Notes under the pieces: model-generated
The model's input: only the letters and a program-made list of their open reading frames with translations
Database searches by the model: none
Told to the model about the DNA's origin: nothing
Source: Bdellovibrionales bacterium
GTDB taxonomy: Bacteria > Bdellovibrionota > Bdellovibrionia > Bdellovibrionales > UBA1609
NCBI GenBank assembly: GCA_027459485.1
Contig: DAIDIG010000002.1
Coordinates: forward strand, 62,001 to 126,000
Direction of reading: 5' to 3'
Length of the DNA: 64,000 bases
Program-made: the position numbers and the translations under genes
Part shown: piece by piece, positions 1 through 64,000 of the stretch
How positions within the stretch are numbered: the first letter of the stretch is position 1
How the letters are laid out: every line of letters starts with the position of its first letter

Positions 1-537
1 TTCGAGATCTAAAATGAGTCGTCGCGAAACGCCGTCGCGCGCAAAATTGTAAACGTCGGCGGTCGTCGGGCCCGACTCCACATCGAGATCCTGCAGAGGT
101 GGCAAAAGACGAAATTCATCTTCGACACCTTGATCGGGGAGTTCGCGCTCCTCAATCACGAGCAAATTAACGCTCTTCGCGGCTTGGGCGAGTGCTTCAA
201 GCTGATCGTACGAACCCATAATTTCGTTGAAGTCGTCGGGATACAAAACCTGCCGAGGCGCCGATTTGTGCAACTGATTGAACAGGTGAACGAAATCGTC
301 GGCGTTGGGCAAACGGCGCAGTTGCTCTTGTGTTTTCGTGTCGATCGTCACAAGCACGATCTGACCCGACGTGTGCGGCGCGGGCCGCGTGCGCACGCGC
401 ATGTCGTAGAAAAATCCCTCGAGATAATTGAGCCGGAATTGCGAGATAATAATCGCAAGGCCGATCGCCAGCCCGATTCGAAGGGCGGCGAACAACCATC
501 GGCGATTTCTTTTGGAGGGGGACTTTTCCCGTTCCAT
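1..537 (-). CDS. CHASE2-domain sensor protein (N-terminal part; continues beyond the left edge)
   Basis: Only the first 179 residues lie in the window. A basic start (MEREKSPSKRNRRW) is followed by a membrane segment at about residues 14-30. Next comes the start of a CHASE2-type extracytoplasmic sensor domain: an LEGFFYDMRVRTRP segment, then QIVLVTID. CHASE2 domains normally sit in front of adenylate/guanylate cyclase, kinase or diguanylate cyclase outputs; the output domain is out of view. The ATG has a good ribosome site (GAGGTG) and follows the stop of the 43-residue ORF by 8 bases. It is therefore the last visible gene of the operon that includes the radical SAM enzyme. The family call rests on pattern recognition only. 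Confidence 0.75.
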   Translation of the reverse strand, partial: MEREKSPSKRNRRWLFAALRIGLAIGLAIIISQFRLNYLEGFFYDMRVRTRPAPHTSGQIVLVTIDTKTQEQLRRLPNADDFVHLFNQLHKSAPRQVLYPDDFNEIMGSYDQLEALAQAAKSVNLLVIEERELPDQGVEDEFRLLPPLQDLDVESGPTTADVYNFARDGVSRRLILDLE

Positions 538-545
538 GGCACCTC

Positions 546-677
546 TTACGAATTGCGTTCCGGGCACGGTTGCGTGCGTTTGCCCTCTTGGGCGAGCCGC
601 TCGCGCGTGTTTTCGTTAGCCGACATTTTGTTACCGGCGCGTTCCGACTTGGCGCGGATTTTTTTGATGTGTTTCAT
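546..677 (-). CDS. 43-residue basic peptide; candidate substrate of the adjacent radical SAM enzyme
   Basis: The ATG overlaps the radical SAM stop codon (ATGA at 674-677) and is preceded by a strong AAAAGGAG ribosome site. The product is 43 residues, very basic at the N-terminus (MKHIKKIRAKSERAGNK), hydrophilic throughout, without a signal peptide, and has a single Cys near the end (QPCPERNS). I recognise no family. Short genes coupled to a SPASM-type radical SAM gene are often RiPP precursors, so a substrate role is a reasonable inference. A small RNA- or protein-binding peptide is an alternative. It is followed after 8 bases by the CHASE2 gene. Confidence 0.6.
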   Translation of the reverse strand: MKHIKKIRAKSERAGNKMSANENTRERLAQEGKRTQPCPERNS

Positions 678-2122
678 GCGTTCTCCTTTTCCGTCGCTTG
701 TGCGCTGAATGCGTTTTCAAGCAGCGATTGTTTGTAGTACCAAATAGCGTAAGCCGCGACCTCGCGTGTGCGCCGACAGAAGTTCGGATCTTTAGAATGG
801 CGATCGCCCGAGTACGACTTGTGCACGGCCATGCAGCCGCCGCCACACAGATGTCGGGCCCAGCAGGTCTCACACCGATTGAGTTGAATAAGCGACGAAT
901 CGTATTGTTCAAGCACGCTTGGCGATACGTCGGTCCCACGGCCGATTTTTTCGGCCGGGTCGTTCATGAACCAATTGCAAACGTAAAGGTCGGCGCGAGT
1001 ATCTGATTGAATGAGCGATTTGCCCGCTCCACAATAATTGTGTTGCCGTGTTTGGCCGGCAAGACGCGAGAGCGGCCGACGAAATTGCGCGATTTTGGCG
1101 AGGCCCGTAAGGCCGTCTCGTGCGAAAACGCGAGCCGCGACGTTACTAAGCCCGTCGAGATAAACGGTGGTGGATTTCTCTGACGTTTCGCGCGAGTCGT
1201 TATTCGCAAAGTTAAAGTTGTAACGATCCCAATTCATTTGAAGGCTTTCGAGAAAATCGAACGTCCGCTCGACGCCGCAATTGTGCGCGCCAAAAACGCA
1301 GTTGACGCTGAGGCTGCCCAGTTCGTTGCGAACCAAGCGAAGGTTTGCGAGCCCCTTCAATGTTTGTTCAGTCGAAGAACGTCCGCTTTTCGCGGGCCGA
1401 GTGACATCATTTACTGTTGGGTCACCGTCCAGGCTTATGTTCACATGAAAGCGATAGCGCGCGAGCAGGGTCGCGACACTCGGGGAGATCAGCGTGCCAT
1501 TCGTGTTGATCGAGAATTGGACGGCGATATTTCGGCCGGCGACGACGAGTTCGGCGTAACGACAAAGCGATTCGATGATTTGCGGGTATAACAGCGGTTC
1601 ACCTCCGCAATACTCGATTTCAAACGCATCGCCATCAGGCACAGCCTCTAGAAAGTGGCGGATCTGCTCTTCAGCGACCTGAGTGTCGATGCGAACGACT
1701 TTTGAGCCGTACGTTCCGGCGCTTTCACGTGTGCCGTCAGAATCGACAGCCGCGCAATACGTGCAGTTCAAATTACAGATTTGCGCAATATTGAGGAGTA
1801 GCGCGCGAATTCCGCGCACGCTGACTTGATCCGACGTTTCACTGCTGATTTCTTTGTGCCAAGTTTCAAGTTCGCCGTGAACTTCATCCGCAGTTTGCAA
1901 GCGAGTTTCATCGGCTAGCGCCTGCCAGGCTTCGTCATCGAGATCGGCGATCTCCAAATTTCGCGCGTGAAAACCAACGGTTACACCACTGGGCCCGCGA
2001 ATGGCTAAAATGTCTTTGTACCTTCTCAGCTCCACGTCCTTACCCTTCGAGCGCATATGCAGCAAATCCTTTGCCAGTGTTAAACCCGCATAAACACGAA
2101 CTTTGGCGACAATTAGTGTCAC
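674..2122 (-). CDS. radical SAM/SPASM-domain peptide-modifying enzyme
   Basis: This is a 482-residue protein. A CX3CX2C cluster motif (CNLNCTYC, Cys116/120/123) starts a radical SAM barrel, followed by EIEYCGGEPLLYP. The C-terminal region has the Cys-rich SPASM pattern (HNYCGAG..., LYVCNWF, CETCWARHLCGGGC, NFCRRT) that carries auxiliary Fe-S clusters in peptide maturases such as PqqE and sactisynthases. The first 110 residues look like a divergent peptide-recognition or PqqD-like region, but I cannot prove this. The GTG start at 2122 lies inside a short palindrome and lacks a clear ribosome site. An ATG at 2053 with AAAGGA upstream is an alternative start. The gene follows the hydrolase by 15 bases and is coupled to the 43-residue ORF. 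Confidence 0.85.
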   Translation of the reverse strand: MTLIVAKVRVYAGLTLAKDLLHMRSKGKDVELRRYKDILAIRGPSGVTVGFHARNLEIADLDDEAWQALADETRLQTADEVHGELETWHKEISSETSDQVSVRGIRALLLNIAQICNLNCTYCAAVDSDGTRESAGTYGSKVVRIDTQVAEEQIRHFLEAVPDGDAFEIEYCGGEPLLYPQIIESLCRYAELVVAGRNIAVQFSINTNGTLISPSVATLLARYRFHVNISLDGDPTVNDVTRPAKSGRSSTEQTLKGLANLRLVRNELGSLSVNCVFGAHNCGVERTFDFLESLQMNWDRYNFNFANNDSRETSEKSTTVYLDGLSNVAARVFARDGLTGLAKIAQFRRPLSRLAGQTRQHNYCGAGKSLIQSDTRADLYVCNWFMNDPAEKIGRGTDVSPSVLEQYDSSLIQLNRCETCWARHLCGGGCMAVHKSYSGDRHSKDPNFCRRTREVAAYAIWYYKQSLLENAFSAQATEKENA

Positions 2123-2146
2123 TTTGACACCAGATTGTCAATCTGG
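2116..2146. promoter_or_regulatory. two abutting palindromes over the radical SAM start
   Basis: GTGTCA-CTT-TGACAC (2116-2130) is joined directly to CCAGATTG-T-CAATCTGG (2130-2146); both are perfect. The pair covers the hydrolase stop codon (2138-2140) and the proposed GTG start of the radical SAM gene (2120-2122). It could be a regulator binding site, or RNA hairpins limiting translation of the enzyme inside the operon. There is no T-run, so it is not a classical terminator. Confidence 0.5.
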
Positions 2147-3058
2147 GGGTGTATTCGTGTTCGTGTCGAGGATCTTCGCAATCAGCGCTTCAACGGCGGG
2201 CACGTTATCTATCATACTGAGGTGCCCTGAATCCGGAATTTCAACAATTGTGACGTTCGGGTTTTCTTCGATCGTCCGGATGTCATTCGGAAACACTGTA
2301 ATCGCATCGCGATCTCCCGCCCAAGCAAACCAAACGTGCGACGCAGTTTCTCGAATCGCCGTCGCGAGATCCCCGTTTTTCTCGATATGGTTGTAGAACT
2401 CGATCATGAGGCGCTTCTCAAGATCCGGGGGAGTTTTACGTGCTTCGCGAACAAGGTTCTCGATGATTTCCGGTTTTTGGTGGGCAAGCCCCTGAGCCAG
2501 AACCATATCCAAGGCTCTATACGTGATCTTCCAAGCGATGTTGCCGACGATAGGGACCCGGCTTATGGAATTCAAAAGCCGACTGGCGAGAGGTTCCGAT
2601 TTGTACTGCAGTGATGGCGAGAGAAGAAGATATTTTCGGCCCGGACCGGTGCACTTCATGACCTCGGTCAGCACGTTTGCAAAAAAACTATGGCCGACCA
2701 TGAGATCGAAATTTTGTTTCGATTCAATATCGCTGAGAACGTTGGCAAATGAATTGATCGAATAATCAAAGGGGGCCGTGGCGGTCTGCCCCGCAAATCC
2801 GGGTGGATCGGCCGCGACAAGTTGAATACCGTGAGACGCAAGATCTTGGCTTTGCATCAAAAGGGAGTAATCAGCCGCGCCTCCCAGCAAACCCGGTAAT
2901 AGTAAAACCCGATATTTGGGGTGCGGTACTACCGTGCGTTGTACGTACCACCCGTCAATCCGGTCTGATTGAATTTCAACTGGTTTCATTGTGGCGCCCA
3001 TCCCCCAGCTAATCGCCGAAATTGCGAGACCAATGAATACTAACTTAAAGTGCTTCAT
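2138..3058 (-). CDS. exported alpha/beta hydrolase
   Basis: This 306-residue protein begins with a signal peptide (MKHFKLVFIGLAISAISWGM). The alpha/beta hydrolase signs are the oxyanion loop region LLLPGLLGGAADYS, a nucleophile elbow GHSFF, an acid in WAGDRD and a catalytic His in DSGHLSM. The substrate is unknown; lipase or esterase activity on a peptide or lipid is possible. The ATG at 3058 is chosen because it begins the signal peptide. The frame is open further upstream, but only inside the preceding gene. It overlaps the upstream exported-protein gene by 14 bases and precedes the radical SAM gene by 15. Confidence 0.85.
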   Translation of the reverse strand: MKHFKLVFIGLAISAISWGMGATMKPVEIQSDRIDGWYVQRTVVPHPKYRVLLLPGLLGGAADYSLLMQSQDLASHGIQLVAADPPGFAGQTATAPFDYSINSFANVLSDIESKQNFDLMVGHSFFANVLTEVMKCTGPGRKYLLLSPSLQYKSEPLASRLLNSISRVPIVGNIAWKITYRALDMVLAQGLAHQKPEIIENLVREARKTPPDLEKRLMIEFYNHIEKNGDLATAIRETASHVWFAWAGDRDAITVFPNDIRTIEENPNVTIVEIPDSGHLSMIDNVPAVEALIAKILDTNTNTPPD

Positions 3059-3890
3059 AGACCAACACCGTCGACGACGTGAGGCCTGAGCCGACTTGTT
3101 GGCGATCAATTTCGAACGTGAGCGTGTCGTTACCCACTTCACGCGGTACTACATTCACGTTGTAGTTCGAATTCCCGTTCGTCCACGTGTACTGAAGGCC
3201 ATGCGCGCCAATCGACCCTATCGGGTCAAAAGATGCGGTGGTAACGGGGGTTAGTTCGTATGTACCTTCTGGGTCGCGAAGATCGAATGTCGGTATTAAG
3301 GGATGCGACTTCAAATGAAAGTTGTAAACAACCGTTGCGTCCGGCACATCGGGAGTTTGAACCGAAAATCCGTTTGTTCCGGTAAACATGCGAGGGATCA
3401 CGATGTTGGTGCCGATTGTACTTTCTTCGGCTCCGTTGATCCGCCGGGAGTATTCCGTCACCATTGTCTCGGGCTGATTTTGCGTGGGCAGCGTATGGGT
3501 AAATAGGGCGTCGAAATTTCCCGTTGTGTCTGTCACCCTAGTTACAATTTGCGTGAGCGCAAATTGTGTGTCGCCGAATTCTTTTTTCAAATCGAGGTGC
3601 TGCCAATCGAGCGGTTGCGAGTCGCCGACTAATTGCGAGAACTCATCTTGAATATCAGCTGATGCCGTCACTCCGCTGTCATCAAGGTCGCTGATCAGAT
3701 CAGCGTAAGGCAATTCACCAGCGGCGATGTTGACAAACGAGCTGTCGTCAGAAGATGCGGCCGCCGGTACCACGGTCGTTTGTGGGTTTGGCGTTGCGGC
3801 GTCATCAGCGAGCGAACGCGCGCTCCATACGAATGCGGCGCCGAAACAGACTGTGGATAGAATTGTGAGTTTCCAAAGTTTGCTCATCAT
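3045..3890 (-). CDS. exported protein of unknown function
   Basis: This 281-residue protein has a clear signal peptide (MMSKLWKLTILSTVCFGAAF... cut near ARSLA-DD). The remainder is rich in Thr, Asp, Ser and aromatic residues, with alternating patterns suggesting a beta-sandwich or barrel. No Cys is seen in the mature part. I do not recognise a family. It is the first gene of the minus-strand operon that continues through the hydrolase and radical SAM enzyme to the CHASE2 protein. It could be a periplasmic partner or a surface protein of that system. Confidence 0.7.
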   Translation of the reverse strand: MMSKLWKLTILSTVCFGAAFVWSARSLADDAATPNPQTTVVPAAASSDDSSFVNIAAGELPYADLISDLDDSGVTASADIQDEFSQLVGDSQPLDWQHLDLKKEFGDTQFALTQIVTRVTDTTGNFDALFTHTLPTQNQPETMVTEYSRRINGAEESTIGTNIVIPRMFTGTNGFSVQTPDVPDATVVYNFHLKSHPLIPTFDLRDPEGTYELTPVTTASFDPIGSIGAHGLQYTWTNGNSNYNVNVVPREVGNDTLTFEIDRQQVGSGLTSSTVLVYEAL

Positions 3891-4083
3891 AACGGTTTAA
3901 GTTCCAATACTCGTGCCAACGAGATATCGAACGTTTTTGAAAAACCGCCATGGTTCGCGAGCTTGCGCGCGCATTCAAAACGGGCGTGATGAAAGTTTGA
4001 TCACATCGTAAAATTATTTCATTGCCGATAAATGTCGATTCACAAGCGAAAAACGGCGTGGTTGAGCCAACCGCCTCATGACC

Positions 4084-6303
4084 CTACTTCAGGCGAATCA
4101 GCTCAGTGTTTTTTGCGGTTTCATATGGTTCAGCCGTCGGGACTTGTCGCTTCAAATCGCGAGCCGGGTAAGTGAATGTTTCAACTCCCGCCGGCCAGGC
4201 AAAATCGCCGCGCGCGAATCGCAGACAGTACTTCTGCATAAATGCGAGCCACAGGGGCAGTGCCCCCGATGCGCCGGTGAGCCCTGTGGGAGTGTTGTCG
4301 TCATACCCCGTCCACGTCACCGTCAGTACGTGCGGCGTAAAACCGAGAAACCAAGTGTCGCGCGTATCGCTCGTCGTCCCGGTCTTGCCGGCGGCCGGCC
4401 AGTTGAACCCTTCGAGTGTCGCGCGCCTTGCCGTACCTGTTTGCACCGTTTGTTTCATCATTCCGACTAGGACCGCCGCAGTTTCAGGTGCGAATTCGCG
4501 CTGTTCTTGTTCGTCATCTCGGTAGATTTCTTTGCCTTCGCGGTCAGTTGCCCGCTCGATAAACCGGAGCGGTAACCGCGACCCAAAGCGCGCGATCGTA
4601 AGGCCGGCGGTTGCGACTTCCCACGGATAAATTTCGAAGGCACCGAGTGTAAGCGAGGGCAAAGGTTCGATTTTCGATTGGGTGATGCCGGCTCGGCGGG
4701 CGACATCGACGATATTTGTAAGCCCGATTTGCAGCCCTAAACTTGCTGTAGCGGTATTGAGAGAGTTTTTAAGCGCATAAAAGAGTGGAACTTCGCCGTG
4801 ATATTTTCGCGTATAATCTTTCGGAGCCCACTCTTGCCCTTGATAGCGGTATACAAACGGTTCGTCGTTGACGAGTGAAGTTGCCGTATACACTTTTCCG
4901 CTTGGGTCGCGGTTTTCGAGAGCCGCGAGATAGACAAACGGCTTCATAATTGAACCGACTTGACGATGGGCATCGAGCACTCGATTGTATTGCGTTCGCG
5001 CAAAGTGCCGGCCGCCGACGAGAGCCAAGACATCTCCGGTTTCGACGTCGACGGAAATCAGCGATGCCTCGAGCTCTTTACCGGTGGCCTTAATTTTAGC
5101 GATTTTTTTATTATTTTGTTCAAGCCCGCGCACATGGGAGAGGACGTCCTTTTGTGCGAGTTCTTGCGCCGAGATATCGAGTGTCGTGTAAACATTTACG
5201 CCGTTTTCAGTCGAAATATGAAGCCGATCGAGCTCGCGAAAAATCGCTTGTGTGTAATAAGGCGCCGGCTCCGTCAGACGTTCCGTCGATTGGTCGGGGA
5301 GTGGCGTCGCCGCCGCCCCAGCAGCGTCTTGCGGCGATATCATGTTGTACTCAACCATTCGCTTCAGAACCAGAGTACGGCGATCGCGAGCCGCTACAGG
5401 GTTTGTGAACGGATCAAAACGCTTTGGGTTGTTGATCATCGCCGCGAGCAGCGCACACCGAGGCAAATCCAAATCACTTAGCCGCGCGTTGAAGTAATGC
5501 CGGCTTGCCGCGCCGAATCCGATCACTTGAAAAGGCCCGCTTTGGCCCATGTAAATGACATTGAGATAGTTTTGAAGAATTTGGTCTTTATTCAGGTTGC
5601 CCTCAAGCAGTATCGCCATCACGATCTCTTGGATTTTTCGGCGCAGCGTTTTTTTCGGTGTCAAAAAATAGTTTTTGACGAGCTGTTGGGTGATTGTGCT
5701 GCCACCCTGAGCATAACGACCTTTGACCAAATCGCGCACCGCAGCCCGCAACAACCCTGTTACACTCACGCCTCGATGCTCGAGAAAATCACGATCTTCA
5801 ATTGCCGTGACGGCTTCGGAGCATTCGAGTGGAACATCCCCAATGTGCACGATTCGCCGCAATATCGGCTCGCCGTTATAAAATTGCGCGAATAACTGCG
5901 GTTCGAGCTCGACGCGGGCGACGTCGGCGAACGGGTCGCCGCTTAAAATTTCAGCAATTGAACCATTGACGAATTTGACTAGGGACGGTTCGCCATTGCT
6001 TTCGCGGAATTCGATCTGATCCGGGGCGAGTCTTAAAAAGTCACGCGGGTAAAGTGGTTCGGAGCCCTGCCGTTCTCGATACGATTGCTCCGCCAAAATT
6101 TTCTGGAGATCGTCGGCAGTCAACTGCTCTCCTGTAAAGAGAACTTCGCCGCGGGCATACAAGTTAACCGGCGGTCGAAACCAGCCGTGCGCAATTCGCT
6201 CTTTCATCTCGACATCGAGGCGCCAGGCCCACACGGCAAACACCGCTCCAACAATAAAAATGAGAACAAGCGATCGCGTAAGCCACTTCATGCGGCTTGA
6301 CAT
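4084..6303 (-). CDS. mrcB: class A penicillin-binding protein (PBP1b-like bifunctional transglycosylase/transpeptidase)
   Basis: This 739-residue protein has one N-terminal membrane helix. A UB2H-like regulatory region (GEVLFTGEQLTADDLQKIL) is typical of PBP1b. The glycosyltransferase family 51 domain carries EDRDFLEHRG and QGGSTITQQLVKNYFL. The transpeptidase has the three active-site motifs SIMK (in GSIMKPFVYL), SLN (KNSLNTA) and KTGTT (AAGKTGTTSDT). It polymerises and crosslinks peptidoglycan in the periplasm. Length and motif order agree with PBP1b. The start lies 29 bases from the divergent DUF507 gene. The gene symbol is by homology; the PBP1a/PBP1c alternative is less likely. Confidence 0.93.
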   Translation of the reverse strand: MSSRMKWLTRSLVLIFIVGAVFAVWAWRLDVEMKERIAHGWFRPPVNLYARGEVLFTGEQLTADDLQKILAEQSYRERQGSEPLYPRDFLRLAPDQIEFRESNGEPSLVKFVNGSIAEILSGDPFADVARVELEPQLFAQFYNGEPILRRIVHIGDVPLECSEAVTAIEDRDFLEHRGVSVTGLLRAAVRDLVKGRYAQGGSTITQQLVKNYFLTPKKTLRRKIQEIVMAILLEGNLNKDQILQNYLNVIYMGQSGPFQVIGFGAASRHYFNARLSDLDLPRCALLAAMINNPKRFDPFTNPVAARDRRTLVLKRMVEYNMISPQDAAGAAATPLPDQSTERLTEPAPYYTQAIFRELDRLHISTENGVNVYTTLDISAQELAQKDVLSHVRGLEQNNKKIAKIKATGKELEASLISVDVETGDVLALVGGRHFARTQYNRVLDAHRQVGSIMKPFVYLAALENRDPSGKVYTATSLVNDEPFVYRYQGQEWAPKDYTRKYHGEVPLFYALKNSLNTATASLGLQIGLTNIVDVARRAGITQSKIEPLPSLTLGAFEIYPWEVATAGLTIARFGSRLPLRFIERATDREGKEIYRDDEQEQREFAPETAAVLVGMMKQTVQTGTARRATLEGFNWPAAGKTGTTSDTRDTWFLGFTPHVLTVTWTGYDDNTPTGLTGASGALPLWLAFMQKYCLRFARGDFAWPAGVETFTYPARDLKRQVPTAEPYETAKNTELIRLK

Positions 6304-6332
6304 TATTGTGACCAGCGGATTTAGTCAAAAAC

Positions 6333-6605
6333 ATGAAAGAAAAGCTCGTCCACCGGCTCGTGCAGCATGTATTCAAAGAGCTCAAAGCGCAGAACATTGT
6401 CACGTTCAAAGAAAAAGAAGACCGCGTTTTTCAGCGCGCCTGCGAAATTCTCATGCGCGAATATCAGCGTGAAACCGATTTGGATCACGAGGTCAACCGC
6501 ATGATGGATGACCTTGAAAGGCAAAACCCTGGCCAGTTTCAGCGCTACAAGATGTTCCCACTTCTCAAGAAAAAATTGGCAAAAGATAAGGGGATCGTAC
6601 TGTGA
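6333..6605 (+). CDS. DUF507 family protein (first of a tandem pair)
   Basis: This 90-residue, highly charged, helical cytosolic protein has no signal peptide. The pattern of a basic C-terminus (KMFPLLKKKLAKDKG) after a long charged helix matches the small DUF507 proteins found in Deltaproteobacteria and Aquificae, whose function is unknown. Its stop overlaps the GTG start of a second DUF507-like gene, so the two are translationally coupled and probably interact. The PBP1b gene is divergent 29 bases upstream. Confidence 0.75.
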   Translation: MKEKLVHRLVQHVFKELKAQNIVTFKEKEDRVFQRACEILMREYQRETDLDHEVNRMMDDLERQNPGQFQRYKMFPLLKKKLAKDKGIVL

Positions 6606-6868
6606 TTTTGTCAGAAGATCGGCAAACCCATTTTGCGCACCTGCTCATTGACGGCATCTGGAATGATGATTTGGTTGATTACTCCGATGACGACATGGCA
6701 ATAAAAGTGGCCAAGCGAGCGATTGCAAAATTCGTCAGTGAGATGGATGAAGTCGATCAAAAAGCCAAAGCCATGGTGGCTTCGTTAAAGCGCGGGGTCC
6801 CCGAAGGGTCGCCGGAATGGGATGTGTTATATGCAAAGTATCTCGAAGAAGAACTCCGCCGTCGTTAG
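6602..6868 (+). CDS. DUF507 family protein (second of a tandem pair)
   Basis: This 88-residue acidic-to-basic helical protein opens with ILSEDRQTHFAHLLIDGIW and ends YLEEELRRR, as seen in DUF507 proteins. The GTG start overlaps the TGA of the preceding gene (GTGA). The following porin gene begins inside the last 40 bases of this one. It probably forms a heteromer with its neighbour (inference). The function of the family is unknown. Confidence 0.75.
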   Translation: MILSEDRQTHFAHLLIDGIWNDDLVDYSDDDMAIKVAKRAIAKFVSEMDEVDQKAKAMVASLKRGVPEGSPEWDVLYAKYLEEELRRR

Positions 6869-8408
6869 GCTGGTGAAAAGGGCCCATCTGCTTGGCGGCG
6901 CCTTCGCACTGGCCCTGTCGTTGATTGCGGTTCCCCGAGCCCACGCCGATATCGAATGGTCGGGTATGTACCGGGTTGAAGGTAACGCCATCGGTAACCC
7001 CCAGTTGGATAACCGCGTTTCAAAAGATAAAGACTACGCCGTTCAAACTCTGATTCTACGCCCCAAACTCGTCGCGGCCGACGGGATCTATATTTTTTCT
7101 CAATTTAATATTTTCAACAGTGGTGTAGGTGGTAACAACTTGGGTGCTATTTTTGGCGACGGGGTCGGATCGGGCAGCGGTTCGCCCGGCACCGGCATCG
7201 GTGATAGTTCGGCGCTTTCCGCCTATCAACGCTCCGAAATGTTTGCCGTCACCGAACTTTACATGAAAATGGAACAAGAATTCGGCACTCTCATCGTCGG
7301 CCGCATCCCGCTTAATTTCGGTCTCGGCATGAGCTACAGCGATGGCAGCGGTTTATTTGATCACTACGTCGATACGCGCGATGCCGTGGCCTACAAAGTG
7401 AACATCGGCAATCTTTTTATCATGCCTATGTTTGCTAAAGTGTATGGCGGGCAACTTGGTAATATTCAAGGTACGACCCCTGTATACGGCGATCTTTCGG
7501 GCGCCGACGGTATTGAAGAGTGGGATTTGCAAGCGCAGTACGACAATCCAGATTCCGATACCTCGATCGGCATTTTCTATCAAAACCGGATGGCTTCACC
7601 GGCGGGTAATGACACTCCCGAATATGCGGTGAGTACGACGGCACAACCGACGACCGTTCAACCAGATCGCATGGACATCAAGAACGTGAACGTTTTTTAC
7701 AAAAAGACTTCGGATAACTACAATGTCGGTTTCGAAGCCGGGTTGCAGAGCGGCAACTTCGGTGTTGACAACTCCAGCGGAACAAACGTGAAATTAGGTG
7801 GGTTCGGTGCTGTGGTTGAGTATAATTACGCTCCCAAGGCCGGCAAATGGGGATTTGGAGTTAAGGGCGGGCTTGCCACCGGCGATGATCCGAAAACTGA
7901 CGACCAATACGAGGGGTTTATTTTCAACCAGAACTACGACGTGGCATTGCTCTTATTCAACCAGCCGCTGGGCCGCGCGGATTTGCTCCATACATCTCTC
8001 ATTGGGCGACGAGATGCGCTCGGCAACCAGGGGAGCGGGCCAACAAATTATCCATCGGTTGATGATGATCCCGATACAGAGGCGATTTCAAACGTGTATT
8101 ATTTGTCGCCGTCTATTTCGCGCATTTTTAGCGATCGTTGGGCTGGTTCGGTGACACTCACAGGCGCTTGGCTGGGTAATTCGACTGTTGTCGAAGGCAA
8201 CCCGGCGACAAATAGCCTTAGCTACTACAATACGTCTTCAGATCTCGGATACGAACTCGATGTGACCGGCAATTATAAAATCAGCGATAAAATTATGTGG
8301 CAAAACGAAGTGGGTATTTTGCTCCCTGGTCAGGCTTGGACCGTCGGGGGGCAGTTTAAAGCCGATATGGCTTATGGATTGTTATCGAGGGCAGCCGTCA
8401 GCTTCTAG
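6831..8408 (+). CDS. outer-membrane beta-barrel (porin-like) protein
   Basis: About 525 residues. A signal peptide (core LLGGAFALALSLIAVPRAHA, cleaved before DIEWSG) is followed by amphipathic strands rich in Gly, Asn, Tyr and Asp. The protein ends in Phe (SRAAVSF), the usual C-terminal signal for barrel assembly. The opening DIEWSGMYRVEG resembles Bdellovibrio-type porin or alginate-export-like proteins. The start is uncertain: ATG 6831 has GGGA upstream; ATG 6822 and GTG 6873 are alternatives. It ends before a strong terminator and overlaps the DUF507 gene at its 5' end. Confidence 0.75.
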   Translation: MQSISKKNSAVVRLVKRAHLLGGAFALALSLIAVPRAHADIEWSGMYRVEGNAIGNPQLDNRVSKDKDYAVQTLILRPKLVAADGIYIFSQFNIFNSGVGGNNLGAIFGDGVGSGSGSPGTGIGDSSALSAYQRSEMFAVTELYMKMEQEFGTLIVGRIPLNFGLGMSYSDGSGLFDHYVDTRDAVAYKVNIGNLFIMPMFAKVYGGQLGNIQGTTPVYGDLSGADGIEEWDLQAQYDNPDSDTSIGIFYQNRMASPAGNDTPEYAVSTTAQPTTVQPDRMDIKNVNVFYKKTSDNYNVGFEAGLQSGNFGVDNSSGTNVKLGGFGAVVEYNYAPKAGKWGFGVKGGLATGDDPKTDDQYEGFIFNQNYDVALLLFNQPLGRADLLHTSLIGRRDALGNQGSGPTNYPSVDDDPDTEAISNVYYLSPSISRIFSDRWAGSVTLTGAWLGNSTVVEGNPATNSLSYYNTSSDLGYELDVTGNYKISDKIMWQNEVGILLPGQAWTVGGQFKADMAYGLLSRAAVSF

Positions 8409-8488
8409 GTATCAACCTTGCGTGCAACTGAGTAACGACAACATGTGACGACGTCTTGGATTGGCGACTGGCGACGGCGGTTGCGAGG

Positions 8489-8517
8489 CCCAGGGGGCAA
8501 AACCCCCTGGGTTTTTT
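8489..8517 (+). terminator. intrinsic terminator after the porin gene
   Basis: A perfect 9-bp GC-rich stem (CCCAGGGGG / CCCCCTGGG) with loop CAAAA is followed by six T residues at 8512-8517. It ends the DUF507-DUF507-porin transcript 80 bases after the porin stop. Confidence 0.93.
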
Positions 8518-8567
8518 AAGTACCAGATCGTTTAATTTTTCGCACTCGCGTTAGATGGAGGGCCTGC

Positions 8568-9047
8568 ATGTTAAAGCGAATATTTTTCTTCGTAATTGTT
8601 TTGGCGGCTAATTGTCTGTTGGTACGCACGAGCTTTGCGCGTCCGCTTCTTGGTATCGGGGCAATTATAGGTACCACGACCGGTTTCACGGCAAAATATA
8701 TTCAAGATCGCCAAACTGCCTACGACGGCGATATCGGCTGGGGTGATACGGATAATTATCGAATCATTGCCGATCGGTTGTGGCCAAAAGCACATTTTTT
8801 TAAGGTCAATGATCAGTGGATCGGGAGCTATTGGGGTCTCGGCGGTCGAGTTCGCGACCGAGGCAACAACCATGCCGCTAGCAGCCAAAACGGGATTGAA
8901 TTAGGCCCGAGAGTTATGGGCGGACTTAATTATGTAATCCCCCATTATCGCGTAGAAGTGTTCGGTGAACTTGGTCTTGTGATGGATGTCGTCCCCGCAA
9001 CTGATGCCGATCTTGAGATAGGGCTGGGCGGCCGTTATTATTTCTGA
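8568..9047 (+). CDS. small exported beta-barrel-like protein
   Basis: This 159-residue protein has a signal peptide (MLKRIFFFVIVLAANCLLVRTSFA, mature start RPLLGIG). Short alternating strands follow, and the end GLGGRYYF has the aromatic C-terminus of outer-membrane barrels. It resembles the small OmpA/OmpW-like hypothetical barrels of Bdellovibrio, but I cannot assign a family. The ribosome site GGAGGG precedes the ATG. It is a single-gene unit between the terminator at 8489 and the convergent unknown gene. Confidence 0.7.
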   Translation: MLKRIFFFVIVLAANCLLVRTSFARPLLGIGAIIGTTTGFTAKYIQDRQTAYDGDIGWGDTDNYRIIADRLWPKAHFFKVNDQWIGSYWGLGGRVRDRGNNHAASSQNGIELGPRVMGGLNYVIPHYRVEVFGELGLVMDVVPATDADLEIGLGGRYYF

Positions 9048-9062
9048 GCTGGGCTCACTCCT

Positions 9063-9098
9063 AAAAAAACCGTGGCCGCGTTTTTTAGTCGCGACCAC
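9063..9098 (-). terminator. intrinsic terminator of the minus-strand gene at 9160
   Basis: Read on the minus strand: GTGGTCGCG (9098-9090), loop, CGCGGCCAC (9080-9072) with one G-T pair, then seven T residues at 9069-9063. It lies about 60 bases after the stop of the large exported protein and also separates it from the convergent barrel gene. Confidence 0.8.
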
Positions 9099-9159
9099 AG
9101 TGAAGAAGGAGGGGGTTGTACGTCGTCTATCAATTTAAATTCATAACTAGCTAACCTGA

Positions 9160-10932
9160 TTAACTAACGCCGCCAACGCAGTAACCGGGGCCACGACCTC
9201 GGCAGAAGTACGGTGCCGTGAAGCTAGCCGGGCTAACGGGGATCAAGCTGGCGTTTACCGCCGGGCGCATTTGAGCGCGACCGGTGAGTGCGGGTGTCGG
9301 CGTATTCACGGTGAACTGTGAGCGACCAACTGTTATCGGGCCATTGTTGCCGAGCGCATTGTTTACGATGCTATAGCGATTCTGTTGAAAGTTGCCCATC
9401 GGCGCAAAGTTCGGTGCAAATCCGGGTTGAGTCAACCCCGTCGAATTGTAAGTTGTGTTCGGTGCGCCGAAGCCGCGGTTAAAGAGTCCGCCGTTGCCTA
9501 AGCCTTGGTTAGCAAAACCCGGGTTACCAAAACCGCGATTATTTAAGTTCACGCCGCCGGTGTTTATATTCCAACGAGTCGTGCGGTCACCGCTGCCAGA
9601 GTTGGCAAAGCCATTGCCGTTCGCGGTGCTGTTCGTGTCGTACGGGTTTGTATTAGAGATTTCAATGTTTCTCGCCAGCGTCATCACGTCGTTGCGAAAG
9701 CCGTCGGCCATGGCGGTTTCATCGCTCGAGCACGAGAGACCGTAGGCGTTTTTCATACCGAAGTCGCAAAGATTCTTGAGATTGTTCCAACGGCGCATGG
9801 CCTGATCGATTTGCGCATTATTTTCCATCAGTGCGGCCGCGCGCTCATAGGGTGGCAAGTTCGGGATATCGGCCCGCTGTTTGGCGAGAGTGAGGAGGCG
9901 ATCCATCGTTTGGCCATATTTTTGAAGGTTGTTCATGTAATTCCACAATTTGTCGTTTGTACTGACGGCGTCGGCGAGGGTGCTGAGCTCGTCGAGAGCT
10001 TTGGCTCGTTTATCCGGATCGAGGCTGCCGAGATCCGACGAGATGTTTTTTCGAATAATATCTTTGAGCGCGGCGAGCTGCTCGCTGCTGCGCTTTTTCA
10101 TCACCTGTTTGCCGAAGCAATTCATCTTGTCGTCGCCGCTGAGTTTGTTGCCGTCTTGGTCGATTTTGCAGGCAGCGATTTCATTTTGCTTGTCGATTTT
10201 TTTGTCTAATACGCTGTGAATTTTCGAGGTTAACGTCGCCAATTGTTGGATGGTCTCAGGCGGCAAAACAGTCGTCTCGGTATCGCCGCAGCTGAGGTCC
10301 TTGCACGGTGATATTGTCACGTCGGCTTGAAACTCTTGATCCGGCGGTTGAGTCGATTTAATAAGCTTACCGTCATGGATGAATACATAAGTAGCGTTTG
10401 AGGTTGTACCGTCAACTTTGTTCAAACTGTTCACCACGTAGTAATACGTTTTGCCGTTTTTCGTGTACGATCTTTCAACGCCGAGCTGGGTGACGGGGGT
10501 CGATTTTGAATTCGCCCTAGCCACGTCGCCGCCTTGAACGGCCTTATCCGCTGCGGCTTGTTCTTTCTGTCGCGGCTTATTTTTCGGGTTTTGACCGGCA
10601 GCCTGCGATTTCTGCGTTTTTTTCGACGCGGGATTTTTTTTGCAAATGGCTCCGCGGCATTGGCGTTTGTTGCCTTTGACATTTTTAACGACTGAGTGAT
10701 GAAGGCCTGAACGCTGCCGTGTTTTTCTGTCACTAGCCGCCGGTACTTTTGCTTTGCGCTGGTTAATCACTTGATGGTTGGGCCCAACATCGAATGTCGT
10801 GTCACTTGCAGTCGAGGCTAACGCCGATTGCCCAGACATAAAATGGCTGTCGGCCCAGCTCGTCGACATCCCGAGGGTCATGATGAGCAATCCAAAAAGG
10901 AATAGCCGATCATTGATGTTTAAAGTTTTCAT
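9160..10932 (-). CDS. large exported protein with Lys-rich linker and Gly/Asn-rich repeats
   Basis: This 590-residue protein has a signal peptide (FLFGLLIMTLGMSTSWA) and a basic disordered region at about residues 50-145 (many KK/KN pairs, CRGAICKK). A helical central domain with paired Cys (about residues 205-420, including IAACKIDQDGNK and MNCFGKQ) follows. Next is a repeat region with FGNPGFANQG-like units at about 450-490, and a C-terminus ending FCRGRGPGYCVGGVS. No family is recognised; a structural or matrix protein of the envelope is a guess. It has its own terminator at 9063. Confidence 0.65.
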   Translation of the reverse strand: MKTLNINDRLFLFGLLIMTLGMSTSWADSHFMSGQSALASTASDTTFDVGPNHQVINQRKAKVPAASDRKTRQRSGLHHSVVKNVKGNKRQCRGAICKKNPASKKTQKSQAAGQNPKNKPRQKEQAAADKAVQGGDVARANSKSTPVTQLGVERSYTKNGKTYYYVVNSLNKVDGTTSNATYVFIHDGKLIKSTQPPDQEFQADVTISPCKDLSCGDTETTVLPPETIQQLATLTSKIHSVLDKKIDKQNEIAACKIDQDGNKLSGDDKMNCFGKQVMKKRSSEQLAALKDIIRKNISSDLGSLDPDKRAKALDELSTLADAVSTNDKLWNYMNNLQKYGQTMDRLLTLAKQRADIPNLPPYERAAALMENNAQIDQAMRRWNNLKNLCDFGMKNAYGLSCSSDETAMADGFRNDVMTLARNIEISNTNPYDTNSTANGNGFANSGSGDRTTRWNINTGGVNLNNRGFGNPGFANQGLGNGGLFNRGFGAPNTTYNSTGLTQPGFAPNFAPMGNFQQNRYSIVNNALGNNGPITVGRSQFTVNTPTPALTGRAQMRPAVNASLIPVSPASFTAPYFCRGRGPGYCVGGVS

Positions 10933-11377
10933 ACAAAGTCCTCCTTCAGCCAGAGCCGCGCTAAACCGCGGGCGTCTTTGACTTCAACATTCGTAAGAAC
11001 AAAAATCGATCCGGCCGGCGGGCCGCAATGCCATATGGTTAAGTATTTGAATAGACAGGCAAAAAATGCAGTATTGCAACCATGTCGAAACATTGGACGG
11101 GCGGCGAACTTTTAATGACCGGTTTGTACGACGAGAGATTAAATCCAGACAAAACAAAGCTTTAGAAGTTAAAGTCGCACATATAAATGGGTGCCGTTTT
11201 AGGCAGGCTCATGACCGCACGCTGAGGCCTAAAATGCCAGAGAAATGAGCCGATTTTCGGCTCAAGGGCCGTAAATTGACACAAAAAACCGACGAAATCT
11301 CCACTATTCAGATCGAATAAGCGCTCATTTCGGCATCTGAATTGCTATAAATTGAGCCAGAGTTTCAAGGAGTTCGT
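10933..11377. other. 445-base intergenic region between divergent exported-protein genes
   Basis: No convincing gene is seen. A palindromic hairpin GAGCCGA-TTT-TCGGCTC sits at 11247-11263 and a sigma-54-like element at 11332-11345. The rest is AT-richer and probably carries the promoter of the minus-strand gene starting at 10932, which I could not identify. Confidence 0.5.
11331..11346 (+). promoter_or_regulatory. candidate sigma-54 promoter for the lipoprotein at 11378
   Basis: CGGCAT...ATTGCT has the required GG (11332-11333), 10 bases, then GC (11344-11345). The -12 box TTGCT is good; the -24 box CGGCAT deviates from TGGCAC. The predicted start near 11357 leaves the AAGGAG ribosome site (11367-11372) just inside the mRNA. 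Confidence 0.45.
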
Positions 11378-12538
11378 ATGCCTTCATTCAAATTATCGTC
11401 TGTGTGTCTCATGGGCCTTAGCTTTGCCGCCGCAATCGCCGTCTTATCGGGTTGCAGCGGGCATGCACCTACATATACGGACTCAAAGGGCAAGGTTATC
11501 TCTTATTGGGATTACCGCCTTTCTAAGATTTGCGCGTCCGATAAACTCGCAATCAACGTTGATCGCGACATGATGGATACTCTTACAAAATTGAACACGA
11601 ACACCAAAGATTGGGTCGTTCGAAACGTGCTCGTTTCAGACAGTATGGCGACCCGCCCGGCGAACGCTGAGCGCGCGATGATTTATTCGCAACTGCCTGT
11701 GCAGAATACGGCAGCCGCCTTGTTAAATGGCAACGCCCGAAAAGACAGCACGCCGAATTTAATGCACGTGACGCTTGATTGTGCGGACCGTACCGCCACA
11801 TATTTCGGCCCTGGCGTGAACTCAACCACTGGTGTGAAGGGGTTCATCCGCGAGCCTAACGACTCTAGACTTGATGACCTTGGCGACATGACGATTCGAA
11901 ACCTTTACATCTCAGGCGGTACGGACCAAGGCATGCCGGTGAACATCCACATTTATAAGGATTACGTTTTAGCGACCGACACCGGCGGCGACCAAGGCCA
12001 ACAACTTCGTGCCGAAGAGGATGAGAAATTTGGTATTCGTAAGTTTCAAATCACCATCGATCAAAAGACATCGGCGGGCAAACGCGAACTTGTCATCGAG
12101 CAATCTGTCAATCAGCCGAATGACACGACGGTGACAGTCGATTCGGCCGTCGCGGCGAATTATTTGCAAGTGTTGCCAGCTTCGTACGTCGCGCAGGTGA
12201 TGATGAAGTCAAGTTCTCCGCAGGTGAAAGCATTGGCGGCTCGCCTCGCTTCACGCGGCACGAGCGCTGTGGCCGCCGAACTGCGCAGTCAGGGGAAGGC
12301 TCCGTTCGCGATCGATTTCAGTGTGTTGGATGAAGCTCGCCAGCAAATTGCGGCAAAACTTTCGGCTCCAGCCAGTGGCTCGAGCCGCGATTCGGCGGTA
12401 ATCGGCCAATTGAGCGATAGCACGTCCGGCCTCAACAGCCCGATAATCGGGCAACCGATCACACCATCGAAAGCAGCCCAACAGTTGCAGCAACTTAATT
12501 CACCGCCGGCGCCTGCGATTGCTTTGCCATCGAAGTAA
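11378..12538 (+). CDS. lipoprotein of unknown function
   Basis: This 386-residue protein begins with a lipoprotein signal: MPSFKLSSVCLMGLSFAAAI then a lipobox LSGC (about residues 23-26). The mature part has a domain with few Cys residues (KICASDK, LDCADRT) and a Gln/Ser/Pro-rich tail (QLQQLNSPPAPAI). I recognise no family. A strong ribosome site (AAGGAG) precedes the ATG, and a sigma-54-like element lies directly upstream. It is convergent with the helicase gene, 21 bases apart. Confidence 0.75.
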   Translation: MPSFKLSSVCLMGLSFAAAIAVLSGCSGHAPTYTDSKGKVISYWDYRLSKICASDKLAINVDRDMMDTLTKLNTNTKDWVVRNVLVSDSMATRPANAERAMIYSQLPVQNTAAALLNGNARKDSTPNLMHVTLDCADRTATYFGPGVNSTTGVKGFIREPNDSRLDDLGDMTIRNLYISGGTDQGMPVNIHIYKDYVLATDTGGDQGQQLRAEEDEKFGIRKFQITIDQKTSAGKRELVIEQSVNQPNDTTVTVDSAVAANYLQVLPASYVAQVMMKSSSPQVKALAARLASRGTSAVAAELRSQGKAPFAIDFSVLDEARQQIAAKLSAPASGSSRDSAVIGQLSDSTSGLNSPIIGQPITPSKAAQQLQQLNSPPAPAIALPSK

Positions 12539-12559
12539 ATGACTCAGGCAAACGCGCGC

Positions 12560-14833
12560 TTAGCCGACAATTTCAAGGCGCGCGTGTTTAGCCATAAACT
12601 TTTTTAACGATTTATCAGCGAATAGCACCGAAACTTTCGTTTGATCGCCGCTACCTTCAACTTGAAAGACCGAACCGACGCCGAAAATCGGGTGTCGAAC
12701 GCGTTGCCCTCGTTTGAAATCTCCATTCGACGACAAGTCTTCAAAACTTTCATCAGAAAACGTCTGACTTTCAGGTTCGTCTTGCAACCACTTAGGTGCC
12801 CGTGATGCCGCTTGAGCAAAACCGCCGCTTGCAAATTTGTCGGCAAATCGCTGCAAAAAAGCCGGCTTTTTAAGTGACGAGTTGGCGGCGACATACTCTT
12901 CGGGGATTTCGCCCAAGAAACGGCTGTGCGGCCGGGCTTCTTCTTGCCCGTAAATTCGGCGAGTTCGCGCGTAACTCAAAAATAAATTCTCACGAGCGCG
13001 CGTCATACCGACGTAGCATAAGCGGCGTTCTTCTTCGAGGCGATCGGCTTCGGATTCATCGAGACTTTTGCCGGAGGGAAATAATCCTTCTTCCATCCCC
13101 ACGATGAACACATTTTTATACTCGAGGCCTTTCGATAAATGCAGCGTCATGAGCGTGACCGCGTCCTGCTCCGGATTATCTCGATCGGCATCGGAGACGA
13201 GCGCCATTTCTTCAAGAAACGCCGCGAGTGTCGCCTCTTGTTCTTCACGTTCGTGCTCGAACTGCAAGATCGCATTCTGAAATTCTTCAAGGTTTTCGAT
13301 GCGTGCCTGGGCCTCGGGCGTGTTTTCTTCTTTGAGTTTCATCGCGTATTGGGTTTCATCGAGAATGCGCAAGTAAATTTCTGACGGAGTGAGCTTGGGC
13401 AATTCGGCCCGTAGTTTCTCAATCACGTGATGAAAGTTTTGAAGCTTATTGCAAGCGCCCGAGTGGACGAGCCGCTTTGTCGCCACTTCGAGCGCCGATT
13501 CGTAGGCCGATTTCTTATTCTCGTTCGCGTACTTTTGGATTTCTTCGAGCGTCGTTTTGCCGATGCCCCGAGCGGGAGTGTTAACGATTCGGAAAAACGC
13601 CACATCGTCGCTCGGGTTCAAGAGAAGCCGCATGTAGCAGATGACGTCTTTGATCTCTTTGCGCTCGTAGAATTTCACCGTACCGATCACGCGATAGGCG
13701 AGCGATTCGCTGCGAAGTTGCTCCTCGAGCACGCGGGACTGCGCGTTTGTTCGATAAAAAACCGCAATGTCGTTCAGCTCATAGCGCCGGCTCAAGGCGA
13801 AGTCTCGAATTTTGCGAGCGACAAAGCGAGCTTCGTCGTATTCGTTGTTTTCCGCTTGCACGGTAATTTTCGAGCCTGAGGCGTTTTGCGTGAAGAGCAC
13901 TTTGTCTTTACGCTGCGAATTTTTCGCGATCACGTGCGAGGCGGCCTCGACAATGTTTTTTGTCGAACGGTAATTCTCTTCGAGCTTCACGACTTTGGTT
14001 TCGGGGAAGTCCTTTTCGAAATCGAGGATGTTTCGGATGTCTGCGCCCCGCCAGCTGTAAATCGATTGGTCCTCGTCGCCGACGACGCAAATGTTGCGAT
14101 GCTTTTGAGCGAGCGCTTTCACGATCAGATATTGGATGTGATTCGTGTCTTGATATTCGTCCACAAGCACGTAATGAAACTTATCTTGGTAAGCCTCGAG
14201 CACGTCCGGAAACTTTTGTAGTATTTCGTGCGTCTTGAGCAAAAGGTCGTCGAAGTCGACGGCGTTGGAGCGCTTCATTTCATCTTCGTAGACGCGATAG
14301 ATTTCAAGAGTCGTTTCATCCATGCGAAAGAACGCGCTTTGGGCCACGCGATCGGGGGTGAGCGCGAGCATTTTGGCTTGCCCGATGGAATGGCGAATCG
14401 CCTTCGGCACGAACACTTTGTCGTTGAGGTTCATGTCCTCGCAAATTCTTTTGAGTAGACTCAATTGATCGCTATCATCGTAAATTACAAAAAACGGTTG
14501 GTACCCGAGATGGTGGATCTCTTCGCGTAAGAATCGCGCGCAAAACGAGTGAAACGTTGAGATCCACATCTCCTCATGAATCGGCACGCCCGCCTCGTAC
14601 AGCAGTTTCTCGATACGGCTGCCCATCTCGCGCGCGGCCTTATTGGTAAAAGTCACGGCGAGGATTTGCCCGGGGGTAGCTTCGCCTTGCAGAATCAGGT
14701 TCGCAACACGGTAGGTCAGTACACGGGTTTTACCGGATCCCGCGCCGGCTAATATCAGCAGAGGCCCGGCAAGGGTATTGACGGCTTCAAACTGGGGAGC
14801 ATTCAAGTTCTTAAGGATTTGATCCTGTTTCAT
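12560..14833 (-). CDS. uvrD: ATP-dependent DNA helicase UvrD/PcrA (superfamily 1A)
   Basis: This 757-residue protein unwinds DNA 3'-5' in excision repair, mismatch repair and replication restart. Motif I is AGAGSGKT (about residues 29-36), motif II LVDEYQDTN, motif III-like QSIYSWRGAD, and motif VI VGMTRARENL. The C-terminal extension (KRGQRVRHPIFGVGSVFQVE) is the Tudor-like RNA polymerase-binding module of UvrD/PcrA. Length is normal for the family. It stands alone on the minus strand between two plus-strand genes. Confidence 0.95.
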   Translation of the reverse strand: MKQDQILKNLNAPQFEAVNTLAGPLLILAGAGSGKTRVLTYRVANLILQGEATPGQILAVTFTNKAAREMGSRIEKLLYEAGVPIHEEMWISTFHSFCARFLREEIHHLGYQPFFVIYDDSDQLSLLKRICEDMNLNDKVFVPKAIRHSIGQAKMLALTPDRVAQSAFFRMDETTLEIYRVYEDEMKRSNAVDFDDLLLKTHEILQKFPDVLEAYQDKFHYVLVDEYQDTNHIQYLIVKALAQKHRNICVVGDEDQSIYSWRGADIRNILDFEKDFPETKVVKLEENYRSTKNIVEAASHVIAKNSQRKDKVLFTQNASGSKITVQAENNEYDEARFVARKIRDFALSRRYELNDIAVFYRTNAQSRVLEEQLRSESLAYRVIGTVKFYERKEIKDVICYMRLLLNPSDDVAFFRIVNTPARGIGKTTLEEIQKYANENKKSAYESALEVATKRLVHSGACNKLQNFHHVIEKLRAELPKLTPSEIYLRILDETQYAMKLKEENTPEAQARIENLEEFQNAILQFEHEREEQEATLAAFLEEMALVSDADRDNPEQDAVTLMTLHLSKGLEYKNVFIVGMEEGLFPSGKSLDESEADRLEEERRLCYVGMTRARENLFLSYARTRRIYGQEEARPHSRFLGEIPEEYVAANSSLKKPAFLQRFADKFASGGFAQAASRAPKWLQDEPESQTFSDESFEDLSSNGDFKRGQRVRHPIFGVGSVFQVEGSGDQTKVSVLFADKSLKKFMAKHARLEIVG

Positions 14834-14930
14834 TTTCGGCTTGATTTTTAGCGCGAATTCAAAGACAAAGGAAGGCTCTTAAGGGCGCGAGGCGACGAAT
14901 ACTATGCCGACGCGCGGAAGGATGACCTGG

Positions 14931-15236
14931 ATGGCAAAACTGAGTTCGATTCATAAAAACCTGCGTCGGCGCGAAAAGTCTACGAAACACTGGAAAGCTC
15001 GTCGTGAGCTTCGGGCCAAGTCTCTGGACCCCAGATTGTCGGATTCTGAGCGTGAGGCTGCGTTTTTGAAACTTCAGAAAATGCCAAGAAACGGTTCACC
15101 TATTCGCGTGGTCAACCGTTGCGCTATTACAGGCCGTCCGCGTGGCAATCTTTCGAAATTTGGTCTTTGCCGGATTAAATTTCGTGAGCTGGCGCTTGCC
15201 GGTAAGATCCCCGGCGTCACCAAAGCCTCCTGGTAA
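14931..15236 (+). CDS. rpsN: 30S ribosomal protein S14
   Basis: The protein has 101 residues, the length of the long, zinc-independent S14 (only isolated Cys remain: [18 protein letters not shown]). It starts [21 protein letters not shown] and ends [11 protein letters not shown], characteristic of S14. The frame is open to 14904, but the start at 14931, preceded by a GGAAGGATG stretch, fits the family. It is not in a ribosomal operon here, as is usual for stand-alone or secondary rpsN copies. Confidence 0.93.
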
Positions 15237-15272
15237 ATCACTACTGTGATAGCGTCTCGCTAGTGACTGCCT

Positions 15273-16070
15273 CTAGCGGACGATTTTTTGTACAATAGCC
15301 GACGGTACAGCTTTCGTGGCGAGAAGTTCCGTACGGTAATCGACGGCGCCTTTTTGGTCGGAAAAAAGACCGATACTCACGCGAAACCATTTATGACCGT
15401 GCACGACTGCTGGCACGTAAAACGCGCTGTAACCTTTTTTGGTGAGCGCAGCTGCGCGCATGCGCGCTTCTTTCTCGGTCGCATACGACGCAATTTGAAC
15501 CGTGTATTTGCCGATTGCGCTTGTCGCGACAGCCGGTAGTGTCTTCATGGGGTGAAGCGGCGCCTTTATATCTTTTGTCGGTGCCATATTGTGAGCGACG
15601 CGATCCGCAGCTGCGGCAGCTTGGTCGCTGGCCGCCGTGATCGAGGCTGTGTGACGACCCTGGGGAGCATATCCATCGAGACTGTCTGATGCGTCGGCTT
15701 TCGAATCAGCCGCTTTTGTCGTACCTGCGGCGCCATTTGCAGCCGGCGCGCTAGCCGTCGCATCAGCTGCCGCTTGGCCGTCGACGCTCGCGGGCTTCCG
15801 TTGTTGAGCTTTAATGAATTCTTCAGACAAACTTTGAGTTTGCTGATCGGTTATCGGTTTTGTCGCGGGGTCTGTTGCCGCGGCGGCGTCCGCTGTGGCG
15901 ACTTGCGATTGACCGTTAAAATCAGCTTCAAGAGAAGCGCGGCGATAATCGCTGTCGCTTACTTGTTTGCCAACGTATGTTCCAACCGAAAATGAGAGAA
16001 GCGAAATAAAGAAAATTAAAACGAGCTTGAACATCGTGTCGGCTTTTGATCCGCTGGCTGAATTTGACAT
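15273..16070 (-). CDS. SPOR-domain membrane protein
   Basis: This 265-residue protein has an N-terminal cytoplasmic tail and a membrane helix (MFKLVLIFFISLLSFSVGTYVG). An Ala/Asp/Thr-rich periplasmic linker (about 45-185) leads to a C-terminal SPOR domain (about 188-263: YTVQIASYATEKEARMRAAA ... WFRVSIGLF). SPOR domains bind denuded glycan strands at division septa. The role is probably in cell division or septal peptidoglycan (FtsN/DedD-like). It is convergent with rpsN. Confidence 0.85.
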   Translation of the reverse strand: MSNSASGSKADTMFKLVLIFFISLLSFSVGTYVGKQVSDSDYRRASLEADFNGQSQVATADAAAATDPATKPITDQQTQSLSEEFIKAQQRKPASVDGQAAADATASAPAANGAAGTTKAADSKADASDSLDGYAPQGRHTASITAASDQAAAAADRVAHNMAPTKDIKAPLHPMKTLPAVATSAIGKYTVQIASYATEKEARMRAAALTKKGYSAFYVPAVVHGHKWFRVSIGLFSDQKGAVDYRTELLATKAVPSAIVQKIVR

Positions 16071-16202
16071 TGTCTTTTTACCCCCGAGAAATTGTAATAG
16101 CTCGTGCGAGCTCCCCTATCTTTCTATCGTAGCGGCAACCGCCAACTTGGGTCAAATCTTTGCGCGCTTGACAAAAGACCGTGAACCGTCAACTGTCACG
16201 CC

Positions 16203-17015
16203 ATGGTGGATATCGACCGAGCTCTTCAGTCCGCAAAAGACGCAGCCAAAATCGGGCGCGAAATAATCCTTTCTCATTTCGGCCGTCTACGCGACGTACA
16301 AGAAAAAGATCAGGCCGGTTTGGTCTCTGAAGCCGACCGCGAGAGCGAGCGCGCGATCACCCAATATTTAAGACGCGAGCACGCGGAGTTTTGGGTGCTC
16401 GGCGAAGAAGAGAGTTTCGCAAAACACGGCTTTGGCCCAGTCGAGATCCTGCGACAATCGGGCGTATGGCTCGTCGACCCGCTCGATGGGACCACCAATT
16501 ACGTTCACGGACTACCGTTTTTTTGTGTCAGCATCGGACTCATGTACCAGAATGAAATTCAAGTAGGAGTTGTGGACTGCCCGATGCAACAAAAAGTCTA
16601 CTGGGCGGCAAAAGGCCGCGGAGCATTTGTAAACGAACAACCGCTTCACGTGAGCGAACGCGAAAAAATTCACGATTCGCTTTTGGCAACCGGTTTTTCG
16701 TATACGAAAGAAGCGCTGAAAACTCAGGTTGAAATTTTCGGCGATATTGTAGGTGACGCTCGCGGCGTACGCCGTGCCGGTTCGGCCGCGATGGATCTTT
16801 GTTGGGTGGCTGAGGGAGTGTTCGACGGTTATTGGGAAGGCAACCTCAAACCGTGGGACACAGCAGCCGGCGCCTTGATCGTGAAAGAAGCCGGCGGAAT
16901 TGTGACCTCGTACGATGGTCGACCGTATGATCCGTTTGATTCCACTCTTGTCGCGGCGAACCCCAAATTACATCCTATATTAAAAGGTCGAATCAACGAC
17001 CGCTGGCGCAAGTAG
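16203..17015 (+). CDS. suhB: inositol monophosphatase family protein
   Basis: The 270 residues show the metal-binding signatures of the Mg2+-dependent IMPase family: GEEES, then WLVDPLDGTTNYVHGLPFF, and the second motif LKPWDTAAGALIVKEAGG. RRAGSAAMDLCWVAEG is also conserved in bacterial SuhB. It hydrolyses inositol-1-phosphate or related sugar phosphates; SuhB also takes part in rRNA antitermination. The symbol is by similarity. It ends 272 bases before the flagellar operon. Confidence 0.88.
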   Translation: MVDIDRALQSAKDAAKIGREIILSHFGRLRDVQEKDQAGLVSEADRESERAITQYLRREHAEFWVLGEEESFAKHGFGPVEILRQSGVWLVDPLDGTTNYVHGLPFFCVSIGLMYQNEIQVGVVDCPMQQKVYWAAKGRGAFVNEQPLHVSEREKIHDSLLATGFSYTKEALKTQVEIFGDIVGDARGVRRAGSAAMDLCWVAEGVFDGYWEGNLKPWDTAAGALIVKEAGGIVTSYDGRPYDPFDSTLVAANPKLHPILKGRINDRWRK

Positions 17016-17177
17016 AGCGGCATCGAAAGATTGCGGTGGTCTGTTGCAATGCCGCCGAAAGGTCCTGTCAAAATTCAACGGGGCGCTGACCGCAAATCGA
17101 CAAATTTCTTTTAGGCAATTTCTGCCCACGTGACGAAAAGCTCAGTCTTTCTGCGCTCGACCTCAAATAAAGTCCTG

Positions 17178-17195
17178 TTGGCATTCGAGTTGCTC
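17178..17195 (+). promoter_or_regulatory. sigma-54 promoter of the flagellar operon
   Basis: TTGGCAT...AGTTGCT matches the -24/-12 consensus with exact GG (17180-17181), N10, GC (17192-17193) spacing. The predicted start is near 17205, giving an 80-base leader rich in inverted GC repeats (AGTGCGC ... GCGCACT) before fliL. No other promoter-like break is evident until after fliA. Confidence 0.7.
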
Positions 17196-17287
17196 ATCAA
17201 TTAAGCGAGGCGAAGTGCGCGCGCTCGGTATTGGACTAACGGCGCACTCGAGTAGCGCGCAGTTACGAATGCGCGCAGGGGGCAAAA

Positions 17288-17821
17288 GTGGCGGAACAAA
17301 AAGCGCCAGAAGCGGCGCCGGCGGCAGCACCAGCACCTTCTTCGGGCGGCAAGCCGATCCTTTTTATCGGTTTGGCCGTGATCAACATGCTTGTCGTTGC
17401 CGGCGTCGGTGCGATGATCTATCTCAACAAAAAGAAGCAAGCGGCCAAGCCCACTATCGATCAAGTCATTCAAGGCGAGGCGACTGAGCAAAAGCAGGAG
17501 CAAGAAAATCCGGAGTTTATTGGTAATCTCGTCCCACTCGACACGTTTCTCGTGAACCTTGCCGGCAGCCGCGGGCAGAAACTCGTCAAAGTGGATATGC
17601 AACTCGAAGTGAACAACGGCGAAGTCGAAAAAGAGATCGAGGCAATCAAACCGAAGATTCGCGATATCATCATAATCATTTTATCGTCGAAAACATACGC
17701 CGAGGTCGCCACCGAAGACGGCAAGAATGCGCTTCGCGATGAGATCCGAGATAAAGTGAATTTATTTCTGACGAAGGGTCGAATCAAGCGCGTGTATTTC
17801 ACGGAATTCATCTACAATTAG
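17288..17821 (+). CDS. fliL: flagellar basal body-associated protein FliL
   Basis: The 177 residues comprise an Ala/Pro-rich cytoplasmic start, one membrane helix (PILFIGLAVINMLVVAGVGA), a linker and a periplasmic FliL domain (about 75-177) ending KRVYFTEFIYN. FliL surrounds the stator units and supports torque. GTG start; first gene of the operon, 15 bases before fliM. Confidence 0.92.
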   Translation: MAEQKAPEAAPAAAPAPSSGGKPILFIGLAVINMLVVAGVGAMIYLNKKKQAAKPTIDQVIQGEATEQKQEQENPEFIGNLVPLDTFLVNLAGSRGQKLVKVDMQLEVNNGEVEKEIEAIKPKIRDIIIIILSSKTYAEVATEDGKNALRDEIRDKVNLFLTKGRIKRVYFTEFIYN

Positions 17822-17836
17822 GAGTGAAACGCTAAT

Positions 17837-18856
17837 ATGAGTCAGGTCTTATCGCAAAGTGAAGTCGATGCACTTTTGGCTGCGGTCTCAGAAGGCGAAA
17901 TTGCCGGGCAAGACGCAAGCGCCGAAGGAGCGGCCAGCGGCGGCGCAGCGGGCCCCGATGGCAAAAAAGATGACCGGATCGTCGTTTCTTACGATCTGAC
18001 GAGCCAGGACCGGATTATTCGAGGGAGACTCCCGCAGCTTGAAGTTATTTATGAAAAATTCATGCGATCGTTTCGAGTATCGCTTTCTTCGGCGCTGCGA
18101 AAAATCGCAACACTCAACCATGCGAGCACAGACTTTTTGAAATTCGGCGAATTCATCAACACGCAACCCATGCCGACGTGTATGAGCGTTCTTCGTTTCA
18201 ACGCTCTTCGCGGTTCGGTTTTGTTCGTCGTTGAATCGAAGCTCGCGTACGCTTTAGTCGATAATTTTTTTGGTGGAGCGGATCGTCCCTACACCAAAAC
18301 CGAAGGCAAAGATTTCACGGCAATCGAATTACAAATCATTCGTAAAGTCGTGGATCTTGCCATCGGTGATTTAGAAGAAGCCTGGAGTTCGGTCGAAAAA
18401 GTCGACTGTTCATTTGTCCGGACAGAGATCAACCCGCAGTTTGTCGGTATCGTGCCCCCGACCGATATCGTGATCGCGTCGACTTTTGACGTCGAGCTTG
18501 AAAACGCCAACGGTATTATTACGCTTGTCATCCCGTACTCCACGATCGAGCCAATTAAGCAGAAGCTGCAGTCGGGCTTTCAGGTGGAGTCCGATCAAAC
18601 CGACAAAAAACTTTGGTCGACGACCATCATTGAACAACTTTTGGGTACCGAGGTCGAAATTCGAGTGGATCTCGGCGAGACAGAAGTTTCAATGGGTGAT
18701 CTGTTGCAAATGAAAGTCGGCGACGTCGTGTCGCTCAATCAAGACGCGACCGGCGAATTCGACGTGCAAATTGAGGGGATACGTAAATTTAAGTCGTACT
18801 ATGGCATACATCATGGCTCGGTTGCGGTCCAAATCACGCGACCGGTTTCGAAGTGA
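17837..18856 (+). CDS. fliM: flagellar motor switch protein FliM
   Basis: The 339 residues begin with the CheY-P-binding peptide (SQVLSQSEVDALLAAV). A CheC-like middle domain and a C-terminal SpoA/FliN-like domain (about 260-335) follow. FliM builds the C-ring and switches rotation direction. An AGGAG ribosome site precedes the ATG. It sits in the conserved order fliL-fliM-fliN. Confidence 0.95.
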   Translation: MSQVLSQSEVDALLAAVSEGEIAGQDASAEGAASGGAAGPDGKKDDRIVVSYDLTSQDRIIRGRLPQLEVIYEKFMRSFRVSLSSALRKIATLNHASTDFLKFGEFINTQPMPTCMSVLRFNALRGSVLFVVESKLAYALVDNFFGGADRPYTKTEGKDFTAIELQIIRKVVDLAIGDLEEAWSSVEKVDCSFVRTEINPQFVGIVPPTDIVIASTFDVELENANGIITLVIPYSTIEPIKQKLQSGFQVESDQTDKKLWSTTIIEQLLGTEVEIRVDLGETEVSMGDLLQMKVGDVVSLNQDATGEFDVQIEGIRKFKSYYGIHHGSVAVQITRPVSK

Positions 18857-18868
18857 TAGGGGGAACGT

Positions 18869-19234
18869 ATGAGTGATGACCAAACCGCAAAAGTATTAGA
18901 AGAAGCGGCACCCCAGGCGCCTGCGCCTGTGGCTGTCTCCGCAGTCGGAGCCGCAGCCGAAGCAGGAAAATCGGATCGCAATCTCGATCTGATTCTCGAC
19001 ATTCCGCTCAAAGTCACGGTCGAGCTCGGTCGAACTAAAATGGTCGTGAATGAACTTCTGAACCTGGGCCAGGGCAGCGTAATCGAATTGCAAAAGTTGG
19101 CCGGTGAGCCGCTTGAGGTTCTGGTCAACAACAAATTGGTCGCTCGCGGTGAAGCCGTGGTCGTTAACGAAAAGTTCGGTGTTCGACTGACGGATATCAT
19201 TTCGCAAACAGAGCGTGTGGAGCAATTGGGATGA
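18869..19234 (+). CDS. fliN: flagellar motor switch protein FliN
   Basis: The 121 residues have an Ala-rich N-terminus and a C-terminal SpoA domain (about 40-118: LDLILDIPLKVTVELGRTK ... VIELQKLAGEPLEVLVNNKL). It forms the base of the C-ring with FliM. The ribosome site AGGGGGAA is strong. Its stop overlaps the fliO start (ATGA). Confidence 0.95.
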   Translation: MSDDQTAKVLEEAAPQAPAPVAVSAVGAAAEAGKSDRNLDLILDIPLKVTVELGRTKMVVNELLNLGQGSVIELQKLAGEPLEVLVNNKLVARGEAVVVNEKFGVRLTDIISQTERVEQLG

Positions 19235-19902
19235 AAACCTCGTCTCGAATCGGCGCTGGATGTTGCGCGGTCATGGCGGTGATATTTGTCTCCGCTTCGG
19301 TTTGGGCCGAAGACGCGGCGACAACTTTCGGCCCCGCAACTGCAGCGGCAGTTTCGGCTAGCCCCGCAAAAGCCGCCACCCCGACGCCGACGGCGAACGC
19401 GGCTTCTAAGGAACATCTTTCAGAGTCACAAATTCCCGTCTTTTTAAAAGCGCAGTCGCAGAAGCCAGTGGCAGTAAACCCGTGGGGGCGTTTGCTGTTG
19501 AGTCTCATGATCATCGGCACGGTCGGCGCCGGTATGATGGTTTTCGGGCGCTGGTACAGCGGCAAAAGTAAAAAGGGCGGCGATCTAAACAAGATTCGAA
19601 TCCTCACGCAGTTTCACTTAGGGCCAAAGAAAAGTCTGGCGATCGTGCGCGTTGCCGGCGAGGCGATTTTGATCGGTATCACCGACCACAATATCTCTAT
19701 GCTCAAGTCGCTTTCGCTTCTTGACGGAGAGTTGGACACGACGTCGGAAGCCTCTCCCGTTCAAGATGCGCCGCTGCCGACATTTCAGAAAACTTTGGCA
19801 GCTCAGCCGCCGGCACCGGCTGTTCATGAAGAAGATGAATTCGCGATCGAAAGCATAAAAGACCGAGTCTCTCTTAAACTTAAAAACATGAGGCCGTTTT
19901 GA
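19231..19902 (+). CDS. fliO: flagellar biosynthesis protein FliO
   Basis: This 223-residue protein has a signal-like N-terminal segment (AGCCAVMAVIFVSASVWAED), an Ala/Pro-rich periplasmic stretch and one membrane helix (LLLSLMIIGTVGAGMMVFG). A FliO cytoplasmic domain (IRILTQFHLGPKKSLAIVRV ... ILIGITDHNISML) and a disordered tail follow. FliO assists assembly of the FliP-FliR export gate. It overlaps fliN and fliP by 4 bases each. Confidence 0.88.
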   Translation: MKTSSRIGAGCCAVMAVIFVSASVWAEDAATTFGPATAAAVSASPAKAATPTPTANAASKEHLSESQIPVFLKAQSQKPVAVNPWGRLLLSLMIIGTVGAGMMVFGRWYSGKSKKGGDLNKIRILTQFHLGPKKSLAIVRVAGEAILIGITDHNISMLKSLSLLDGELDTTSEASPVQDAPLPTFQKTLAAQPPAPAVHEEDEFAIESIKDRVSLKLKNMRPF

Positions 19903-20648
19903 AACGATTGAACTTTTGGCTTGTTTCATTGGGGGCGCTCGCTTGGTCGCACCATGCGTTCGCCCAGTTGACCCTGCCGACCGTGAGCTTCGGCTACAAA
20001 TCGGTCAATAACCCGCAAGAGTTCGTTACAAATATTAAGATACTGCTCGGATTGACGGTGCTGACACTCGCGCCGGCCATTCTCATCATGATGACGAGTT
20101 TTACCCGCGTCGTGATTGTTTTATCATTCGTGCGGCAGGCGCTTGGCATGCAGAACATGCCCCCGAACCAATTGATCATCGGGCTCGCCCTTTTCATCAC
20201 CTTTTTTATCATGGCGCCGTTTATTCAGAGAATTAACACGAACGCGGTGCAACCGTACCTCAGCGATCAGATTTCGCAGGATGAAGCGGTCACGCGCGCG
20301 CTCACTCCGATTCGCGAATTCATGTTTAACCAAACCCGTGACGCCGATCTCGCTCTATTCGTGAACCTTTCGAAAATGGCGCGCCCAAAAACGCGGGCGG
20401 ACGTGCCGACTCAAGTTTTGATGCCGGCGTTTATAATTTCAGAACTCAAAACTGCGTTTGAAATCGGCTTTATCATTTATTTACCGTTTCTTGTGATCGA
20501 CATGATTGTCGCGAGTGTATTGATGGCGATGGGGATGATGATGCTCCCGCCGGTTATTATTTCTCTACCGTTTAAGATTATGCTTTTTGTTCTTGTGGAT
20601 GGGTGGGCGCTCATAGTCGGATCACTGGTGAAAAGCTTCGGGTATTAG
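19899..20648 (+). CDS. fliP: flagellar export gate protein FliP
   Basis: The 249 residues contain a signal-like first segment (LGALAWSHHAFA) and typical FliP stretches: ILMMTSFTRVVIVLSFVRQA, FLVIDMIVASVLMAMGMMML and PFKIMLFVLVDGW. It forms the pentameric core of the export pore with FliQ and FliR. The TTG start overlaps the fliO stop (TTGA). Confidence 0.95.
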   Translation: MKRLNFWLVSLGALAWSHHAFAQLTLPTVSFGYKSVNNPQEFVTNIKILLGLTVLTLAPAILIMMTSFTRVVIVLSFVRQALGMQNMPPNQLIIGLALFITFFIMAPFIQRINTNAVQPYLSDQISQDEAVTRALTPIREFMFNQTRDADLALFVNLSKMARPKTRADVPTQVLMPAFIISELKTAFEIGFIIYLPFLVIDMIVASVLMAMGMMMLPPVIISLPFKIMLFVLVDGWALIVGSLVKSFGY

Positions 20649-20666
20649 TGCTTAAGGGGTGTTCGT

Positions 20667-20942
20667 ATGACAGAAGCGCTGATTTTAAAATTAGGCCAGG
20701 ACGCGATTCGTACGACGGCGTTGATTTCCGCGCCGATGCTGATCGGAGCGCTGGTGATCGGTCTCATCATCAGCGTTCTGCAAGCCATTACCCAGATCAA
20801 CGAGGCCACGCTGACGTTCATCCCGAAAATGATTGTCATTGGTGTTGTCGTCATCATCGCGGGGCCGTGGATGATCGACGTGATGTCGCATTACACGATT
20901 GAATTGTTTCAGAACATCACCATGTTCGTGAGGGGTGGTTAA
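20667..20942 (+). CDS. fliQ: flagellar export gate protein FliQ
   Basis: The 91 residues have two membrane helices. Conserved FliQ segments are APMLIGALVIGLIISVLQA and QINEATLTFIPKMI. It packs around the FliP/FliR ring. The stop is directly followed by the fliR GTG. Confidence 0.95.
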   Translation: MTEALILKLGQDAIRTTALISAPMLIGALVIGLIISVLQAITQINEATLTFIPKMIVIGVVVIIAGPWMIDVMSHYTIELFQNITMFVRGG

Positions 20943-21722
20943 GTGCCGGCGATTTACAACTTCAGCCTGACTGAAGTCGTCGCGTTTGCGCTGGTTCTAA
21001 TGCGCATGGCGGGCTTTGTGATCGCAATGCCGATCTTCGGCACCCCCAATGTGCCGGTGCAAGTGAAGGTTTTGCTTTCTCTCGTGATGGCGTTTGTGCT
21101 TTTTCCGCAAATTGGCTGGAAGAGTCTGTCGATCGATATTGATTCAGTAATGATCATCACGCTCGCGGTGAAAGAGGTGTTTGTCGGTCTTGTGATCGGG
21201 TTTCTCGCGCGTTTGTTTTTTATTGCGGTTTCGATGGCCGGCCAGATCATGGACGTGTCACTCGGCCTGTCGACGGCTCAATTGTTTGACCCGACAATGG
21301 GTGAAAGCTCATCGGCGTTCGATCAGTTTTTCGTCATTTTGGCCTCGATCTTTTTCTTGGCTATTAACGGGCATCACATTTTAATTGCGGGCCTGTTCGA
21401 TTCTTTCACGTTGGTGCCACTCGGCAAAGTCGGCCTTTCATTCACTCCATTCGGCGGCTTCGGCATGATCGTCGAGCAAATCATGAGCATAGCGGTAAAA
21501 ATGAGCGCCCCGATTCTGATTTCAATTTTGTTTATGAACGTCGCGGTTGCCGTGATCGGTCGAGCTGTTCCGCAAATCAACATTCTGATCACGAGCTTGC
21601 CGCTGAACATTTTGGCCGGATTTTTTATCTTGTTTCTCGCGTTGCCGCTCTTGTTGTGGCAGATGCACGGTTTGGTCAATGTGACGGCTGATCAACTTTT
21701 TCGATTTGTGAAAGCGCTTTGA
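20943..21722 (+). CDS. fliR: flagellar export gate protein FliR
   Basis: A 259-residue protein with several membrane helices. FliR signatures are SMAGQIMDVSLGLSTAQLFD and INILITSLPLNILAGFFILF. It has a GTG start with no gap after fliQ, and is followed by flhB 12 bases later. Confidence 0.94.
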   Translation: MPAIYNFSLTEVVAFALVLMRMAGFVIAMPIFGTPNVPVQVKVLLSLVMAFVLFPQIGWKSLSIDIDSVMIITLAVKEVFVGLVIGFLARLFFIAVSMAGQIMDVSLGLSTAQLFDPTMGESSSAFDQFFVILASIFFLAINGHHILIAGLFDSFTLVPLGKVGLSFTPFGGFGMIVEQIMSIAVKMSAPILISILFMNVAVAVIGRAVPQINILITSLPLNILAGFFILFLALPLLLWQMHGLVNVTADQLFRFVKAL

Positions 21723-21734
21723 GGGAAGACGTAA

Positions 21735-22799
21735 ATGGCTGATTCGGATGAATCGGAACGGACAGAAGACCCCACGCCGCAGCGGCGCGAAGATTTTCGC
21801 AACCGCGGTCAGGTCGCGCAGAGCAAAGAATTTGCCTCTGTTTTTGTTCTTTTGTTCTCGGTCATCGCGTTCTGGCTGCTCGGCCGGTTTTTCATGCAAC
21901 AGCTTTACGCTGTTTTCGCGCGTTCTTTCACTGACTTCATCCCGCAGGCCGCAAGACAGGGGGATTGGGTTCCGGCTTTTAAATTCGCGTTCACAAAAGC
22001 GACTCTGATCGTCGCGCCTCTCGGCGGCCTTCTTTGGCTCATGAATGTTATGTCGTCGGTCGTGCAAATCGGATTTTTAAACAGCGAAGAAGCGAATCAT
22101 TTTGATTTGTCTCGCATCGACCCTGTTCAAGGGTTCATGCGGCTATTCACCTTGCGGTCTCTGATCGAGGGCGGCAAAGCTCTCATCAAGGTCACACTTG
22201 TCGGGATGATCGTTTATGTGATCATCCGCGGTGAAATGAAAAACATCCCGCAGTTGTCGAATTACGATAGCTCTCAGCTTATTGTTTACTGCGCCAGGCT
22301 GATGCTGAAACTTTTTGGCTGGGTCGGGCTTTTTATGTTGGTGCTTGCCGGTCTCGATTACATGTTTCAACGCTGGGAGCTCGAGCGGCAAATGCGGATG
22401 ACGAAGCAAGAGATCAAAGAAGAAGTCAAATCGCGTGAAGGTGACCCGCTTGTGCGCGCCCGCGTTCGAAAACTGCAGCGTGAGCTCGCCAATCGTCGGA
22501 TGATGGATGCGGTCAAAAAAGCCGACGTGATTATCACGAACCCGACTCACATCGCTGTGGCGTTACAATATTCACAGGACATGGTCGCGCCGAAGTTAAT
22601 CGCCAAAGGCGCCGACTACATCGCCGAGAAAATCAAAGCGTTGGCTAAAGAACACAGAATCCCGATCGTCGAAAACAAGCCGCTGGCGCGAACAATTTAT
22701 AAAACTATGAAAATTGGCCAGATGATCCCGCGTGAGCTCTACACCGCCGTGGCTGAAGTTCTCTCTTACATTTACAGACTGAGAAAGCGAAGGGCGTAA
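21735..22799 (+). CDS. flhB: flagellar export switch protein FlhB
   Basis: The 354 residues start DESERTEDPTPQRREDFRNRG, typical of FlhB. Four membrane helices follow, then the cytoplasmic domain with the autocleavage site NPTH (in IITNPTHIAVALQYS, about residue 267). FlhB switches export from rod/hook to filament substrates. The full family length is present. Confidence 0.95.
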   Translation: MADSDESERTEDPTPQRREDFRNRGQVAQSKEFASVFVLLFSVIAFWLLGRFFMQQLYAVFARSFTDFIPQAARQGDWVPAFKFAFTKATLIVAPLGGLLWLMNVMSSVVQIGFLNSEEANHFDLSRIDPVQGFMRLFTLRSLIEGGKALIKVTLVGMIVYVIIRGEMKNIPQLSNYDSSQLIVYCARLMLKLFGWVGLFMLVLAGLDYMFQRWELERQMRMTKQEIKEEVKSREGDPLVRARVRKLQRELANRRMMDAVKKADVIITNPTHIAVALQYSQDMVAPKLIAKGADYIAEKIKALAKEHRIPIVENKPLARTIYKTMKIGQMIPRELYTAVAEVLSYIYRLRKRRA

Positions 22800-22805
22800 C
22801 GACGT

Positions 22806-24944
22806 ATGGCCGAAGGCATCTATTTATTTTTAAAACGGTTTGAAAAGATCACGCGAAACACGGATCTGTTCATGGCCGTGGGTCTTATCGCGATCGTCGG
22901 CGTGATGATCATCCCTTTGCCGCCTTTCATGCTCGACATTTTGCTGACGTTATCAATTACACTTTCAATGCTGATTCTGCTCGTCGCGCTTTACACGAAG
23001 CGACCGCTTGATTTCAGCGTGTTCCCGAGTTTGCTGCTTCTCACGACGCTCTACCGTTTGGCGTTGAACGTGGCGTCTACTCGTTTGGTGCTCACGCAAG
23101 GCAACAACGGGCCGCAAGCCGTTGGCCACGTGATTTCTTCGTTCGGTCAGTTTGTCGTCGGCGACAATTACGTGATCGGTTTTGTTGTTTTCGTGATTTT
23201 GGTTGTCATCAACTTCGTTGTGATCACCAAAGGTTCGGGTCGAGTGGCCGAGGTCGCGGCGCGATTTACGTTAGACGCCATGCCGGGTAAACAAATGTCA
23301 ATTGACGCCGATCTCAACGCCGGCTTGATTTCAGAAAAAGAAGCGCGGGCCCGGCGGCGCGAGATTGAAATGGAAGCCGATTTTTACGGCTCGATGGACG
23401 GTGCGAGCAAATTCGTGCGTGGTGATGCGATCGCCGGCATCATCATCATGCTGGTGAATATTTTCGGCGGATTGTTTATCGGGATGTTTCAAAAAAATCT
23501 CGATCTTGCGACGGCCGCGAAGTTCTACACGACAATGACAATCGGTGACGGTCTGGTGTCGCAAATCCCAGCCCTCATTATTTCGACTGCAGCCGGTATC
23601 GTCGTCACACGCAACTCCGGCGATCAGGACATGGGCCAAGATCTCACCCGACAGTTATTCTCTAAGTGGAAAGCTGTCGGCATTGTGGGCGGCATTCTCG
23701 CGTTTCTCGGATTTGTTCCGGGCTTGCCCACGGTTCCGTTTTTCTTTATGGCCGCGATTTTGGGTACGGTTTCTTGGGTCATCTATCGTTATGAACAAGA
23801 TGAAGAACTAAATAAGAAGAAAACGGCCGAAGAAGAGGCGACAAAGCCGAAAAAAGAAAACATTGAAAGTCTGCTGCCGCTCGATTTAATAGAGTTAGAA
23901 GTCGGCTATGCGCTCATTAACGTGGTGGAGTCGAATCAGTCGGGCGACCTGCTTGAACGAATCGTCAGCATTCGCAAGCAATTCGCTCTCGAGTTCGGTA
24001 TTGTCGTGCCGAGCATTCACATTCGCGACAATTTGCAATTAAACCCCGGTGAATATCGTCTGATGATCAAGGGCAATAAAGTGGCGGGCGGTACACTCCG
24101 TGCTGATTGTTTGCTGGCGATGGACCCCGGCAATGTCACAACTCACATTGATGGCATCCCCACAAAAGAGCCGGCCTTTGGTCTCGACGCTTTGTGGATC
24201 GGCCGCTCGATGAAAGAAGAAGCCGAGCTTGCAGGTTACACGGTTGTAGACCTGCCGACCGTCATGGCCACCCACGTGACGGAAGTCATCAGAACGCACG
24301 CAGCCGAATTGTTCGGGCGGCAAGAGGCCGATTCGCTGATCGAAAATTTGAAAAAGCAATATCCGAAGGTGGTCGAAGAGTTGATCCCGAACATTTTGCC
24401 GCTCGGTTCGGTCGTTCGCGTTCTGCAAAGTTTGCTGCGTGAACAGGTTTCGATTCGTGATTTGCGCACGATTTTTGAAACGTTGTCGGATGAGGGCAAT
24501 AAGTCGAAAGACCCCGAAGTGCTTACGGAGCAAGTCCGGCGCAGCCTCGCGCGGGCGATCACGCGCAAATATATTTCAGACGACGGTCAGATTCAGGTTA
24601 TGTCGCTCGGTCGCCACCTTGAAGAATTGATTGCCAACTCGCTGCTACAGACGGAACAGGGCGTTCAGTTGGTGATGGACCCGCAGAGCGCGCAAGACAT
24701 GATCAACAACATCGCGCGCACGATCGAACATCACCCGGAGATCGCCGGCCAGTCGATTCTGCTCACGAGCCCGACGGCCCGACGGCATGTCTATAAACTG
24801 ACGTCGCGATTTATACCGCAATTGATTGTGCTCGCGCACACCGAACTGACACCGGATGTGAATATTTCATCGGTCGCCCAAGTCGATCTCGGCCGGGCGA
24901 ACCGCGCACCCGATCCTCGGCAAGGAGAAGTGAATGCAGGTTAA
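22806..24944 (+). CDS. flhA: flagellar export protein FlhA
   Basis: The 712 residues have an eight-helix membrane domain with the FHIPEP region (YRLALNVASTRLVL, ARFTLDAMPGKQMSIDADLN). The large cytoplasmic domain (about 345-700) forms the nonameric docking ring for export chaperones. Its end overlaps the flhF start by 11 bases. Confidence 0.96.
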   Translation: MAEGIYLFLKRFEKITRNTDLFMAVGLIAIVGVMIIPLPPFMLDILLTLSITLSMLILLVALYTKRPLDFSVFPSLLLLTTLYRLALNVASTRLVLTQGNNGPQAVGHVISSFGQFVVGDNYVIGFVVFVILVVINFVVITKGSGRVAEVAARFTLDAMPGKQMSIDADLNAGLISEKEARARRREIEMEADFYGSMDGASKFVRGDAIAGIIIMLVNIFGGLFIGMFQKNLDLATAAKFYTTMTIGDGLVSQIPALIISTAAGIVVTRNSGDQDMGQDLTRQLFSKWKAVGIVGGILAFLGFVPGLPTVPFFFMAAILGTVSWVIYRYEQDEELNKKKTAEEEATKPKKENIESLLPLDLIELEVGYALINVVESNQSGDLLERIVSIRKQFALEFGIVVPSIHIRDNLQLNPGEYRLMIKGNKVAGGTLRADCLLAMDPGNVTTHIDGIPTKEPAFGLDALWIGRSMKEEAELAGYTVVDLPTVMATHVTEVIRTHAAELFGRQEADSLIENLKKQYPKVVEELIPNILPLGSVVRVLQSLLREQVSIRDLRTIFETLSDEGNKSKDPEVLTEQVRRSLARAITRKYISDDGQIQVMSLGRHLEELIANSLLQTEQGVQLVMDPQSAQDMINNIARTIEHHPEIAGQSILLTSPTARRHVYKLTSRFIPQLIVLAHTELTPDVNISSVAQVDLGRANRAPDPRQGEVNAG

Positions 24945-26409
24945 AAAATTTGAGGCGAAATCCATAAAAGAAGCGATTCACCTTGTTAAATTCCACATGG
25001 GCCCCGACGCGATCATTCTTTCGGCGAAAGAAAATATAAAACGGTTCGGGCTGATGGGAGAAACGAGCGTTGAAGTCACCGCCGCCGTGTCAGAAACAAA
25101 GCTCAACGGCAAAAAAATCGCCGAGCGAAAGCTCAATTCGAAAGACCGCGAGAAATTTAAAAACGCAAGCGCGAGACAGCAACGGGAGTTTATTACCAAA
25201 GCACTTGAGGCGATGAACCAGGCTGCGGAACAAGAAGAACATGATCAAGAAGAATCCGTTGAAGAAATCGCCGAGCCAGTCGCGCCGGTCAAAAAGGCAA
25301 AAACCGCCGAGCCGGTTATACGTCGGCAAAACGGAATCACAGCCGCTCGTTACGCCGACATTGATGAAAGCGGCCAAGCGGTTGTTCGAGTCGAGCCGGT
25401 CACTCCGCACGTGACGCCACCGGCCGCCCAAGCGTACGTTCCACCGGCAACTGCGCCAACTGCAAGCCCACAACAGACGGTTGCGACCGCGTCGTTACAG
25501 CAAGAAATTCAACACCTGCGGGGCCTACTCGCGAACTTTCAAAAGGTGCCGAATGGGTTTGTCTCGCTTCACCCTGGCGCCGAAGACGGCCTGCCATATG
25601 AACTGAGCTTCGCGTTTAGACGCTTGGCAGATGCCGGCATCGCGCACGAAAATATTGTCGAAGTGCTGAAGCTCGCCAATGAACGGCTGCCAAAAGAGCA
25701 ACAGAAAAAGAAAGCATTAATTGACGGTTGGGTCATTCGCTATCTGCTCGAGCAATTGCAGATTGTTGAAAACCCGATTCGCGGCAAGTTTCACGCTTTT
25801 TTAGGCCCTACCGGCCAAGGTAAAACATCGACCGTTATAAAACTTGCCTGCCACCTGATGATGAATGAGAAAAAGCGCGTGGCGCTCGTCACGGGCGACG
25901 TCGTGAAAGTCGGCGCGACCGATCAATTTAAAATTTACGCGCAGATTCTGAACGCTCCCTACGCGGTTGTGACGAATCTCAATGACTGGAACTCGCTCGC
26001 CCCGCAACTTTCGAATATCGATTACGTCTTGTTCGATACCCCCGGGTTGAACTTAAAAGCCGGTAATGACCTTGAGGTGCTACGGCGCATTTTGCCGCCG
26101 GCGTTAATGAAAAACCCGGCCGATTTTCAGACGCACTTTGTGCAATCGATAATGGCACGCGACACCGACGCGTTTGAAATCGCCGAGCGCTTTAAATTCG
26201 TCGGGTTTCAAGATGTGATCTTCACTCGGCTTGATGAGGCCGTTCAATTCGGCTTGATCTACAATTTTCAGAAGAATTTCAAAGTGCCCATTCATTCGTT
26301 CGGCATCGGCAACAACATCCCCGAAGACTTCGAGTTCGCCTCGAAGGAGCGGGTGATCGATTTATTATTTAATTTGAGTCAAATCAGAAAAGAGAGGGGT
26401 CAGTCATGA
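24934..26409 (+). CDS. flhF: flagellar SRP-like GTPase FlhF
   Basis: The 491-residue protein has a B domain at the N-terminus (MQVKKFEAKSIKEAIHLVKF), a long charged/Pro-rich linker (about 75-200) and an NG GTPase domain. The P-loop reads GPTGQGKTST, where most FlhF proteins have GVGKTT. DTPG (LFDTPGLNLKAG) and a TRLDE motif are also present. FlhF sets the position and number of polar flagella. It overlaps flhG by 4 bases. Confidence 0.93.
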   Translation: MQVKKFEAKSIKEAIHLVKFHMGPDAIILSAKENIKRFGLMGETSVEVTAAVSETKLNGKKIAERKLNSKDREKFKNASARQQREFITKALEAMNQAAEQEEHDQEESVEEIAEPVAPVKKAKTAEPVIRRQNGITAARYADIDESGQAVVRVEPVTPHVTPPAAQAYVPPATAPTASPQQTVATASLQQEIQHLRGLLANFQKVPNGFVSLHPGAEDGLPYELSFAFRRLADAGIAHENIVEVLKLANERLPKEQQKKKALIDGWVIRYLLEQLQIVENPIRGKFHAFLGPTGQGKTSTVIKLACHLMMNEKKRVALVTGDVVKVGATDQFKIYAQILNAPYAVVTNLNDWNSLAPQLSNIDYVLFDTPGLNLKAGNDLEVLRRILPPALMKNPADFQTHFVQSIMARDTDAFEIAERFKFVGFQDVIFTRLDEAVQFGLIYNFQKNFKVPIHSFGIGNNIPEDFEFASKERVIDLLFNLSQIRKERGQS

Positions 26410-27248
26410 GCGCGACAGCCGGCGGAGGTCATACCTCCGTCAGAAAGAATACTAAAACCATCAGCATAACCTCGGGTAAGGGCGGCGTCGGCAAGACGAC
26501 CTTGATTTCGAATTTGGCTCTCGCGCTAGCCGGTCAAGGCCATCGCGTGCTTGTTCTTGACGGCGATTTGGGCATGGCCAACGTCGATGTCATGTTCGGT
26601 TTGCGCGTGACACGAACACTCGAATCGGTTCTGGCGGGCGAATGCGCTCTTCGCGAGATCGTTGTTGAAGTTACGCCGAATGTATTTTTGATCCCCGGCG
26701 GCAGCGGCGTCTACGGACTACAGAATCTGACCGTGCATCAGAAAAAGATGCTGCTCGATGAAGTGAGTGAACTGAACGACCGCTATGATTTTATGCTCAT
26801 CGACACCGCTTCGGGCATTGATGACAATGTTCTTTACCTCAATTCGGCGGCGCAAGAAACGCTCGTAGTTGTGACCGGCGAACCGGCTAGTCTAACCGAC
26901 GCCTACGCTCTTATAAAAGTCTTGAATAAAAAATTGAACGAGCAAAAATTTTCAATTGTCGCCAACATGGTTCAGGACGAAAGTGAAGCCCTCTCGATTT
27001 ACCGGCGGTTGAGTGATGTGGCGAGCCGGTTTCTTTGTGTCAGCCTGGACTATAAAGGGTTCATCCCGAGCGACGTGAACTTACGGCTCGCGACTAAAGC
27101 GCAACAGCTCGTCGTCCGCAGCCAGCCGCGCGCTCCTTCAAGTTTGGCCATACAAATGTTGACAGAGAAAATCGGCCGTTCGAACAGTTTTGCAGGTCTC
27201 AAAGGCGGCATGCAATTTTTTTGGGAGCAGATCGTAGGTGTGGCTTAA
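26406..27248 (+). CDS. flhG: flagellar number regulator FlhG (MinD-like ATPase)
   Basis: The 280 residues have a deviant Walker A motif SGKGGVGKTTLISNLALAL, then LDGDLGMANVDVMFGL and a switch II region LIDTASGIDDNV. It is a MinD/ParA-family ATPase that counteracts FlhF. The order flhF-flhG-fliA is the usual one. An ATGA overlap with flhF indicates coupling. Confidence 0.93.
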   Translation: MSATAGGGHTSVRKNTKTISITSGKGGVGKTTLISNLALALAGQGHRVLVLDGDLGMANVDVMFGLRVTRTLESVLAGECALREIVVEVTPNVFLIPGGSGVYGLQNLTVHQKKMLLDEVSELNDRYDFMLIDTASGIDDNVLYLNSAAQETLVVVTGEPASLTDAYALIKVLNKKLNEQKFSIVANMVQDESEALSIYRRLSDVASRFLCVSLDYKGFIPSDVNLRLATKAQQLVVRSQPRAPSSLAIQMLTEKIGRSNSFAGLKGGMQFFWEQIVGVA

Positions 27249-27305
27249 AGGATCAGGACTAGGGACACTCCCGGCGGTCTGTTAAGATTTTTTTAGGAGA
27301 GATGC

Positions 27306-28100
27306 ATGGCGAAGAGCACAAATGCCAGCCCGCTTTTACAAAAATATAAAGAAGAGCCTTCTAAGGTCACGACTAAGCAAAAAGACACGTTGATCATGGA
27401 ATACGCACCGCTGATCAAATTTATCGCGCAAAAGATCGCCGTGCGATTACCTGCCCACATTGAGCTCGACGATCTGATCTCGAGCGGTGTGATCGGCCTT
27501 ATGGATGCGATTGAAAAGTATGACCCGCGACGCGACAATAAATTCAAGACATACGCGGAATTTCGAATTCGCGGCGCGATTTTGGATGAGCTGCGCGCGC
27601 AAGATTGGGTACCGCGTTCGGTTCGCGATAAGGCCAAAATGCTCGATAAAGCCGTGGTCGAACTCGAAGCGCAACTCGGGCGCACGGCTTCGGACGATGA
27701 AATCGCGGAGAAACTCCAGATCTCAATCGAAGAATTTTACGATCTTGTGAATCAAGTGCGCCCCGTCAGCGTGCTGTCGATCGACGAAGCGAGTACATTT
27801 TCGAATGTCGACAAAATGTCGATTCTCAATTTGCTTGAAAGCTGCAAACTCAATAATCCGCTCAATCAGCTCAAGCTGAAATCGATAAAGAAAATAGTGA
27901 CGAAGGCGATCGAAGATCTGCCCGAGCGGCAGCGCCTCGTTTTGTCTTTGTACTACTACGAAGACATGAATTTGAAAGAAATCGGCAAAATCTTGCGCGT
28001 CACCGAAAGCCGCGTGTCGCAGCTTCACGCCCAAGCGATCTCGCGTCTGCGCGCCAAGCTCACCCAGCATTTTCAAGATCAAGAACTCGACGGGGTATAG
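27306..28100 (+). CDS. fliA: flagellar sigma factor FliA (sigma-28)
   Basis: The 264 residues show sigma regions 2 (LIKFIAQKIAVRLPAHIELD, DLISSGVIGLMDAIEKYD), 3 (VPRSVRDKAKMLDKAVVELE) and 4 (LPERQRLVLSLYYYEDMNLK, LRVTESRVSQLHAQAISRLR). It directs late flagellar genes. The ribosome site TTAGGAGAG precedes the ATG, 57 bases after flhG. Confidence 0.95.
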   Translation: MAKSTNASPLLQKYKEEPSKVTTKQKDTLIMEYAPLIKFIAQKIAVRLPAHIELDDLISSGVIGLMDAIEKYDPRRDNKFKTYAEFRIRGAILDELRAQDWVPRSVRDKAKMLDKAVVELEAQLGRTASDDEIAEKLQISIEEFYDLVNQVRPVSVLSIDEASTFSNVDKMSILNLLESCKLNNPLNQLKLKSIKKIVTKAIEDLPERQRLVLSLYYYEDMNLKEIGKILRVTESRVSQLHAQAISRLRAKLTQHFQDQELDGV

Positions 28101-28226
28101 AGAGCGCGTTCAAAGCGACTGCCTCTAAAACCCGAATGTAAATGTAGTAATATACATTCGTCTAATTTCGATACGTCTCAAATTGAGAAAACGAAGTCAA
28201 TTCACTCCCCCTAAACTGACATTTTA

Positions 28227-28242
28227 TGGCATTCGTCTTGCA
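28227..28242 (+). promoter_or_regulatory. sigma-54 promoter of the lipoprotein gene at 28297
   Basis: TGGCAT-TCGTC-TTGCA has GG (28228-28229), N10, GC (28240-28241). It shares GGCATTCG with the element before fliL. The predicted start near 28253 leaves a 44-base leader. A weak inverted repeat GAATGTA...TACATTC (28134-28159) lies upstream. Confidence 0.65.
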
Positions 28243-28296
28243 GTTTGATCTTATTGCAAACCGAAAATATTTAGACGGTTTGAAAAGCGGGGGTAA

Positions 28297-29541
28297 ATGG
28301 AAATTCGAGCCAAGAGGGGATCGGTTATTCGATTTCTACTTATAGTCAGCGCCATAACTATACCGATTTGTTATCTTAACTGTTCGGGGGCCCCGAACGG
28401 GGCGGCGAATCTTGCATCACAATCAGGGAACTTTCCGTATCAAATGCACGCCGACACTATCGCCTATATGTCATGCTCGAATTTGGGCGGCACCTCGACA
28501 AATACCCAAGAAGATCCGACAAATGTCTTTTATAATTTCAAAGTCAGTGTCAATAACGTGAACAATTGCGATACAAAGTCAGGCGCCGATGCCGCCGGCT
28601 GCGGGGTTGGCTTTGCTCCACAGTTTGCCTCAATGTCTGCGTCGGATGAGGCGGCCTTGCTCCAGTCATACCAAAACGTATATCCCGATTTGAGCATTCG
28701 CCCCGCAAACGATCTGGTCGATGGGTACGCCACAGCCTATATCTCCAGTCAATGTAGCACCGATTGCGGCGACCAGAGTTATGGTGATGCCAATATGCTT
28801 GGTGCATCTTTGCTTCTGAGTAATTTCACATCAATTTTTTATTCAGGGAGTGAAATCGAATGGCACAACTCGAGTTCTTCTTCGACCGGGATTATTCCAT
28901 TCGGGAGTCAGATCAGCTTTAACGGTGGGCAAAACGACGGAGCTGGCAAGGCCATTCGTAACGCTATAACTGAGGGCTCGGGCCAGTGGTATTTAACGAC
29001 AGAGTTTTCGACCGCTTCGGGTATCGGGGTGCCTGGGCAGGGTGTAAGTTCGGACGGGTCAAATCAACACGTTTACGGTTATGGGTACCGGTTCACTTTC
29101 AAGAATGGGCAATATCAGTCAACCGGGCCTGCACGGGCAGTTTCGACTGTCTCCGAATATGATCTAGCGTCGGGTAAGCAAACGGGATCATCTTGGAGCT
29201 GCGAAAATTTCGAAATTATTTACCCGGGTGATATCGGCCGCGCGGCAGGAGGCGTACCCCAGTGGGTGCCGCTAGCAAATCCGCAACCAGCTAATGCGTT
29301 GCAAGCGGCCGCGATTCAATCTCTTCCCGGCTGGCAGTTCGACGAATACGGCAATTTCGCCGTACCACCGCCATCCGTCACAAGCGGCGACTTTTGTGAC
29401 GGGAACCTGCAAATGCATGCAGCCGGAAGTTACTCGGCTTCGAGTACGTTGTACTTCGATTCTTCGAAAAGCGGCGGGGGCACATGCAGCGCAAGCGCCG
29501 ATAACTGCCCGCATTTGGTTTCGATTTGCGTGCGAAATTAG
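28297..29541 (+). CDS. exported lipoprotein-like protein, unknown function
   Basis: The 414 residues begin with a signal segment (VIRFLLIVSAITIPICYLNC) ending in a possible lipobox YLNC. The mature part is rich in Ser, Gly, Asn and Tyr, with several Cys (SSQCSTDCGDQSYG, CSASADNCPHLVSICVRN) that probably form disulfides. No family is recognised; a surface or adhesion role is possible. It has its own sigma-54-like promoter immediately after the flagellar operon, so it may be expressed with flagella. Confidence 0.7.
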   Translation: MEIRAKRGSVIRFLLIVSAITIPICYLNCSGAPNGAANLASQSGNFPYQMHADTIAYMSCSNLGGTSTNTQEDPTNVFYNFKVSVNNVNNCDTKSGADAAGCGVGFAPQFASMSASDEAALLQSYQNVYPDLSIRPANDLVDGYATAYISSQCSTDCGDQSYGDANMLGASLLLSNFTSIFYSGSEIEWHNSSSSSTGIIPFGSQISFNGGQNDGAGKAIRNAITEGSGQWYLTTEFSTASGIGVPGQGVSSDGSNQHVYGYGYRFTFKNGQYQSTGPARAVSTVSEYDLASGKQTGSSWSCENFEIIYPGDIGRAAGGVPQWVPLANPQPANALQAAAIQSLPGWQFDEYGNFAVPPPSVTSGDFCDGNLQMHAAGSYSASSTLYFDSSKSGGGTCSASADNCPHLVSICVRN

Positions 29542-29554
29542 AAATCAAGAAGAT

Positions 29555-30559
29555 CTACTCGCGCATCCCGCCGCGAATTTTCTGAATAAGCCGCGCTTCG
29601 AGTTGGCGGGCCGCCTCGCGCGTGATGCCGTACTTGTCGCCGATTTGTTGAAGCGTCAGCGGTTCGTCGGCGAGCATGCGATTTTCAAGAATGAAAATTT
29701 CACGTTCGTTTAAATCGGGCCGAATTTTTTCGATCTGCTCTTCAAGGCGCGCAAGCTGCTCTTGATGACTGATAATTTCGTCGGCGGGGGTTGAGCCATC
29801 GCGCGCGGTGAGATCCGCAAGTGTCGTGCGTGAATCGTCGCCGACCGGTTTATCAAGGCTCACGTCGCGCTGAAGAACCCGTCCGCTCATTTCTTTGACT
29901 TCGTCTTCTGAAATGCCGAGACGACCGCTGATTTGCATGAGCCCGGCTTCCATGCCCATGCGCTCGAGCTGATCACGGCTTCGTTGCAATTCATAAAACA
30001 ATTTGCGCTGGTTATGGGTTGTGCCGATGCGAACCATCGAGTAGTGCCGCATGAGAAATTCTTGAATGTGGCCGCGAATCCACCAGACGGCGTAGGTGAT
30101 CAGGCGAACCCCTTTGTAGGGGTTGAACTCTTTTACAGCCTGCATGAGCCCGACATTGCCCTCTTGGATGAGATCAATCAGTCGCGCGCCGAATTTCGAA
30201 TACTCCATCGCGACTTTCACGACAAAACGCAAATTCGAAGTCACGAGTTTTTGCGCGGCTTCGCGGTCGCCGGTTTCACGATAACGAACAGCGAGGTCGT
30301 ATTCTTCTTCGCGTGTGAGAAGCGGGTATTTGCGAATTTCGGCCAAGTAACGCGAAACAGGGTCTGTGCTGACGAGACCAGGTTCGGTGCTATCGGGAAG
30401 CGCGATTATGTCGTCTTTGAGGTCGATGGCATCGTCTTTTAAATCTAGCACCCCATCACTCGGCGGCGACAATTCAGAGTCGACGACTTCGGGAGTGATC
30501 ACCTCGACTTTTTTACCTTTTTTGGGCGAGGGCTTGCCGCGAGCTTTCGCTTTTGCCAC
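29555..30559 (-). CDS. rpoH: RpoH-like sigma-70 family sigma factor
   Basis: About 334 residues. A Lys-rich and acidic N-terminus leads to region 1.2 (DPVSRYLAEIRKYPLLTREE), region 2 (NLRFVVKVAMEYSKFGARLI ... YAVWWIRGHIQEFLMRHYSM) and region 4 (DEPLTLQQIGDKYGITREAA). The VRIGTTHNQRKLFYEL segment is close to the RpoH box QRKLFFNL, so heat-shock-type sigma is the best call. The GTG at 30559 with GAGGAG upstream is chosen. The open frame reaches back into the preceding gene. Confidence 0.85.
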   Translation of the reverse strand: MAKAKARGKPSPKKGKKVEVITPEVVDSELSPPSDGVLDLKDDAIDLKDDIIALPDSTEPGLVSTDPVSRYLAEIRKYPLLTREEEYDLAVRYRETGDREAAQKLVTSNLRFVVKVAMEYSKFGARLIDLIQEGNVGLMQAVKEFNPYKGVRLITYAVWWIRGHIQEFLMRHYSMVRIGTTHNQRKLFYELQRSRDQLERMGMEAGLMQISGRLGISEDEVKEMSGRVLQRDVSLDKPVGDDSRTTLADLTARDGSTPADEIISHQEQLARLEEQIEKIRPDLNEREIFILENRMLADEPLTLQQIGDKYGITREAARQLEARLIQKIRGGMRE

Positions 30560-30569
30560 GACGCGCTCC

Positions 30570-30872
30570 TCAAACAAGATCGGATAATTTTTTGCTGAGG
30601 GTTTTCTCGACCATGCCCTTAACAAGCGCCAGAGCCAGCGGCAATTCAACGACAATTTCGACATTCGAGCCGCTGCCGGCGCTCTTAACGGTCATTTGCG
30701 CCTTGAACATTTTGCCGGTTGCTTCGCCGGTCAATTGAGCGGCGTCAAAGTGGGTCTTATAGCCGGCATCGAGCTTTTTGAGGTCGGGGTCGCTTTCGAG
30801 CAACGAGCGAACCTTGTTAAAAGCATCTTTGGCGGTGAGGGATGTTTGTTTTTGTATAGTCACTTTGGGCAT
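30570..30872 (-). CDS. polyhydroxyalkanoic acid system family protein
   Basis: The 100-residue protein starts MPKVTIQKQTSLTAKDAFNK and ends LVKGMVEKTLSKKLSDLV. This matches the small PHA-granule-region family (about 90-100 residues), a START-like fold of unknown exact role. It lies 10 bases upstream of the RpoH-like gene, probably in one operon. The frame is open to 30962, but the N-terminal residues before this Met do not fit the family. Confidence 0.75.
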   Translation of the reverse strand: MPKVTIQKQTSLTAKDAFNKVRSLLESDPDLKKLDAGYKTHFDAAQLTGEATGKMFKAQMTVKSAGSGSNVEIVVELPLALALVKGMVEKTLSKKLSDLV

Positions 30873-30985
30873 GTTTCGAGCGTAATCTCTTGGGCGGAGT
30901 CTGTCCATGCTTGATCTCGGCGCGGCAACATGCGAAATTGACGATTTTGCAGGCGAGTGCATAGCGAATATTCGGACGGTGATCT

Positions 30986-32776
30986 ATGAAATTTATTTCT
31001 GAACTCAAGCGATCTCATTATTGTGGAGAGGTCACTTCGGCGCTCCAAAATCAAGACGTGGTCTTGATGGGCTGGGTCAATACCCGCCGCGACCACGGCG
31101 GTCTTGTATTTATTGATCTTCGCGATCGCTCGGGTCTTGTTCAGATCGTGGTGAACCCCGCTCAAGAAGGCTGCCAACCTGCGAAAGACATACGGGGTGA
31201 GTTTGTTATCGGCGTGCAAGGCAAAGTGCGATTACGGCCCGAAGGTATGCGCAATAAAAATTTGAAAACCGGCGATATCGAAGTTGAAGTTTCGCGGATT
31301 GAAATTTTATCGGATGCGCGCACTCTTCCGTTTGACCCCTCTGACGAGAAAGTATCAGAGACGTTGCGTCTGAAATATCGCTATCTCGATTTACGGTCGC
31401 CGCGTTTGCAATCGCATTTGATCAAGCGACATGAGGTCATGATGGCGGTGCGTGAAGGCCTTCATGCCAAAGGCTTCGTTGAAGTTGAAACGCCGATTCT
31501 CTACAAGAGCACTCCCGAAGGCGCGCGCGACTACTTGGTGCCGTCGCGAGTGAACCCGGGTACGTTTTATGCCCTACCGCAAAGCCCGCAGACGCTCAAA
31601 CAGCTTTTGATGATCGCGGGTATGGATAAATACTTTCAAATTGCGCGCTGTTTTCGCGATGAAGATTTACGCGCGGATCGGCAGCCCGAATTCAGTCAAA
31701 TCGACGTTGAAATGAGCTTTGTCGATCGCGATGACGTGATGAAAGTCGCTGAAGATCTCATGCGCCATGTCTGGAAGAAGATGAAAGGCATCGAGATCGG
31801 TGAAGTCCCCGTGATGAGCTACACCGAGGCGATGAACCGGTTCGGATGCGACAAACCGGATTTACGAATCGCTTGGGAGCTCAAAGATCTCACCGAGAAA
31901 TTGCGCTCGTCTTCATTCAAAGTCTTTTCGGATGCCGCCGGCCGCGGTGGAGCGATCAAAGGATTGTTTGTGCCGGGCACTGGCGGCTATTCACGCGGGC
32001 AATTCGATAAGCTGACCGAAAAGGCTAAACAGATGGGTGCAAAAGGCCTCGTTTATATAAAAATTGACGATAAAAATCAGATCACGAGCCCCGTCGCGAA
32101 ATTTTTTAACGAAACCGAGTTGCGTGATATTTACGGCGCGTGCGGCGGTAGCGGATCAGGGACTGTATTTATAGTAGCCGATGATTTCAGCGTGGCGTGC
32201 GCGTCCCTGTCGACCTTGCGGCTCCATTTGGCGGCTGAACTGGGCGCGATCGACACGTCTCGCGACCGCTTTCTTTGGGTCGTGGATTTTCCGCTTCTCG
32301 AATATGCGGCCGAAGAGAAAAGATGGGTCGCGTGTCACCATCCGTTTACGGCGCCGAAGGATGAAAATCTGGCCGCGCTCACGAACCGCAACGAAGCTGA
32401 ATTTTCGCGACTCAAAGCAAAAGCTTACGACTTGGTCTGCAATGGTCATGAAATCGCCGGCGGCAGTATTCGTATCCATCGCGGCGAAACACAAAAAGCC
32501 ATGTTCGACGCTTTGGGTTTGTCTGAAGATGAAATCAAACTCAAATTTGGTTTTTTCATCGAAGCGCTCACTTACGGCACTCCGCCTCACGGCGGTATCG
32601 CTTGGGGCCTTGATCGGCTCGTCATGATTTTGTGCGGTACAGAAGCGATTCGCGAAGTGATCGCCTTCCCCAAAACGGCGAAAGCGACCGATCTCATGGC
32701 CGAAGCGCCGAGCCCCGTGACACGCGAACAAATGATCGAGTTGGGTCTAGCTTTTCTCAAAAATAGACAAAACTAG
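30986..32776 (+). CDS. aspS: aspartyl-tRNA synthetase
   Basis: The 596 residues have an N-terminal OB anticodon-binding domain (GWVNTRRDHGGLVFIDLRDR). Class II motif 2 (FRDEDLRADRQPEFSQIDVE) and motif 3 (GIAWGLDRLVMILCG) follow. A GAD insertion (about 280-420) marks the bacterial-type enzyme. It charges tRNA-Asp. Length and motifs are complete. Confidence 0.97.
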   Translation: MKFISELKRSHYCGEVTSALQNQDVVLMGWVNTRRDHGGLVFIDLRDRSGLVQIVVNPAQEGCQPAKDIRGEFVIGVQGKVRLRPEGMRNKNLKTGDIEVEVSRIEILSDARTLPFDPSDEKVSETLRLKYRYLDLRSPRLQSHLIKRHEVMMAVREGLHAKGFVEVETPILYKSTPEGARDYLVPSRVNPGTFYALPQSPQTLKQLLMIAGMDKYFQIARCFRDEDLRADRQPEFSQIDVEMSFVDRDDVMKVAEDLMRHVWKKMKGIEIGEVPVMSYTEAMNRFGCDKPDLRIAWELKDLTEKLRSSSFKVFSDAAGRGGAIKGLFVPGTGGYSRGQFDKLTEKAKQMGAKGLVYIKIDDKNQITSPVAKFFNETELRDIYGACGGSGSGTVFIVADDFSVACASLSTLRLHLAAELGAIDTSRDRFLWVVDFPLLEYAAEEKRWVACHHPFTAPKDENLAALTNRNEAEFSRLKAKAYDLVCNGHEIAGGSIRIHRGETQKAMFDALGLSEDEIKLKFGFFIEALTYGTPPHGGIAWGLDRLVMILCGTEAIREVIAFPKTAKATDLMAEAPSPVTREQMIELGLAFLKNRQN

Positions 32777-32864
32777 ACGGTAGTCCGTCGATTGTTTTGG
32801 CCGTGACACCGAAGACCTCCTTAGAGGATGGGCCCTAGACTCATCCGGCACATGGAGGTGCTAA

Positions 32865-33377
32865 GTGGAAAAAATCAGTCGAATCATACACGGAGACAAG
32901 CGAATCACCACGGTCGACATGCGACATAGCGGAGTTTCGCGCCCCGGTTCACCTTCGTTTGGCCGAGAGGTCGGTGTTTCGCCGGGGCATCATCCCGAAT
33001 TCAACACCAATGCACGAGCGATGCAGAGATTCGAAGAAGAAATGCGCACGCGCGCGGTCAACGCCAAGGCGGCTATGGTCGAGCGAATGGCCGATCGCTT
33101 TTTTGTGCGCCAAGGCCGCGATGAAAATGCGCAGCCCATGAAGTCCGCGGCACTCGAAAGCGGGCACCGAATGAATGTCGTTCACCAGCTGCAAAATGAA
33201 ATTGAACAGGGCAACGGGCCGCAAATTACCGCGCCTGGGATTCAACAATCACGAGTCGAAATGCCTGTGCAAATCGGCCAGCCGACGAATTCAGGGGCAC
33301 AGCCACAATCGCAGTCACAATCGCAAGAAAACGCGGATCAATTGGTGTCGGGCCAGCACTTAGACGTGAGAGTGTAG
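32865..33377 (+). CDS. hypothetical Gln-rich cytosolic protein
   Basis: The 170 residues show no signal peptide. A charged helical middle part (AMQRFEEEMRTRAVNAKAAM) is followed by a Gln/Ser/Pro tail with QSQSQSQ. A GTG start with GGAGGTG upstream supports translation. No family is recognised. A small hairpin GACGG-TAGT-CCGTC (32776-32789) after aspS may separate the two transcripts, but it lacks a strong T-run. Confidence 0.6.
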   Translation: MEKISRIIHGDKRITTVDMRHSGVSRPGSPSFGREVGVSPGHHPEFNTNARAMQRFEEEMRTRAVNAKAAMVERMADRFFVRQGRDENAQPMKSAALESGHRMNVVHQLQNEIEQGNGPQITAPGIQQSRVEMPVQIGQPTNSGAQPQSQSQSQENADQLVSGQHLDVRV

Positions 33378-33392
33378 TTTCGCTCTGAGGAG

Positions 33393-33539
33393 TCACTTCG
33401 GATGCACGGTTTTGTTTTGTTTTGAGTTTTGACCGGGCTTTTTCGACCGGCCGCCCACAGGGCCGAATTTATCTAAAAGAAATCCCAAAATTATGAATAA
33501 AACTCCGCCGCACGCGATGGCAATAATAACGTACGTCAT
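33393..33539 (-). CDS. 48-residue single-pass membrane protein in the Tad block
   Basis: ATG at 33539 overlaps the stop of the previous small gene (ATGA). The product begins MTYVIIAIACGGVLFIILGF, one membrane helix, followed by a Lys/Asn-rich soluble tail ending KTVHPK. No family is recognised. The coupled position at the end of the cpaC-cpaF operon suggests a pilus-related accessory role. Confidence 0.6.
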   Translation of the reverse strand: MTYVIIAIACGGVLFIILGFLLDKFGPVGGRSKKPGQNSKQNKTVHPK

Positions 33540-33760
33540 TGAGTCCATTTACTTGCCTCCAGCATGGCGCCTATCCCAAAAAAGGCCACGCCTAACAAGA
33601 TAAATCCTACCACGTGCGATTGAAGTAATCCACCCCATTCATGCCCTTCGTACTTACAGGCGATTGGGCCGAACACGGACAGCAAAACTCCCACCTCGCG
33701 AAATCCGTCGCCGATCATTTGCCAATAAGTTCGCGCCCCCTTGTCGCTATTCAATCTCAT
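33536..33760 (-). CDS. 74-residue membrane protein following CpaF
   Basis: Starts MRLNSDKGARTYWQMIGDGF; one or two hydrophobic segments (REVGVLLSVFGPIA and HVVGFILLGVAFFGIGAML). ATG at 33760 has TTTGGAG upstream, and the start overlaps the end of the cpaF-like gene by 14 bases. It occupies the place where tadB/tadC platform genes normally stand but is far too short to replace them. No family is recognised. Confidence 0.65.
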   Translation of the reverse strand: MRLNSDKGARTYWQMIGDGFREVGVLLSVFGPIACKYEGHEWGGLLQSHVVGFILLGVAFFGIGAMLEASKWTQ

Positions 33761-34904
33761 AAATTGGCTCCAAACAAAAACCATTTTCTTCTAAAGATGT
33801 CAGCCGCGAAATGCTTTTGAGTTTTCTCATGCCGCCCGTTTTACTGATTGTCACGACATACTGGATCCCGAAAAAAATAAGGTGCCGAATGGCTCGAAGC
33901 GACCACTGCGGCGCGCCCAGTTGAACGAGCATTTCAAGTCGCAAGAGTGCTTGTCTCGGGTTTTCGGCATGCAAAGTGCCCATCCCGCCGCGGTGGCCGG
34001 TTGAAAGCGCCATCAGTAGATCTTTCGCTTCGTGCCCCCGCACTTCGCCGACGACGATACGATCGGGCCGCATGCGAAGTGCTTGGCGCAAAAGTTCGCA
34101 TTGGTCCACGTCTTGTAATATACCCGACGGGTCTTGCCGCGAAATTAATTTCACCGAGGCTTGGTTCGGAAGGCGAATCTCATTTGTATCTTCAATCGTG
34201 ACGACCCGCTCATTGGATGAAAGTTCTTGTAAACAGGCGTTCAGAACAGACGTTTTGCCGCTGCCCGTGCCACCGATCACCAAAAATGAATGGTACTCGC
34301 GCACCAATTTCTGCAACATCTCAATCGCATGGTTGGGTGCCCAGCCGGAATCAAGAAACGCTTTGAACGTCCAGGGGTTTTCGGGGTGGCGCCGAAGCGA
34401 AATGTGCACCTCGCTCGGCGCAAGCGGCGGTAAAATAATATGCAGGCGGAACTTCTGCCAATATCCGTCAGCAAACGGCCGTTCAAGATTGGCCTGAATT
34501 CGCGCCTCGGTCATCAGTCGTTGCAAAAAATTATTGAGACTCGTTGATGTAAAAAAACGATCGTAATGCGCGTGCAGTCGGCCTTGTTTCTCGTACCACA
34601 CGCTTTGGTGCCCGTTTATGAGAATCTCAGTGACCTCAGGGTCGTTGAGCAATGATTCAAGCGGGCCCGAGCCGAACATTTCCTGCTCGACTCGAGCTCG
34701 GGCCTCAGACGAACTCGCGGGCAGTTTCGTTTCTAAAAGTGAAGCCGCGCGTTCGCGAAGGCTCGCCAATTCGCGAGCGGATGGGCGTGTCGTGATATCG
34801 ATGGCCGTGTCGTTTTGCAGCTCCTTCATCAGGTCGTCGTAAAGCCGATGGGCTTGGGGCGCGCCAGCCGCGCGGCCCAAATTTTCAGGAGTGAGCATGG
34901 TCAT
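33747..34904 (-). CDS. cpaF: Tad/Flp pilus assembly ATPase (CpaF/TadA family)
   Basis: The 385 residues form a secretion ATPase: Walker A GGTGSGKTS (about 211-219), Asp box VVTIEDTNEIRL, Walker B region RIVVGEVRGHEAKDLLMALS and His box TGHRGGMGTLHAENP. The N-terminal domain has GPLESLLNDPEVTEILING, typical of CpaF/TadA. It powers pilin assembly at the inner membrane. It overlaps the secretin gene by about 20 bases; ATG 34898 is an alternative start. Confidence 0.92.
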   Translation of the reverse strand: MTMLTPENLGRAAGAPQAHRLYDDLMKELQNDTAIDITTRPSARELASLRERAASLLETKLPASSSEARARVEQEMFGSGPLESLLNDPEVTEILINGHQSVWYEKQGRLHAHYDRFFTSTSLNNFLQRLMTEARIQANLERPFADGYWQKFRLHIILPPLAPSEVHISLRRHPENPWTFKAFLDSGWAPNHAIEMLQKLVREYHSFLVIGGTGSGKTSVLNACLQELSSNERVVTIEDTNEIRLPNQASVKLISRQDPSGILQDVDQCELLRQALRMRPDRIVVGEVRGHEAKDLLMALSTGHRGGMGTLHAENPRQALLRLEMLVQLGAPQWSLRAIRHLIFFGIQYVVTISKTGGMRKLKSISRLTSLEENGFCLEPIYEIE

Positions 34905-36201
34905 ACTCCTTGAGTGTCGGGATCTTGAGCTTCGAATTTTCGTCTCGTACGTTCACGATTTCAGGGGTAACAAAAATCAGAAGCTCCGATCGCTTGTGCC
35001 GAAAATCTTCGGAGCTAAACAGGCGACCCAGGATCGGAAGGTGCGACAGATAGGGGAGTTCGCTCGAATCGGTCGCCCATTCGTTGTGAATAAGACCGCT
35101 CAGAACAATCGTGCGTGGTTCGGGGAGATCAAAGTGAGTTGTGACCCGATCCGTCTTAAATGCGGGTATACCTTTAACGGCATTCGCTTGATCGATAGTC
35201 GAAACCTCGCTCGACAGATCGATACTCAAATGGCCGGAGTAATCGGCGAGTGGTTTGATTTTGAGCGAAATGCCGTAAGTTTTATACGTGACCTGTTGAT
35301 AAAACTCAGTCGCCGCGAGAATCGGGACTTCGCCGCCGGCGAGAAAACTCGCTTGTGAGCCACTGCGGGCCAGCAGGTTCGGCGACGCAAGAATTTGCCC
35401 CAGACCTTCGGATTCGAGCGCGTGCAGGGTCACGCTGAGAGTCGGTGTTTGCATCTCGGGCAAGAGTTGCGACGTCACGGAGTCCGGCCAATCGACGCCT
35501 AACTGGCGGCGCGCTTTTTTGCTGATTTCAGCCAATGTGATTTTTACCCGAACAAGAGGCTTGATCGACATGGCTGATTTTTCGTACTCGCGAACGATGC
35601 CGAAAGGGCTCAGAGCTTCATCCCAAAGATTTCTGAGGTTTTTATCTTCTTGCGAAATGATCGCGTGCGCGTAGGGCGACCAGACGAAATTCGGTGTCGG
35701 TAGATTTCGCGAGAGCAATTGATCGCGAAAGTAGGCGAGCGCTTGTTCTCTCACGTCATCGTCGAGGCGCGCTCGAAATGTATATCCGGCATTTGACGTT
35801 TGCGCGATTTGACTGAGATCAACCCAATCCTGCAAACGATGGAGTTGCCCGGTGATGGCGACTTGGCCATTGAGCATCTCGACTGCGAGACCAAGTTTAG
35901 TTCGCAATAGCCGCTGAAACTGGCTGAACAAGCTGTTGCTTCGCCGACCGGTCACAAAAATCGTATAGGGTACATTGCCGATTTGAATATGAGCTTCACC
36001 GGGCGCGCGGCCGGTCACCTGAATCGCGATTTTCTTATCTTCGATATGGATGTAGGGCGCTCCCTTGACATGAATCATTTGATTCGGCGCGGTCGGTAAC
36101 GATCGCGATTGCCCGACGAGCAAAGTGATTTCCTCGGCTGAAGCTGTCGCTGTGCAGACGCAGACAGTGAAAGTGATAAGTGTAAACCAAACGTATTTCA
36201 T
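34885..36201 (-). CDS. cpaC: Tad/Flp pilus secretin (CpaC/RcpA family)
   Basis: The 438 residues begin with a signal peptide (MKYVWFTLITFTVCVCTATASA). An N-terminal pilus domain (EITLLVGQSRSLP), BON-like repeats and the secretin domain (GGEVPILAATEFYQQVTYKT ... LPILGRLFSSEDF, ELLIFVTPEIV) follow. It forms the outer-membrane pore for the pilus. ATG 36201 (GAGGTG upstream) begins the signal peptide. The upstream sigma-54 element likely drives this operon. Confidence 0.9.
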   Translation of the reverse strand: MKYVWFTLITFTVCVCTATASAEEITLLVGQSRSLPTAPNQMIHVKGAPYIHIEDKKIAIQVTGRAPGEAHIQIGNVPYTIFVTGRRSNSLFSQFQRLLRTKLGLAVEMLNGQVAITGQLHRLQDWVDLSQIAQTSNAGYTFRARLDDDVREQALAYFRDQLLSRNLPTPNFVWSPYAHAIISQEDKNLRNLWDEALSPFGIVREYEKSAMSIKPLVRVKITLAEISKKARRQLGVDWPDSVTSQLLPEMQTPTLSVTLHALESEGLGQILASPNLLARSGSQASFLAGGEVPILAATEFYQQVTYKTYGISLKIKPLADYSGHLSIDLSSEVSTIDQANAVKGIPAFKTDRVTTHFDLPEPRTIVLSGLIHNEWATDSSELPYLSHLPILGRLFSSEDFRHKRSELLIFVTPEIVNVRDENSKLKIPTLKEYDHAHS

Positions 36202-36255
36202 AATGGCACCTCGGCATGGCCTTCGGATGGGAGGCTCAATGACAAGCCAGAGCCT

Positions 36256-36274
36256 TTGCAACTCGTTTGCCATT
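36256..36274 (-). promoter_or_regulatory. sigma-54 promoter of the cpaC operon
   Basis: On the minus strand TGGCAAACGAGTTGCA has GG (36271-36270), N10, GC (36259-36258). The predicted start near 36246 leaves a 45-base leader to the cpaC ATG. The match to TGGCAC-N5-TTGCA is close. Confidence 0.65.
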
Positions 36275-36458
36275 CAAAATTTTCAGATCAATTCGAAAAC
36301 ATCGGCGAAACGCAACAAAAGTGTGTCGTCTGATGTCCGATTTCGTCCGACTTTCTAGACAAGCGCATTTGAAATTACGGACCTTCGTCGGCATTTTCTA
36401 CGGCCAATCATGAAGACATTCGCCAACCGGAACCTTCCGTTTATACAATAAGAGTAAG

Positions 36459-36470
36459 CACCAATTGGTG
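36459..36470. promoter_or_regulatory. 12-bp perfect palindrome upstream of the Cys-rich protein gene
   Basis: CACCAATTGGTG lies 28 bases before the ATG at 36499 and just after an AT-rich stretch (TTTATACAATAAGAG) that could hold a -10 region. It could be an operator. Confidence 0.35.
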
Positions 36471-36498
36471 TGTTTCCGTCTTCGGGAGGGGTCATCGG

Positions 36499-39024
36499 AT
36501 GTCCGCCAAATCTGCTCGCCTTCAGCGTTTCAGTACGCTGGCTCTGATCGCAATTTCAACTTTTTCATTGATCGCGTCGGCCCACGCGGCTTGGCACCGT
36601 CTTCCGCGAAATGGGCACATGCTTCGGCATTCGCATGCGACGAAAGCTCCAAAGCTGCGCCTTTTGTCTTTTTCCGACGCCGCCCGACTCGCCTTTCGGC
36701 AGCGCGTTCGCTATGTCCATTTGCTCCGTCAAGCTGTTGCACAAGCGGCTCGTGAACAAATCGCGTTTCACAGCGAACACGCCACAGCAATGAACGATCG
36801 TTTTGGCCAGCCCGGTTTCGGCGAGCGCACGCGCGATCTCTACGCGATGCTTTTCATGCCGCAGGCAAATGCCGCGGGGAACGGCTGTTTACCCGGCGAT
36901 CCATGCGATTTAGCGGGGCGCGGATTGTATAAAGGCGATAAGTGTATCTACGGCGGGTTCACGAGCCACTACCGCACCGCCGGTAAACTCCAACCGTTTC
37001 AATGTTTGAATGGAGCAAGATGCCCGCATGGCAACGGTGAGCTTTGTAATCCGGCCGTATACGGTATGCCAGTCAATAGTAATGGGGCATGCATATCAAT
37101 TCACTTTCAATACGTGTCCACGCAATTGTGTTACAAAAACATGGAGAAGCGGCAGAGTGAGATACAATACGAAGCTCATGAAACGGCGCAATCCGCACGG
37201 GCATTCTTTAAGCTCGATCAATGTGCGCTCTCCACCGCAAATCCCACTTGTGCAGCCGGCACAATCACGAGGGAAGAAGCCGAAGACCCAACAACGGCCG
37301 GGGTGTGGCTCGATAAGTTGGCGGAATATGCCGCCTCCGACGAAGATTACGCGGAATTGTTCGGTGTCATTGAACTCTACAAAAAAAACGGGTGGCCGAT
37401 CCCGAAAACCAAGTATGATAGAGACATCGTGAACGGCATAAGTGGCAGGCTTGATCCGAGTAAATTTGAGGGAGCTGTCAATTCGGTTGTCGAGGGGGTA
37501 AAAGAGGTTTTCGCCGAAGAAGAAGCGCATTGCGATCAACACTTGTCGCAAGACGTGTGTAATGAAATTCAAAATTACAAGCCAGGTGACTATGATATTC
37601 ACAAACGACAACTCATTCGGCGTGAACAAAGAAGACAGCGGTATTTAGCGCAATACGGTTGCGCCAACGCGACGGTTAGAAATACATTGGAACATCAAGA
37701 GTGCGTGCAGCTCGACGAAAAAATCGCGGCACTCAACAATCAGGCCGGTCCCATCATGAGTTCATTGCCGCCGACACCGCCGCCGCCGCCGCCCACACCC
37801 GCTCCGCACGAAGTCGATCAATCGTACGGATGTTCGAGCGTTTTCAGAGACGACGCGGGGCTCTTCCAGCCTGCGGCGCAATGTTCGGTTTGTTTATCTG
37901 AAAACGCGGCGAACCGTTACGGTTATCAAGAAGATGAGCTCGCAAGCGTGACATCAGATCCGGTTGAGCACAAAAAGCTGGTTAAAAGAGCTGAAGAATT
38001 TGAGACATACACCGATTCAACTCGCTGGAAGGCTCTACTCTCAACAATGGCGCTCGTATGCGGCGACTCCGTCAACGGCGCCCATGACGTGACGGCTGAA
38101 ACAATGGCTCATTACGTCGAAGCGTTCGGCCAGTGCGACTCTAAAAAATATGACTGGCCCGACCACAATCTACTCAACAGCGAAGGTTTATTGAGTGACG
38201 TTGCGGATGTGACGAGCAAGAGCCCCGTCGATGATAAGCCGCAAAAAGAGGGATGGAAGGGCTTATTCAAAGAAATCGACACGAAGTTTCGATCGGCTTA
38301 CGGGGTCAACCTGATGCAGGTCGTCCCGCTTTTTTGCAATAGCGAAAGATTTAAAAAGCGATGGTTTGGCCTCTACTATAGCGGGAATTTATCAAAAAAT
38401 TGGCAAGGTCCAGGGGTCACTTGGAGCTCGAACGCCGTGCGTGGTTTCAAAGCCCTGGCTCGCAAGCACTTTTCACAAGATGCGGTAAACGGAATCAAGT
38501 GCTCGGGCGATTCGGCTGACACCTGCAACCAGCTCAAAGAGTGCATGACTCAGGCGATCGACTACCGCGAACGGCTTTTTCCTGACAATGAAATATGTCT
38601 ATCAACCAAGCACCCGACATCGGCATCTGACCTGGTGACCGCCCCGAGAAATGCGCTCGATTCAATGAGTGCCGCCGTTATCGCGGACGGCAGCCGATGC
38701 TATGTTTCTAACTCTCACTCGACATACAAGGGCGAAGAGGGCTGGAGCTACGCCATGTCCACTCACATGAGCGATCCGGCATATCAGGCCGATCCGACAG
38801 TGGGTAAAACGATATTTCGTGAATTGTGGAAGGGCCAGTTCGATCAAACTCCGAATTTCGGTACTTTTGTGTGTAACGGATCAAATGCCAGCTGCCATAC
38901 GACGGACTTCGCTCCGGTGGAAGAAGACCTAAACGACGACGTCGTGATTTACGAAAACGCGAGCTGCCGCCCGCCGGCCGAAACGTCGCAACGACTGAAC
39001 AGTCATCAACCGGTTACAAAATAA
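36499..39024 (+). CDS. large Cys-rich exported protein in the Tad region
   Basis: The 841 residues have an N-terminal hydrophobic signal (FSTLALIAISTFSLIASAHA). Many Cys occur in pairs (GCLPGDPCDLAG, KCIYGGFTSH, CLNGARCPHGNGELCNP, QCSVCLSENA). A Pro-rich hinge (PPTPPPPPPTPAP) lies near residue 430, and a second Cys-containing domain includes GFKALARKHF and YVSNSHSTYK. I recognise no family. Placed between two Tad pilus blocks, it may be a pilus-associated or surface-exposed protein. It is convergent with the kinase gene, 4 bases apart. Confidence 0.7.
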   Translation: MSAKSARLQRFSTLALIAISTFSLIASAHAAWHRLPRNGHMLRHSHATKAPKLRLLSFSDAARLAFRQRVRYVHLLRQAVAQAAREQIAFHSEHATAMNDRFGQPGFGERTRDLYAMLFMPQANAAGNGCLPGDPCDLAGRGLYKGDKCIYGGFTSHYRTAGKLQPFQCLNGARCPHGNGELCNPAVYGMPVNSNGACISIHFQYVSTQLCYKNMEKRQSEIQYEAHETAQSARAFFKLDQCALSTANPTCAAGTITREEAEDPTTAGVWLDKLAEYAASDEDYAELFGVIELYKKNGWPIPKTKYDRDIVNGISGRLDPSKFEGAVNSVVEGVKEVFAEEEAHCDQHLSQDVCNEIQNYKPGDYDIHKRQLIRREQRRQRYLAQYGCANATVRNTLEHQECVQLDEKIAALNNQAGPIMSSLPPTPPPPPPTPAPHEVDQSYGCSSVFRDDAGLFQPAAQCSVCLSENAANRYGYQEDELASVTSDPVEHKKLVKRAEEFETYTDSTRWKALLSTMALVCGDSVNGAHDVTAETMAHYVEAFGQCDSKKYDWPDHNLLNSEGLLSDVADVTSKSPVDDKPQKEGWKGLFKEIDTKFRSAYGVNLMQVVPLFCNSERFKKRWFGLYYSGNLSKNWQGPGVTWSSNAVRGFKALARKHFSQDAVNGIKCSGDSADTCNQLKECMTQAIDYRERLFPDNEICLSTKHPTSASDLVTAPRNALDSMSAAVIADGSRCYVSNSHSTYKGEEGWSYAMSTHMSDPAYQADPTVGKTIFRELWKGQFDQTPNFGTFVCNGSNASCHTTDFAPVEEDLNDDVVIYENASCRPPAETSQRLNSHQPVTK

Positions 39025-39028
39025 AAAG

Positions 39029-40129
39029 TTACGCGCGTTCGACTAAAAAAGACGCGCGCACTCTCCCGCGCGATGATTGCAGTTGCAACTGCGAGCCGTG
39101 CCGCTTCAACAAGGCTTGCGTGAGGCTGAGGCCGAGCCCAAGGCCTTGCGAGTGTTTGAGAATGTCCTCGTCAAGCGCGAACGGCTGCATGATTTTTTCT
39201 ATAGTCTTCTCAGAGAGCGATTTGCCGGAGTTAATCACGGCGATTTCAACTTGATTGTCATCCACCGCGGCAACGGTCATTTCTATGTTGGCCTTTTCGT
39301 CGCCAAATTTCACGGCATTATCGACCAGTCGCTCGAGGGCCTGATTCAACACATTCGGGTCAGCTTTAATTGAAACGTCACCGGCTGAGAGTAGGATTTT
39401 TTGTTGCCGTTCAGCCGCCGCCGATTTGAATTTATCGGCCAGTTCGGCGAATAGAGTTTCAGTCGAAATCTTTTTCTTGGATATTTTGGTAATGCCAGTT
39501 TCGGCCGAAACGAATGCCAATACATCGTTCACAATTCGATGAAGCCGCGACGTCCCTTGGTTGATGCGGCTTACGTATTTTTTTTGCTCCGCCGTTAACG
39601 AGGTCTCATTCAGTAGTTCGAGAAAACTGATCATCGAGGTGAGCGGAGTTTTGAGCTCGTGATTGATCAAAATCATGAAGTTGCTTTTGGCATCGTCGAG
39701 AGTTTTGAGTTCAGCCAATGCTTTTTCAAGCGCGGCGTTTTTCTCTTGTAGCTCCGCGCGAAGTTCGTAGCGCTCGATCGCTTTGTCGACGGTGTTGGCG
39801 AGATCCACGGGGTCCCACGGTTTTGTGACGTACCGGTAGACTTCGCCTGTATTGATCGCTTCGATCACGGAGTCGATGTCGGTGTAACCGGTGAGCAAAA
39901 TTCGCACGGCTTCGGGGTGAAACTCCATCGACTCCTTTAGAAACTCGACGCCCGATTTCCGCGGCATGCGCTGGTCGCTGATGATGAGCGCGACGTGATT
40001 TTTTTTGATGAGAGCTAGACCTTCGGCGGCCGAGGTGGCCTTTAGTACGGAGTATTTTTTTCGAAAGAGGCGCTCGAGCGCCTCAACATTGTCTATTTCA
40101 TCATCTACGCAAAGAATTGTGTGTTTCAT
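39029..40129 (-). CDS. response regulator-histidine kinase hybrid
   Basis: The 366 residues combine an N-terminal receiver domain (acidic pocket CVDDE, phospho-acceptor Asp52 in ISDQRMP, Lys103 in VTKPWD), a coiled-coil linker and a HisKA dimerisation domain (His157 in INHELKTPLTSM). The HATPase domain has an N-box LERLVDNAVKFGDE and a G-box GLGLGLSLTQALL. The cytosolic sensor has no membrane segment. The output partner is not in the window. ATG 40129 begins the receiver; the open frame extends upstream without domain support. It may regulate the surrounding pilus genes (inference). Confidence 0.88.
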   Translation of the reverse strand: MKHTILCVDDEIDNVEALERLFRKKYSVLKATSAAEGLALIKKNHVALIISDQRMPRKSGVEFLKESMEFHPEAVRILLTGYTDIDSVIEAINTGEVYRYVTKPWDPVDLANTVDKAIERYELRAELQEKNAALEKALAELKTLDDAKSNFMILINHELKTPLTSMISFLELLNETSLTAEQKKYVSRINQGTSRLHRIVNDVLAFVSAETGITKISKKKISTETLFAELADKFKSAAAERQQKILLSAGDVSIKADPNVLNQALERLVDNAVKFGDEKANIEMTVAAVDDNQVEIAVINSGKSLSEKTIEKIMQPFALDEDILKHSQGLGLGLSLTQALLKRHGSQLQLQSSRGRVRASFLVERA

Positions 40130-40181
40130 CGTTGAAATCTCAGTATAGAATATAAGTGTGGATTGGGTTAGGGGAAAAGTC

Positions 40182-42191
40182 ATGAATAAGTCCGTACTTT
40201 TTTTCGCGTCCATTACGTTCTTATTGTTAGCACCTGTTGTTGAAGCGCAATATCTTGCCGCCGGTGCCAATGTTTATGCCGGCGGCGGCGCATTTTTCGG
40301 GCAAAATAATTGTTCGGGTGCTCCGAGTTTACCGCCCGCAATCTTAGATAAGAACAATGACGTGCAGGATATCAACAGAGATATAACTGACATCAAGCGC
40401 AGCATTCGCGACGCCAAAGAAAATCTTAGAATGGCCAGCCAAGGCTTCAACAAGGATGACAGTGTTGTTTGTAGTTGGTTCCGCCACGGTGGCGACTATG
40501 ATGTTTGCGGAGCGCTCAGAAAGTGGTTTAAAAACGCGACGAATAAAACGGCCGATTTGAAATGTATGGGCGCGGATTTCAAAAATCCACATCCGTGGAA
40601 AGCCTATTGTGCGGACAAGGGGCCAAACCCCTCTCGAACAGATTCGCTTGAAGCGGGCGATGCCAGAAATGAATGGACGAATCTGAATGCGAGTAACGGA
40701 TCAGATAACTTCCCCGACCCGCAGCAGTTCTGTCAAACTGACGGGCTTATTACAAAGTACGCTCAGGCTCACAAACTGGAAGCTAACTCAGATAAGACTA
40801 ACTCTTATAACGATTCATGCCCTGCGTGTTCGAAATATCTGGCTAGTGGCGACGGCAAGTACACCGAGGCAGACTGCGAAGAAGCGTTAAAAAATTACGA
40901 AACCGATTGGCAATCGTACTCACAAGCGCAAACTCAGCTAAATAACGCTCAGCTATCGCTCAAAATCGCGCAGCGAGACTTAGAAGATGCCCGGCATCGT
41001 CGCAGCCGTGCCGTCGACAGGTACGCTCAAGACGTTGCCGACGGTAATGTCTCCGCCCAAATTTGTTGGCGCTGTTTCAATGGCAACGCCAGCCAAGGGC
41101 CGTCGACGCTAGATAAAATTTTGCCGCTTGTGGGTTCTGTTCTTGGCATGGGCGTGACCTATGCAACTGTTCACTATACAGATCAGCAAAACGCAAAACT
41201 TGGTTGGCCATCAAATCCGTGGATGGGTTACGAGATGGCCTATCCGTTCGCGATGGCTGGAATTTACGGGGCGATGAATGCCGGCGGTTGTTCGATGGGC
41301 GGCCCTGGTGGAGCATTCGGATATCCGTCAGGCTACTACAGCCCGTTCGGCGGTGGGATGTCTCCGTACATGATGAACCCGTACATGATGAACCCGATGA
41401 TGGGCCCCGGCGGTATGGGGATGGCGCCATTCATGGGCGTGGGCGGTATGGGGATGGCACCTTACATGGGTATGGGCGGTATGATGCCCTATTCGGGGAT
41501 GATGCCTGGAATGATGGGTATGCCCGGCATGATCGGCATCGGCATTGGCGGTGCCATTGCAGGTGGGATGAGCCCGTTTGGGTACATGAGCCCTGGCTGG
41601 GGCGCGATGACTCCTTCAATGGGCATGATGGCGCCCGGTATGATGGGCGGCGCGATGATGGGAATGATGTCGCCCTACGGAGCGATGAGCCCGTACGGAA
41701 TGATGAACCCCTACGCTTCGATGGGAATGCCTGGAATGATGGGTATACCAGGGATGATGGGCATGCCAGGGGCGATGAACCCGTACGCGAGCATGAGCCC
41801 CATGATGAACAGCGGTTACATGACGGCGATGATGCAATACCAGCAGCAAATGATGGCAATTCAGATGCAGCAAATGCAAGATTATCAAAACCGTCAGATG
41901 CTCGTCGGGCAGTTGAGCCAACAGTTGATGCAAATTCAGGTGCAAATTCAACAGATCGAAATGGGTGGTGGAATATCGGGCTTTGGTGGCCTGACGACGG
42001 GGATTAGCCCTTTCGGCGGCACACCCGGCTTTGGCACGTCGGGATTTGGCACCCCAGGTTTCGGCACGCCGGGATTCGGTACATATCCAACGGGTTATAC
42101 GACATCGCCCTATGGTACGGTACCCGGCACAACCGCACCTTATACGGGGCCAGCCCGTGGGCAAGGTTACGGAGTCCCGACAGCGTTTTAA
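40182..42191 (+). CDS. exported Met/Gly/Pro-rich low-complexity protein
   Basis: The 669 residues begin with a signal peptide (MNKSVLFFASITFLLLAPVV, cut before QYLAAG). A helical domain with Cys pairs (about 40-290) includes CPACSKYL and CWRCFNG. About residues 370-560 are dominated by Met, Gly, Pro, Tyr and Ala in units such as MMNPYMMNP, GMGMAPYMGMGG and MPGMMGMPG. A Gln/Met-rich helix follows (QYQQQMMAIQMQQMQ), then Gly-Phe-Gly-Thr-Pro repeats. No family is recognised. An elastic surface or metal-binding polymer is possible. ATG 40182 follows an AGGGGAAAA ribosome site. Confidence 0.7.
   Translation: MNKSVLFFASITFLLLAPVVEAQYLAAGANVYAGGGAFFGQNNCSGAPSLPPAILDKNNDVQDINRDITDIKRSIRDAKENLRMASQGFNKDDSVVCSWFRHGGDYDVCGALRKWFKNATNKTADLKCMGADFKNPHPWKAYCADKGPNPSRTDSLEAGDARNEWTNLNASNGSDNFPDPQQFCQTDGLITKYAQAHKLEANSDKTNSYNDSCPACSKYLASGDGKYTEADCEEALKNYETDWQSYSQAQTQLNNAQLSLKIAQRDLEDARHRRSRAVDRYAQDVADGNVSAQICWRCFNGNASQGPSTLDKILPLVGSVLGMGVTYATVHYTDQQNAKLGWPSNPWMGYEMAYPFAMAGIYGAMNAGGCSMGGPGGAFGYPSGYYSPFGGGMSPYMMNPYMMNPMMGPGGMGMAPFMGVGGMGMAPYMGMGGMMPYSGMMPGMMGMPGMIGIGIGGAIAGGMSPFGYMSPGWGAMTPSMGMMAPGMMGGAMMGMMSPYGAMSPYGMMNPYASMGMPGMMGIPGMMGMPGAMNPYASMSPMMNSGYMTAMMQYQQQMMAIQMQQMQDYQNRQMLVGQLSQQLMQIQVQIQQIEMGGGISGFGGLTTGISPFGGTPGFGTSGFGTPGFGTPGFGTYPTGYTTSPYGTVPGTTAPYTGPARGQGYGVPTAF
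41345..41830 (+). repeat. degenerate ATG-rich repeat region (Met/Gly/Pro codons)
   Basis: Short imperfect repeats such as TACATGATGAACCCG and GGCGGTATGGGGATGG recur through this stretch. They encode the Met-rich domain. Long spurious open frames arise on both strands because of the repeats. Confidence 0.7.
42018..42077 (+). repeat. four 15-bp tandem units (GTPGF-like)
   Basis: Four consecutive 15-base units at 42018, 42033, 42048 and 42063 encode GTPGF, GTSGF, GTPGF and GTPGF. They vary mainly at third codon positions, so selection acts on the protein. Confidence 0.85.
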
Positions 42192-42235
42192 CCAGCCTGT
42201 TTACGCTCACCTGAAGAGATGCTAATGAAGTTCGG

Positions 42236-43669
42236 ATGAGCTCGCCCACTGTCATCGAAAAGTTCTCCGGCACAATCGCCAATTGCTACGACAGCCACGT
42301 TCACTGGCAAGCAACCGGCACATTTCGACGCCACCTTCAGCTCCATGATTTGTTCGGGGCGCCCATGCAAATCGAGCAGCAGCTCCAAAATATTTGGAAG
42401 ACCCATCAAGCCTCAAACCAAAATTCGTCTGCGCACGACCGCGAATGGATCACCGGCTTTGGTTGGGATCAGCATCGGTTTCAAACGGCAGGCACTGACG
42501 GCGATGCACTCTTTACGCACGAAAGCTTAGATCGGGTTTTCGGCGCGCGACCGGTTTTTTTCATTCGGATTGACGGTCACGCCGCATGGGTAAATCGCGC
42601 GGCGCTTGAGCAGGCGGGCTTGTGGCAAAAACGCCCGGTCGGCCCGACGGGTGGTGAGATTCAGTTGAAACCCGATGGGTATCCGAACGGCATTTTACTC
42701 GACCACGCGATGCAAATAGTCGAGCGATTATTGCCGGCGCGCACGCCGGCGCAAATTCGTGACGACTTACTGTTTGGGCAGAAGATTTTTCACGCCGCTG
42801 GTTTCACGCACATTCGCGATTTGAGCGGTGACGAGGCTCAGTGGCATGTTACAACCGAACTTGAAAAAAACGGCGAGCTCGCGCTCGCTGTCGAGCAGTT
42901 CTTCGGCGTTGAAGACCCGAACTTATTTGACCGGCAACTCGATTTGGCGGTGCGCCTCAATCGCGAATGGGATTCAGCCGACTGCGGCGGCCGGCGCGGC
43001 GATCGACACGCGCTCGTTCGACCGCGCGGGATCAAAATTTTTCTCGACGGCGCACTCGGCTCAGAAGGCGCGCTTCTCAGCTGCGAATATTGCACGCGAG
43101 CCGGCCATCGCGGCCTTCAGCTTCTTGATAAGCCGACGCTTCGAGATTTTATTGTGCGGACTTGGCGAAATGAGCTCCCGGTCGCCGTACATGCGATCGG
43201 TGATGCGGCGGCCGACATTTTGGCTGAAACCGCCGGTGAAATAGAATCGGGTGGGTTAAAGGGCGAGCTTCATATCGAACACGCCGAACTTTTACAGCGA
43301 GAGACGATCGCGCGATTAGCGAAGCTCCATCATGTCGAATGTTTTTTGCAACCCTGCCATTATCTGAGCGATCGCAAATGGCTGCGCGAAAAACTCGGCC
43401 CGTTCGCCGGGCGAGCCTTTCGTTACCGTGAACTCGAAGACGCGGGCATACCGATTTGGTTTGGTAGCGATAGCCCGATCGAAGAGCCATCCGTACTCTC
43501 GACGTTGCAAGCGATCGATCTTGCCCAGCGAGATGATGACATTCCGCCGCCGCGGCATCACGGCACGCATTATCAGTCTCATCCGGATGTCGCATGGGTG
43601 CCGAATACCCACACTCTTTTTCATAACGGCCGCATTGAAAGCACCACGTTCTCAGGTCGCCATTTGTAA
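42236..43669 (+). CDS. amidohydrolase family protein (YtcJ-like)
   Basis: The 477 residues form a metal-dependent hydrolase: HxH motif in CYDSHVHWQATG, then an internal Lys/Asp region (GIKIFLDGALGSEGALLSCE). Metal-ligand His motifs VHAIGDAAAD and HIEHAELL and the final Asp in FGSDSPIEEPS match the Amidohydro_3/YtcJ group. The substrate is unknown (amide or imine bond). It is probably cytosolic. It is unrelated in function to the pilus genes around it, and convergent with the Tad block by 36 bases. Confidence 0.85.
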   Translation: MSSPTVIEKFSGTIANCYDSHVHWQATGTFRRHLQLHDLFGAPMQIEQQLQNIWKTHQASNQNSSAHDREWITGFGWDQHRFQTAGTDGDALFTHESLDRVFGARPVFFIRIDGHAAWVNRAALEQAGLWQKRPVGPTGGEIQLKPDGYPNGILLDHAMQIVERLLPARTPAQIRDDLLFGQKIFHAAGFTHIRDLSGDEAQWHVTTELEKNGELALAVEQFFGVEDPNLFDRQLDLAVRLNREWDSADCGGRRGDRHALVRPRGIKIFLDGALGSEGALLSCEYCTRAGHRGLQLLDKPTLRDFIVRTWRNELPVAVHAIGDAAADILAETAGEIESGGLKGELHIEHAELLQRETIARLAKLHHVECFLQPCHYLSDRKWLREKLGPFAGRAFRYRELEDAGIPIWFGSDSPIEEPSVLSTLQAIDLAQRDDDIPPPRHHGTHYQSHPDVAWVPNTHTLFHNGRIESTTFSGRHL

Positions 43670-43705
43670 TAGAAGCGTACGTTTTCGTACTGCACGAGTT
43701 CGTAT

Positions 43706-44752
43706 CTAAAATCCGCTGGTATGTGTCGCGGCCGCTCCGCCCGCACCGGCGTTTCGTTCTTGTGAATAGACAATCGCACCGGCCGCAATCGCAGCACCCA
43801 ACCAAAACCAACCGCTTTTGTAAAACGGCTTCGAATTTGACGGGGTCGCCATTGCAGTTGAAGGGTCCGCCCACTGATTGTAAGCCGGCGTCTCGAGAGA
43901 ACCAGAGGCCAGTGTCGGCGTCGAAAGCGGGAAGATCGGTTGCGATTGCCCGCGCACGGCCACGCATGAGTTTGAAAAAAGCGCCGCCAGATTTTGTTGC
44001 GTATTTTCAAGCTCTGACCAAAGTGGCGTTTGGCAGGTGCCTGTCACCCAGGGCAGCCGTCTCGGCTGAAATGCGATCAGGGCTCGCGCGGGTAGAACGC
44101 GTGTGACAGGTTGGTAGACTGAGGATAAAAGTGTCAATCGAACTGTTTGATCTGGTAACGATAACGTCGAGCGCCCCGACAGACGGATGGCCTTGCCGTT
44201 TAAAAGCGCCAATTCAAAGTTTTTCCAATTCTGAATCGGCACATTGAACTTTTGCTGCGCGGCCCGGATTTCGTGATATTCCGCTACCAACGGGGGCGGG
44301 AACAAAGTGCGGTCCGGCTCGTAGCTCGCGTCAAACCCAGCGGCGATCGTGAGCCATTTTTTCGTGTCGTCCGCGGATGTGCTCACTTGTGCAAGTCGCA
44401 GAAAGCCGATGCTGATCATGGCGCGATAAGGCTTTGGCCAATCGGCCTTATAGGCGAAAGAAGCAAGATTCAGCCACTCCGTGCGCATGGCTTCGTCTTC
44501 AGAATTCAAATAAGCGACTTGCGCCTTTTCAAATTCTGTCTTCAATGATTCGAGCGCTGAACTATCGGCCGGTGATTTTTTAATGTGGGCCACAATTGCG
44601 GATGCCGACGGGTCGGTCAAAAGATAGGCATTATATTGGCGGAGTGAAACGCCCGGCGAACGGACCAAATAGCGAAGTGTCGGGCCAGCGTAAGATTGCA
44701 TGCTTAGAAAAATCATCGCGGTTGCGAGAAGTAATCGATTTGTACGTTTCAT
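43706..44752 (-). CDS. exported protein at the end of the Flp pilin operon
   Basis: The 348 residues start with a signal peptide (LLLATAMIFLSMQSYA). A helical repeat-like domain (about 30-170) and a beta-rich domain follow, with a C-terminal membrane helix (SGWFWLGAAIAAGAIVYSQE) ahead of a short Gly/Ala tail. The ribosome site GAGGTC precedes the ATG, 11 bases after the CpaB-like gene. The family is not recognised; the position suggests a pilus assembly accessory. Confidence 0.65.
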   Translation of the reverse strand: MKRTNRLLLATAMIFLSMQSYAGPTLRYLVRSPGVSLRQYNAYLLTDPSASAIVAHIKKSPADSSALESLKTEFEKAQVAYLNSEDEAMRTEWLNLASFAYKADWPKPYRAMISIGFLRLAQVSTSADDTKKWLTIAAGFDASYEPDRTLFPPPLVAEYHEIRAAQQKFNVPIQNWKNFELALLNGKAIRLSGRSTLSLPDQTVRLTLLSSVYQPVTRVLPARALIAFQPRRLPWVTGTCQTPLWSELENTQQNLAALFSNSCVAVRGQSQPIFPLSTPTLASGSLETPAYNQWADPSTAMATPSNSKPFYKSGWFWLGAAIAAGAIVYSQERNAGAGGAAATHTSGF

Positions 44753-44763
44753 CTGGACCTCAC

Positions 44764-45276
44764 TTAGTTTTCAAACACGATACGACTTTGTTTCGGCGCC
44801 AAGCGCACTTGCTCTTGCGCACGATCGGGATTTTGCACGACCACCAAAAACGGCTTGTCTTCGGATCGAATCAATTCGGCCGACTGCGATTCGGGCACAA
44901 GAACCGAGAACTGTGACGGATCTTTCGGGCTTCGGATAATCTTGAGACCTTTCGCTACAGCGACCGGATCGCCGGGCTTATAGAGATCGACAACGCCGTA
45001 TTGTCCAAGAAGTGAATCCAAAGATTCGAGATTTTGGACTTCTATTGGGAGCAAAACGTAGCCATCGGGGATGAACGTATCGATGCCGGCGTACGGTGAG
45101 GCCGACTGTTTAACCGCGGTGGATTTATCGTGAGTATCGACCATGATGGCCACAATCAGGCAAAAACCGACTATGATCGAAGGGATAAACCATGCATGGT
45201 TTTGGTATTTGATCCAAAATTTTCCGATCGTGGTATCTTTGAGCTTCCGGATCATACCGGTATCGCGCGCTAACAT
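44764..45276 (-). CDS. CpaB/RcpC-like pilus assembly protein (short form)
   Basis: The 170 residues have one membrane helix (WFIPSIIVGFCLIVAIMV) and a periplasmic SAF-like part (DTFIPDGYVLLPIEVQNLES, LYKPGDPVAVAKGLKIIRSP) resembling the C-terminal half of CpaB/RcpC. It is shorter than typical CpaB (about 260-300). ATG 45276 has a strong AAGGAGGGG site and lies inside the preceding TadE-like ORF. The assignment is moderate; gene order supports it. Confidence 0.6.
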   Translation of the reverse strand: MLARDTGMIRKLKDTTIGKFWIKYQNHAWFIPSIIVGFCLIVAIMVDTHDKSTAVKQSASPYAGIDTFIPDGYVLLPIEVQNLESLDSLLGQYGVVDLYKPGDPVAVAKGLKIIRSPKDPSQFSVLVPESQSAELIRSEDKPFLVVVQNPDRAQEQVRLAPKQSRIVFEN

Positions 45277-45379
45277 TGATCCCCTCCTTGCAGATATAAA
45301 TGGCGATGCACATAAACAGCAAAAACGATGCCATCGTTAAGATGCCTTCGACTATGACTTGGCCGCGGGAGCTGTTCAC
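45125..45379 (-). CDS. small TadE-like pseudopilin ORF overlapping the CpaB-like gene
   Basis: The GTG start overlaps the stop of the previous gene (GTGA) with GGAG upstream. The N-terminus NSSRGQVIVEGILTMASFLL has the RGQ...E pseudopilin pattern before a hydrophobic helix. From 45276 onward the frame overlaps the CpaB-like gene for 152 bases, and the residues there look non-conserved (DRKILDQIPKPCMVYP). The pseudopilin may therefore be truncated or frame-shifted. 84 residues if read to its stop. Confidence 0.5.
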   Translation of the reverse strand: MNSSRGQVIVEGILTMASFLLFMCIAIYICKEGINVSARYRYDPEAQRYHDRKILDQIPKPCMVYPFDHSRFLPDCGHHGRYSR

Positions 45380-46110
45380 GGTTGGCTCCACCAGAGGCGC
45401 GGTGAATAGCTGTGGCCGACGTGTTCAATAGTTGTCGCGCAGGCCTCGTGATAAATGCCGCTCGGTTTATGCCCGACACTTTCTTGCAACTTCGATACGG
45501 CCGGCCCGAACATTTGGGCGGAAGTCATGCGGTAGTGCGCCGTTGCGGCTTGCGCGGCAGAAAAATTTTGAACCGGAAAATATTCGGGTGCGAGCCCCTC
45601 GGGCGGGACGCGCCTCACCTGAAGTTTGGGCGCGGTAATAACCGGGTTCATAGTGGCGAGTTTTTGTCGCCACTTTTCGGCATCACTTTGTATACCGTAA
45701 TTGGCGCCCGTAATGATCGCGCGTTGTTCGCGATCGAGAATCAATTGCTGGAATCTCGTCGCATCGATTTGCGCGCGAATCTCTGGCAAGGCTTCTTCGT
45801 TGCCTGATGCGGCAGCCGCCGCTTCTTCAACATCGAGCCGCTCAAGTTTGACTCTCAGTTTGCTTGCTTTTGGGTTTAGTTTCAGAAGCGCTTCGAGAGA
45901 CTTTGACAGGTTGTCTTGAAGAATCATGCCGTATTTTTCGCAAAACGAATGCGATCGCGACTCTTCTTTCACCGTCATCGCCATCGCTGCCAGACAAACC
46001 AAAACAGTCAATGCCAACGGCAGAAAAACCATCATCCCCATAAGCGCGAATCCTTGATCGTCGACTCTTCGATGTTCAATTTGAAATAGAGCTGTTTTGT
46101 GGCTGGGCAT
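45376..46110 (-). CDS. TadE/TadG-like minor pseudopilin
   Basis: The 244 residues have a basic/polar leader and then a hydrophobic helix (FALMGMMVFLPLALTVLVCL) preceded by DDQG, like the TadE/TadG entry site. A helical region (SLEALLKLNPKASKLRVKLE) and a C-terminus with one Cys follow. The start at 46110 (AAAGGACG upstream) overlaps the preceding gene by 79 bases. It is likely a membrane-anchored pilus tip or assembly factor. Confidence 0.6.
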   Translation of the reverse strand: MPSHKTALFQIEHRRVDDQGFALMGMMVFLPLALTVLVCLAAMAMTVKEESRSHSFCEKYGMILQDNLSKSLEALLKLNPKASKLRVKLERLDVEEAAAAASGNEEALPEIRAQIDATRFQQLILDREQRAIITGANYGIQSDAEKWRQKLATMNPVITAPKLQVRRVPPEGLAPEYFPVQNFSAAQAATAHYRMTSAQMFGPAVSKLQESVGHKPSGIYHEACATTIEHVGHSYSPRLWWSQP

Positions 46111-46424
46111 AACGTCCTTTCATTCGAGTTGCACCAGAGGGCATGGGCTTTAGCGGAGCGGCCGCTTCGATCGGTCTCTACGGTAAAATGCGATCTCACC
46201 AGGTGACCCCACCAGATGGGTTTTAGTTCGCTCTTGAGTGTTTGATCGCATTGTGAAATCTCGACTTCTGAGTTCTGGCGAAGCTCACATCGAAGCCGCT
46301 CGTAGAGTGCGTGCGTGACCCAAAGACGCGCGGCAATGAGCCCAACCGTGGGGATCATAATCGCAGACATCAGCGCGACAGTGCCGAGAATCACAACGGT
46401 TTCGACAAGCGTCTGGCCGCGCAT
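46032..46424 (-). CDS. TadE-like pseudopilin
   Basis: The 130 residues start MRGQTLVETVVILGTVALMS, the typical TadE-type signal (RGQ..VE before the hydrophobic helix). A Cys-containing soluble part (LRCELRQ, ISQCDQT, LWCNSNERTLCPATK) follows. Its start touches the stop of the flp gene (TGATG). It is probably a minor pilin of the Flp pilus. Confidence 0.72.
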   Translation of the reverse strand: MRGQTLVETVVILGTVALMSAIMIPTVGLIAARLWVTHALYERLRCELRQNSEVEISQCDQTLKSELKPIWWGHLVRSHFTVETDRSGRSAKAHALWCNSNERTLCPATKQLYFKLNIEESTIKDSRLWG

Positions 46425-46726
46425 CAGATGCCTCCGATCGTCCCGCCGCCGCCAGTGGCGCCCCCACCATTATGACCGCTGCTGCTGCCATGAACCGCGT
46501 CTTGCATAAAATCGCTCATGTCGCGCTTCTGATAAAGTTCGGGCGCCACCGGTTGAAACTGCACGGCCTGTTGATTGCCGCCTTGAATAGCCTTCGTAAT
46601 GTTAGCGAATTGACCGGCGACGGATTGCCCCATTAGTCGGACGATCCCCATACTGGCCACGGCAAGAAGCGCTGTGAGCAGAAGATATTCCGTTAAACTT
46701 TGGCCGCGATTATTATTGATTTTCAT
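46424..46726 (-). CDS. flp: Flp-type major pilin
   Basis: The 100 residues start MKINNNRGQSLTEYLLLTAL, the class IVb prepilin motif (G/QSLTEY with Glu5 and Tyr6 after cleavage). A hydrophobic helix (LLAVASMGIVRLMGQSVAGQ) and a Gly-rich tail (GHNGGGATGGGGTIGG) follow. The tail makes it longer than most Flp pilins (50-70). The ribosome site GGGAGGG is strong. First gene of a six-gene operon. Confidence 0.82.
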   Translation of the reverse strand: MKINNNRGQSLTEYLLLTALLAVASMGIVRLMGQSVAGQFANITKAIQGGNQQAVQFQPVAPELYQKRDMSDFMQDAVHGSSSGHNGGGATGGGGTIGGI

Positions 46727-46764
46727 TTTACCCTCCCAAGATTAATGCTTCTCAGAGTGGGTAT

Positions 46765-46780
46765 TGCAAACAACGTGCAA
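46765..46780 (-). promoter_or_regulatory. degenerate sigma-54-like element before flp
   Basis: On the minus strand TTGCACG-TTGT-TTGCA fits the consensus TTGGCACG-N4-TTGCA except for one base in the -24 GG. The predicted start near 46753 gives a 27-base leader. It is weaker than the element before cpaC. Confidence 0.35.
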
Positions 46781-46907
46781 CTCTCAAATTAAAATAGAAG
46801 AACGTTCGAAAGGAAAATTTGAAATAATATTTCCGAATCGGCGGACTTGATTCGAAATCACGGCCGGATTCGGATTAACTTTGATAGAAAATGAGAGCGT
46901 GAATTCG

Positions 46908-47741
46908 CTAGCGCTTTTTTAGGGCGCCGCTTTTCTTTTTGGCGTTGGCTTTGCCTTTGGGTTTCGGCTTGGTGCTTTTAGAAGCTTTGGCTTTTGCCGC
47001 GGCCATTTTCTTTTTAAGTGCTTGCGCCTTTAACTGCTCGGCCTTTTTCTTTTGGGCGGCCCTTTTGGCATCATTTATTGCTTTCATCTTCGCGGCCAAT
47101 GCAGCTTTTTTGGCGAGGATTTCTTGTTTCTTTTTAAGTGCTTGCGCCTTTAATTGCTCGGCCCTTTTCTTTTGGGCCGCTTTTTTGGCATCGATCATCG
47201 CCTTTTTCTTAGCGACCATCGCGGCCTTTTTCTCGGCGAGTTTACGCTTCTGCTCGGCTTTCTTGGCCTGCATTGCTTCTTTTTTCTTGAGCGCAGCCGC
47301 TTTGGCTTTTGCGCGCTCTTGTGCCATTTTAGCTTTGAGTTTTTCTTTGGCGAGCCGTGCTGTTTCACGGGCTTTTTGCCGTTCTTCGGCGGCTTTGAGC
47401 TTCGCGGCACGGGCTTCGGCACGCGCGGCTTCTCGAGCTGCTAATCGAGCGGCCTTGGCTTCAGCTTTCGCTCGAGCTTTCGCTTCGGCCTTCGCGCGAG
47501 CTTCGGCTTGAGCGGCAGCCTGGGCAGCCGCAACTTCAGCGGCACGTAAAGCCTTACGCCGTTGCATGATCTTAGTCAGAATCTCATACGCCTCGCGTTG
47601 CAGACCATTGTCATATATAAAACTATAAAAACCTTGTATCTCAGGGCTTTGGCGAAATTTTTTCGCCGTTGTCGGCATGCTCTCCGACGCTTTAAAATCG
47701 ATTGAACTGCCGTCTTTTGATAGATTTGGTTTATTGGCCAT
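46908..47741 (-). CDS. Lys/Ala-rich histone H1-like protein
   Basis: The 277 residues have a short N-terminal domain (about 15-55: SPEIQGFYSFIYDNGLQREA, then EILTKIMQRRKALR). A very long Lys/Ala/Arg-rich helical region (about 60-260) follows, with KKAEQLKAQALKKK-type units, and the C-terminus ends KKKSGALKKR. Such composition is typical of nucleoid-binding H1-like proteins; a coiled-coil is an alternative. ATG 47741 is chosen because upstream residues overlap the folD promoter. It is divergent to folD. Confidence 0.65.
   Translation of the reverse strand: MANKPNLSKDGSSIDFKASESMPTTAKKFRQSPEIQGFYSFIYDNGLQREAYEILTKIMQRRKALRAAEVAAAQAAAQAEARAKAEAKARAKAEAKAARLAAREAARAEARAAKLKAAEERQKARETARLAKEKLKAKMAQERAKAKAAALKKKEAMQAKKAEQKRKLAEKKAAMVAKKKAMIDAKKAAQKKRAEQLKAQALKKKQEILAKKAALAAKMKAINDAKRAAQKKKAEQLKAQALKKKMAAAKAKASKSTKPKPKGKANAKKKSGALKKR
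47007..47194. repeat. 120-bp-period internal duplication in the Lys/Ala-rich gene
   Basis: The stretch beginning 47007 recurs at 47127 (offset 120) with only a handful of differences over about 66 bases. It encodes the duplicated AEQLKAQALKKK unit. This suggests recent tandem expansion of the basic tail. Confidence 0.8.
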
Positions 47742-47843
47742 GAGACTCCCAAAGGCTAATGCGGGCAGACTAGAGGAGCGATTTGGCGAAGTCAAGAGCG
47801 TGAGCTGGTAGTCGTGCGAATCAGCGGCAATTGTGGAGGTTCT

Positions 47844-48686
47844 ATGATCGTTATGTCGGGTACGAAGGTTGCGGCCAAAATACGTAAGCAGATCGCGCAC
47901 GAAGCCGCCGAATTTTCAAATCGCCGCGGCCGCGCGCCGGGGCTTGCTGTCGTCATAGTGGGTGACGACCCTGCGAGCCATGTGTACGTCAAAAACAAAA
48001 TCAAGGCGTGTGACGAGGTTGGATTTCGCTCATTTCATCACCACCTCCCGACCGATACCGCTGAAACTAAAGTGATCGAACGCATACACAATTTGACGGA
48101 TGACCCGAATGTGGACGGCATGCTCGTACAACTGCCGCTGCCGAAACATTTGTCGAGTGAGCGAATCTTGGCTGCGATTTCGCCGCTCAAAGACGCCGAC
48201 GCTCTCACGATCGAAAATCAAGGTTTACTGTTCGCCGGTCGGCCGCGCGTGAAACCGTGCACTCCTGCGGGAGTGATCGAAATTCTCAAACACTACGACG
48301 TGCCGATCGCCGGGCAAAATGCCGTCGTCGTCGGTCGCAGCGCGATTGTCGGGCGCCCGATGGCCCAACTTCTTTTGATGGAAGACGCGACAGTCACGGT
48401 TGTGCATTCGAAAACGCGCGACATGCGCGCGATCACTCAATCGGCTGATATTGTCGTTGTCGCCGCCGGCAAGCCGCGATTTTTAGGGGCCGATGATTTC
48501 AAAAAAGATTCAGTGATTGTCGACGTCGGTATTCACCGTTTGTTTGACGGATTATGCGGTGACGTTCGGTTCGAAGAGTTGCGTGCATTCGCGCGAGCCG
48601 CCACCCCCGTACCTGGGGGAGTGGGCCCAATGACCATCACCATGCTTTTGCAAAATACCCTTCAGCTGGCGAAACTGCGCGGTTGA
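47844..48686 (+). CDS. folD: bifunctional methylenetetrahydrofolate dehydrogenase/cyclohydrolase FolD
   Basis: The 280 residues show VGDDPASHVYVKNKIKACDE (Tyr and Lys catalytic pair YxxxK), DGMLVQLPLPKHL and KPCTPAGVIEIL. The NADP-binding VVVGRSAIVGRPMAQLL and PVPGGVGPMTITMLLQNT are also present. It interconverts 5,10-methylene-THF and 10-formyl-THF. ATG 47844 with GGAGG upstream fits the family. It contributes to one-carbon metabolism along with the downstream gcvTH genes. Confidence 0.95.
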   Translation: MIVMSGTKVAAKIRKQIAHEAAEFSNRRGRAPGLAVVIVGDDPASHVYVKNKIKACDEVGFRSFHHHLPTDTAETKVIERIHNLTDDPNVDGMLVQLPLPKHLSSERILAAISPLKDADALTIENQGLLFAGRPRVKPCTPAGVIEILKHYDVPIAGQNAVVVGRSAIVGRPMAQLLLMEDATVTVVHSKTRDMRAITQSADIVVVAAGKPRFLGADDFKKDSVIVDVGIHRLFDGLCGDVRFEELRAFARAATPVPGGVGPMTITMLLQNTLQLAKLRG

Positions 48687-48711
48687 ACGGTTCGTTCGGC
48701 TTGCGCCCGGC

Positions 48712-50790
48712 TTACAACGAAATCTGCGCGGGCAACTCGCTATGGGGGTTTTTTAAGCGAGTCATGAACGCGCTCGATTGGGCGGGCGCCACCGAAAGCC
48801 CGTAGACCTCAGGGTGCTGACCGATCGTTTGCAGAGCGAGAAATCGCATCGTGTAGGCAACTGCTCCGCAATAAAGTCTGATCGGTACGTGCCGCCGAAT
48901 CATGTCGTCAAACGTAATATTATAACCGCCCGTCAAATTTGAAATATATGTTCGCGCGTGGGTCACAGTACCGTCACCGGCATTGTAAGCCATAATCGCA
49001 AGCGCCGGGTCTTCGTCGGGGAATAAATTCGTCAACGTCTGAATATAAAGGCTTGCCATTAAGGTGGAATTAACGAAATAGGTGCGGTCGTCAACTGGCC
49101 AATACTTTGGTGAAGATTCGACGTGAAACCCCGTGAATTGGGTGCCAAATTCTTTAATGGCGGATTTCGAGATTTCTAGGCCCGTACCGTACAGAATTTG
49201 CCACGGGCCGAGCGCCGAGCTGCCGCGAGCGGTTCGCATAGCGATATGATACGGGTTTTCGTCGTTTGTCGCGTAAGAGGTTTCTAACGCAAGCAGGTAT
49301 CCGATGTTAGGGCTCACCCCGACGAAATTTGTTATTTTGTCGATATAGGGAGCGACCGCAGGCGCGTATCTGAGAAAATCCAAAAGTGTGTAGCGATACG
49401 ATTTTGGCGATGCCGCATTTTTATCGCGGAGGCCGTCACACGTTCGCATCGGCCCTTGACCAAGGTAAGCGCGAACGAATTCGCGGACGTAATAATCATT
49501 GGCGTATCGGGCGAAGCCCAGAGTCATTTGATAGCCCTCTGGGTTTTGCGCTCGATCAGGCATCGGAAAAAGCCCATTGCCGGGCGCTTGCGATGGCGGT
49601 GGCGTCGAGGGTGGCGGCGGTGTCGAACTCTGCTGGGTCGTAGCGCTCGATGGAGTGCCTGGCGGGTTCGCAGTCGAATTATCCGAATTGTCATCGGGGG
49701 CCGGCGGCGGCGCTAGCGGAGCATTCGGCACAATGTCGGGCACTACATCCGGCTGGTTTTGCTTCGCCTCGGTAATGACAAGGCCGAGTTTTTCGTCGCT
49801 ATCTTTGCCGACCTTTTTCGCAAGGGTGATCATCGCTGTGCCGGTTTTCGGGTTATTGGCAAAGAGAGTTCCCGTCACATTCTGATCGTATGCGGACTTC
49901 ACGTTTGACACTTGGGTCGAGCCGTCTTGTGTGTCGACGAGATCGGTGTCGAGAGACAAGATGTTCTTTTTCGCCGGGTCTTGTAGCTCAATATCTGAAT
50001 ACGAAATGCCCGGCACAACGGTGACAGAGACGCGTTTCGCGGTGATTTTGCCGGCTTCGTTAGCTAAAGTCTTAAATGTTTGCACAGTGTAACCGTTAGC
50101 TGCATCGGGATTCAAATTTTGAAATTTCACCGACGGGGTTGACGTGCGATAAATAATCCCGGCTTTGGTGTTCGCACCTTTCGTGAGGACCATCACAATC
50201 TCTGAGCAGGTCACGTCCGTACAAACTAGATTTAAGCTGAGCGGGTTCTGCGCCGCTTGGGTGGGGGTCATGTCGAGCGCGAGCATCTGCTGGTTTTTTT
50301 GTTTGAGCGGCGCTCGAAAATCGACCGGCCGGGTCGAGTCGGCAAACGTAATCTGGACATCAACGTTGCTGCCCGATATTGCGACTTTAACCTTTTGAAC
50401 GGTAGCCCCGAATGAAGCGTTCGCCGACGCGCCTAATGCCGATCGCAGATAGTTCAGCAGAGTTGAGTTCCCCGCCGCCACGTACGGCAGCTTTTGTGGC
50501 GCTTGCCCGTCTTGGCTCGGGACGACTTTATAAGCGCCCGTCGTGTAGTCGGGCACTTCACCCGTCAAAGCAAAAAGCGGATCTTGAGAATCGGCGGTTG
50601 GCGCCATATCGGTAATGGTCTTATGGTAGAAGGATTTAGGCTCAAAGCCAGGCCCGCAACCGGTTAGAAAAAGCCAAGTCGAGACGGCGGCCAAAAGAAA
50701 GCCGATTTTGTAGAAAGCTAAGGGGTGATTAGGACGCTCCACGAGGTTCAATAGGTAGCAATTCAAAGGCCACGACCTTGCCAGGCTCAC
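48712..50790 (-). CDS. lytic transglycosylase (SLT-like) lipoprotein
   Basis: About 692 residues. The N-terminal hydrophobic segment ends in a lipobox LTGC. A beta-rich domain (about 60-340), a Pro/Ser/Thr linker (STPPPPSTPPPSQAPG) and a C-terminal SLT-like domain follow. The SLT part has ALETSYATNDENPYHIA, ARGSSALGPWQILYG and ALAIMAYNAGDG, the motifs of a glycan-cleaving muramidase. The start is uncertain: GTG 50790 has little ribosome-site support and GTG 50742 is an alternative. Confidence 0.8.
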   Translation of the reverse strand: MSLARSWPLNCYLLNLVERPNHPLAFYKIGFLLAAVSTWLFLTGCGPGFEPKSFYHKTITDMAPTADSQDPLFALTGEVPDYTTGAYKVVPSQDGQAPQKLPYVAAGNSTLLNYLRSALGASANASFGATVQKVKVAISGSNVDVQITFADSTRPVDFRAPLKQKNQQMLALDMTPTQAAQNPLSLNLVCTDVTCSEIVMVLTKGANTKAGIIYRTSTPSVKFQNLNPDAANGYTVQTFKTLANEAGKITAKRVSVTVVPGISYSDIELQDPAKKNILSLDTDLVDTQDGSTQVSNVKSAYDQNVTGTLFANNPKTGTAMITLAKKVGKDSDEKLGLVITEAKQNQPDVVPDIVPNAPLAPPPAPDDNSDNSTANPPGTPSSATTQQSSTPPPPSTPPPSQAPGNGLFPMPDRAQNPEGYQMTLGFARYANDYYVREFVRAYLGQGPMRTCDGLRDKNAASPKSYRYTLLDFLRYAPAVAPYIDKITNFVGVSPNIGYLLALETSYATNDENPYHIAMRTARGSSALGPWQILYGTGLEISKSAIKEFGTQFTGFHVESSPKYWPVDDRTYFVNSTLMASLYIQTLTNLFPDEDPALAIMAYNAGDGTVTHARTYISNLTGGYNITFDDMIRRHVPIRLYCGAVAYTMRFLALQTIGQHPEVYGLSVAPAQSSAFMTRLKNPHSELPAQISL

Positions 50791-50885
50791 TCGTTTAAAG
50801 TAGCCGTGACGGTCTAAATTGCGCGGTTAGACGCGTTTTTTGTCGCTTGCGACCATTTTTGTCACTGTGTTAGCTTCGATAAACT

Positions 50886-51992
50886 ATGAAGTTCACTCCT
50901 TTAAAAAGCGAGCACGAAGCGGCTCACGCCAAAATGGTGGAGTTCGCCGGTTGGTTCATGCCCGTCGAATACTTCGGCATACGAGCCGAGCACATGCACG
51001 TGCGCGAAAAAGTCGGTTTGTTCGATGTCTCTCACATGGGTGAAATCCGCGTGCGCGGCGAGCACGCGCTTGAAACATTGCAGTGGCTCACGACCAACGA
51101 CGTTTTGAAACTCACGAACGGTGCGGCTCAATATTCGCTGCTCCCCAATGAACGTGGCGGGGTTGTCGATGACATCATCGTGTACTGCATCGAAGCGAAT
51201 CGCGACTATCTCGTGTGTGTGAACGCCGCTAACGCCGCAAAAGATTGGGCGTGGTTTCAAGCAAACAATCGCGGCGCCGAATTGAAAAACGAAAGTGCGG
51301 AGTGGGGGCAAATTGCCGTTCAAGGCCCGCGCGCGGTCGAACTCGTCAATCGCCTTTTTCAAGGTGCGGCTAAAGTTCAACCGTTTCATTTTACTCCTGT
51401 ACATTTTGACGGAGCGTTGTGCTTTGCCGCGCGCACCGGCTACACCGGTGAAGACGGCTTCGAAATTTTTGTTCCGACTCGACAGGCTGTCGGCTTGTGG
51501 CGAAAACTTTTAAACGTGGGCTCGGATCTCGAAGCGCGACCGATCGGTTTGGGCGCTCGCGACACCCTTCGCACCGAAATGAAATACAGTCTGTATGGCC
51601 AAGAAATCGACGATTCGACAAACCCGTACGCGGCGGGGTTGGGTTGGGTCGTAAAGCCCGATGCGAAAGATTTTGTCGGCAAAACGACAATGCTCGAGGC
51701 GCGGGCCAAAGGCCTCAGCGAAAAGCTTGTGGGCTTTAAAATGATCGACAAAGGCATACCTCGCCACGACTATCGCGTGCTCGCGGTTGACAGTTCGCCA
51801 ATAGGCCGAGTAACAAGTGGCACTGTTTCACCTTCGCTCAACGAAAATATCGGCATCGCCTATGTGCAGGCCGAATATGCCAAGGCCGGTTCCGAGTTTA
51901 TGATCGACATCCGCGGGCGCGGGGCGAAAGCGAAAGTGGTTGAAACGCCGTTTGTGACAACGGCGCTGACGAAAAAACGTGATGTGAAATAG
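50886..51992 (+). CDS. gcvT: glycine cleavage system aminomethyltransferase (T protein)
   Basis: The 368 residues start with EAAHAKMVEFAGWFMPVEY, then VREKVGLFDVSHMGEIRVRG. The catalytic NDV region (WLTTNDVLKLTNGAAQYSLL) and GARDTLRTEMKYSLYGQEID are typical of GcvT. It transfers the methylene group from aminomethyl-lipoyl H protein to THF. It is followed by gcvH 47 bases later. Confidence 0.96.
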   Translation: MKFTPLKSEHEAAHAKMVEFAGWFMPVEYFGIRAEHMHVREKVGLFDVSHMGEIRVRGEHALETLQWLTTNDVLKLTNGAAQYSLLPNERGGVVDDIIVYCIEANRDYLVCVNAANAAKDWAWFQANNRGAELKNESAEWGQIAVQGPRAVELVNRLFQGAAKVQPFHFTPVHFDGALCFAARTGYTGEDGFEIFVPTRQAVGLWRKLLNVGSDLEARPIGLGARDTLRTEMKYSLYGQEIDDSTNPYAAGLGWVVKPDAKDFVGKTTMLEARAKGLSEKLVGFKMIDKGIPRHDYRVLAVDSSPIGRVTSGTVSPSLNENIGIAYVQAEYAKAGSEFMIDIRGRGAKAKVVETPFVTTALTKKRDVK

Positions 51993-52039
51993 GCTGCGGC
52001 TCGAATGAAATAGGCTGGCTCTAAAAGGAGAATTGAGAG

Positions 52040-52432
52040 ATGGCAAACTACACAATCCCCGAAGAAAACTACTACACGAAAGATCACGAGTGGGCGTCGG
52101 TTGACGAAAATATGTGCACTGTCGGTGTCACTGAATACGCGCAAGATTCGCTCGGCGAAGTGGTGTATGTGGAGCTCCCCGAGACGGGTCAGAAGGTGAC
52201 ACAAGGCGAGCCGTTCGGTGTGGTTGAAAGCGTGAAAGCGGTGAGCGATTTGGTCTCGCCGGTTTCGGGCACAGTTGTTGAAGTGAATGAAGGAGTGATG
52301 GAAGACCCCGGCGTCATCAACGACGACGCCATGAACGAAGGGTGGCTCGTGCGCATCGAGATGGACTCCGAGAAAGAACTCGCCAATCTCATGCGCGCTC
52401 CCGATTATCGAAAACTGATTGGTGGTAAGTGA
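52040..52432 (+). CDS. gcvH: glycine cleavage system H protein
   Basis: The 130 residues carry the lipoylation Lys66 in VVESVKAVSDLVSPVSG. The pattern HEWASVDENMCTVGVTEYAQ is typical. The ribosome site AAGGAG is good. gcvP is not found behind it; a tRNA and an apparent mobile element follow instead. Confidence 0.96.
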   Translation: MANYTIPEENYYTKDHEWASVDENMCTVGVTEYAQDSLGEVVYVELPETGQKVTQGEPFGVVESVKAVSDLVSPVSGTVVEVNEGVMEDPGVINDDAMNEGWLVRIEMDSEKELANLMRAPDYRKLIGGK

Positions 52433-52452
52433 TTTAGAACACGCCGAAATAT

Positions 52453-52537
52453 GCCCGGGTGGTGGAATTGGCAGACACGCTAGACTTAGGATCTAGTGCC
52501 GAAAGGTGTGCAGGTTCAAGTCCTGTCCCGGGTACCA
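52453..52537 (+). tRNA. tRNA-Leu (anticodon UAG)
   Basis: The acceptor stem GCCCGGG pairs with CCCGGGT (52527-52533). The anticodon stem CTAGA/TCTAG encloses loop CTTAGGA with anticodon TAG at 52487-52489. A class II variable arm and the T arm CAGG-TTCAAGT-CCTG follow. The 3' CCA is encoded (52535-52537). The last 22 bases also encode, antisense, the end of the recombinase gene. Confidence 0.95.
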
Positions 52538-54192
52538 AATGTCAAGCAAGAAGAACTGAAATCCCCTGATAGTTTATTTTTCGCTGCGACGTGTGTGGGC
52601 CGAGCGCCGGCCGCAAGGGCCAGCGCTCGTTTGTAGTGATCTTCGTCGACGATAAAGTGAATTTTGACTGAATCGACGCCAAGTTCGATTTTATCAATGA
52701 AATTTTTAACAAGCCGTTTACGTTGAACGACGTCGGCGGAGTGATCGATAAACTGTCGATAGTGTTTGGCGAAAGATTCGAACGTATCGAGGCCAACAAT
52801 CCGGTCATAAGCGTTTTTGCCTTCCGTCTTTAGGTTTTTAAGCTGAAGCTCGTGGTCGTCTTTTAACGCTTGAAGCTTTTCCATCTGCTTATAGATCGGT
52901 GCCGCTGAAACGGATTTCGGGAGTTCGGCGAGGCGCTCTGAAAGAACGTCGATCTGACTTTCAATGCTCATGATCTTCACCTTAATTCGCTCGATATCTT
53001 TGCGCTCAGGATTTTGCTCATGATGTTTTCTGACTTTTACGAGAAGAGCTTTCATGGCGGCAGGGTCGGTCATGAATTCCGAAATCTTGCTCCAAACGAG
53101 AGGCTCAAGCTTCTTGGCTGGGATTCGGTGCGGTTCGCAGTGAAATCTCTTTTTCGTCAAAGCCGAATCTTTTTTGGAAGCCCACGAGTGCTCATAATAG
53201 CCGACTTTAGTGGTATTGCCGGTCGCGGATTTGCCGACCATATTTTGGTGACAGGTTTGGCAGACGGTTACTCCTGAAAGAGTGTACGGCAGCTTGTATT
53301 GCCTATGCAGCTTATACCCGCTCCGATTCTTATCGAGTATTTTGCCGACGAGCCTAAAAGTCGTTTCGTCGATGATCGGCGGCCAAGCCGCTTTAACCTC
53401 TTTCACCTCATCTTTGTGCTTGTAGCATTTAACACCGGTGTAGGATTTCAAGCGCAAAATATTGAGCAGGCTTTCGACCGTGAATATGCCCGACCGTTTA
53501 AAGTTGCCGCCGCCCTGTCGACGCCGGGTGAAAACGTAGCCGTTGTCGTTGAGCCACCGTGCTGCGTGAGATAGACATCCCTCGCGCTGAATCGCAACGA
53601 ATGCCGCCCGCACAGTTTTGGCCGCCTCTTCGTCGATATCTAAATAGCCGGGGCGCCCTTCTATCAGTTTATAACCGAACGGAACCGACCCGCCGTTAAA
53701 GAGACCGCGCGCCGAGCGAGCTAAAAAGTTCGCCTGAACGCGTTCAGAGGTTTGTCGTCGTTCAAATTGGGCAAGATTCATCAGCTGAAATAGCACAAGC
53801 TCGCCGGCGGCGTTCGTGGTGTCGAAGTCTTCACGAAGGCTCGTGAACTGGCAACCGTGCTCGCGCATCATGTCCCACATTTCAATAAAGTCGCGGGTGT
53901 TGCGCGAGAGCCGTGAGAGTTCAGTGACCATCACAAGGTCGATCTCTTTGGCACGAATAGCCGCCAGCAGTTCTTGAAGCTTCGGCCGCTTCATGTTCTT
54001 TGCCGATATGCCCGCGTCGATATAGACGCCCTTTATTTCGCCGAAGTTGTAATGGCTGTTTTTGTAAGTGACGGCATGTCGCAGTCGATCTTCTTGATTA
54101 CGTATCGAACCTTCGGGGTTCTCGGCTTGCTCTTCGGTACTTACGCGAATATAGAGCGCGATCTTAAACGGTTGTTTGCTTTTTAACGACAT
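52516..54192 (-). CDS. large serine recombinase (integrase) ending inside tRNA-Leu
   Basis: The 558-residue protein has an N-terminal resolvase domain (ALYIRVSTEEQ, Ser18 nucleophile; SRLSRNTRDFIEMWD; FERRQTSERVQ) and a recombinase domain (VPFGYKLIEGRPGYLDIDEE). A zinc-ribbon-like segment (CQTCHQNMVGKS) and a coiled coil with YKQMEKLQALKDDHELQLKN follow. Such enzymes integrate mobile elements. The last codons (FGTRDRT) and stop TGA at 52516-52518 lie inside the tRNA 3' end, so the gene sits exactly at an element end. ATG 54192 overlaps the stop of a 65-residue ORF. Confidence 0.92.
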   Translation of the reverse strand: MSLKSKQPFKIALYIRVSTEEQAENPEGSIRNQEDRLRHAVTYKNSHYNFGEIKGVYIDAGISAKNMKRPKLQELLAAIRAKEIDLVMVTELSRLSRNTRDFIEMWDMMREHGCQFTSLREDFDTTNAAGELVLFQLMNLAQFERRQTSERVQANFLARSARGLFNGGSVPFGYKLIEGRPGYLDIDEEAAKTVRAAFVAIQREGCLSHAARWLNDNGYVFTRRRQGGGNFKRSGIFTVESLLNILRLKSYTGVKCYKHKDEVKEVKAAWPPIIDETTFRLVGKILDKNRSGYKLHRQYKLPYTLSGVTVCQTCHQNMVGKSATGNTTKVGYYEHSWASKKDSALTKKRFHCEPHRIPAKKLEPLVWSKISEFMTDPAAMKALLVKVRKHHEQNPERKDIERIKVKIMSIESQIDVLSERLAELPKSVSAAPIYKQMEKLQALKDDHELQLKNLKTEGKNAYDRIVGLDTFESFAKHYRQFIDHSADVVQRKRLVKNFIDKIELGVDSVKIHFIVDEDHYKRALALAAGARPTHVAAKNKLSGDFSSSCLTFGTRDRT

Positions 54193-54389
54193 TAGGTACC
54201 TGCACTTTCTGTCAAAGACGATGACGTCACTGACGATTGAGTTACAGGAACCTCGGCAGAATCTAGCGAGAGCTGGCAAAAGTGACGATAAACCGTATCG
54301 GCCCAGCTTTCAAGACGCAGATTGTATTCTTCAGCAGAGACAGCAGTAGAGCAGATTTGAACTTGAGACACATCCCACTTTCTCTTCAT
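54192..54389 (-). CDS. 65-residue ORF translationally coupled to the recombinase
   Basis: Starts MKRKWDVSQVQICSTAVSAE with a good AGAGAGG site. Its TAA overlaps the recombinase ATG (TAATG). The product ends in a Ser/Thr-rich tail (VTQSSVTSSSLTESAG) and has no membrane helix. No family is recognised. It might be a regulator or directionality factor of the recombinase (inference from coupling only). Confidence 0.55.
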   Translation of the reverse strand: MKRKWDVSQVQICSTAVSAEEYNLRLESWADTVYRHFCQLSLDSAEVPVTQSSVTSSSLTESAGT

Positions 54390-54446
54390 ACTTTACCTCT
54401 CTTATTTTTTAGTACATTCGCTCCATTCAGATATCAGTAGTTAAAC

Positions 54447-54555
54447 TTCGCACCCGCATTTTATTTACCGCCGTAAGCGCTGACCACCCTCACTCACTCG
54501 TTGGGTGGGGGTGGTCAGCGGTGCAGGCGGTTTTCAATTTAAAAGCGGGTGCGAA
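54447..54555. repeat. 109-bp three-tier inverted repeat (candidate oriT, ori or structured RNA)
   Basis: There are three nested perfect arms. TTCGCACCCGC (54447-54457) pairs with GCGGGTGCGAA (54545-54555), CCGCC (54468-54472) with GGCGG (54526-54530), and GCTGACCACCC (54479-54489) with GGGTGGTCAGC (54509-54519). The central loop is 19 bases. It lies between the recombinase unit and the replication-relaxation-like gene, in a 184-base non-coding gap. Confidence 0.7.
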
Positions 54556-54573
54556 AATTTCTTCGAATTTATC

Positions 54574-55368
54574 TCAACTTACACGTGCGGATTTCACCTC
54601 CTGTTCATTACGCCGACTGCCCACCCACTGAGCAGGGGAGTGAGCAGGCATCCAGAGCTTAGTTAGCGGTTGCGATTGCCCGCTAAAATGGACTAGCGAA
54701 TTAGCCGGGTCTTCGATGACATCGTCGACAAGCGACCAAAAGAACACGGGGCGAGCGTCATTTCGTTTGTCGATGTACCATAGTTTTTCAATCTGTTTCG
54801 CGAGCGATGGAGTGGATGTTAAGTACCAAACGCCGAGGATGTTCTCTTTGGTTCTGTACTCATAAAAGTTGTGTCGGTAGCGGCGCGAATTCTTGCCATG
54901 AAGCTCAAGCTCAATCGCCAAAGACTCTTTTACCCCTTGCCACTCGACTCCCATGATGCCGTCTGGGATGAGGCGATCTTTCGCCCGTTCAACTCCATGT
55001 TTGGCGGCGACACGATATCGAATTTCATGCTCGGGTACCCATGATTGAACGGCTCGGATGCTCTCAAGAGCCAGTCGTACAGCGGTCAGTTTGGTGTCAT
55101 GCTCAAGTAAGTAGCGCGACTGATGCCACTTCGGCGGCAGGTTTGAAACGACAGTCGAGCCTTTTTCGGTGAGTGTCCAAGCCTGCTCGTAAGTCTCGAG
55201 CCCGGGGTTTCGTCTGATGTACATTTGCTTTTCAAGCTTGCGCAATCGCCTCAGCACGGTCGTGAGTTGCACATCCGGAAACACCGTGCGTGCCACTTGC
55301 CGCGTCGTCATAACCGCATAGCTGAGAAGCTTTTCGAAAAGAACCTTATCTCGTTGAGTTAAAACCAT
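54574..55368 (-). CDS. replication-relaxation family-like protein
   Basis: The 264 residues have an N-terminal winged-helix part (LTQRDKVLFEKLLSYAVMTT; VLRRLRKLEKQMYIRRNP) and a second domain. This contains LLEHDTKLTAVRLALESI, RLIPDGIMGVEWQGVKE and LAIELELHGKNSRRY, the pattern of the plasmid replication-relaxation/MobC-like family (nuclease-like D...E.E). It is likely a DNA-binding factor for replication or transfer of the element. The adjacent 109-bp inverted repeat is a possible target. Confidence 0.65.
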   Translation of the reverse strand: MVLTQRDKVLFEKLLSYAVMTTRQVARTVFPDVQLTTVLRRLRKLEKQMYIRRNPGLETYEQAWTLTEKGSTVVSNLPPKWHQSRYLLEHDTKLTAVRLALESIRAVQSWVPEHEIRYRVAAKHGVERAKDRLIPDGIMGVEWQGVKESLAIELELHGKNSRRYRHNFYEYRTKENILGVWYLTSTPSLAKQIEKLWYIDKRNDARPVFFWSLVDDVIEDPANSLVHFSGQSQPLTKLWMPAHSPAQWVGSRRNEQEVKSARVS

Positions 55369-55383
55369 TCATTTGCCTCCTCA

Positions 55384-55854
55384 TTAAATGAAATCGTTAA
55401 ATGCTTTCTCGACGGCGTCGTCTGCCGTTTGAGTTAGCCGACACTCCTCTTGAAGCTTGCTCTCAAACTCTTGGCGCCACGCTTCTTCGAGTCCCGCGCG
55501 CTCAGCTCTCTGCCTCGCGAACCACTCTTTGCGTTCATAGTCGAAATAGTTTTTATCTTGCTTGCGAAGTGCGGCGAGTCGCCTTTCAACTTCTTCGTTG
55601 ATGTAGCGGTCGAACGCTTCTTGGCGTTTCTTCGCCTGCGCGTTTGAGTGGTCGATCCATTTGGGTAACGCCCAAATAATACCCGATAAGAGCACAAGGC
55701 CGGTCAGTATCCAGCGAATGTACGAGATAAGAATCCATGCCGGGTTGCCGGGCCAGTCGGCGCCATTTACGTGCATAGACATGGCCATGAACCAGAAGAC
55801 AGCCAAGCCGATTGCCAGGCTTTGCGCATACCAGTGCGTTTCGTCCTTATTCAA
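55384..55854 (-). CDS. membrane protein with long C-terminal coiled coil
   Basis: The 156 residues contain two membrane helices (SLAIGLAVFWFMAMSMHVNG and ILTGLVLLSGIIWALP). A highly charged helical tail (about 80-150; NEEVERRLAALRKQ, FARQRAERAGLEEAW) follows. The family is not recognised. It is the first gene before the replication-relaxation gene (15-base gap), so probably part of element maintenance or transfer. Confidence 0.65.
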   Translation of the reverse strand: MNKDETHWYAQSLAIGLAVFWFMAMSMHVNGADWPGNPAWILISYIRWILTGLVLLSGIIWALPKWIDHSNAQAKKRQEAFDRYINEEVERRLAALRKQDKNYFDYERKEWFARQRAERAGLEEAWRQEFESKLQEECRLTQTADDAVEKAFNDFI

Positions 55855-55930
55855 GGAACCTCCTTTTTTGTTTTTTTGAAAAGCGGATAAGGAGTGAAGT
55901 TGAGCTGTGAATTACAAAGTGGTGACTCAA

Positions 55931-55963
55931 GTAATAAAAACAGACTCAGTCTGATTTTATTAC
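55931..55963. terminator. 33-bp near-perfect palindrome, bidirectional terminator
   Basis: The two 16-base arms (GTAATAAAAACAGACT and AGTCTGATTTTATTAC) around C55947 differ at one position. The core CAGAC-TCA-GTCTG forms a hairpin. On the minus strand it is followed by TTTTTATTA; on the plus strand by ATTTTATT. It would end the ATPase transcript (stop at 56063) before the membrane-protein operon. Confidence 0.65.
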
Positions 55964-56062
55964 CAAGCGAATTAGGTGAAATGCGATCTATTTAGCAGCG
56001 AAAAGAAAAAGTAGTTCTCAATATATTAAAGTGCAAACGAGAGGCCAATTGCCAAAATGGAA

Positions 56063-57580
56063 TTAGGTTATCGTTTGATTATCAAAAAATAGCGACTGCG
56101 CTAGTGTATTTGCGCGATCAGACAAATCGCCCTTTAGAGACTGAACATATAGAAAATAGATATCGCGACAAATTATCGAGTTTTCTTTTCCGCTTCGCAT
56201 GTGCAGAGCTTGAAGAAGCTCCTGAACCATTTTTTTGCTGTTGTCCCTAAGATCTTTACCAGTGGTCGACAATACTGAGTCAGCGCGGGCGCTATCGAAT
56301 GGTATTTGACTGCGAGGTACATTTAGTTTGGTGCAGATCTGATCCAAAGCGTTTTTCTGATCCGTTAGCCAATGCAGTAATCCAACTTCTGGCGTAACCG
56401 GGAGAAACTTGAACTGACCCTTATTATTTTTTAGATAGGATCTTGACGAGTTTTCCAACTGAACCTGCGCCAGTGTCTCCTCCACATCTTGATCTAAGAC
56501 CCCGAAGCGCCTGGTGGAATCGTTAAGCATCCTGGGAGTCGCCTCAATGAATTTTACAACCTGTGAAGCCCCGCCAATTTTAATGTTTGAATACTGTGGT
56601 ACGCGACTTGATTGCCCAGAAAAAGATGCCTTGAATTTGTCTATGATAGCCTCTAACAAAAAATCGGAATGGTCATCTTCTACAAAAAAAATGACATCTT
56701 TGGCCGATTCTTCAGTGAATGCTACTTGCCCTAAAATATATGATGGGAAACAAGAGTAACAGGCCTTAACATCTCCATCGACGACATCTAGAAATATTAG
56801 TCTTTTTCTGTCAGCTGATTTTATTAGCGTAACTGAGTGAGAGGATAGCAATATAATAAGGTCTTTTTCGGCCGCGATCTTTTTCAAAACACTCAATAAT
56901 TTTACCTGGGCCCTCGGGTGAAGGGCCAGTTCGACTTCGTCGATTAAAATTAAGGATTTAGGCGGCTGTTTTAAGACCGTTCGAATCAGTTTAAGAACGC
57001 AGATTTCGCCCAAACTAAAGTTTCTTTCTGAAAAATAGGCTTTTTTGGTTGGCGCCGTAGTAGTTTCGATTAACAGTGCTTCGCTCATCCCACGAGTGGC
57101 GTTGACTCTTCTTAAATTATTGAATCGCGTTGTATCAAAAATCTCGTTGGCATATTTAATCAAATTTGGGTCAGCGGTTTTAATTTTCTTAGTTTTTAGG
57201 TCCTCTTGGCGAGGTTGGATTCGATCAGGATCGGCGGCAATATGAGCGATAGACCCAAATGGAGCTTGTTCAAACAGCTTCGCATTTTTTCTTGGGGTCG
57301 GTACCCACCGTTCGTTTACGTATTCATATGAAACTTTGCTGCCGTTAATCGTATAAGTTATTTTTGCGCCAACAAAAGAATCTACGCGGCCCTTTGGCGA
57401 GAGCGAAGCCTTAAAATATTTTGGGAATGCCATCGGGTTTCGTATCCTAAGAATGCATGTTAGGAGCGACGATTTTCCGGAACCGTTTAGGCCAGTTAGG
57501 ACCCATACGCCAGACTCAGGTAGTTCGAACTCAAGGTTTTTAAGGCTCTTTAAATTACTGATCTCAATCTTACAGCTCAA
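56063..57580 (-). CDS. ABC-type ATPase with TOPRIM-like C-terminus (OLD/PARIS-like; defence candidate)
   Basis: About 505 residues from TTG 57580 (GGGGGAT upstream); GTG 57592 is an alternative. The N-terminal ATPase has Walker A GLNGSGKSS (residues 30-38), a signature region FSLGEICVLKL, Walker B SLILIDEVELALHP and a switch LLSSHSV. The second half has VIFFVEDDHSDFLLEAII and FGVLDQDVEE, reminiscent of TOPRIM motifs (Glu, then DxD), as in OLD nucleases and AriB. A helical C-terminus follows. It is paired with an upstream small gene in an integrated element, typical of defence cassettes. Function is inferred. Confidence 0.65.
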   Translation of the reverse strand: MSCKIEISNLKSLKNLEFELPESGVWVLTGLNGSGKSSLLTCILRIRNPMAFPKYFKASLSPKGRVDSFVGAKITYTINGSKVSYEYVNERWVPTPRKNAKLFEQAPFGSIAHIAADPDRIQPRQEDLKTKKIKTADPNLIKYANEIFDTTRFNNLRRVNATRGMSEALLIETTTAPTKKAYFSERNFSLGEICVLKLIRTVLKQPPKSLILIDEVELALHPRAQVKLLSVLKKIAAEKDLIILLSSHSVTLIKSADRKRLIFLDVVDGDVKACYSCFPSYILGQVAFTEESAKDVIFFVEDDHSDFLLEAIIDKFKASFSGQSSRVPQYSNIKIGGASQVVKFIEATPRMLNDSTRRFGVLDQDVEETLAQVQLENSSRSYLKNNKGQFKFLPVTPEVGLLHWLTDQKNALDQICTKLNVPRSQIPFDSARADSVLSTTGKDLRDNSKKMVQELLQALHMRSGKENSIICRDIYFLYVQSLKGDLSDRANTLAQSLFFDNQTIT

Positions 57581-57627
57581 CTGATCCCCCACAGAACATA
57601 AGATAATCAAGAACGTAGATACTTGAA

Positions 57628-57659
57628 GACCTTGCATGTTCGGTCGGCCATGCAAGGTC
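57628..57659. promoter_or_regulatory. perfect 11-bp inverted repeat between the two cassette genes
   Basis: GACCTTGCATG (57628-57638) and CATGCAAGGTC (57649-57659) enclose a 10-base loop. It sits in the 86-base gap between the small gene's stop and the ATPase start. No T-run follows, so it is more likely a regulatory hairpin or protein site than a terminator. Confidence 0.6.
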
Positions 57660-57666
57660 AAAGCGG

Positions 57667-58251
57667 TTAATCTTGAGTTTTAACGATCATCGGCCATTGA
57701 GCCTTGTCCCAAGTCTCTGTGTTTAAATCACTACAATACGGGAATAAGAACATGCCGAGGCGATGTAGTTCACTGCGGCTCAGTCCATTTTCCGGTATCT
57801 CAATCTTTACTTCGAAGTCGGGGCGTATCGGGAGTGACAGCCGGCGAGTGGTGGGCTCATCTTTCAATTTGGAAGACGGCTTTTCGACCTTTAGGTCCGG
57901 TTTTTTCGACTTGGCCTGTGTGGTCGATTTTGTTCCGCGAGAGGTCAGAGATCGTTCCCATGCGGCAGGGTCTTGCTTCCAACTAAAAAAGTCATCCAGG
58001 GCTTTTCGAACTCTAGATTTGTAGACCTCGAGACTCTGACCTTTATATTTAGTGGCGTTATGGTTGCAAAATCGCTTGTAAAGAATGTCAAAGTTCTCTT
58101 CTATGTGATCGAGATTCTGCTCTTTTTCATCCAATCCTTCAAAAAAGCTTTTGCATGCAGTTTTTCTCGAAGACGCAGTGTTTTTCGGCAAGATCGCCTT
58201 ATTTTCAACGTGGTCTAAGAAGTTGTAGAGATCATTTACGGACAGATTCAT
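57667..58251 (-). CDS. core-binding-domain-like partner protein of the ATPase cassette
   Basis: The 194 residues have an N-terminal helical domain (about 1-95: LSVNDLYNFLDHVENKAILP ... YKGQSLEVYKSRVRKALDDF) resembling the SAM-like core-binding domain of tyrosine recombinases. There is no catalytic domain. A Lys-rich linker (STTQAKSKKPDLKVEKPSSK) and a C-terminal segment (LPIRPDFEVKIEIPENGLSR) follow. It lies 86 bases upstream of the ATPase on the same strand. ATG 58251 with GGGGGAAA is chosen. Probably the sensor or DNA-binding half of a two-gene system. Confidence 0.6.
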   Translation of the reverse strand: MNLSVNDLYNFLDHVENKAILPKNTASSRKTACKSFFEGLDEKEQNLDHIEENFDILYKRFCNHNATKYKGQSLEVYKSRVRKALDDFFSWKQDPAAWERSLTSRGTKSTTQAKSKKPDLKVEKPSSKLKDEPTTRRLSLPIRPDFEVKIEIPENGLSRSELHRLGMFLFPYCSDLNTETWDKAQWPMIVKTQD

Positions 58252-58590
58252 TTTTCCCCCTTGAATGTTTAAGTTTCTGCTCTCGGCAAGGTAAATCTCG
58301 CCGGAACGCTCATTAATGTGGACTTGCCAGTACAACTGTCAAGTTCGTTAAGGCAGTTTTTTTTGAAATATGATGACGCGTTTCGGCTATATGAATCTTA
58401 AACGCTGAATGACCTGTAGTGCGACTGAGCCTGAAAAATGTCGAAGTTCTTTCTGGCGGCGGCTTTTGTGATTTTGGTATTTGGCCTACTGGCCATAGGT
58501 AACATAAAAAATTAAGTACTCGTTTATTTACATAATAAGTCCACGGCCTTAACGCGATCTATTCGTATGAGTCTGATGGGCCAATTGTAT
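58252..58590. other. 339-base gap upstream of the cassette; holds a possible 25-residue ORF
   Basis: This gap must contain the promoter of the minus-strand cassette, which I could not place confidently. On the plus strand it contains a tiny hydrophobic ORF (58438-58515). Otherwise nothing recognisable is seen. Confidence 0.5.
58438..58515 (+). CDS. possible 25-residue membrane peptide
   Basis: The frame reads MSKFFLAAAFVILVFGLLAI followed by GNIKN and a TAA: one membrane helix with a short polar end, like small toxic or regulatory peptides. No convincing ribosome site is present (GCCTGAAAA), so it may be chance. Confidence 0.25.
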   Translation: MSKFFLAAAFVILVFGLLAIGNIKN

Positions 58591-58806
58591 TTACCCCGCC
58601 CAATCCAGTTTCAGCTTCTTCTTCTTGTGCACGCAATCCAACAGGTACATGTCGATCAGCTTTTGATAGGGGATGCTGGTTTCGGCGCTCAAACTTTTAA
58701 AGTAATCGATGACTTCGGGGCTCAAGTTGATGCCGACGCCGATCTTTTTACCCTTTAGAGGGTTTGCGACCTCTTTCATTTTTGAAAAATTATATTCCTT
58801 CTTCAT
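58591..58806 (-). CDS. brnA: BrnA-like antitoxin (ribbon-helix-helix)
   Basis: The 71 residues start MKKEYNFSKMKEVANPLKGK, then the CopG/BrnA pattern VGINLSPEVIDYFKSLSAET and SIPYQKLIDMYLLDCV. It neutralises the BrnT toxin and represses the operon by binding DNA as a dimer. It overlaps the brnT frame by 17 bases, the usual brnTA arrangement. The start at 58806 matches family size. Confidence 0.8.
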   Translation of the reverse strand: MKKEYNFSKMKEVANPLKGKKIGVGINLSPEVIDYFKSLSAETSIPYQKLIDMYLLDCVHKKKKLKLDWAG

Positions 58807-59073
58807 AAAAACGCCTTTCTCGCTTCGTCGCTCGTCTTGCCGAAATGATTCGAACTTTATCAAGCGGCCCGCGGTAGCAATGCACAACGACTAATATTCG
58901 GTTTTCAGAACTGTATCCAATGGCGATGTACCGTTCTTCATACGTTGAATGGCTGTCATCGACGAAAAAGCGAATGTTCGGGGCGGTGAAAACTTGCTGT
59001 GCTTCTTCAAACCAAACACCGTGCTTTTTGCGATTCGCTTTGTTCTTTTTTCGTCCCATTCAAATCGGACCAA
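58790..59073 (-). pseudogene. brnT: BrnT-like toxin gene with a frame break at an A6 tract
   Basis: The expected BrnT start VRFEWDEK is read from TTG 59073 (GAGG upstream). The rest (KNKANRKKHGVWFEEAQQVF ... RIISARRATKRERRFYEEG) is in the -1 frame. The switch falls at the A6 tract 59046-59051; one extra A would restore a full 90-94-residue BrnT ribonuclease. An internal ATG at 59059 could still express a version lacking the FEWD strand. It may be a true pseudogene, an assembly error, or slippage-dependent expression. Confidence 0.75.
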
Positions 59074-59090
59074 CTGTGCCTCGCCATGAC

Positions 59091-59116
59091 ATAGATTATA
59101 TCTAGATTTAATCTAT
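59091..59116. promoter_or_regulatory. palindromic operator upstream of brnT
   Basis: ATAGATTA (59091-59098) and TAATCTAT (59109-59116) are perfect inverted arms around TATCTAGATT. They lie 18 bases from the TTG start. The AT-rich setting suggests the autoregulated brnTA promoter, bound by BrnA. Confidence 0.6.
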
Positions 59117-59145
59117 ATGTAAATAAGAAGTTTAATACATGTATC

Positions 59146-59337
59146 TTAGCGAAATCTATTAGCCTCTTTCGGAAACATCACGATCGGTTGCCAATCTATC
59201 TTAAGCACGCGTCGAATGGCACTGTCGACGCGCATGACACATTGTCTAGAATGGCATCCGGACAAATCCCGGACGGGCAGTCTGAATTCAGATGCAGCGT
59301 TCAGTATCATCAAAACAAAAAGTAAGCGATAAACCAT
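59146..59337 (-). CDS. 63-residue secreted protein with a Cys pair
   Basis: Begins with a signal-like segment MVYRLLFVLMILNAASEF. A short mature part with CHSRQC follows, then a basic region VDSAIRRVLKIDWQPIVMFP. The ribosome site AGGGGG is strong, and it follows the HTH gene by 8 bases. No family is recognised. Confidence 0.6.
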   Translation of the reverse strand: MVYRLLFVLMILNAASEFRLPVRDLSGCHSRQCVMRVDSAIRRVLKIDWQPIVMFPKEANRFR

Positions 59338-59345
59338 AGAGCCCC

Positions 59346-59588
59346 CTATAAATTGATTTCTTTTAGACGCCGTATTTCGCCGACGGTTAGGCCGACACCC
59401 GAAAAACGAGCCTGCTTCAGCTTCTGCAAATGAAACTGAATTGCGTTCTGCGATTTTTTGTAGTGTTCAGCCAGCCGCCGACGGGACCAACCCTCAATCC
59501 AACGTAAACGTGCCAGCTCCGCTAGATTTAGCTTCGGTTCCCGCCACTGAATCGGGTAGGTGAGTACCCAATCCAGAAGTTCGTCCAC
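59346..59588 (-). CDS. small helix-turn-helix protein
   Basis: The 80 residues contain a HTH (NLAELARLRWIEGWSRRRLA, EHYKKSQNAIQFHLQKLK) of the homeodomain/MerR-like type. It may be a transcriptional regulator or excisionase-type factor. The GTG start at 59588 has no clear ribosome site. It is the last gene before a 9-bp copy of the tRNA 3' end (59599-59607). Confidence 0.65.
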   Translation of the reverse strand: MDELLDWVLTYPIQWREPKLNLAELARLRWIEGWSRRRLAEHYKKSQNAIQFHLQKLKQARFSGVGLTVGEIRRLKEINL

Positions 59589-59598
59589 GTTAGAGCTG

Positions 59599-59607
59599 CG
59601 GGTACCA
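59599..59607 (+). other. possible right attachment site (9-bp copy of the tRNA 3' end)
   Basis: CGGGTACCA here is identical to tRNA-Leu positions 52529-52537 and in the same orientation. If real, it closes a 7.1-kb element with the recombinase at the other end. Nine bases is short, so chance cannot be excluded. Confidence 0.3.
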
Positions 59608-59723
59608 TCGAGAAATTATTGAGAAATATCAAAAATGTAATTGCCTGATTTTTCGGCACTGGATCTTCAGGTGCAGAATTAGCGTGCGGCCCAACTAAAA
59701 TTTGCTGCAAACGATGCCTGCAG

Positions 59724-60665
59724 TTATTTTGGCAATAGCCATTTTCGAAAATGGCGTATGAGTTCATCGCTTTTCATCAAAGCTTCAGAGGCCAGTAACG
59801 AATTTTGTGGTTCTTGCGAAGTCACCACTCGTCGATCTTGAGATAAGACCCACTTGTTGACTGCGCGGTCAAAATAGTTAGCCAACCAAGAAAGTGGCGG
59901 CCATGCCAAATGGGCGCGATGCCCTTGTAGGTACAACTTTGTGTGACTGTCATCGACTGGTGCAAATGCAAGGCTCAACATATACTTTGGGCTTATGTAA
60001 TTCAGCCATATGTTAGGGAATAACAGTTCGACAAAACTTTTTTCTGGGTCGCCGAAATAGAATTTAATGCCATCATCTGACAATTCAGCTTTTGGATGCT
60101 GACCAACTTTTGAAAAGCGGCCAATTGAAGTTCGGTGTACAAACGGCAAATGTGAAAAATCGAGTTGATTTTCAACCGACCGGGTGAAATGCACGGGCCA
60201 CAATTCTGAAAATCGGTAAGTATAAAGCCTTTCAGGGGCTTGTTTGAACCAGTTTGGTTTAAGCTCCTTGCACTCGTCGTCTTGCCATTTTATCCAAATC
60301 CAACCAGCAAATTCGAATGTCTCGTAACGCTTGATTTTCAATCCGGGCGCCGGCTTTTGTATTTCTGGTATAAATGCACAATGCCCGTCTTGAGAAAATT
60401 CGAATCCGTGAAAAGGGCATACAATTCGATCGCCATTTATTGAGCCTAGACTGAGTTTGGCGCCACGATGCGGACAAATATTTGACTGAATGATGACTTT
60501 TTTATCTGAATTTCGCCAGGCTACAAGAGGTAACCCAAATCTTGTAAATGACAATGGCTTTTTTCTCGCAACTTCACTCGATTCTAAAACGACATACCAA
60601 CCAGGTGGTAAAGTGAAGGCTTCGCTATGAAAACTTGGCTTAGTTCTCAAATCCATCGATGTCAC
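59724..60665 (-). CDS. Rieske [2Fe-2S] non-haem iron oxygenase
   Basis: The 313 residues have an N-terminal Rieske domain with CPHRGAKLSLGS and CPFHGFEFSQDG (Cys-X-His...Cys-X2-His). A catalytic domain follows with the mononuclear iron ligands in ENQLDFSHLPFVHRTSIG. It belongs to the ring-hydroxylating, VanA or pheophorbide-oxygenase-like group; substrate unknown. A separate reductase is expected but not present nearby. Start GTG 60665 or ATG 60656. Confidence 0.85.
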   Translation of the reverse strand: MTSMDLRTKPSFHSEAFTLPPGWYVVLESSEVARKKPLSFTRFGLPLVAWRNSDKKVIIQSNICPHRGAKLSLGSINGDRIVCPFHGFEFSQDGHCAFIPEIQKPAPGLKIKRYETFEFAGWIWIKWQDDECKELKPNWFKQAPERLYTYRFSELWPVHFTRSVENQLDFSHLPFVHRTSIGRFSKVGQHPKAELSDDGIKFYFGDPEKSFVELLFPNIWLNYISPKYMLSLAFAPVDDSHTKLYLQGHRAHLAWPPLSWLANYFDRAVNKWVLSQDRRVVTSQEPQNSLLASEALMKSDELIRHFRKWLLPK

Positions 60666-60938
60666 GCAACTCGACCTTTCTCTGTTAAATTTATCCGTTC
60701 GCTTCTCAGTATCAAATCGTTTATGTGCAGCACCATATTATGGACGATCAAGCCAAACCCCGTTGATTATCGTACAGGTGGTCGATTCGAAAGAAGACAA
60801 ACTTAAAAGAATAGAAGAAGTGGCGGATTACGGGCGGGCCGTGACAGAAATTGAAAGTCCTCAGAGGGAAAAGACTTTTGACTAGTCCGGTTGCCGGCGC
60901 ATTTTGCGGTGGCCGACCGAAAGAGCTATAAATAGTAA

Positions 60939-61298
60939 ATGAAATCAATTTTTTTAGCTGGCCTGGTCGCGCTTTCGGCGTCGCCCGCTTTTGCATTCAC
61001 TAAAATGTCGAGTGTGGATTGGCTGCGAAATATTCGCCATGGCGTGACCCAAGAACTATGTGGGCCCCGCAGTTACATTCGCAAGTGCACGACTATCGGG
61101 CCATCGAAGTGCACCCCCGAAGTCGTTTCGGCGCTCGACCGATGCGTTGCGAAGATGAAGCTCCCCGAAAAAATTGACCCGTTGAACGAGGGTGTAGAGA
61201 TGGGGTCGCAGCTCGGTCAGTGCGTCGGTCGCCGTGTCGAAAAGACATCGAAGCGAAAACTAAATTTCAACGAAAGCATGTGCCGCAGTGTTGAATAG
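60939..61298 (+). CDS. small exported Cys-containing protein
   Basis: The 119 residues have a signal peptide (IFLAGLVALSASPAFAF) and Cys residues in ELCGPRSYIRKC, SKCTPEVVSALDRC, GQCVGRR and SMCRSVE, likely disulfide-linked. The family is not recognised. It overlaps the following gene by 11 bases. Confidence 0.65.
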   Translation: MKSIFLAGLVALSASPAFAFTKMSSVDWLRNIRHGVTQELCGPRSYIRKCTTIGPSKCTPEVVSALDRCVAKMKLPEKIDPLNEGVEMGSQLGQCVGRRVEKTSKRKLNFNESMCRSVE

Positions 61299-63342
61299 AT
61301 TGGCCCTTACTCTCGTCGCGACGGTGGCTCTCGTGCCAACGGCGCAAGCTCGAACGGCACCGGTTCAATCGGCGGCCCCGCGTTCGTGTTTCGGCGATGC
61401 CGAGCAGACGCAGCTTCATTTGCAGAGAATTCGCGACATGTTGGAATGTAACGGCATGCAGTCACTGGCAAAATGCAAAAGCCATCTGGGCGCTGTCGAG
61501 ACTCTTGCCGGGTTTGCAGGCGGTCTTGGAGCCGCATTGAGCCTCAAGGCCAGCCTCAGCACTATTTGCGACGGCGGCCCAGTCGGTTATTCGCCCCTCG
61601 AGGTTTTTTCAGGCATCGCCTATGCTGCACCGGCGACGTGTGTGCCGAACGAGCAAAATGTCATCAAAGTTCTACGGCAAGCCGTTAAAAAGGCGCGATC
61701 TAAACTCGACGGCAGCATCGCGCGCGCGCAATTGCAGCTCGACGAAGCTCGCGAGTCGGCGGGCTTATCGCCAAGTGATAAAGTCTATGCAAAATTAAAA
61801 TTCAAAGAGCGACAGTATTCGGAGCTATTAAAATTTATAAAAGAAAACCCAGACCAGGCGATGCAATGGCCCGGCGGCGATGTTCGTCGCTTAAGCGCGC
61901 CAGAGCGCGAATTTATTTCTGAACGCGAAACGCAGTTATCTGAATATCTCTCGGACTTGCGCAAAGTTCATCGAGGGATGGACCCAAAAACCATGTCGTC
62001 TCTGCTTGATCTCGACGAGCGACAGACGGGGAGTTACGCCGGGTATTTCAAAGGCCTCGGATCAAACGAAAAAGTGATGAAGCTCATGAGAGGTGAATCG
62101 GTGCCGGCCGGTGACATGCGCACGGCGGCTCAAAAGTTCTTGGATTCGATCAAGAATAAAGGGGCCTTCGACCAACGCCAACTCATTCGACCAAAGCTTG
62201 AGGCAATGCCCGAGCTTCGCGACTATTTCGACAAGTTGGGAGATCTGCAACGCCTGCAGTTACAAAAATCGAAACTCGCAGTGGCCGAGCACAAGCTTTT
62301 GGATCACCGAACGACTATGCGGAGCGCGAGTGAAATCGTCGACGAAGCCATCAAACCGAGGCTTGCTTCTCCGCAAGTCATGGGTGAAGAAGCGAAGGGG
62401 GCGTTACTTGACGCTGAGATGTTTAACGATGCGCTGAAAACAGCGATGACCGAAGATGCGGCGACTTTGTCGCGCGTCGGTAGTGGCGCGGTCGCGCGCC
62501 TACTTCTGGCCCGAGCAACCGGTATCGGCGCGGCGCGAATCGGACTTGCCGCACTTGGCACGGTTGGGTCGGTTGTCGCCCTCGCGGCTACTCCCGGTCA
62601 AATATGCAAAGATGGCCTGGCGAGATTGAATAAATACGTCGTGTATGCTGACAAAAGCAAATGCGAAATTGCGCCGGCGATCGGCCCGAATACGATCGAC
62701 TACCTTTATAATTTGCCTCCAGATAAACAGTTGAAGGCGCTCACCGATTATGCATCAGACGGGCCTCAGTTGTGTTTTGCACTTGAAGAAGTCGAAGATT
62801 CGCAAGGGCCACATACTTGGTCGGCCGAATGTACGAGCGGCGGCTTTCGATTGATCGGCAAGCCGGGCACGGGCGTCGCACGAACGGCGCTTGCATTTGA
62901 TACGGGCAGCGATGGCTCCATCAGAAAAATGCAATTTACCGGCCCAAAGATGCGGCCCACCGAGGGCGCTTCAGAAAACTTCGGAACATACGGTCTTAAC
63001 ACGAACGAGAATCGTTTCGAAATTCTATTCAATAACAATGAACAACCAGCTTCGGTTCTCACACCAAAGACGTATCTCAATACTTCGAGCGAAACGATTT
63101 TTAACAATCCGAACAATTACGAACGTACGAGCGCGAAAGATGCAATTTACGGCCCTTGGTATAAGCGGATTTCAAACGTAGCTGAAAATATGAAAATTTA
63201 TGACTCTGCACAACTTGCCATTACCGAAGTGCAAATGTGCTGCAGTCGTGCGAGTTCCACCGTCGCCGACAGATGCCGCCTTTGGAATTTATCGCCGGCT
63301 GAATCAGCCCACATGAGCGGTTGGCATAATTCGACTCGATAG
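61288..63342 (+). CDS. large exported protein of unknown function
   Basis: The 684 residues start with a signal peptide (ALTLVATVALVPTAQA). The N-terminal part has Cys (RSCFGDAEQ, LECNGMQSLAKC). A long helical/coiled-coil region (about 130-375), an Ala/Gly-rich hydrophobic segment (ARLLLARATGIGAARIGLAA) and a beta-rich C-terminal domain with Cys (QMCCSRAS, DRCRLW) follow. A GTG start overlaps the preceding gene, so both are co-translated. The family is not recognised; secretion or an effector-type role is possible. Confidence 0.65.
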   Translation: MLNRLALTLVATVALVPTAQARTAPVQSAAPRSCFGDAEQTQLHLQRIRDMLECNGMQSLAKCKSHLGAVETLAGFAGGLGAALSLKASLSTICDGGPVGYSPLEVFSGIAYAAPATCVPNEQNVIKVLRQAVKKARSKLDGSIARAQLQLDEARESAGLSPSDKVYAKLKFKERQYSELLKFIKENPDQAMQWPGGDVRRLSAPEREFISERETQLSEYLSDLRKVHRGMDPKTMSSLLDLDERQTGSYAGYFKGLGSNEKVMKLMRGESVPAGDMRTAAQKFLDSIKNKGAFDQRQLIRPKLEAMPELRDYFDKLGDLQRLQLQKSKLAVAEHKLLDHRTTMRSASEIVDEAIKPRLASPQVMGEEAKGALLDAEMFNDALKTAMTEDAATLSRVGSGAVARLLLARATGIGAARIGLAALGTVGSVVALAATPGQICKDGLARLNKYVVYADKSKCEIAPAIGPNTIDYLYNLPPDKQLKALTDYASDGPQLCFALEEVEDSQGPHTWSAECTSGGFRLIGKPGTGVARTALAFDTGSDGSIRKMQFTGPKMRPTEGASENFGTYGLNTNENRFEILFNNNEQPASVLTPKTYLNTSSETIFNNPNNYERTSAKDAIYGPWYKRISNVAENMKIYDSAQLAITEVQMCCSRASSTVADRCRLWNLSPAESAHMSGWHNSTR

Positions 63343-63347
63343 CTCAA

Positions 63348-64000
63348 TTAAAAGTGTAAGCCCTGAATGGCAGCTGCATGCTCGATCGAAAGAATCTGTG
63401 GCAAATCAGCAGGGAGCTTGGGCCGGACGAGTCGAGTTTTTGGGCCTGAGCCTTGAGCCTCGAGCCAGCGCGCGTAAGCATAAAAGCGCATCAAATAATT
63501 GTTCAATTCGGCTCGCTGAGCTTCATTGAGACGTGATAGCGTGTCAATAAACTCATTCAAATTTGCGTTGCCTGTTTGGCTGGCCACTTTGTTCGAACGA
63601 ACGTCGTGGTAAATATGCTCGATCTCAGCGAGCCGGTCGATAATTTCACCGCGAATCTGTAACTCAGCAGGTATACCCGACGGCAGCATGAGATTTAAAT
63701 TCAAACTCGTATACCCCGAGGTTTTAAACGCCGAACCTTGCTTGATTTCGAGATCCATCGCTTCGCCGGCCATCCCGATTGCCTGGAGCATGCGCGATAA
63801 CTGATTTTTGTTCAGGTAGGGTTTTGCGCCGGGCGCATGATAATTATGAATTTCTGTCACTCGAATTGAACCGCTCTCGATTCGACGGATCAATGTGTTG
63901 ACTATCGAATTCATCAAATCGCGTAGTGGCTTTTGTGATGAGTCACGCGGCTCTTTGAGGACGATTCTAAAGCCGATACCGTCGCCGATAACCTCTTGAG
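63348..64000 (-). CDS. RelA/SpoT-domain protein (C-terminal part; continues beyond the right edge)
   Basis: 217 residues are visible; the frame is open to the right edge. The segment GDGIGFRIVLKEPRDSS resembles the RSH synthetase core, as do SGYTSLNLNLMLPSGIPAEL and the following QIRGEIIDRLAEIEHIYHDV (compare GYxSLH...VEIQIR...AEIEH). Synthetase-type RelA/SpoT domains make (p)ppGpp or related nucleotides; some are toxins (toxSAS) or tRNA pyrophosphorylators. The N-terminal catalytic half is out of the window. It has no obvious partner gene and is convergent with the large exported gene. Confidence 0.7.
   Translation of the reverse strand, partial: QEVIGDGIGFRIVLKEPRDSSQKPLRDLMNSIVNTLIRRIESGSIRVTEIHNYHAPGAKPYLNKNQLSRMLQAIGMAGEAMDLEIKQGSAFKTSGYTSLNLNLMLPSGIPAELQIRGEIIDRLAEIEHIYHDVRSNKVASQTGNANLNEFIDTLSRLNEAQRAELNNYLMRFYAYARWLEAQGSGPKTRLVRPKLPADLPQILSIEHAAAIQGLHF

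Follow-up and report, generated by a model that had tools for sequence, protein, structure and literature searches.

A fused OLD-like ATPase-TOPRIM gene on a Bdellovibrionales mobile element, probably single-gene anti-phage cargo beside a small orphan gene

Two neighbouring genes on an integrated element of a Bdellovibrionales bacterium, one encoding a small protein and the other an ATPase joined to a TOPRIM-like half, had been put forward in a preliminary description as a two-gene defence candidate. This raises the question of whether the genes form a functional pair or simply lie side by side. Features of the locus are given with their positions in the window, that is, the whole 64-kb stretch of DNA analysed.

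52453..52537, + strand: tRNA-Leu, probable integration site
52516..54279, - strand: large serine recombinase (integrase) of the mobile element, abutting the tRNA-Leu
54574..55368, - strand: replication-relaxation / MobC-like protein of the element
55931..55963, no strand assigned: bidirectional intrinsic-terminator-like inverted repeat with 16-nt arms and T-runs on both strands, downstream of the ATPase gene
56063..57580, - strand: OLD-like ABC ATPase with fused C-terminal TOPRIM, 505 aa; likely TTG start at 57580 with GGGGG ahead of it
57628..57659, no strand assigned: perfect intergenic 11-bp inverted repeat with a 10-nt loop, forming a strong hairpin (z -5.4) without a T-run
57667..58251, - strand: small orphan protein, 194 aa, with an ATG start behind a good ribosome-binding site
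58591..59059, - strand: type II toxin-antitoxin pair BrnT-BrnA, cargo next to the small gene on its upstream side

Two real ORFs on the same (-) strand were confirmed where the preliminary description had placed them. The mechanically called ATPase ORF reaches 57661, and because relatives show nothing equivalent to its first 27 codons the TTG at 57580, with which the conserved start of the ATPase coincides, appears from sequence comparison to be the likelier start. With this start the gap between the small gene and the ATPase gene is 86 nt. The inverted repeat in this gap has no other copy within the 64-kb window and is a candidate processing site, regulatory site or operator. The GC content of the ATPase gene is 42% and that of the small gene 44%, compared with 52 +/- 2.5% in background windows, a shortfall in line with foreign cargo, and the two genes probably share one transcript.

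The tRNA-Leu is a used integration site, since the serine-recombinase gene abuts it and a 57-bp duplicate of the tRNA-Leu 3' end is present approximately 2.3 kb further on in a sister species (L114). The suggestion that the pair sits in an integrated element with its own terminator is in keeping with this site and with the terminator-like repeat at 55931-55963, with the qualification that no second copy of the tRNA-Leu was found within the 64-kb window. This tRNA-Leu, located behind gcvH, is a hotspot of integration. A 189-aa ORF at 63348-63917 has a homologue (L113, 37% identity) in a sister genome, where it lies approximately 1.1 kb beyond the corresponding tRNA-Leu, and this homologue could help to locate the element's right end.

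The ATPase contains the sequences GLNGSGKSS, SLGE and LIDEVELALHP, corresponding to the Walker A, signature and Walker B/D-loop motifs of an ABC ATPase and kept in 14 homologues. Alignment with 14 homologues indicated an intact ABC head in which G35-K36, S189xG191, D214-E215 and H248 (the H-loop) are invariant. The VED...LDQD sequence of the second half corresponds to the E...DxD of a TOPRIM domain, with residues E301 and D363xD365 (numbered from the TTG start) likewise invariant in 14 homologues. A Pfam match to AAA_21/AAA_15 was observed, and the best PADLOC model was ATPase-Toprim_I-B (7.7e-37, residues 30-401 of the mechanical ORF), which spans both halves, followed by NsnB, mad3 and HEC-04, the last (2.3e-19) also spanning both halves. 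Matches to the AriA, AriAB, PtuA and Old models were confined to the generic ATPase head, and a PARIS-like arrangement, to which the pair had been likened, is not supported.

Comparison with P2 Old by hhalign (96.4%, E 1.2e-9) aligned Walker B together with the TOPRIM glutamate and aspartates. An AlphaFold model of the ATPase (pLDDT 84) gave as its top Foldseek match the OLD nuclease of Thermus scotoductus (6p74, E 6.8e-12), with both halves aligned at a poor rmsd, and a second structural comparison covered only residues 1-291, the ATPase head. The order of secondary-structure elements in the model fits TOPRIM, and the TOPRIM half is supported by motif, profile and secondary-structure order rather than by superposition. 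These data bear out the OLD likeness and the combination of ABC/OLD motifs with a TOPRIM-like half that had been proposed, and they run against the possibility, also raised there, that the second half lacks a TOPRIM fold. A match to PDC-M46A (E 0.011) led nowhere.

The nearest relatives of the ATPase, at 36-42% identity, occur singly as cargo of prophages and of one plasmid. Nine relatives in viral contigs (36-42% identity) were all cargo without a partner-like gene nearby; L081 and L082 carry it in inverted orientation, flanked by phage tail genes, and in L079 and L080 it lies behind a 228-aa gene that belongs to another phage family (phrog_3412). The nearest plasmid relative (39%), from an Agrobacterium plasmid, stands alone and adjoins a restriction-type island. 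A sensitive profile search of 31 loci detected no partner-like protein near ATPase relatives. Of the 369 genomes of the phylum, one held the ATPase. At 24% identity, a distant ATPase-TOPRIM relative annotated as an AbiEii toxin is ORF1 at the accessory end of the Pf filamentous phage PfAC13 (L051).

The small protein consists of an N-terminal core-binding-like (SAM-like) helical domain (residues 1-105), a disordered linker and a hairpin plus helix (136-172), with a motif in its C-terminal part that is invariant in the family. The best structural match of the helical domain was the lambda Int core-binding domain (Z 6.7, 3.0 A, 86 residues), with Cre also among the top matches; the match is modest, with a Z under 8 and SRP next at 5.5. 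Members of this family of approximately 200 aa showed no Phage_integrase match, no R-H-R-Y and no catalytic domain, in agreement with the core-binding-like fold without catalysis first noticed in this protein. When the small protein alone was searched with Foldseek, no significant match was found in PDB or BFVD. Neither tblastn of phage and plasmid records, which gave no credible match, nor scans of viral contigs, for which the protein and its alignment served as queries, recovered a relative, and PHROG 2602 matched 12 of 15 family members weakly.

The small-protein family was present in 17 of the 369 genomes of the phylum, and a search of genome contigs for its conserved motif yielded 11 loci on contigs that, judged by length, the whole-genome search had already recovered. 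Within one family of genomes most copies are conserved chromosomal genes flanked by PilZ and HAD-hydrolase (phosphatase) genes; chromosomal relatives in this PilZ/HAD-phosphatase block were seen at L022, L024-L026, L028-L032 and L034. The closest relative (L021, 43% identity) lies on a separate mobile element that also bears a tyrosine integrase and a type IIG restriction gene. Behind this relative come an unrelated gene of 261 aa and then one of 128 aa (L021:4681-8287). A profile comparison of the small protein with the L021 tyrosine integrase found nothing. The product of the 261-aa gene contains the sequence RNKRNILH, which looks HEPN-like by eye, and matches a winged-helix domain weakly.

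As the ATPase occurs in one genome of the phylum only, conservation of the pair was assessed from the small-protein side. A whole-genome search (E 1e-10) found the ATPase to be absent from all 16 other carriers of the small protein. Because the small gene occurs in these 16 genomes without the ATPase, the pair most likely represents an ordinary neighbourhood and not the new two-gene defence system that had been envisaged. The nine viral relatives and the one plasmid relative of the ATPase have no partner-like protein nearby, and the two genes were not found together elsewhere, an outcome that the preliminary description had itself named as refuting the pair. The relatives of the ATPase are lone genes, and here it has a neighbour that does not co-occur with it elsewhere. 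The small protein belongs to an orphan family of its own and is probably not required by the ATPase. It is most likely a DNA-binding accessory or regulatory protein brought into the same operon by cargo assembly.

A true two-gene system, in which the core-binding-like protein would recognise DNA and recruit or restrain the ATPase-TOPRIM nuclease in the manner of the partners in Gabija, Septu and WonAB, is consistent with the operon-like order and the low GC common to both genes, and with the fact that the 43% relative is again borne by a mobile element, where it precedes a different gene and has a type IIG restriction gene close by. Set against this, the remaining carriers lack the ATPase and the ATPase relatives stand alone, and we consider such a system unlikely. 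A broader proposal holds that the small protein is a recombinase-derived, portable DNA-recognising module which mobile elements of the phylum couple to interchangeable effectors, the ATPase-TOPRIM here and the unrelated 261-aa protein in L021, and which in one family has also become an established chromosomal gene; this appears improbable. It is possible, if not favoured, that the small protein acts as a transcriptional autorepressor of the cargo operon with the 11-bp repeat or an upstream site as its putative operator, a role suggested by a core-binding-like fold that is DNA-binding in recombinases and by the perfect inverted repeat in the gap. The uniqueness of this repeat in the window argues against autorepression, as does the finding that a promoter motif apparently shared with the L021 copy is not above shuffles. 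This motif, sought in the two element-borne copies of the small gene, was rejected as 269 of 1000 shuffles were as good. Autorepression is compatible with the ATPase being single-gene cargo, since it names only the role of the small protein.

The ATPase might instead be a house-keeping or DNA-repair protein of the OLD type, like archaeal Cran1, rather than a defence protein. OLD-family ATPases with non-defence roles exist (PMC12796447). The sporadic occurrence of the gene (1 of 369 genomes), its low GC, its location on a mobile element and its relatives in prophages and on plasmids all argue against such a role, to which we assign little probability. The interpretation that we favour, and regard as probable, is that the ATPase gene is single-gene OLD-like anti-phage cargo of the mobile element, encoding heads that would sense infection and a TOPRIM that would cut nucleic acid, with a neighbour that is not obligatory and is likely accessory. 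Against this, the two genes are close, co-oriented, alike in low GC and probably on one transcript, so a functional link within this particular element is possible.

By analogy with OLD proteins, the ABC heads of a single-gene system would probably dimerise on ATP, and the ATP-bound heads would sense a state linked to infection. This signal would license the TOPRIM domain, which would cut nucleic acid, either DNA or RNA, with the result that infection would be aborted. The target of P2 Old is DNA (PMC10568477), and that of the AriB TOPRIM of PARIS is tRNA (PMC12409363). The ATPase activity, nuclease activity and anti-phage effect of the protein are predicted, as is DNA binding by the small protein.

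Among known proteins, the helical N-domain of the small protein resembles the core-binding domain of the tyrosine recombinases lambda Int and Cre, from which the protein differs in having no catalytic domain and in belonging to a family of approximately 200 aa with its own C-terminal motif; the analysis flags a small family resembling a recombinase DNA-binding domain without catalysis. WonAB (PMC12137116) is an operon of two genes, one of them for an OLD-type ABC ATPase, but WonB is a PD-(D/E)xK nuclease, whereas in the present locus the nuclease half is joined to the ATPase and the adjacent small protein is core-binding-like. With PARIS (AriA/AriB and fused AriAB) the protein shares a generic ATPase head and the logic of a TOPRIM-type nuclease, although profile matches stop at the ATPase and there is neither a separate AriB nor a DUF4435 match. 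No helicase is located next to the ATPase gene. The type I-B retron effector (class 3 OLD) provides the best PADLOC profile, and a profile match to an RT-linked ATPase of Alteromonas was also obtained; a type I-B retron was rejected, as no reverse transcriptase or known ncRNA adjoins the ATPase gene.

Class 1 OLD proteins (P2 Old and Thermus scotoductus OLD) have the same ABC ATPase and C-terminal TOPRIM, and the TOPRIM residues align with those of P2 Old, although the class 1 proteins are remote in sequence. The ATPase is best grouped with the single-gene ATPase-TOPRIM proteins, among them HEC-04/IbfA, whose role in anti-phage defence has been demonstrated experimentally (PMC12111858). HEC-04/IbfA has the same domain order and a similar length (518 versus 505 aa) and is a single gene on mobile elements. 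The HEC-04 profile matches the ATPase with an E of 2.3e-19, compared with 9e-42 for IbfA of plasmid R64 itself, and hhalign with R64 IbfA (99.5%) extends through the TOPRIM DxD, although identity is only 24% and ATPase-Toprim_I-B scores better. To this group, whose role in defence when acting alone is thinly documented, the locus adds an intact member from a phylum in which 1 of 369 sampled genomes carries the gene.
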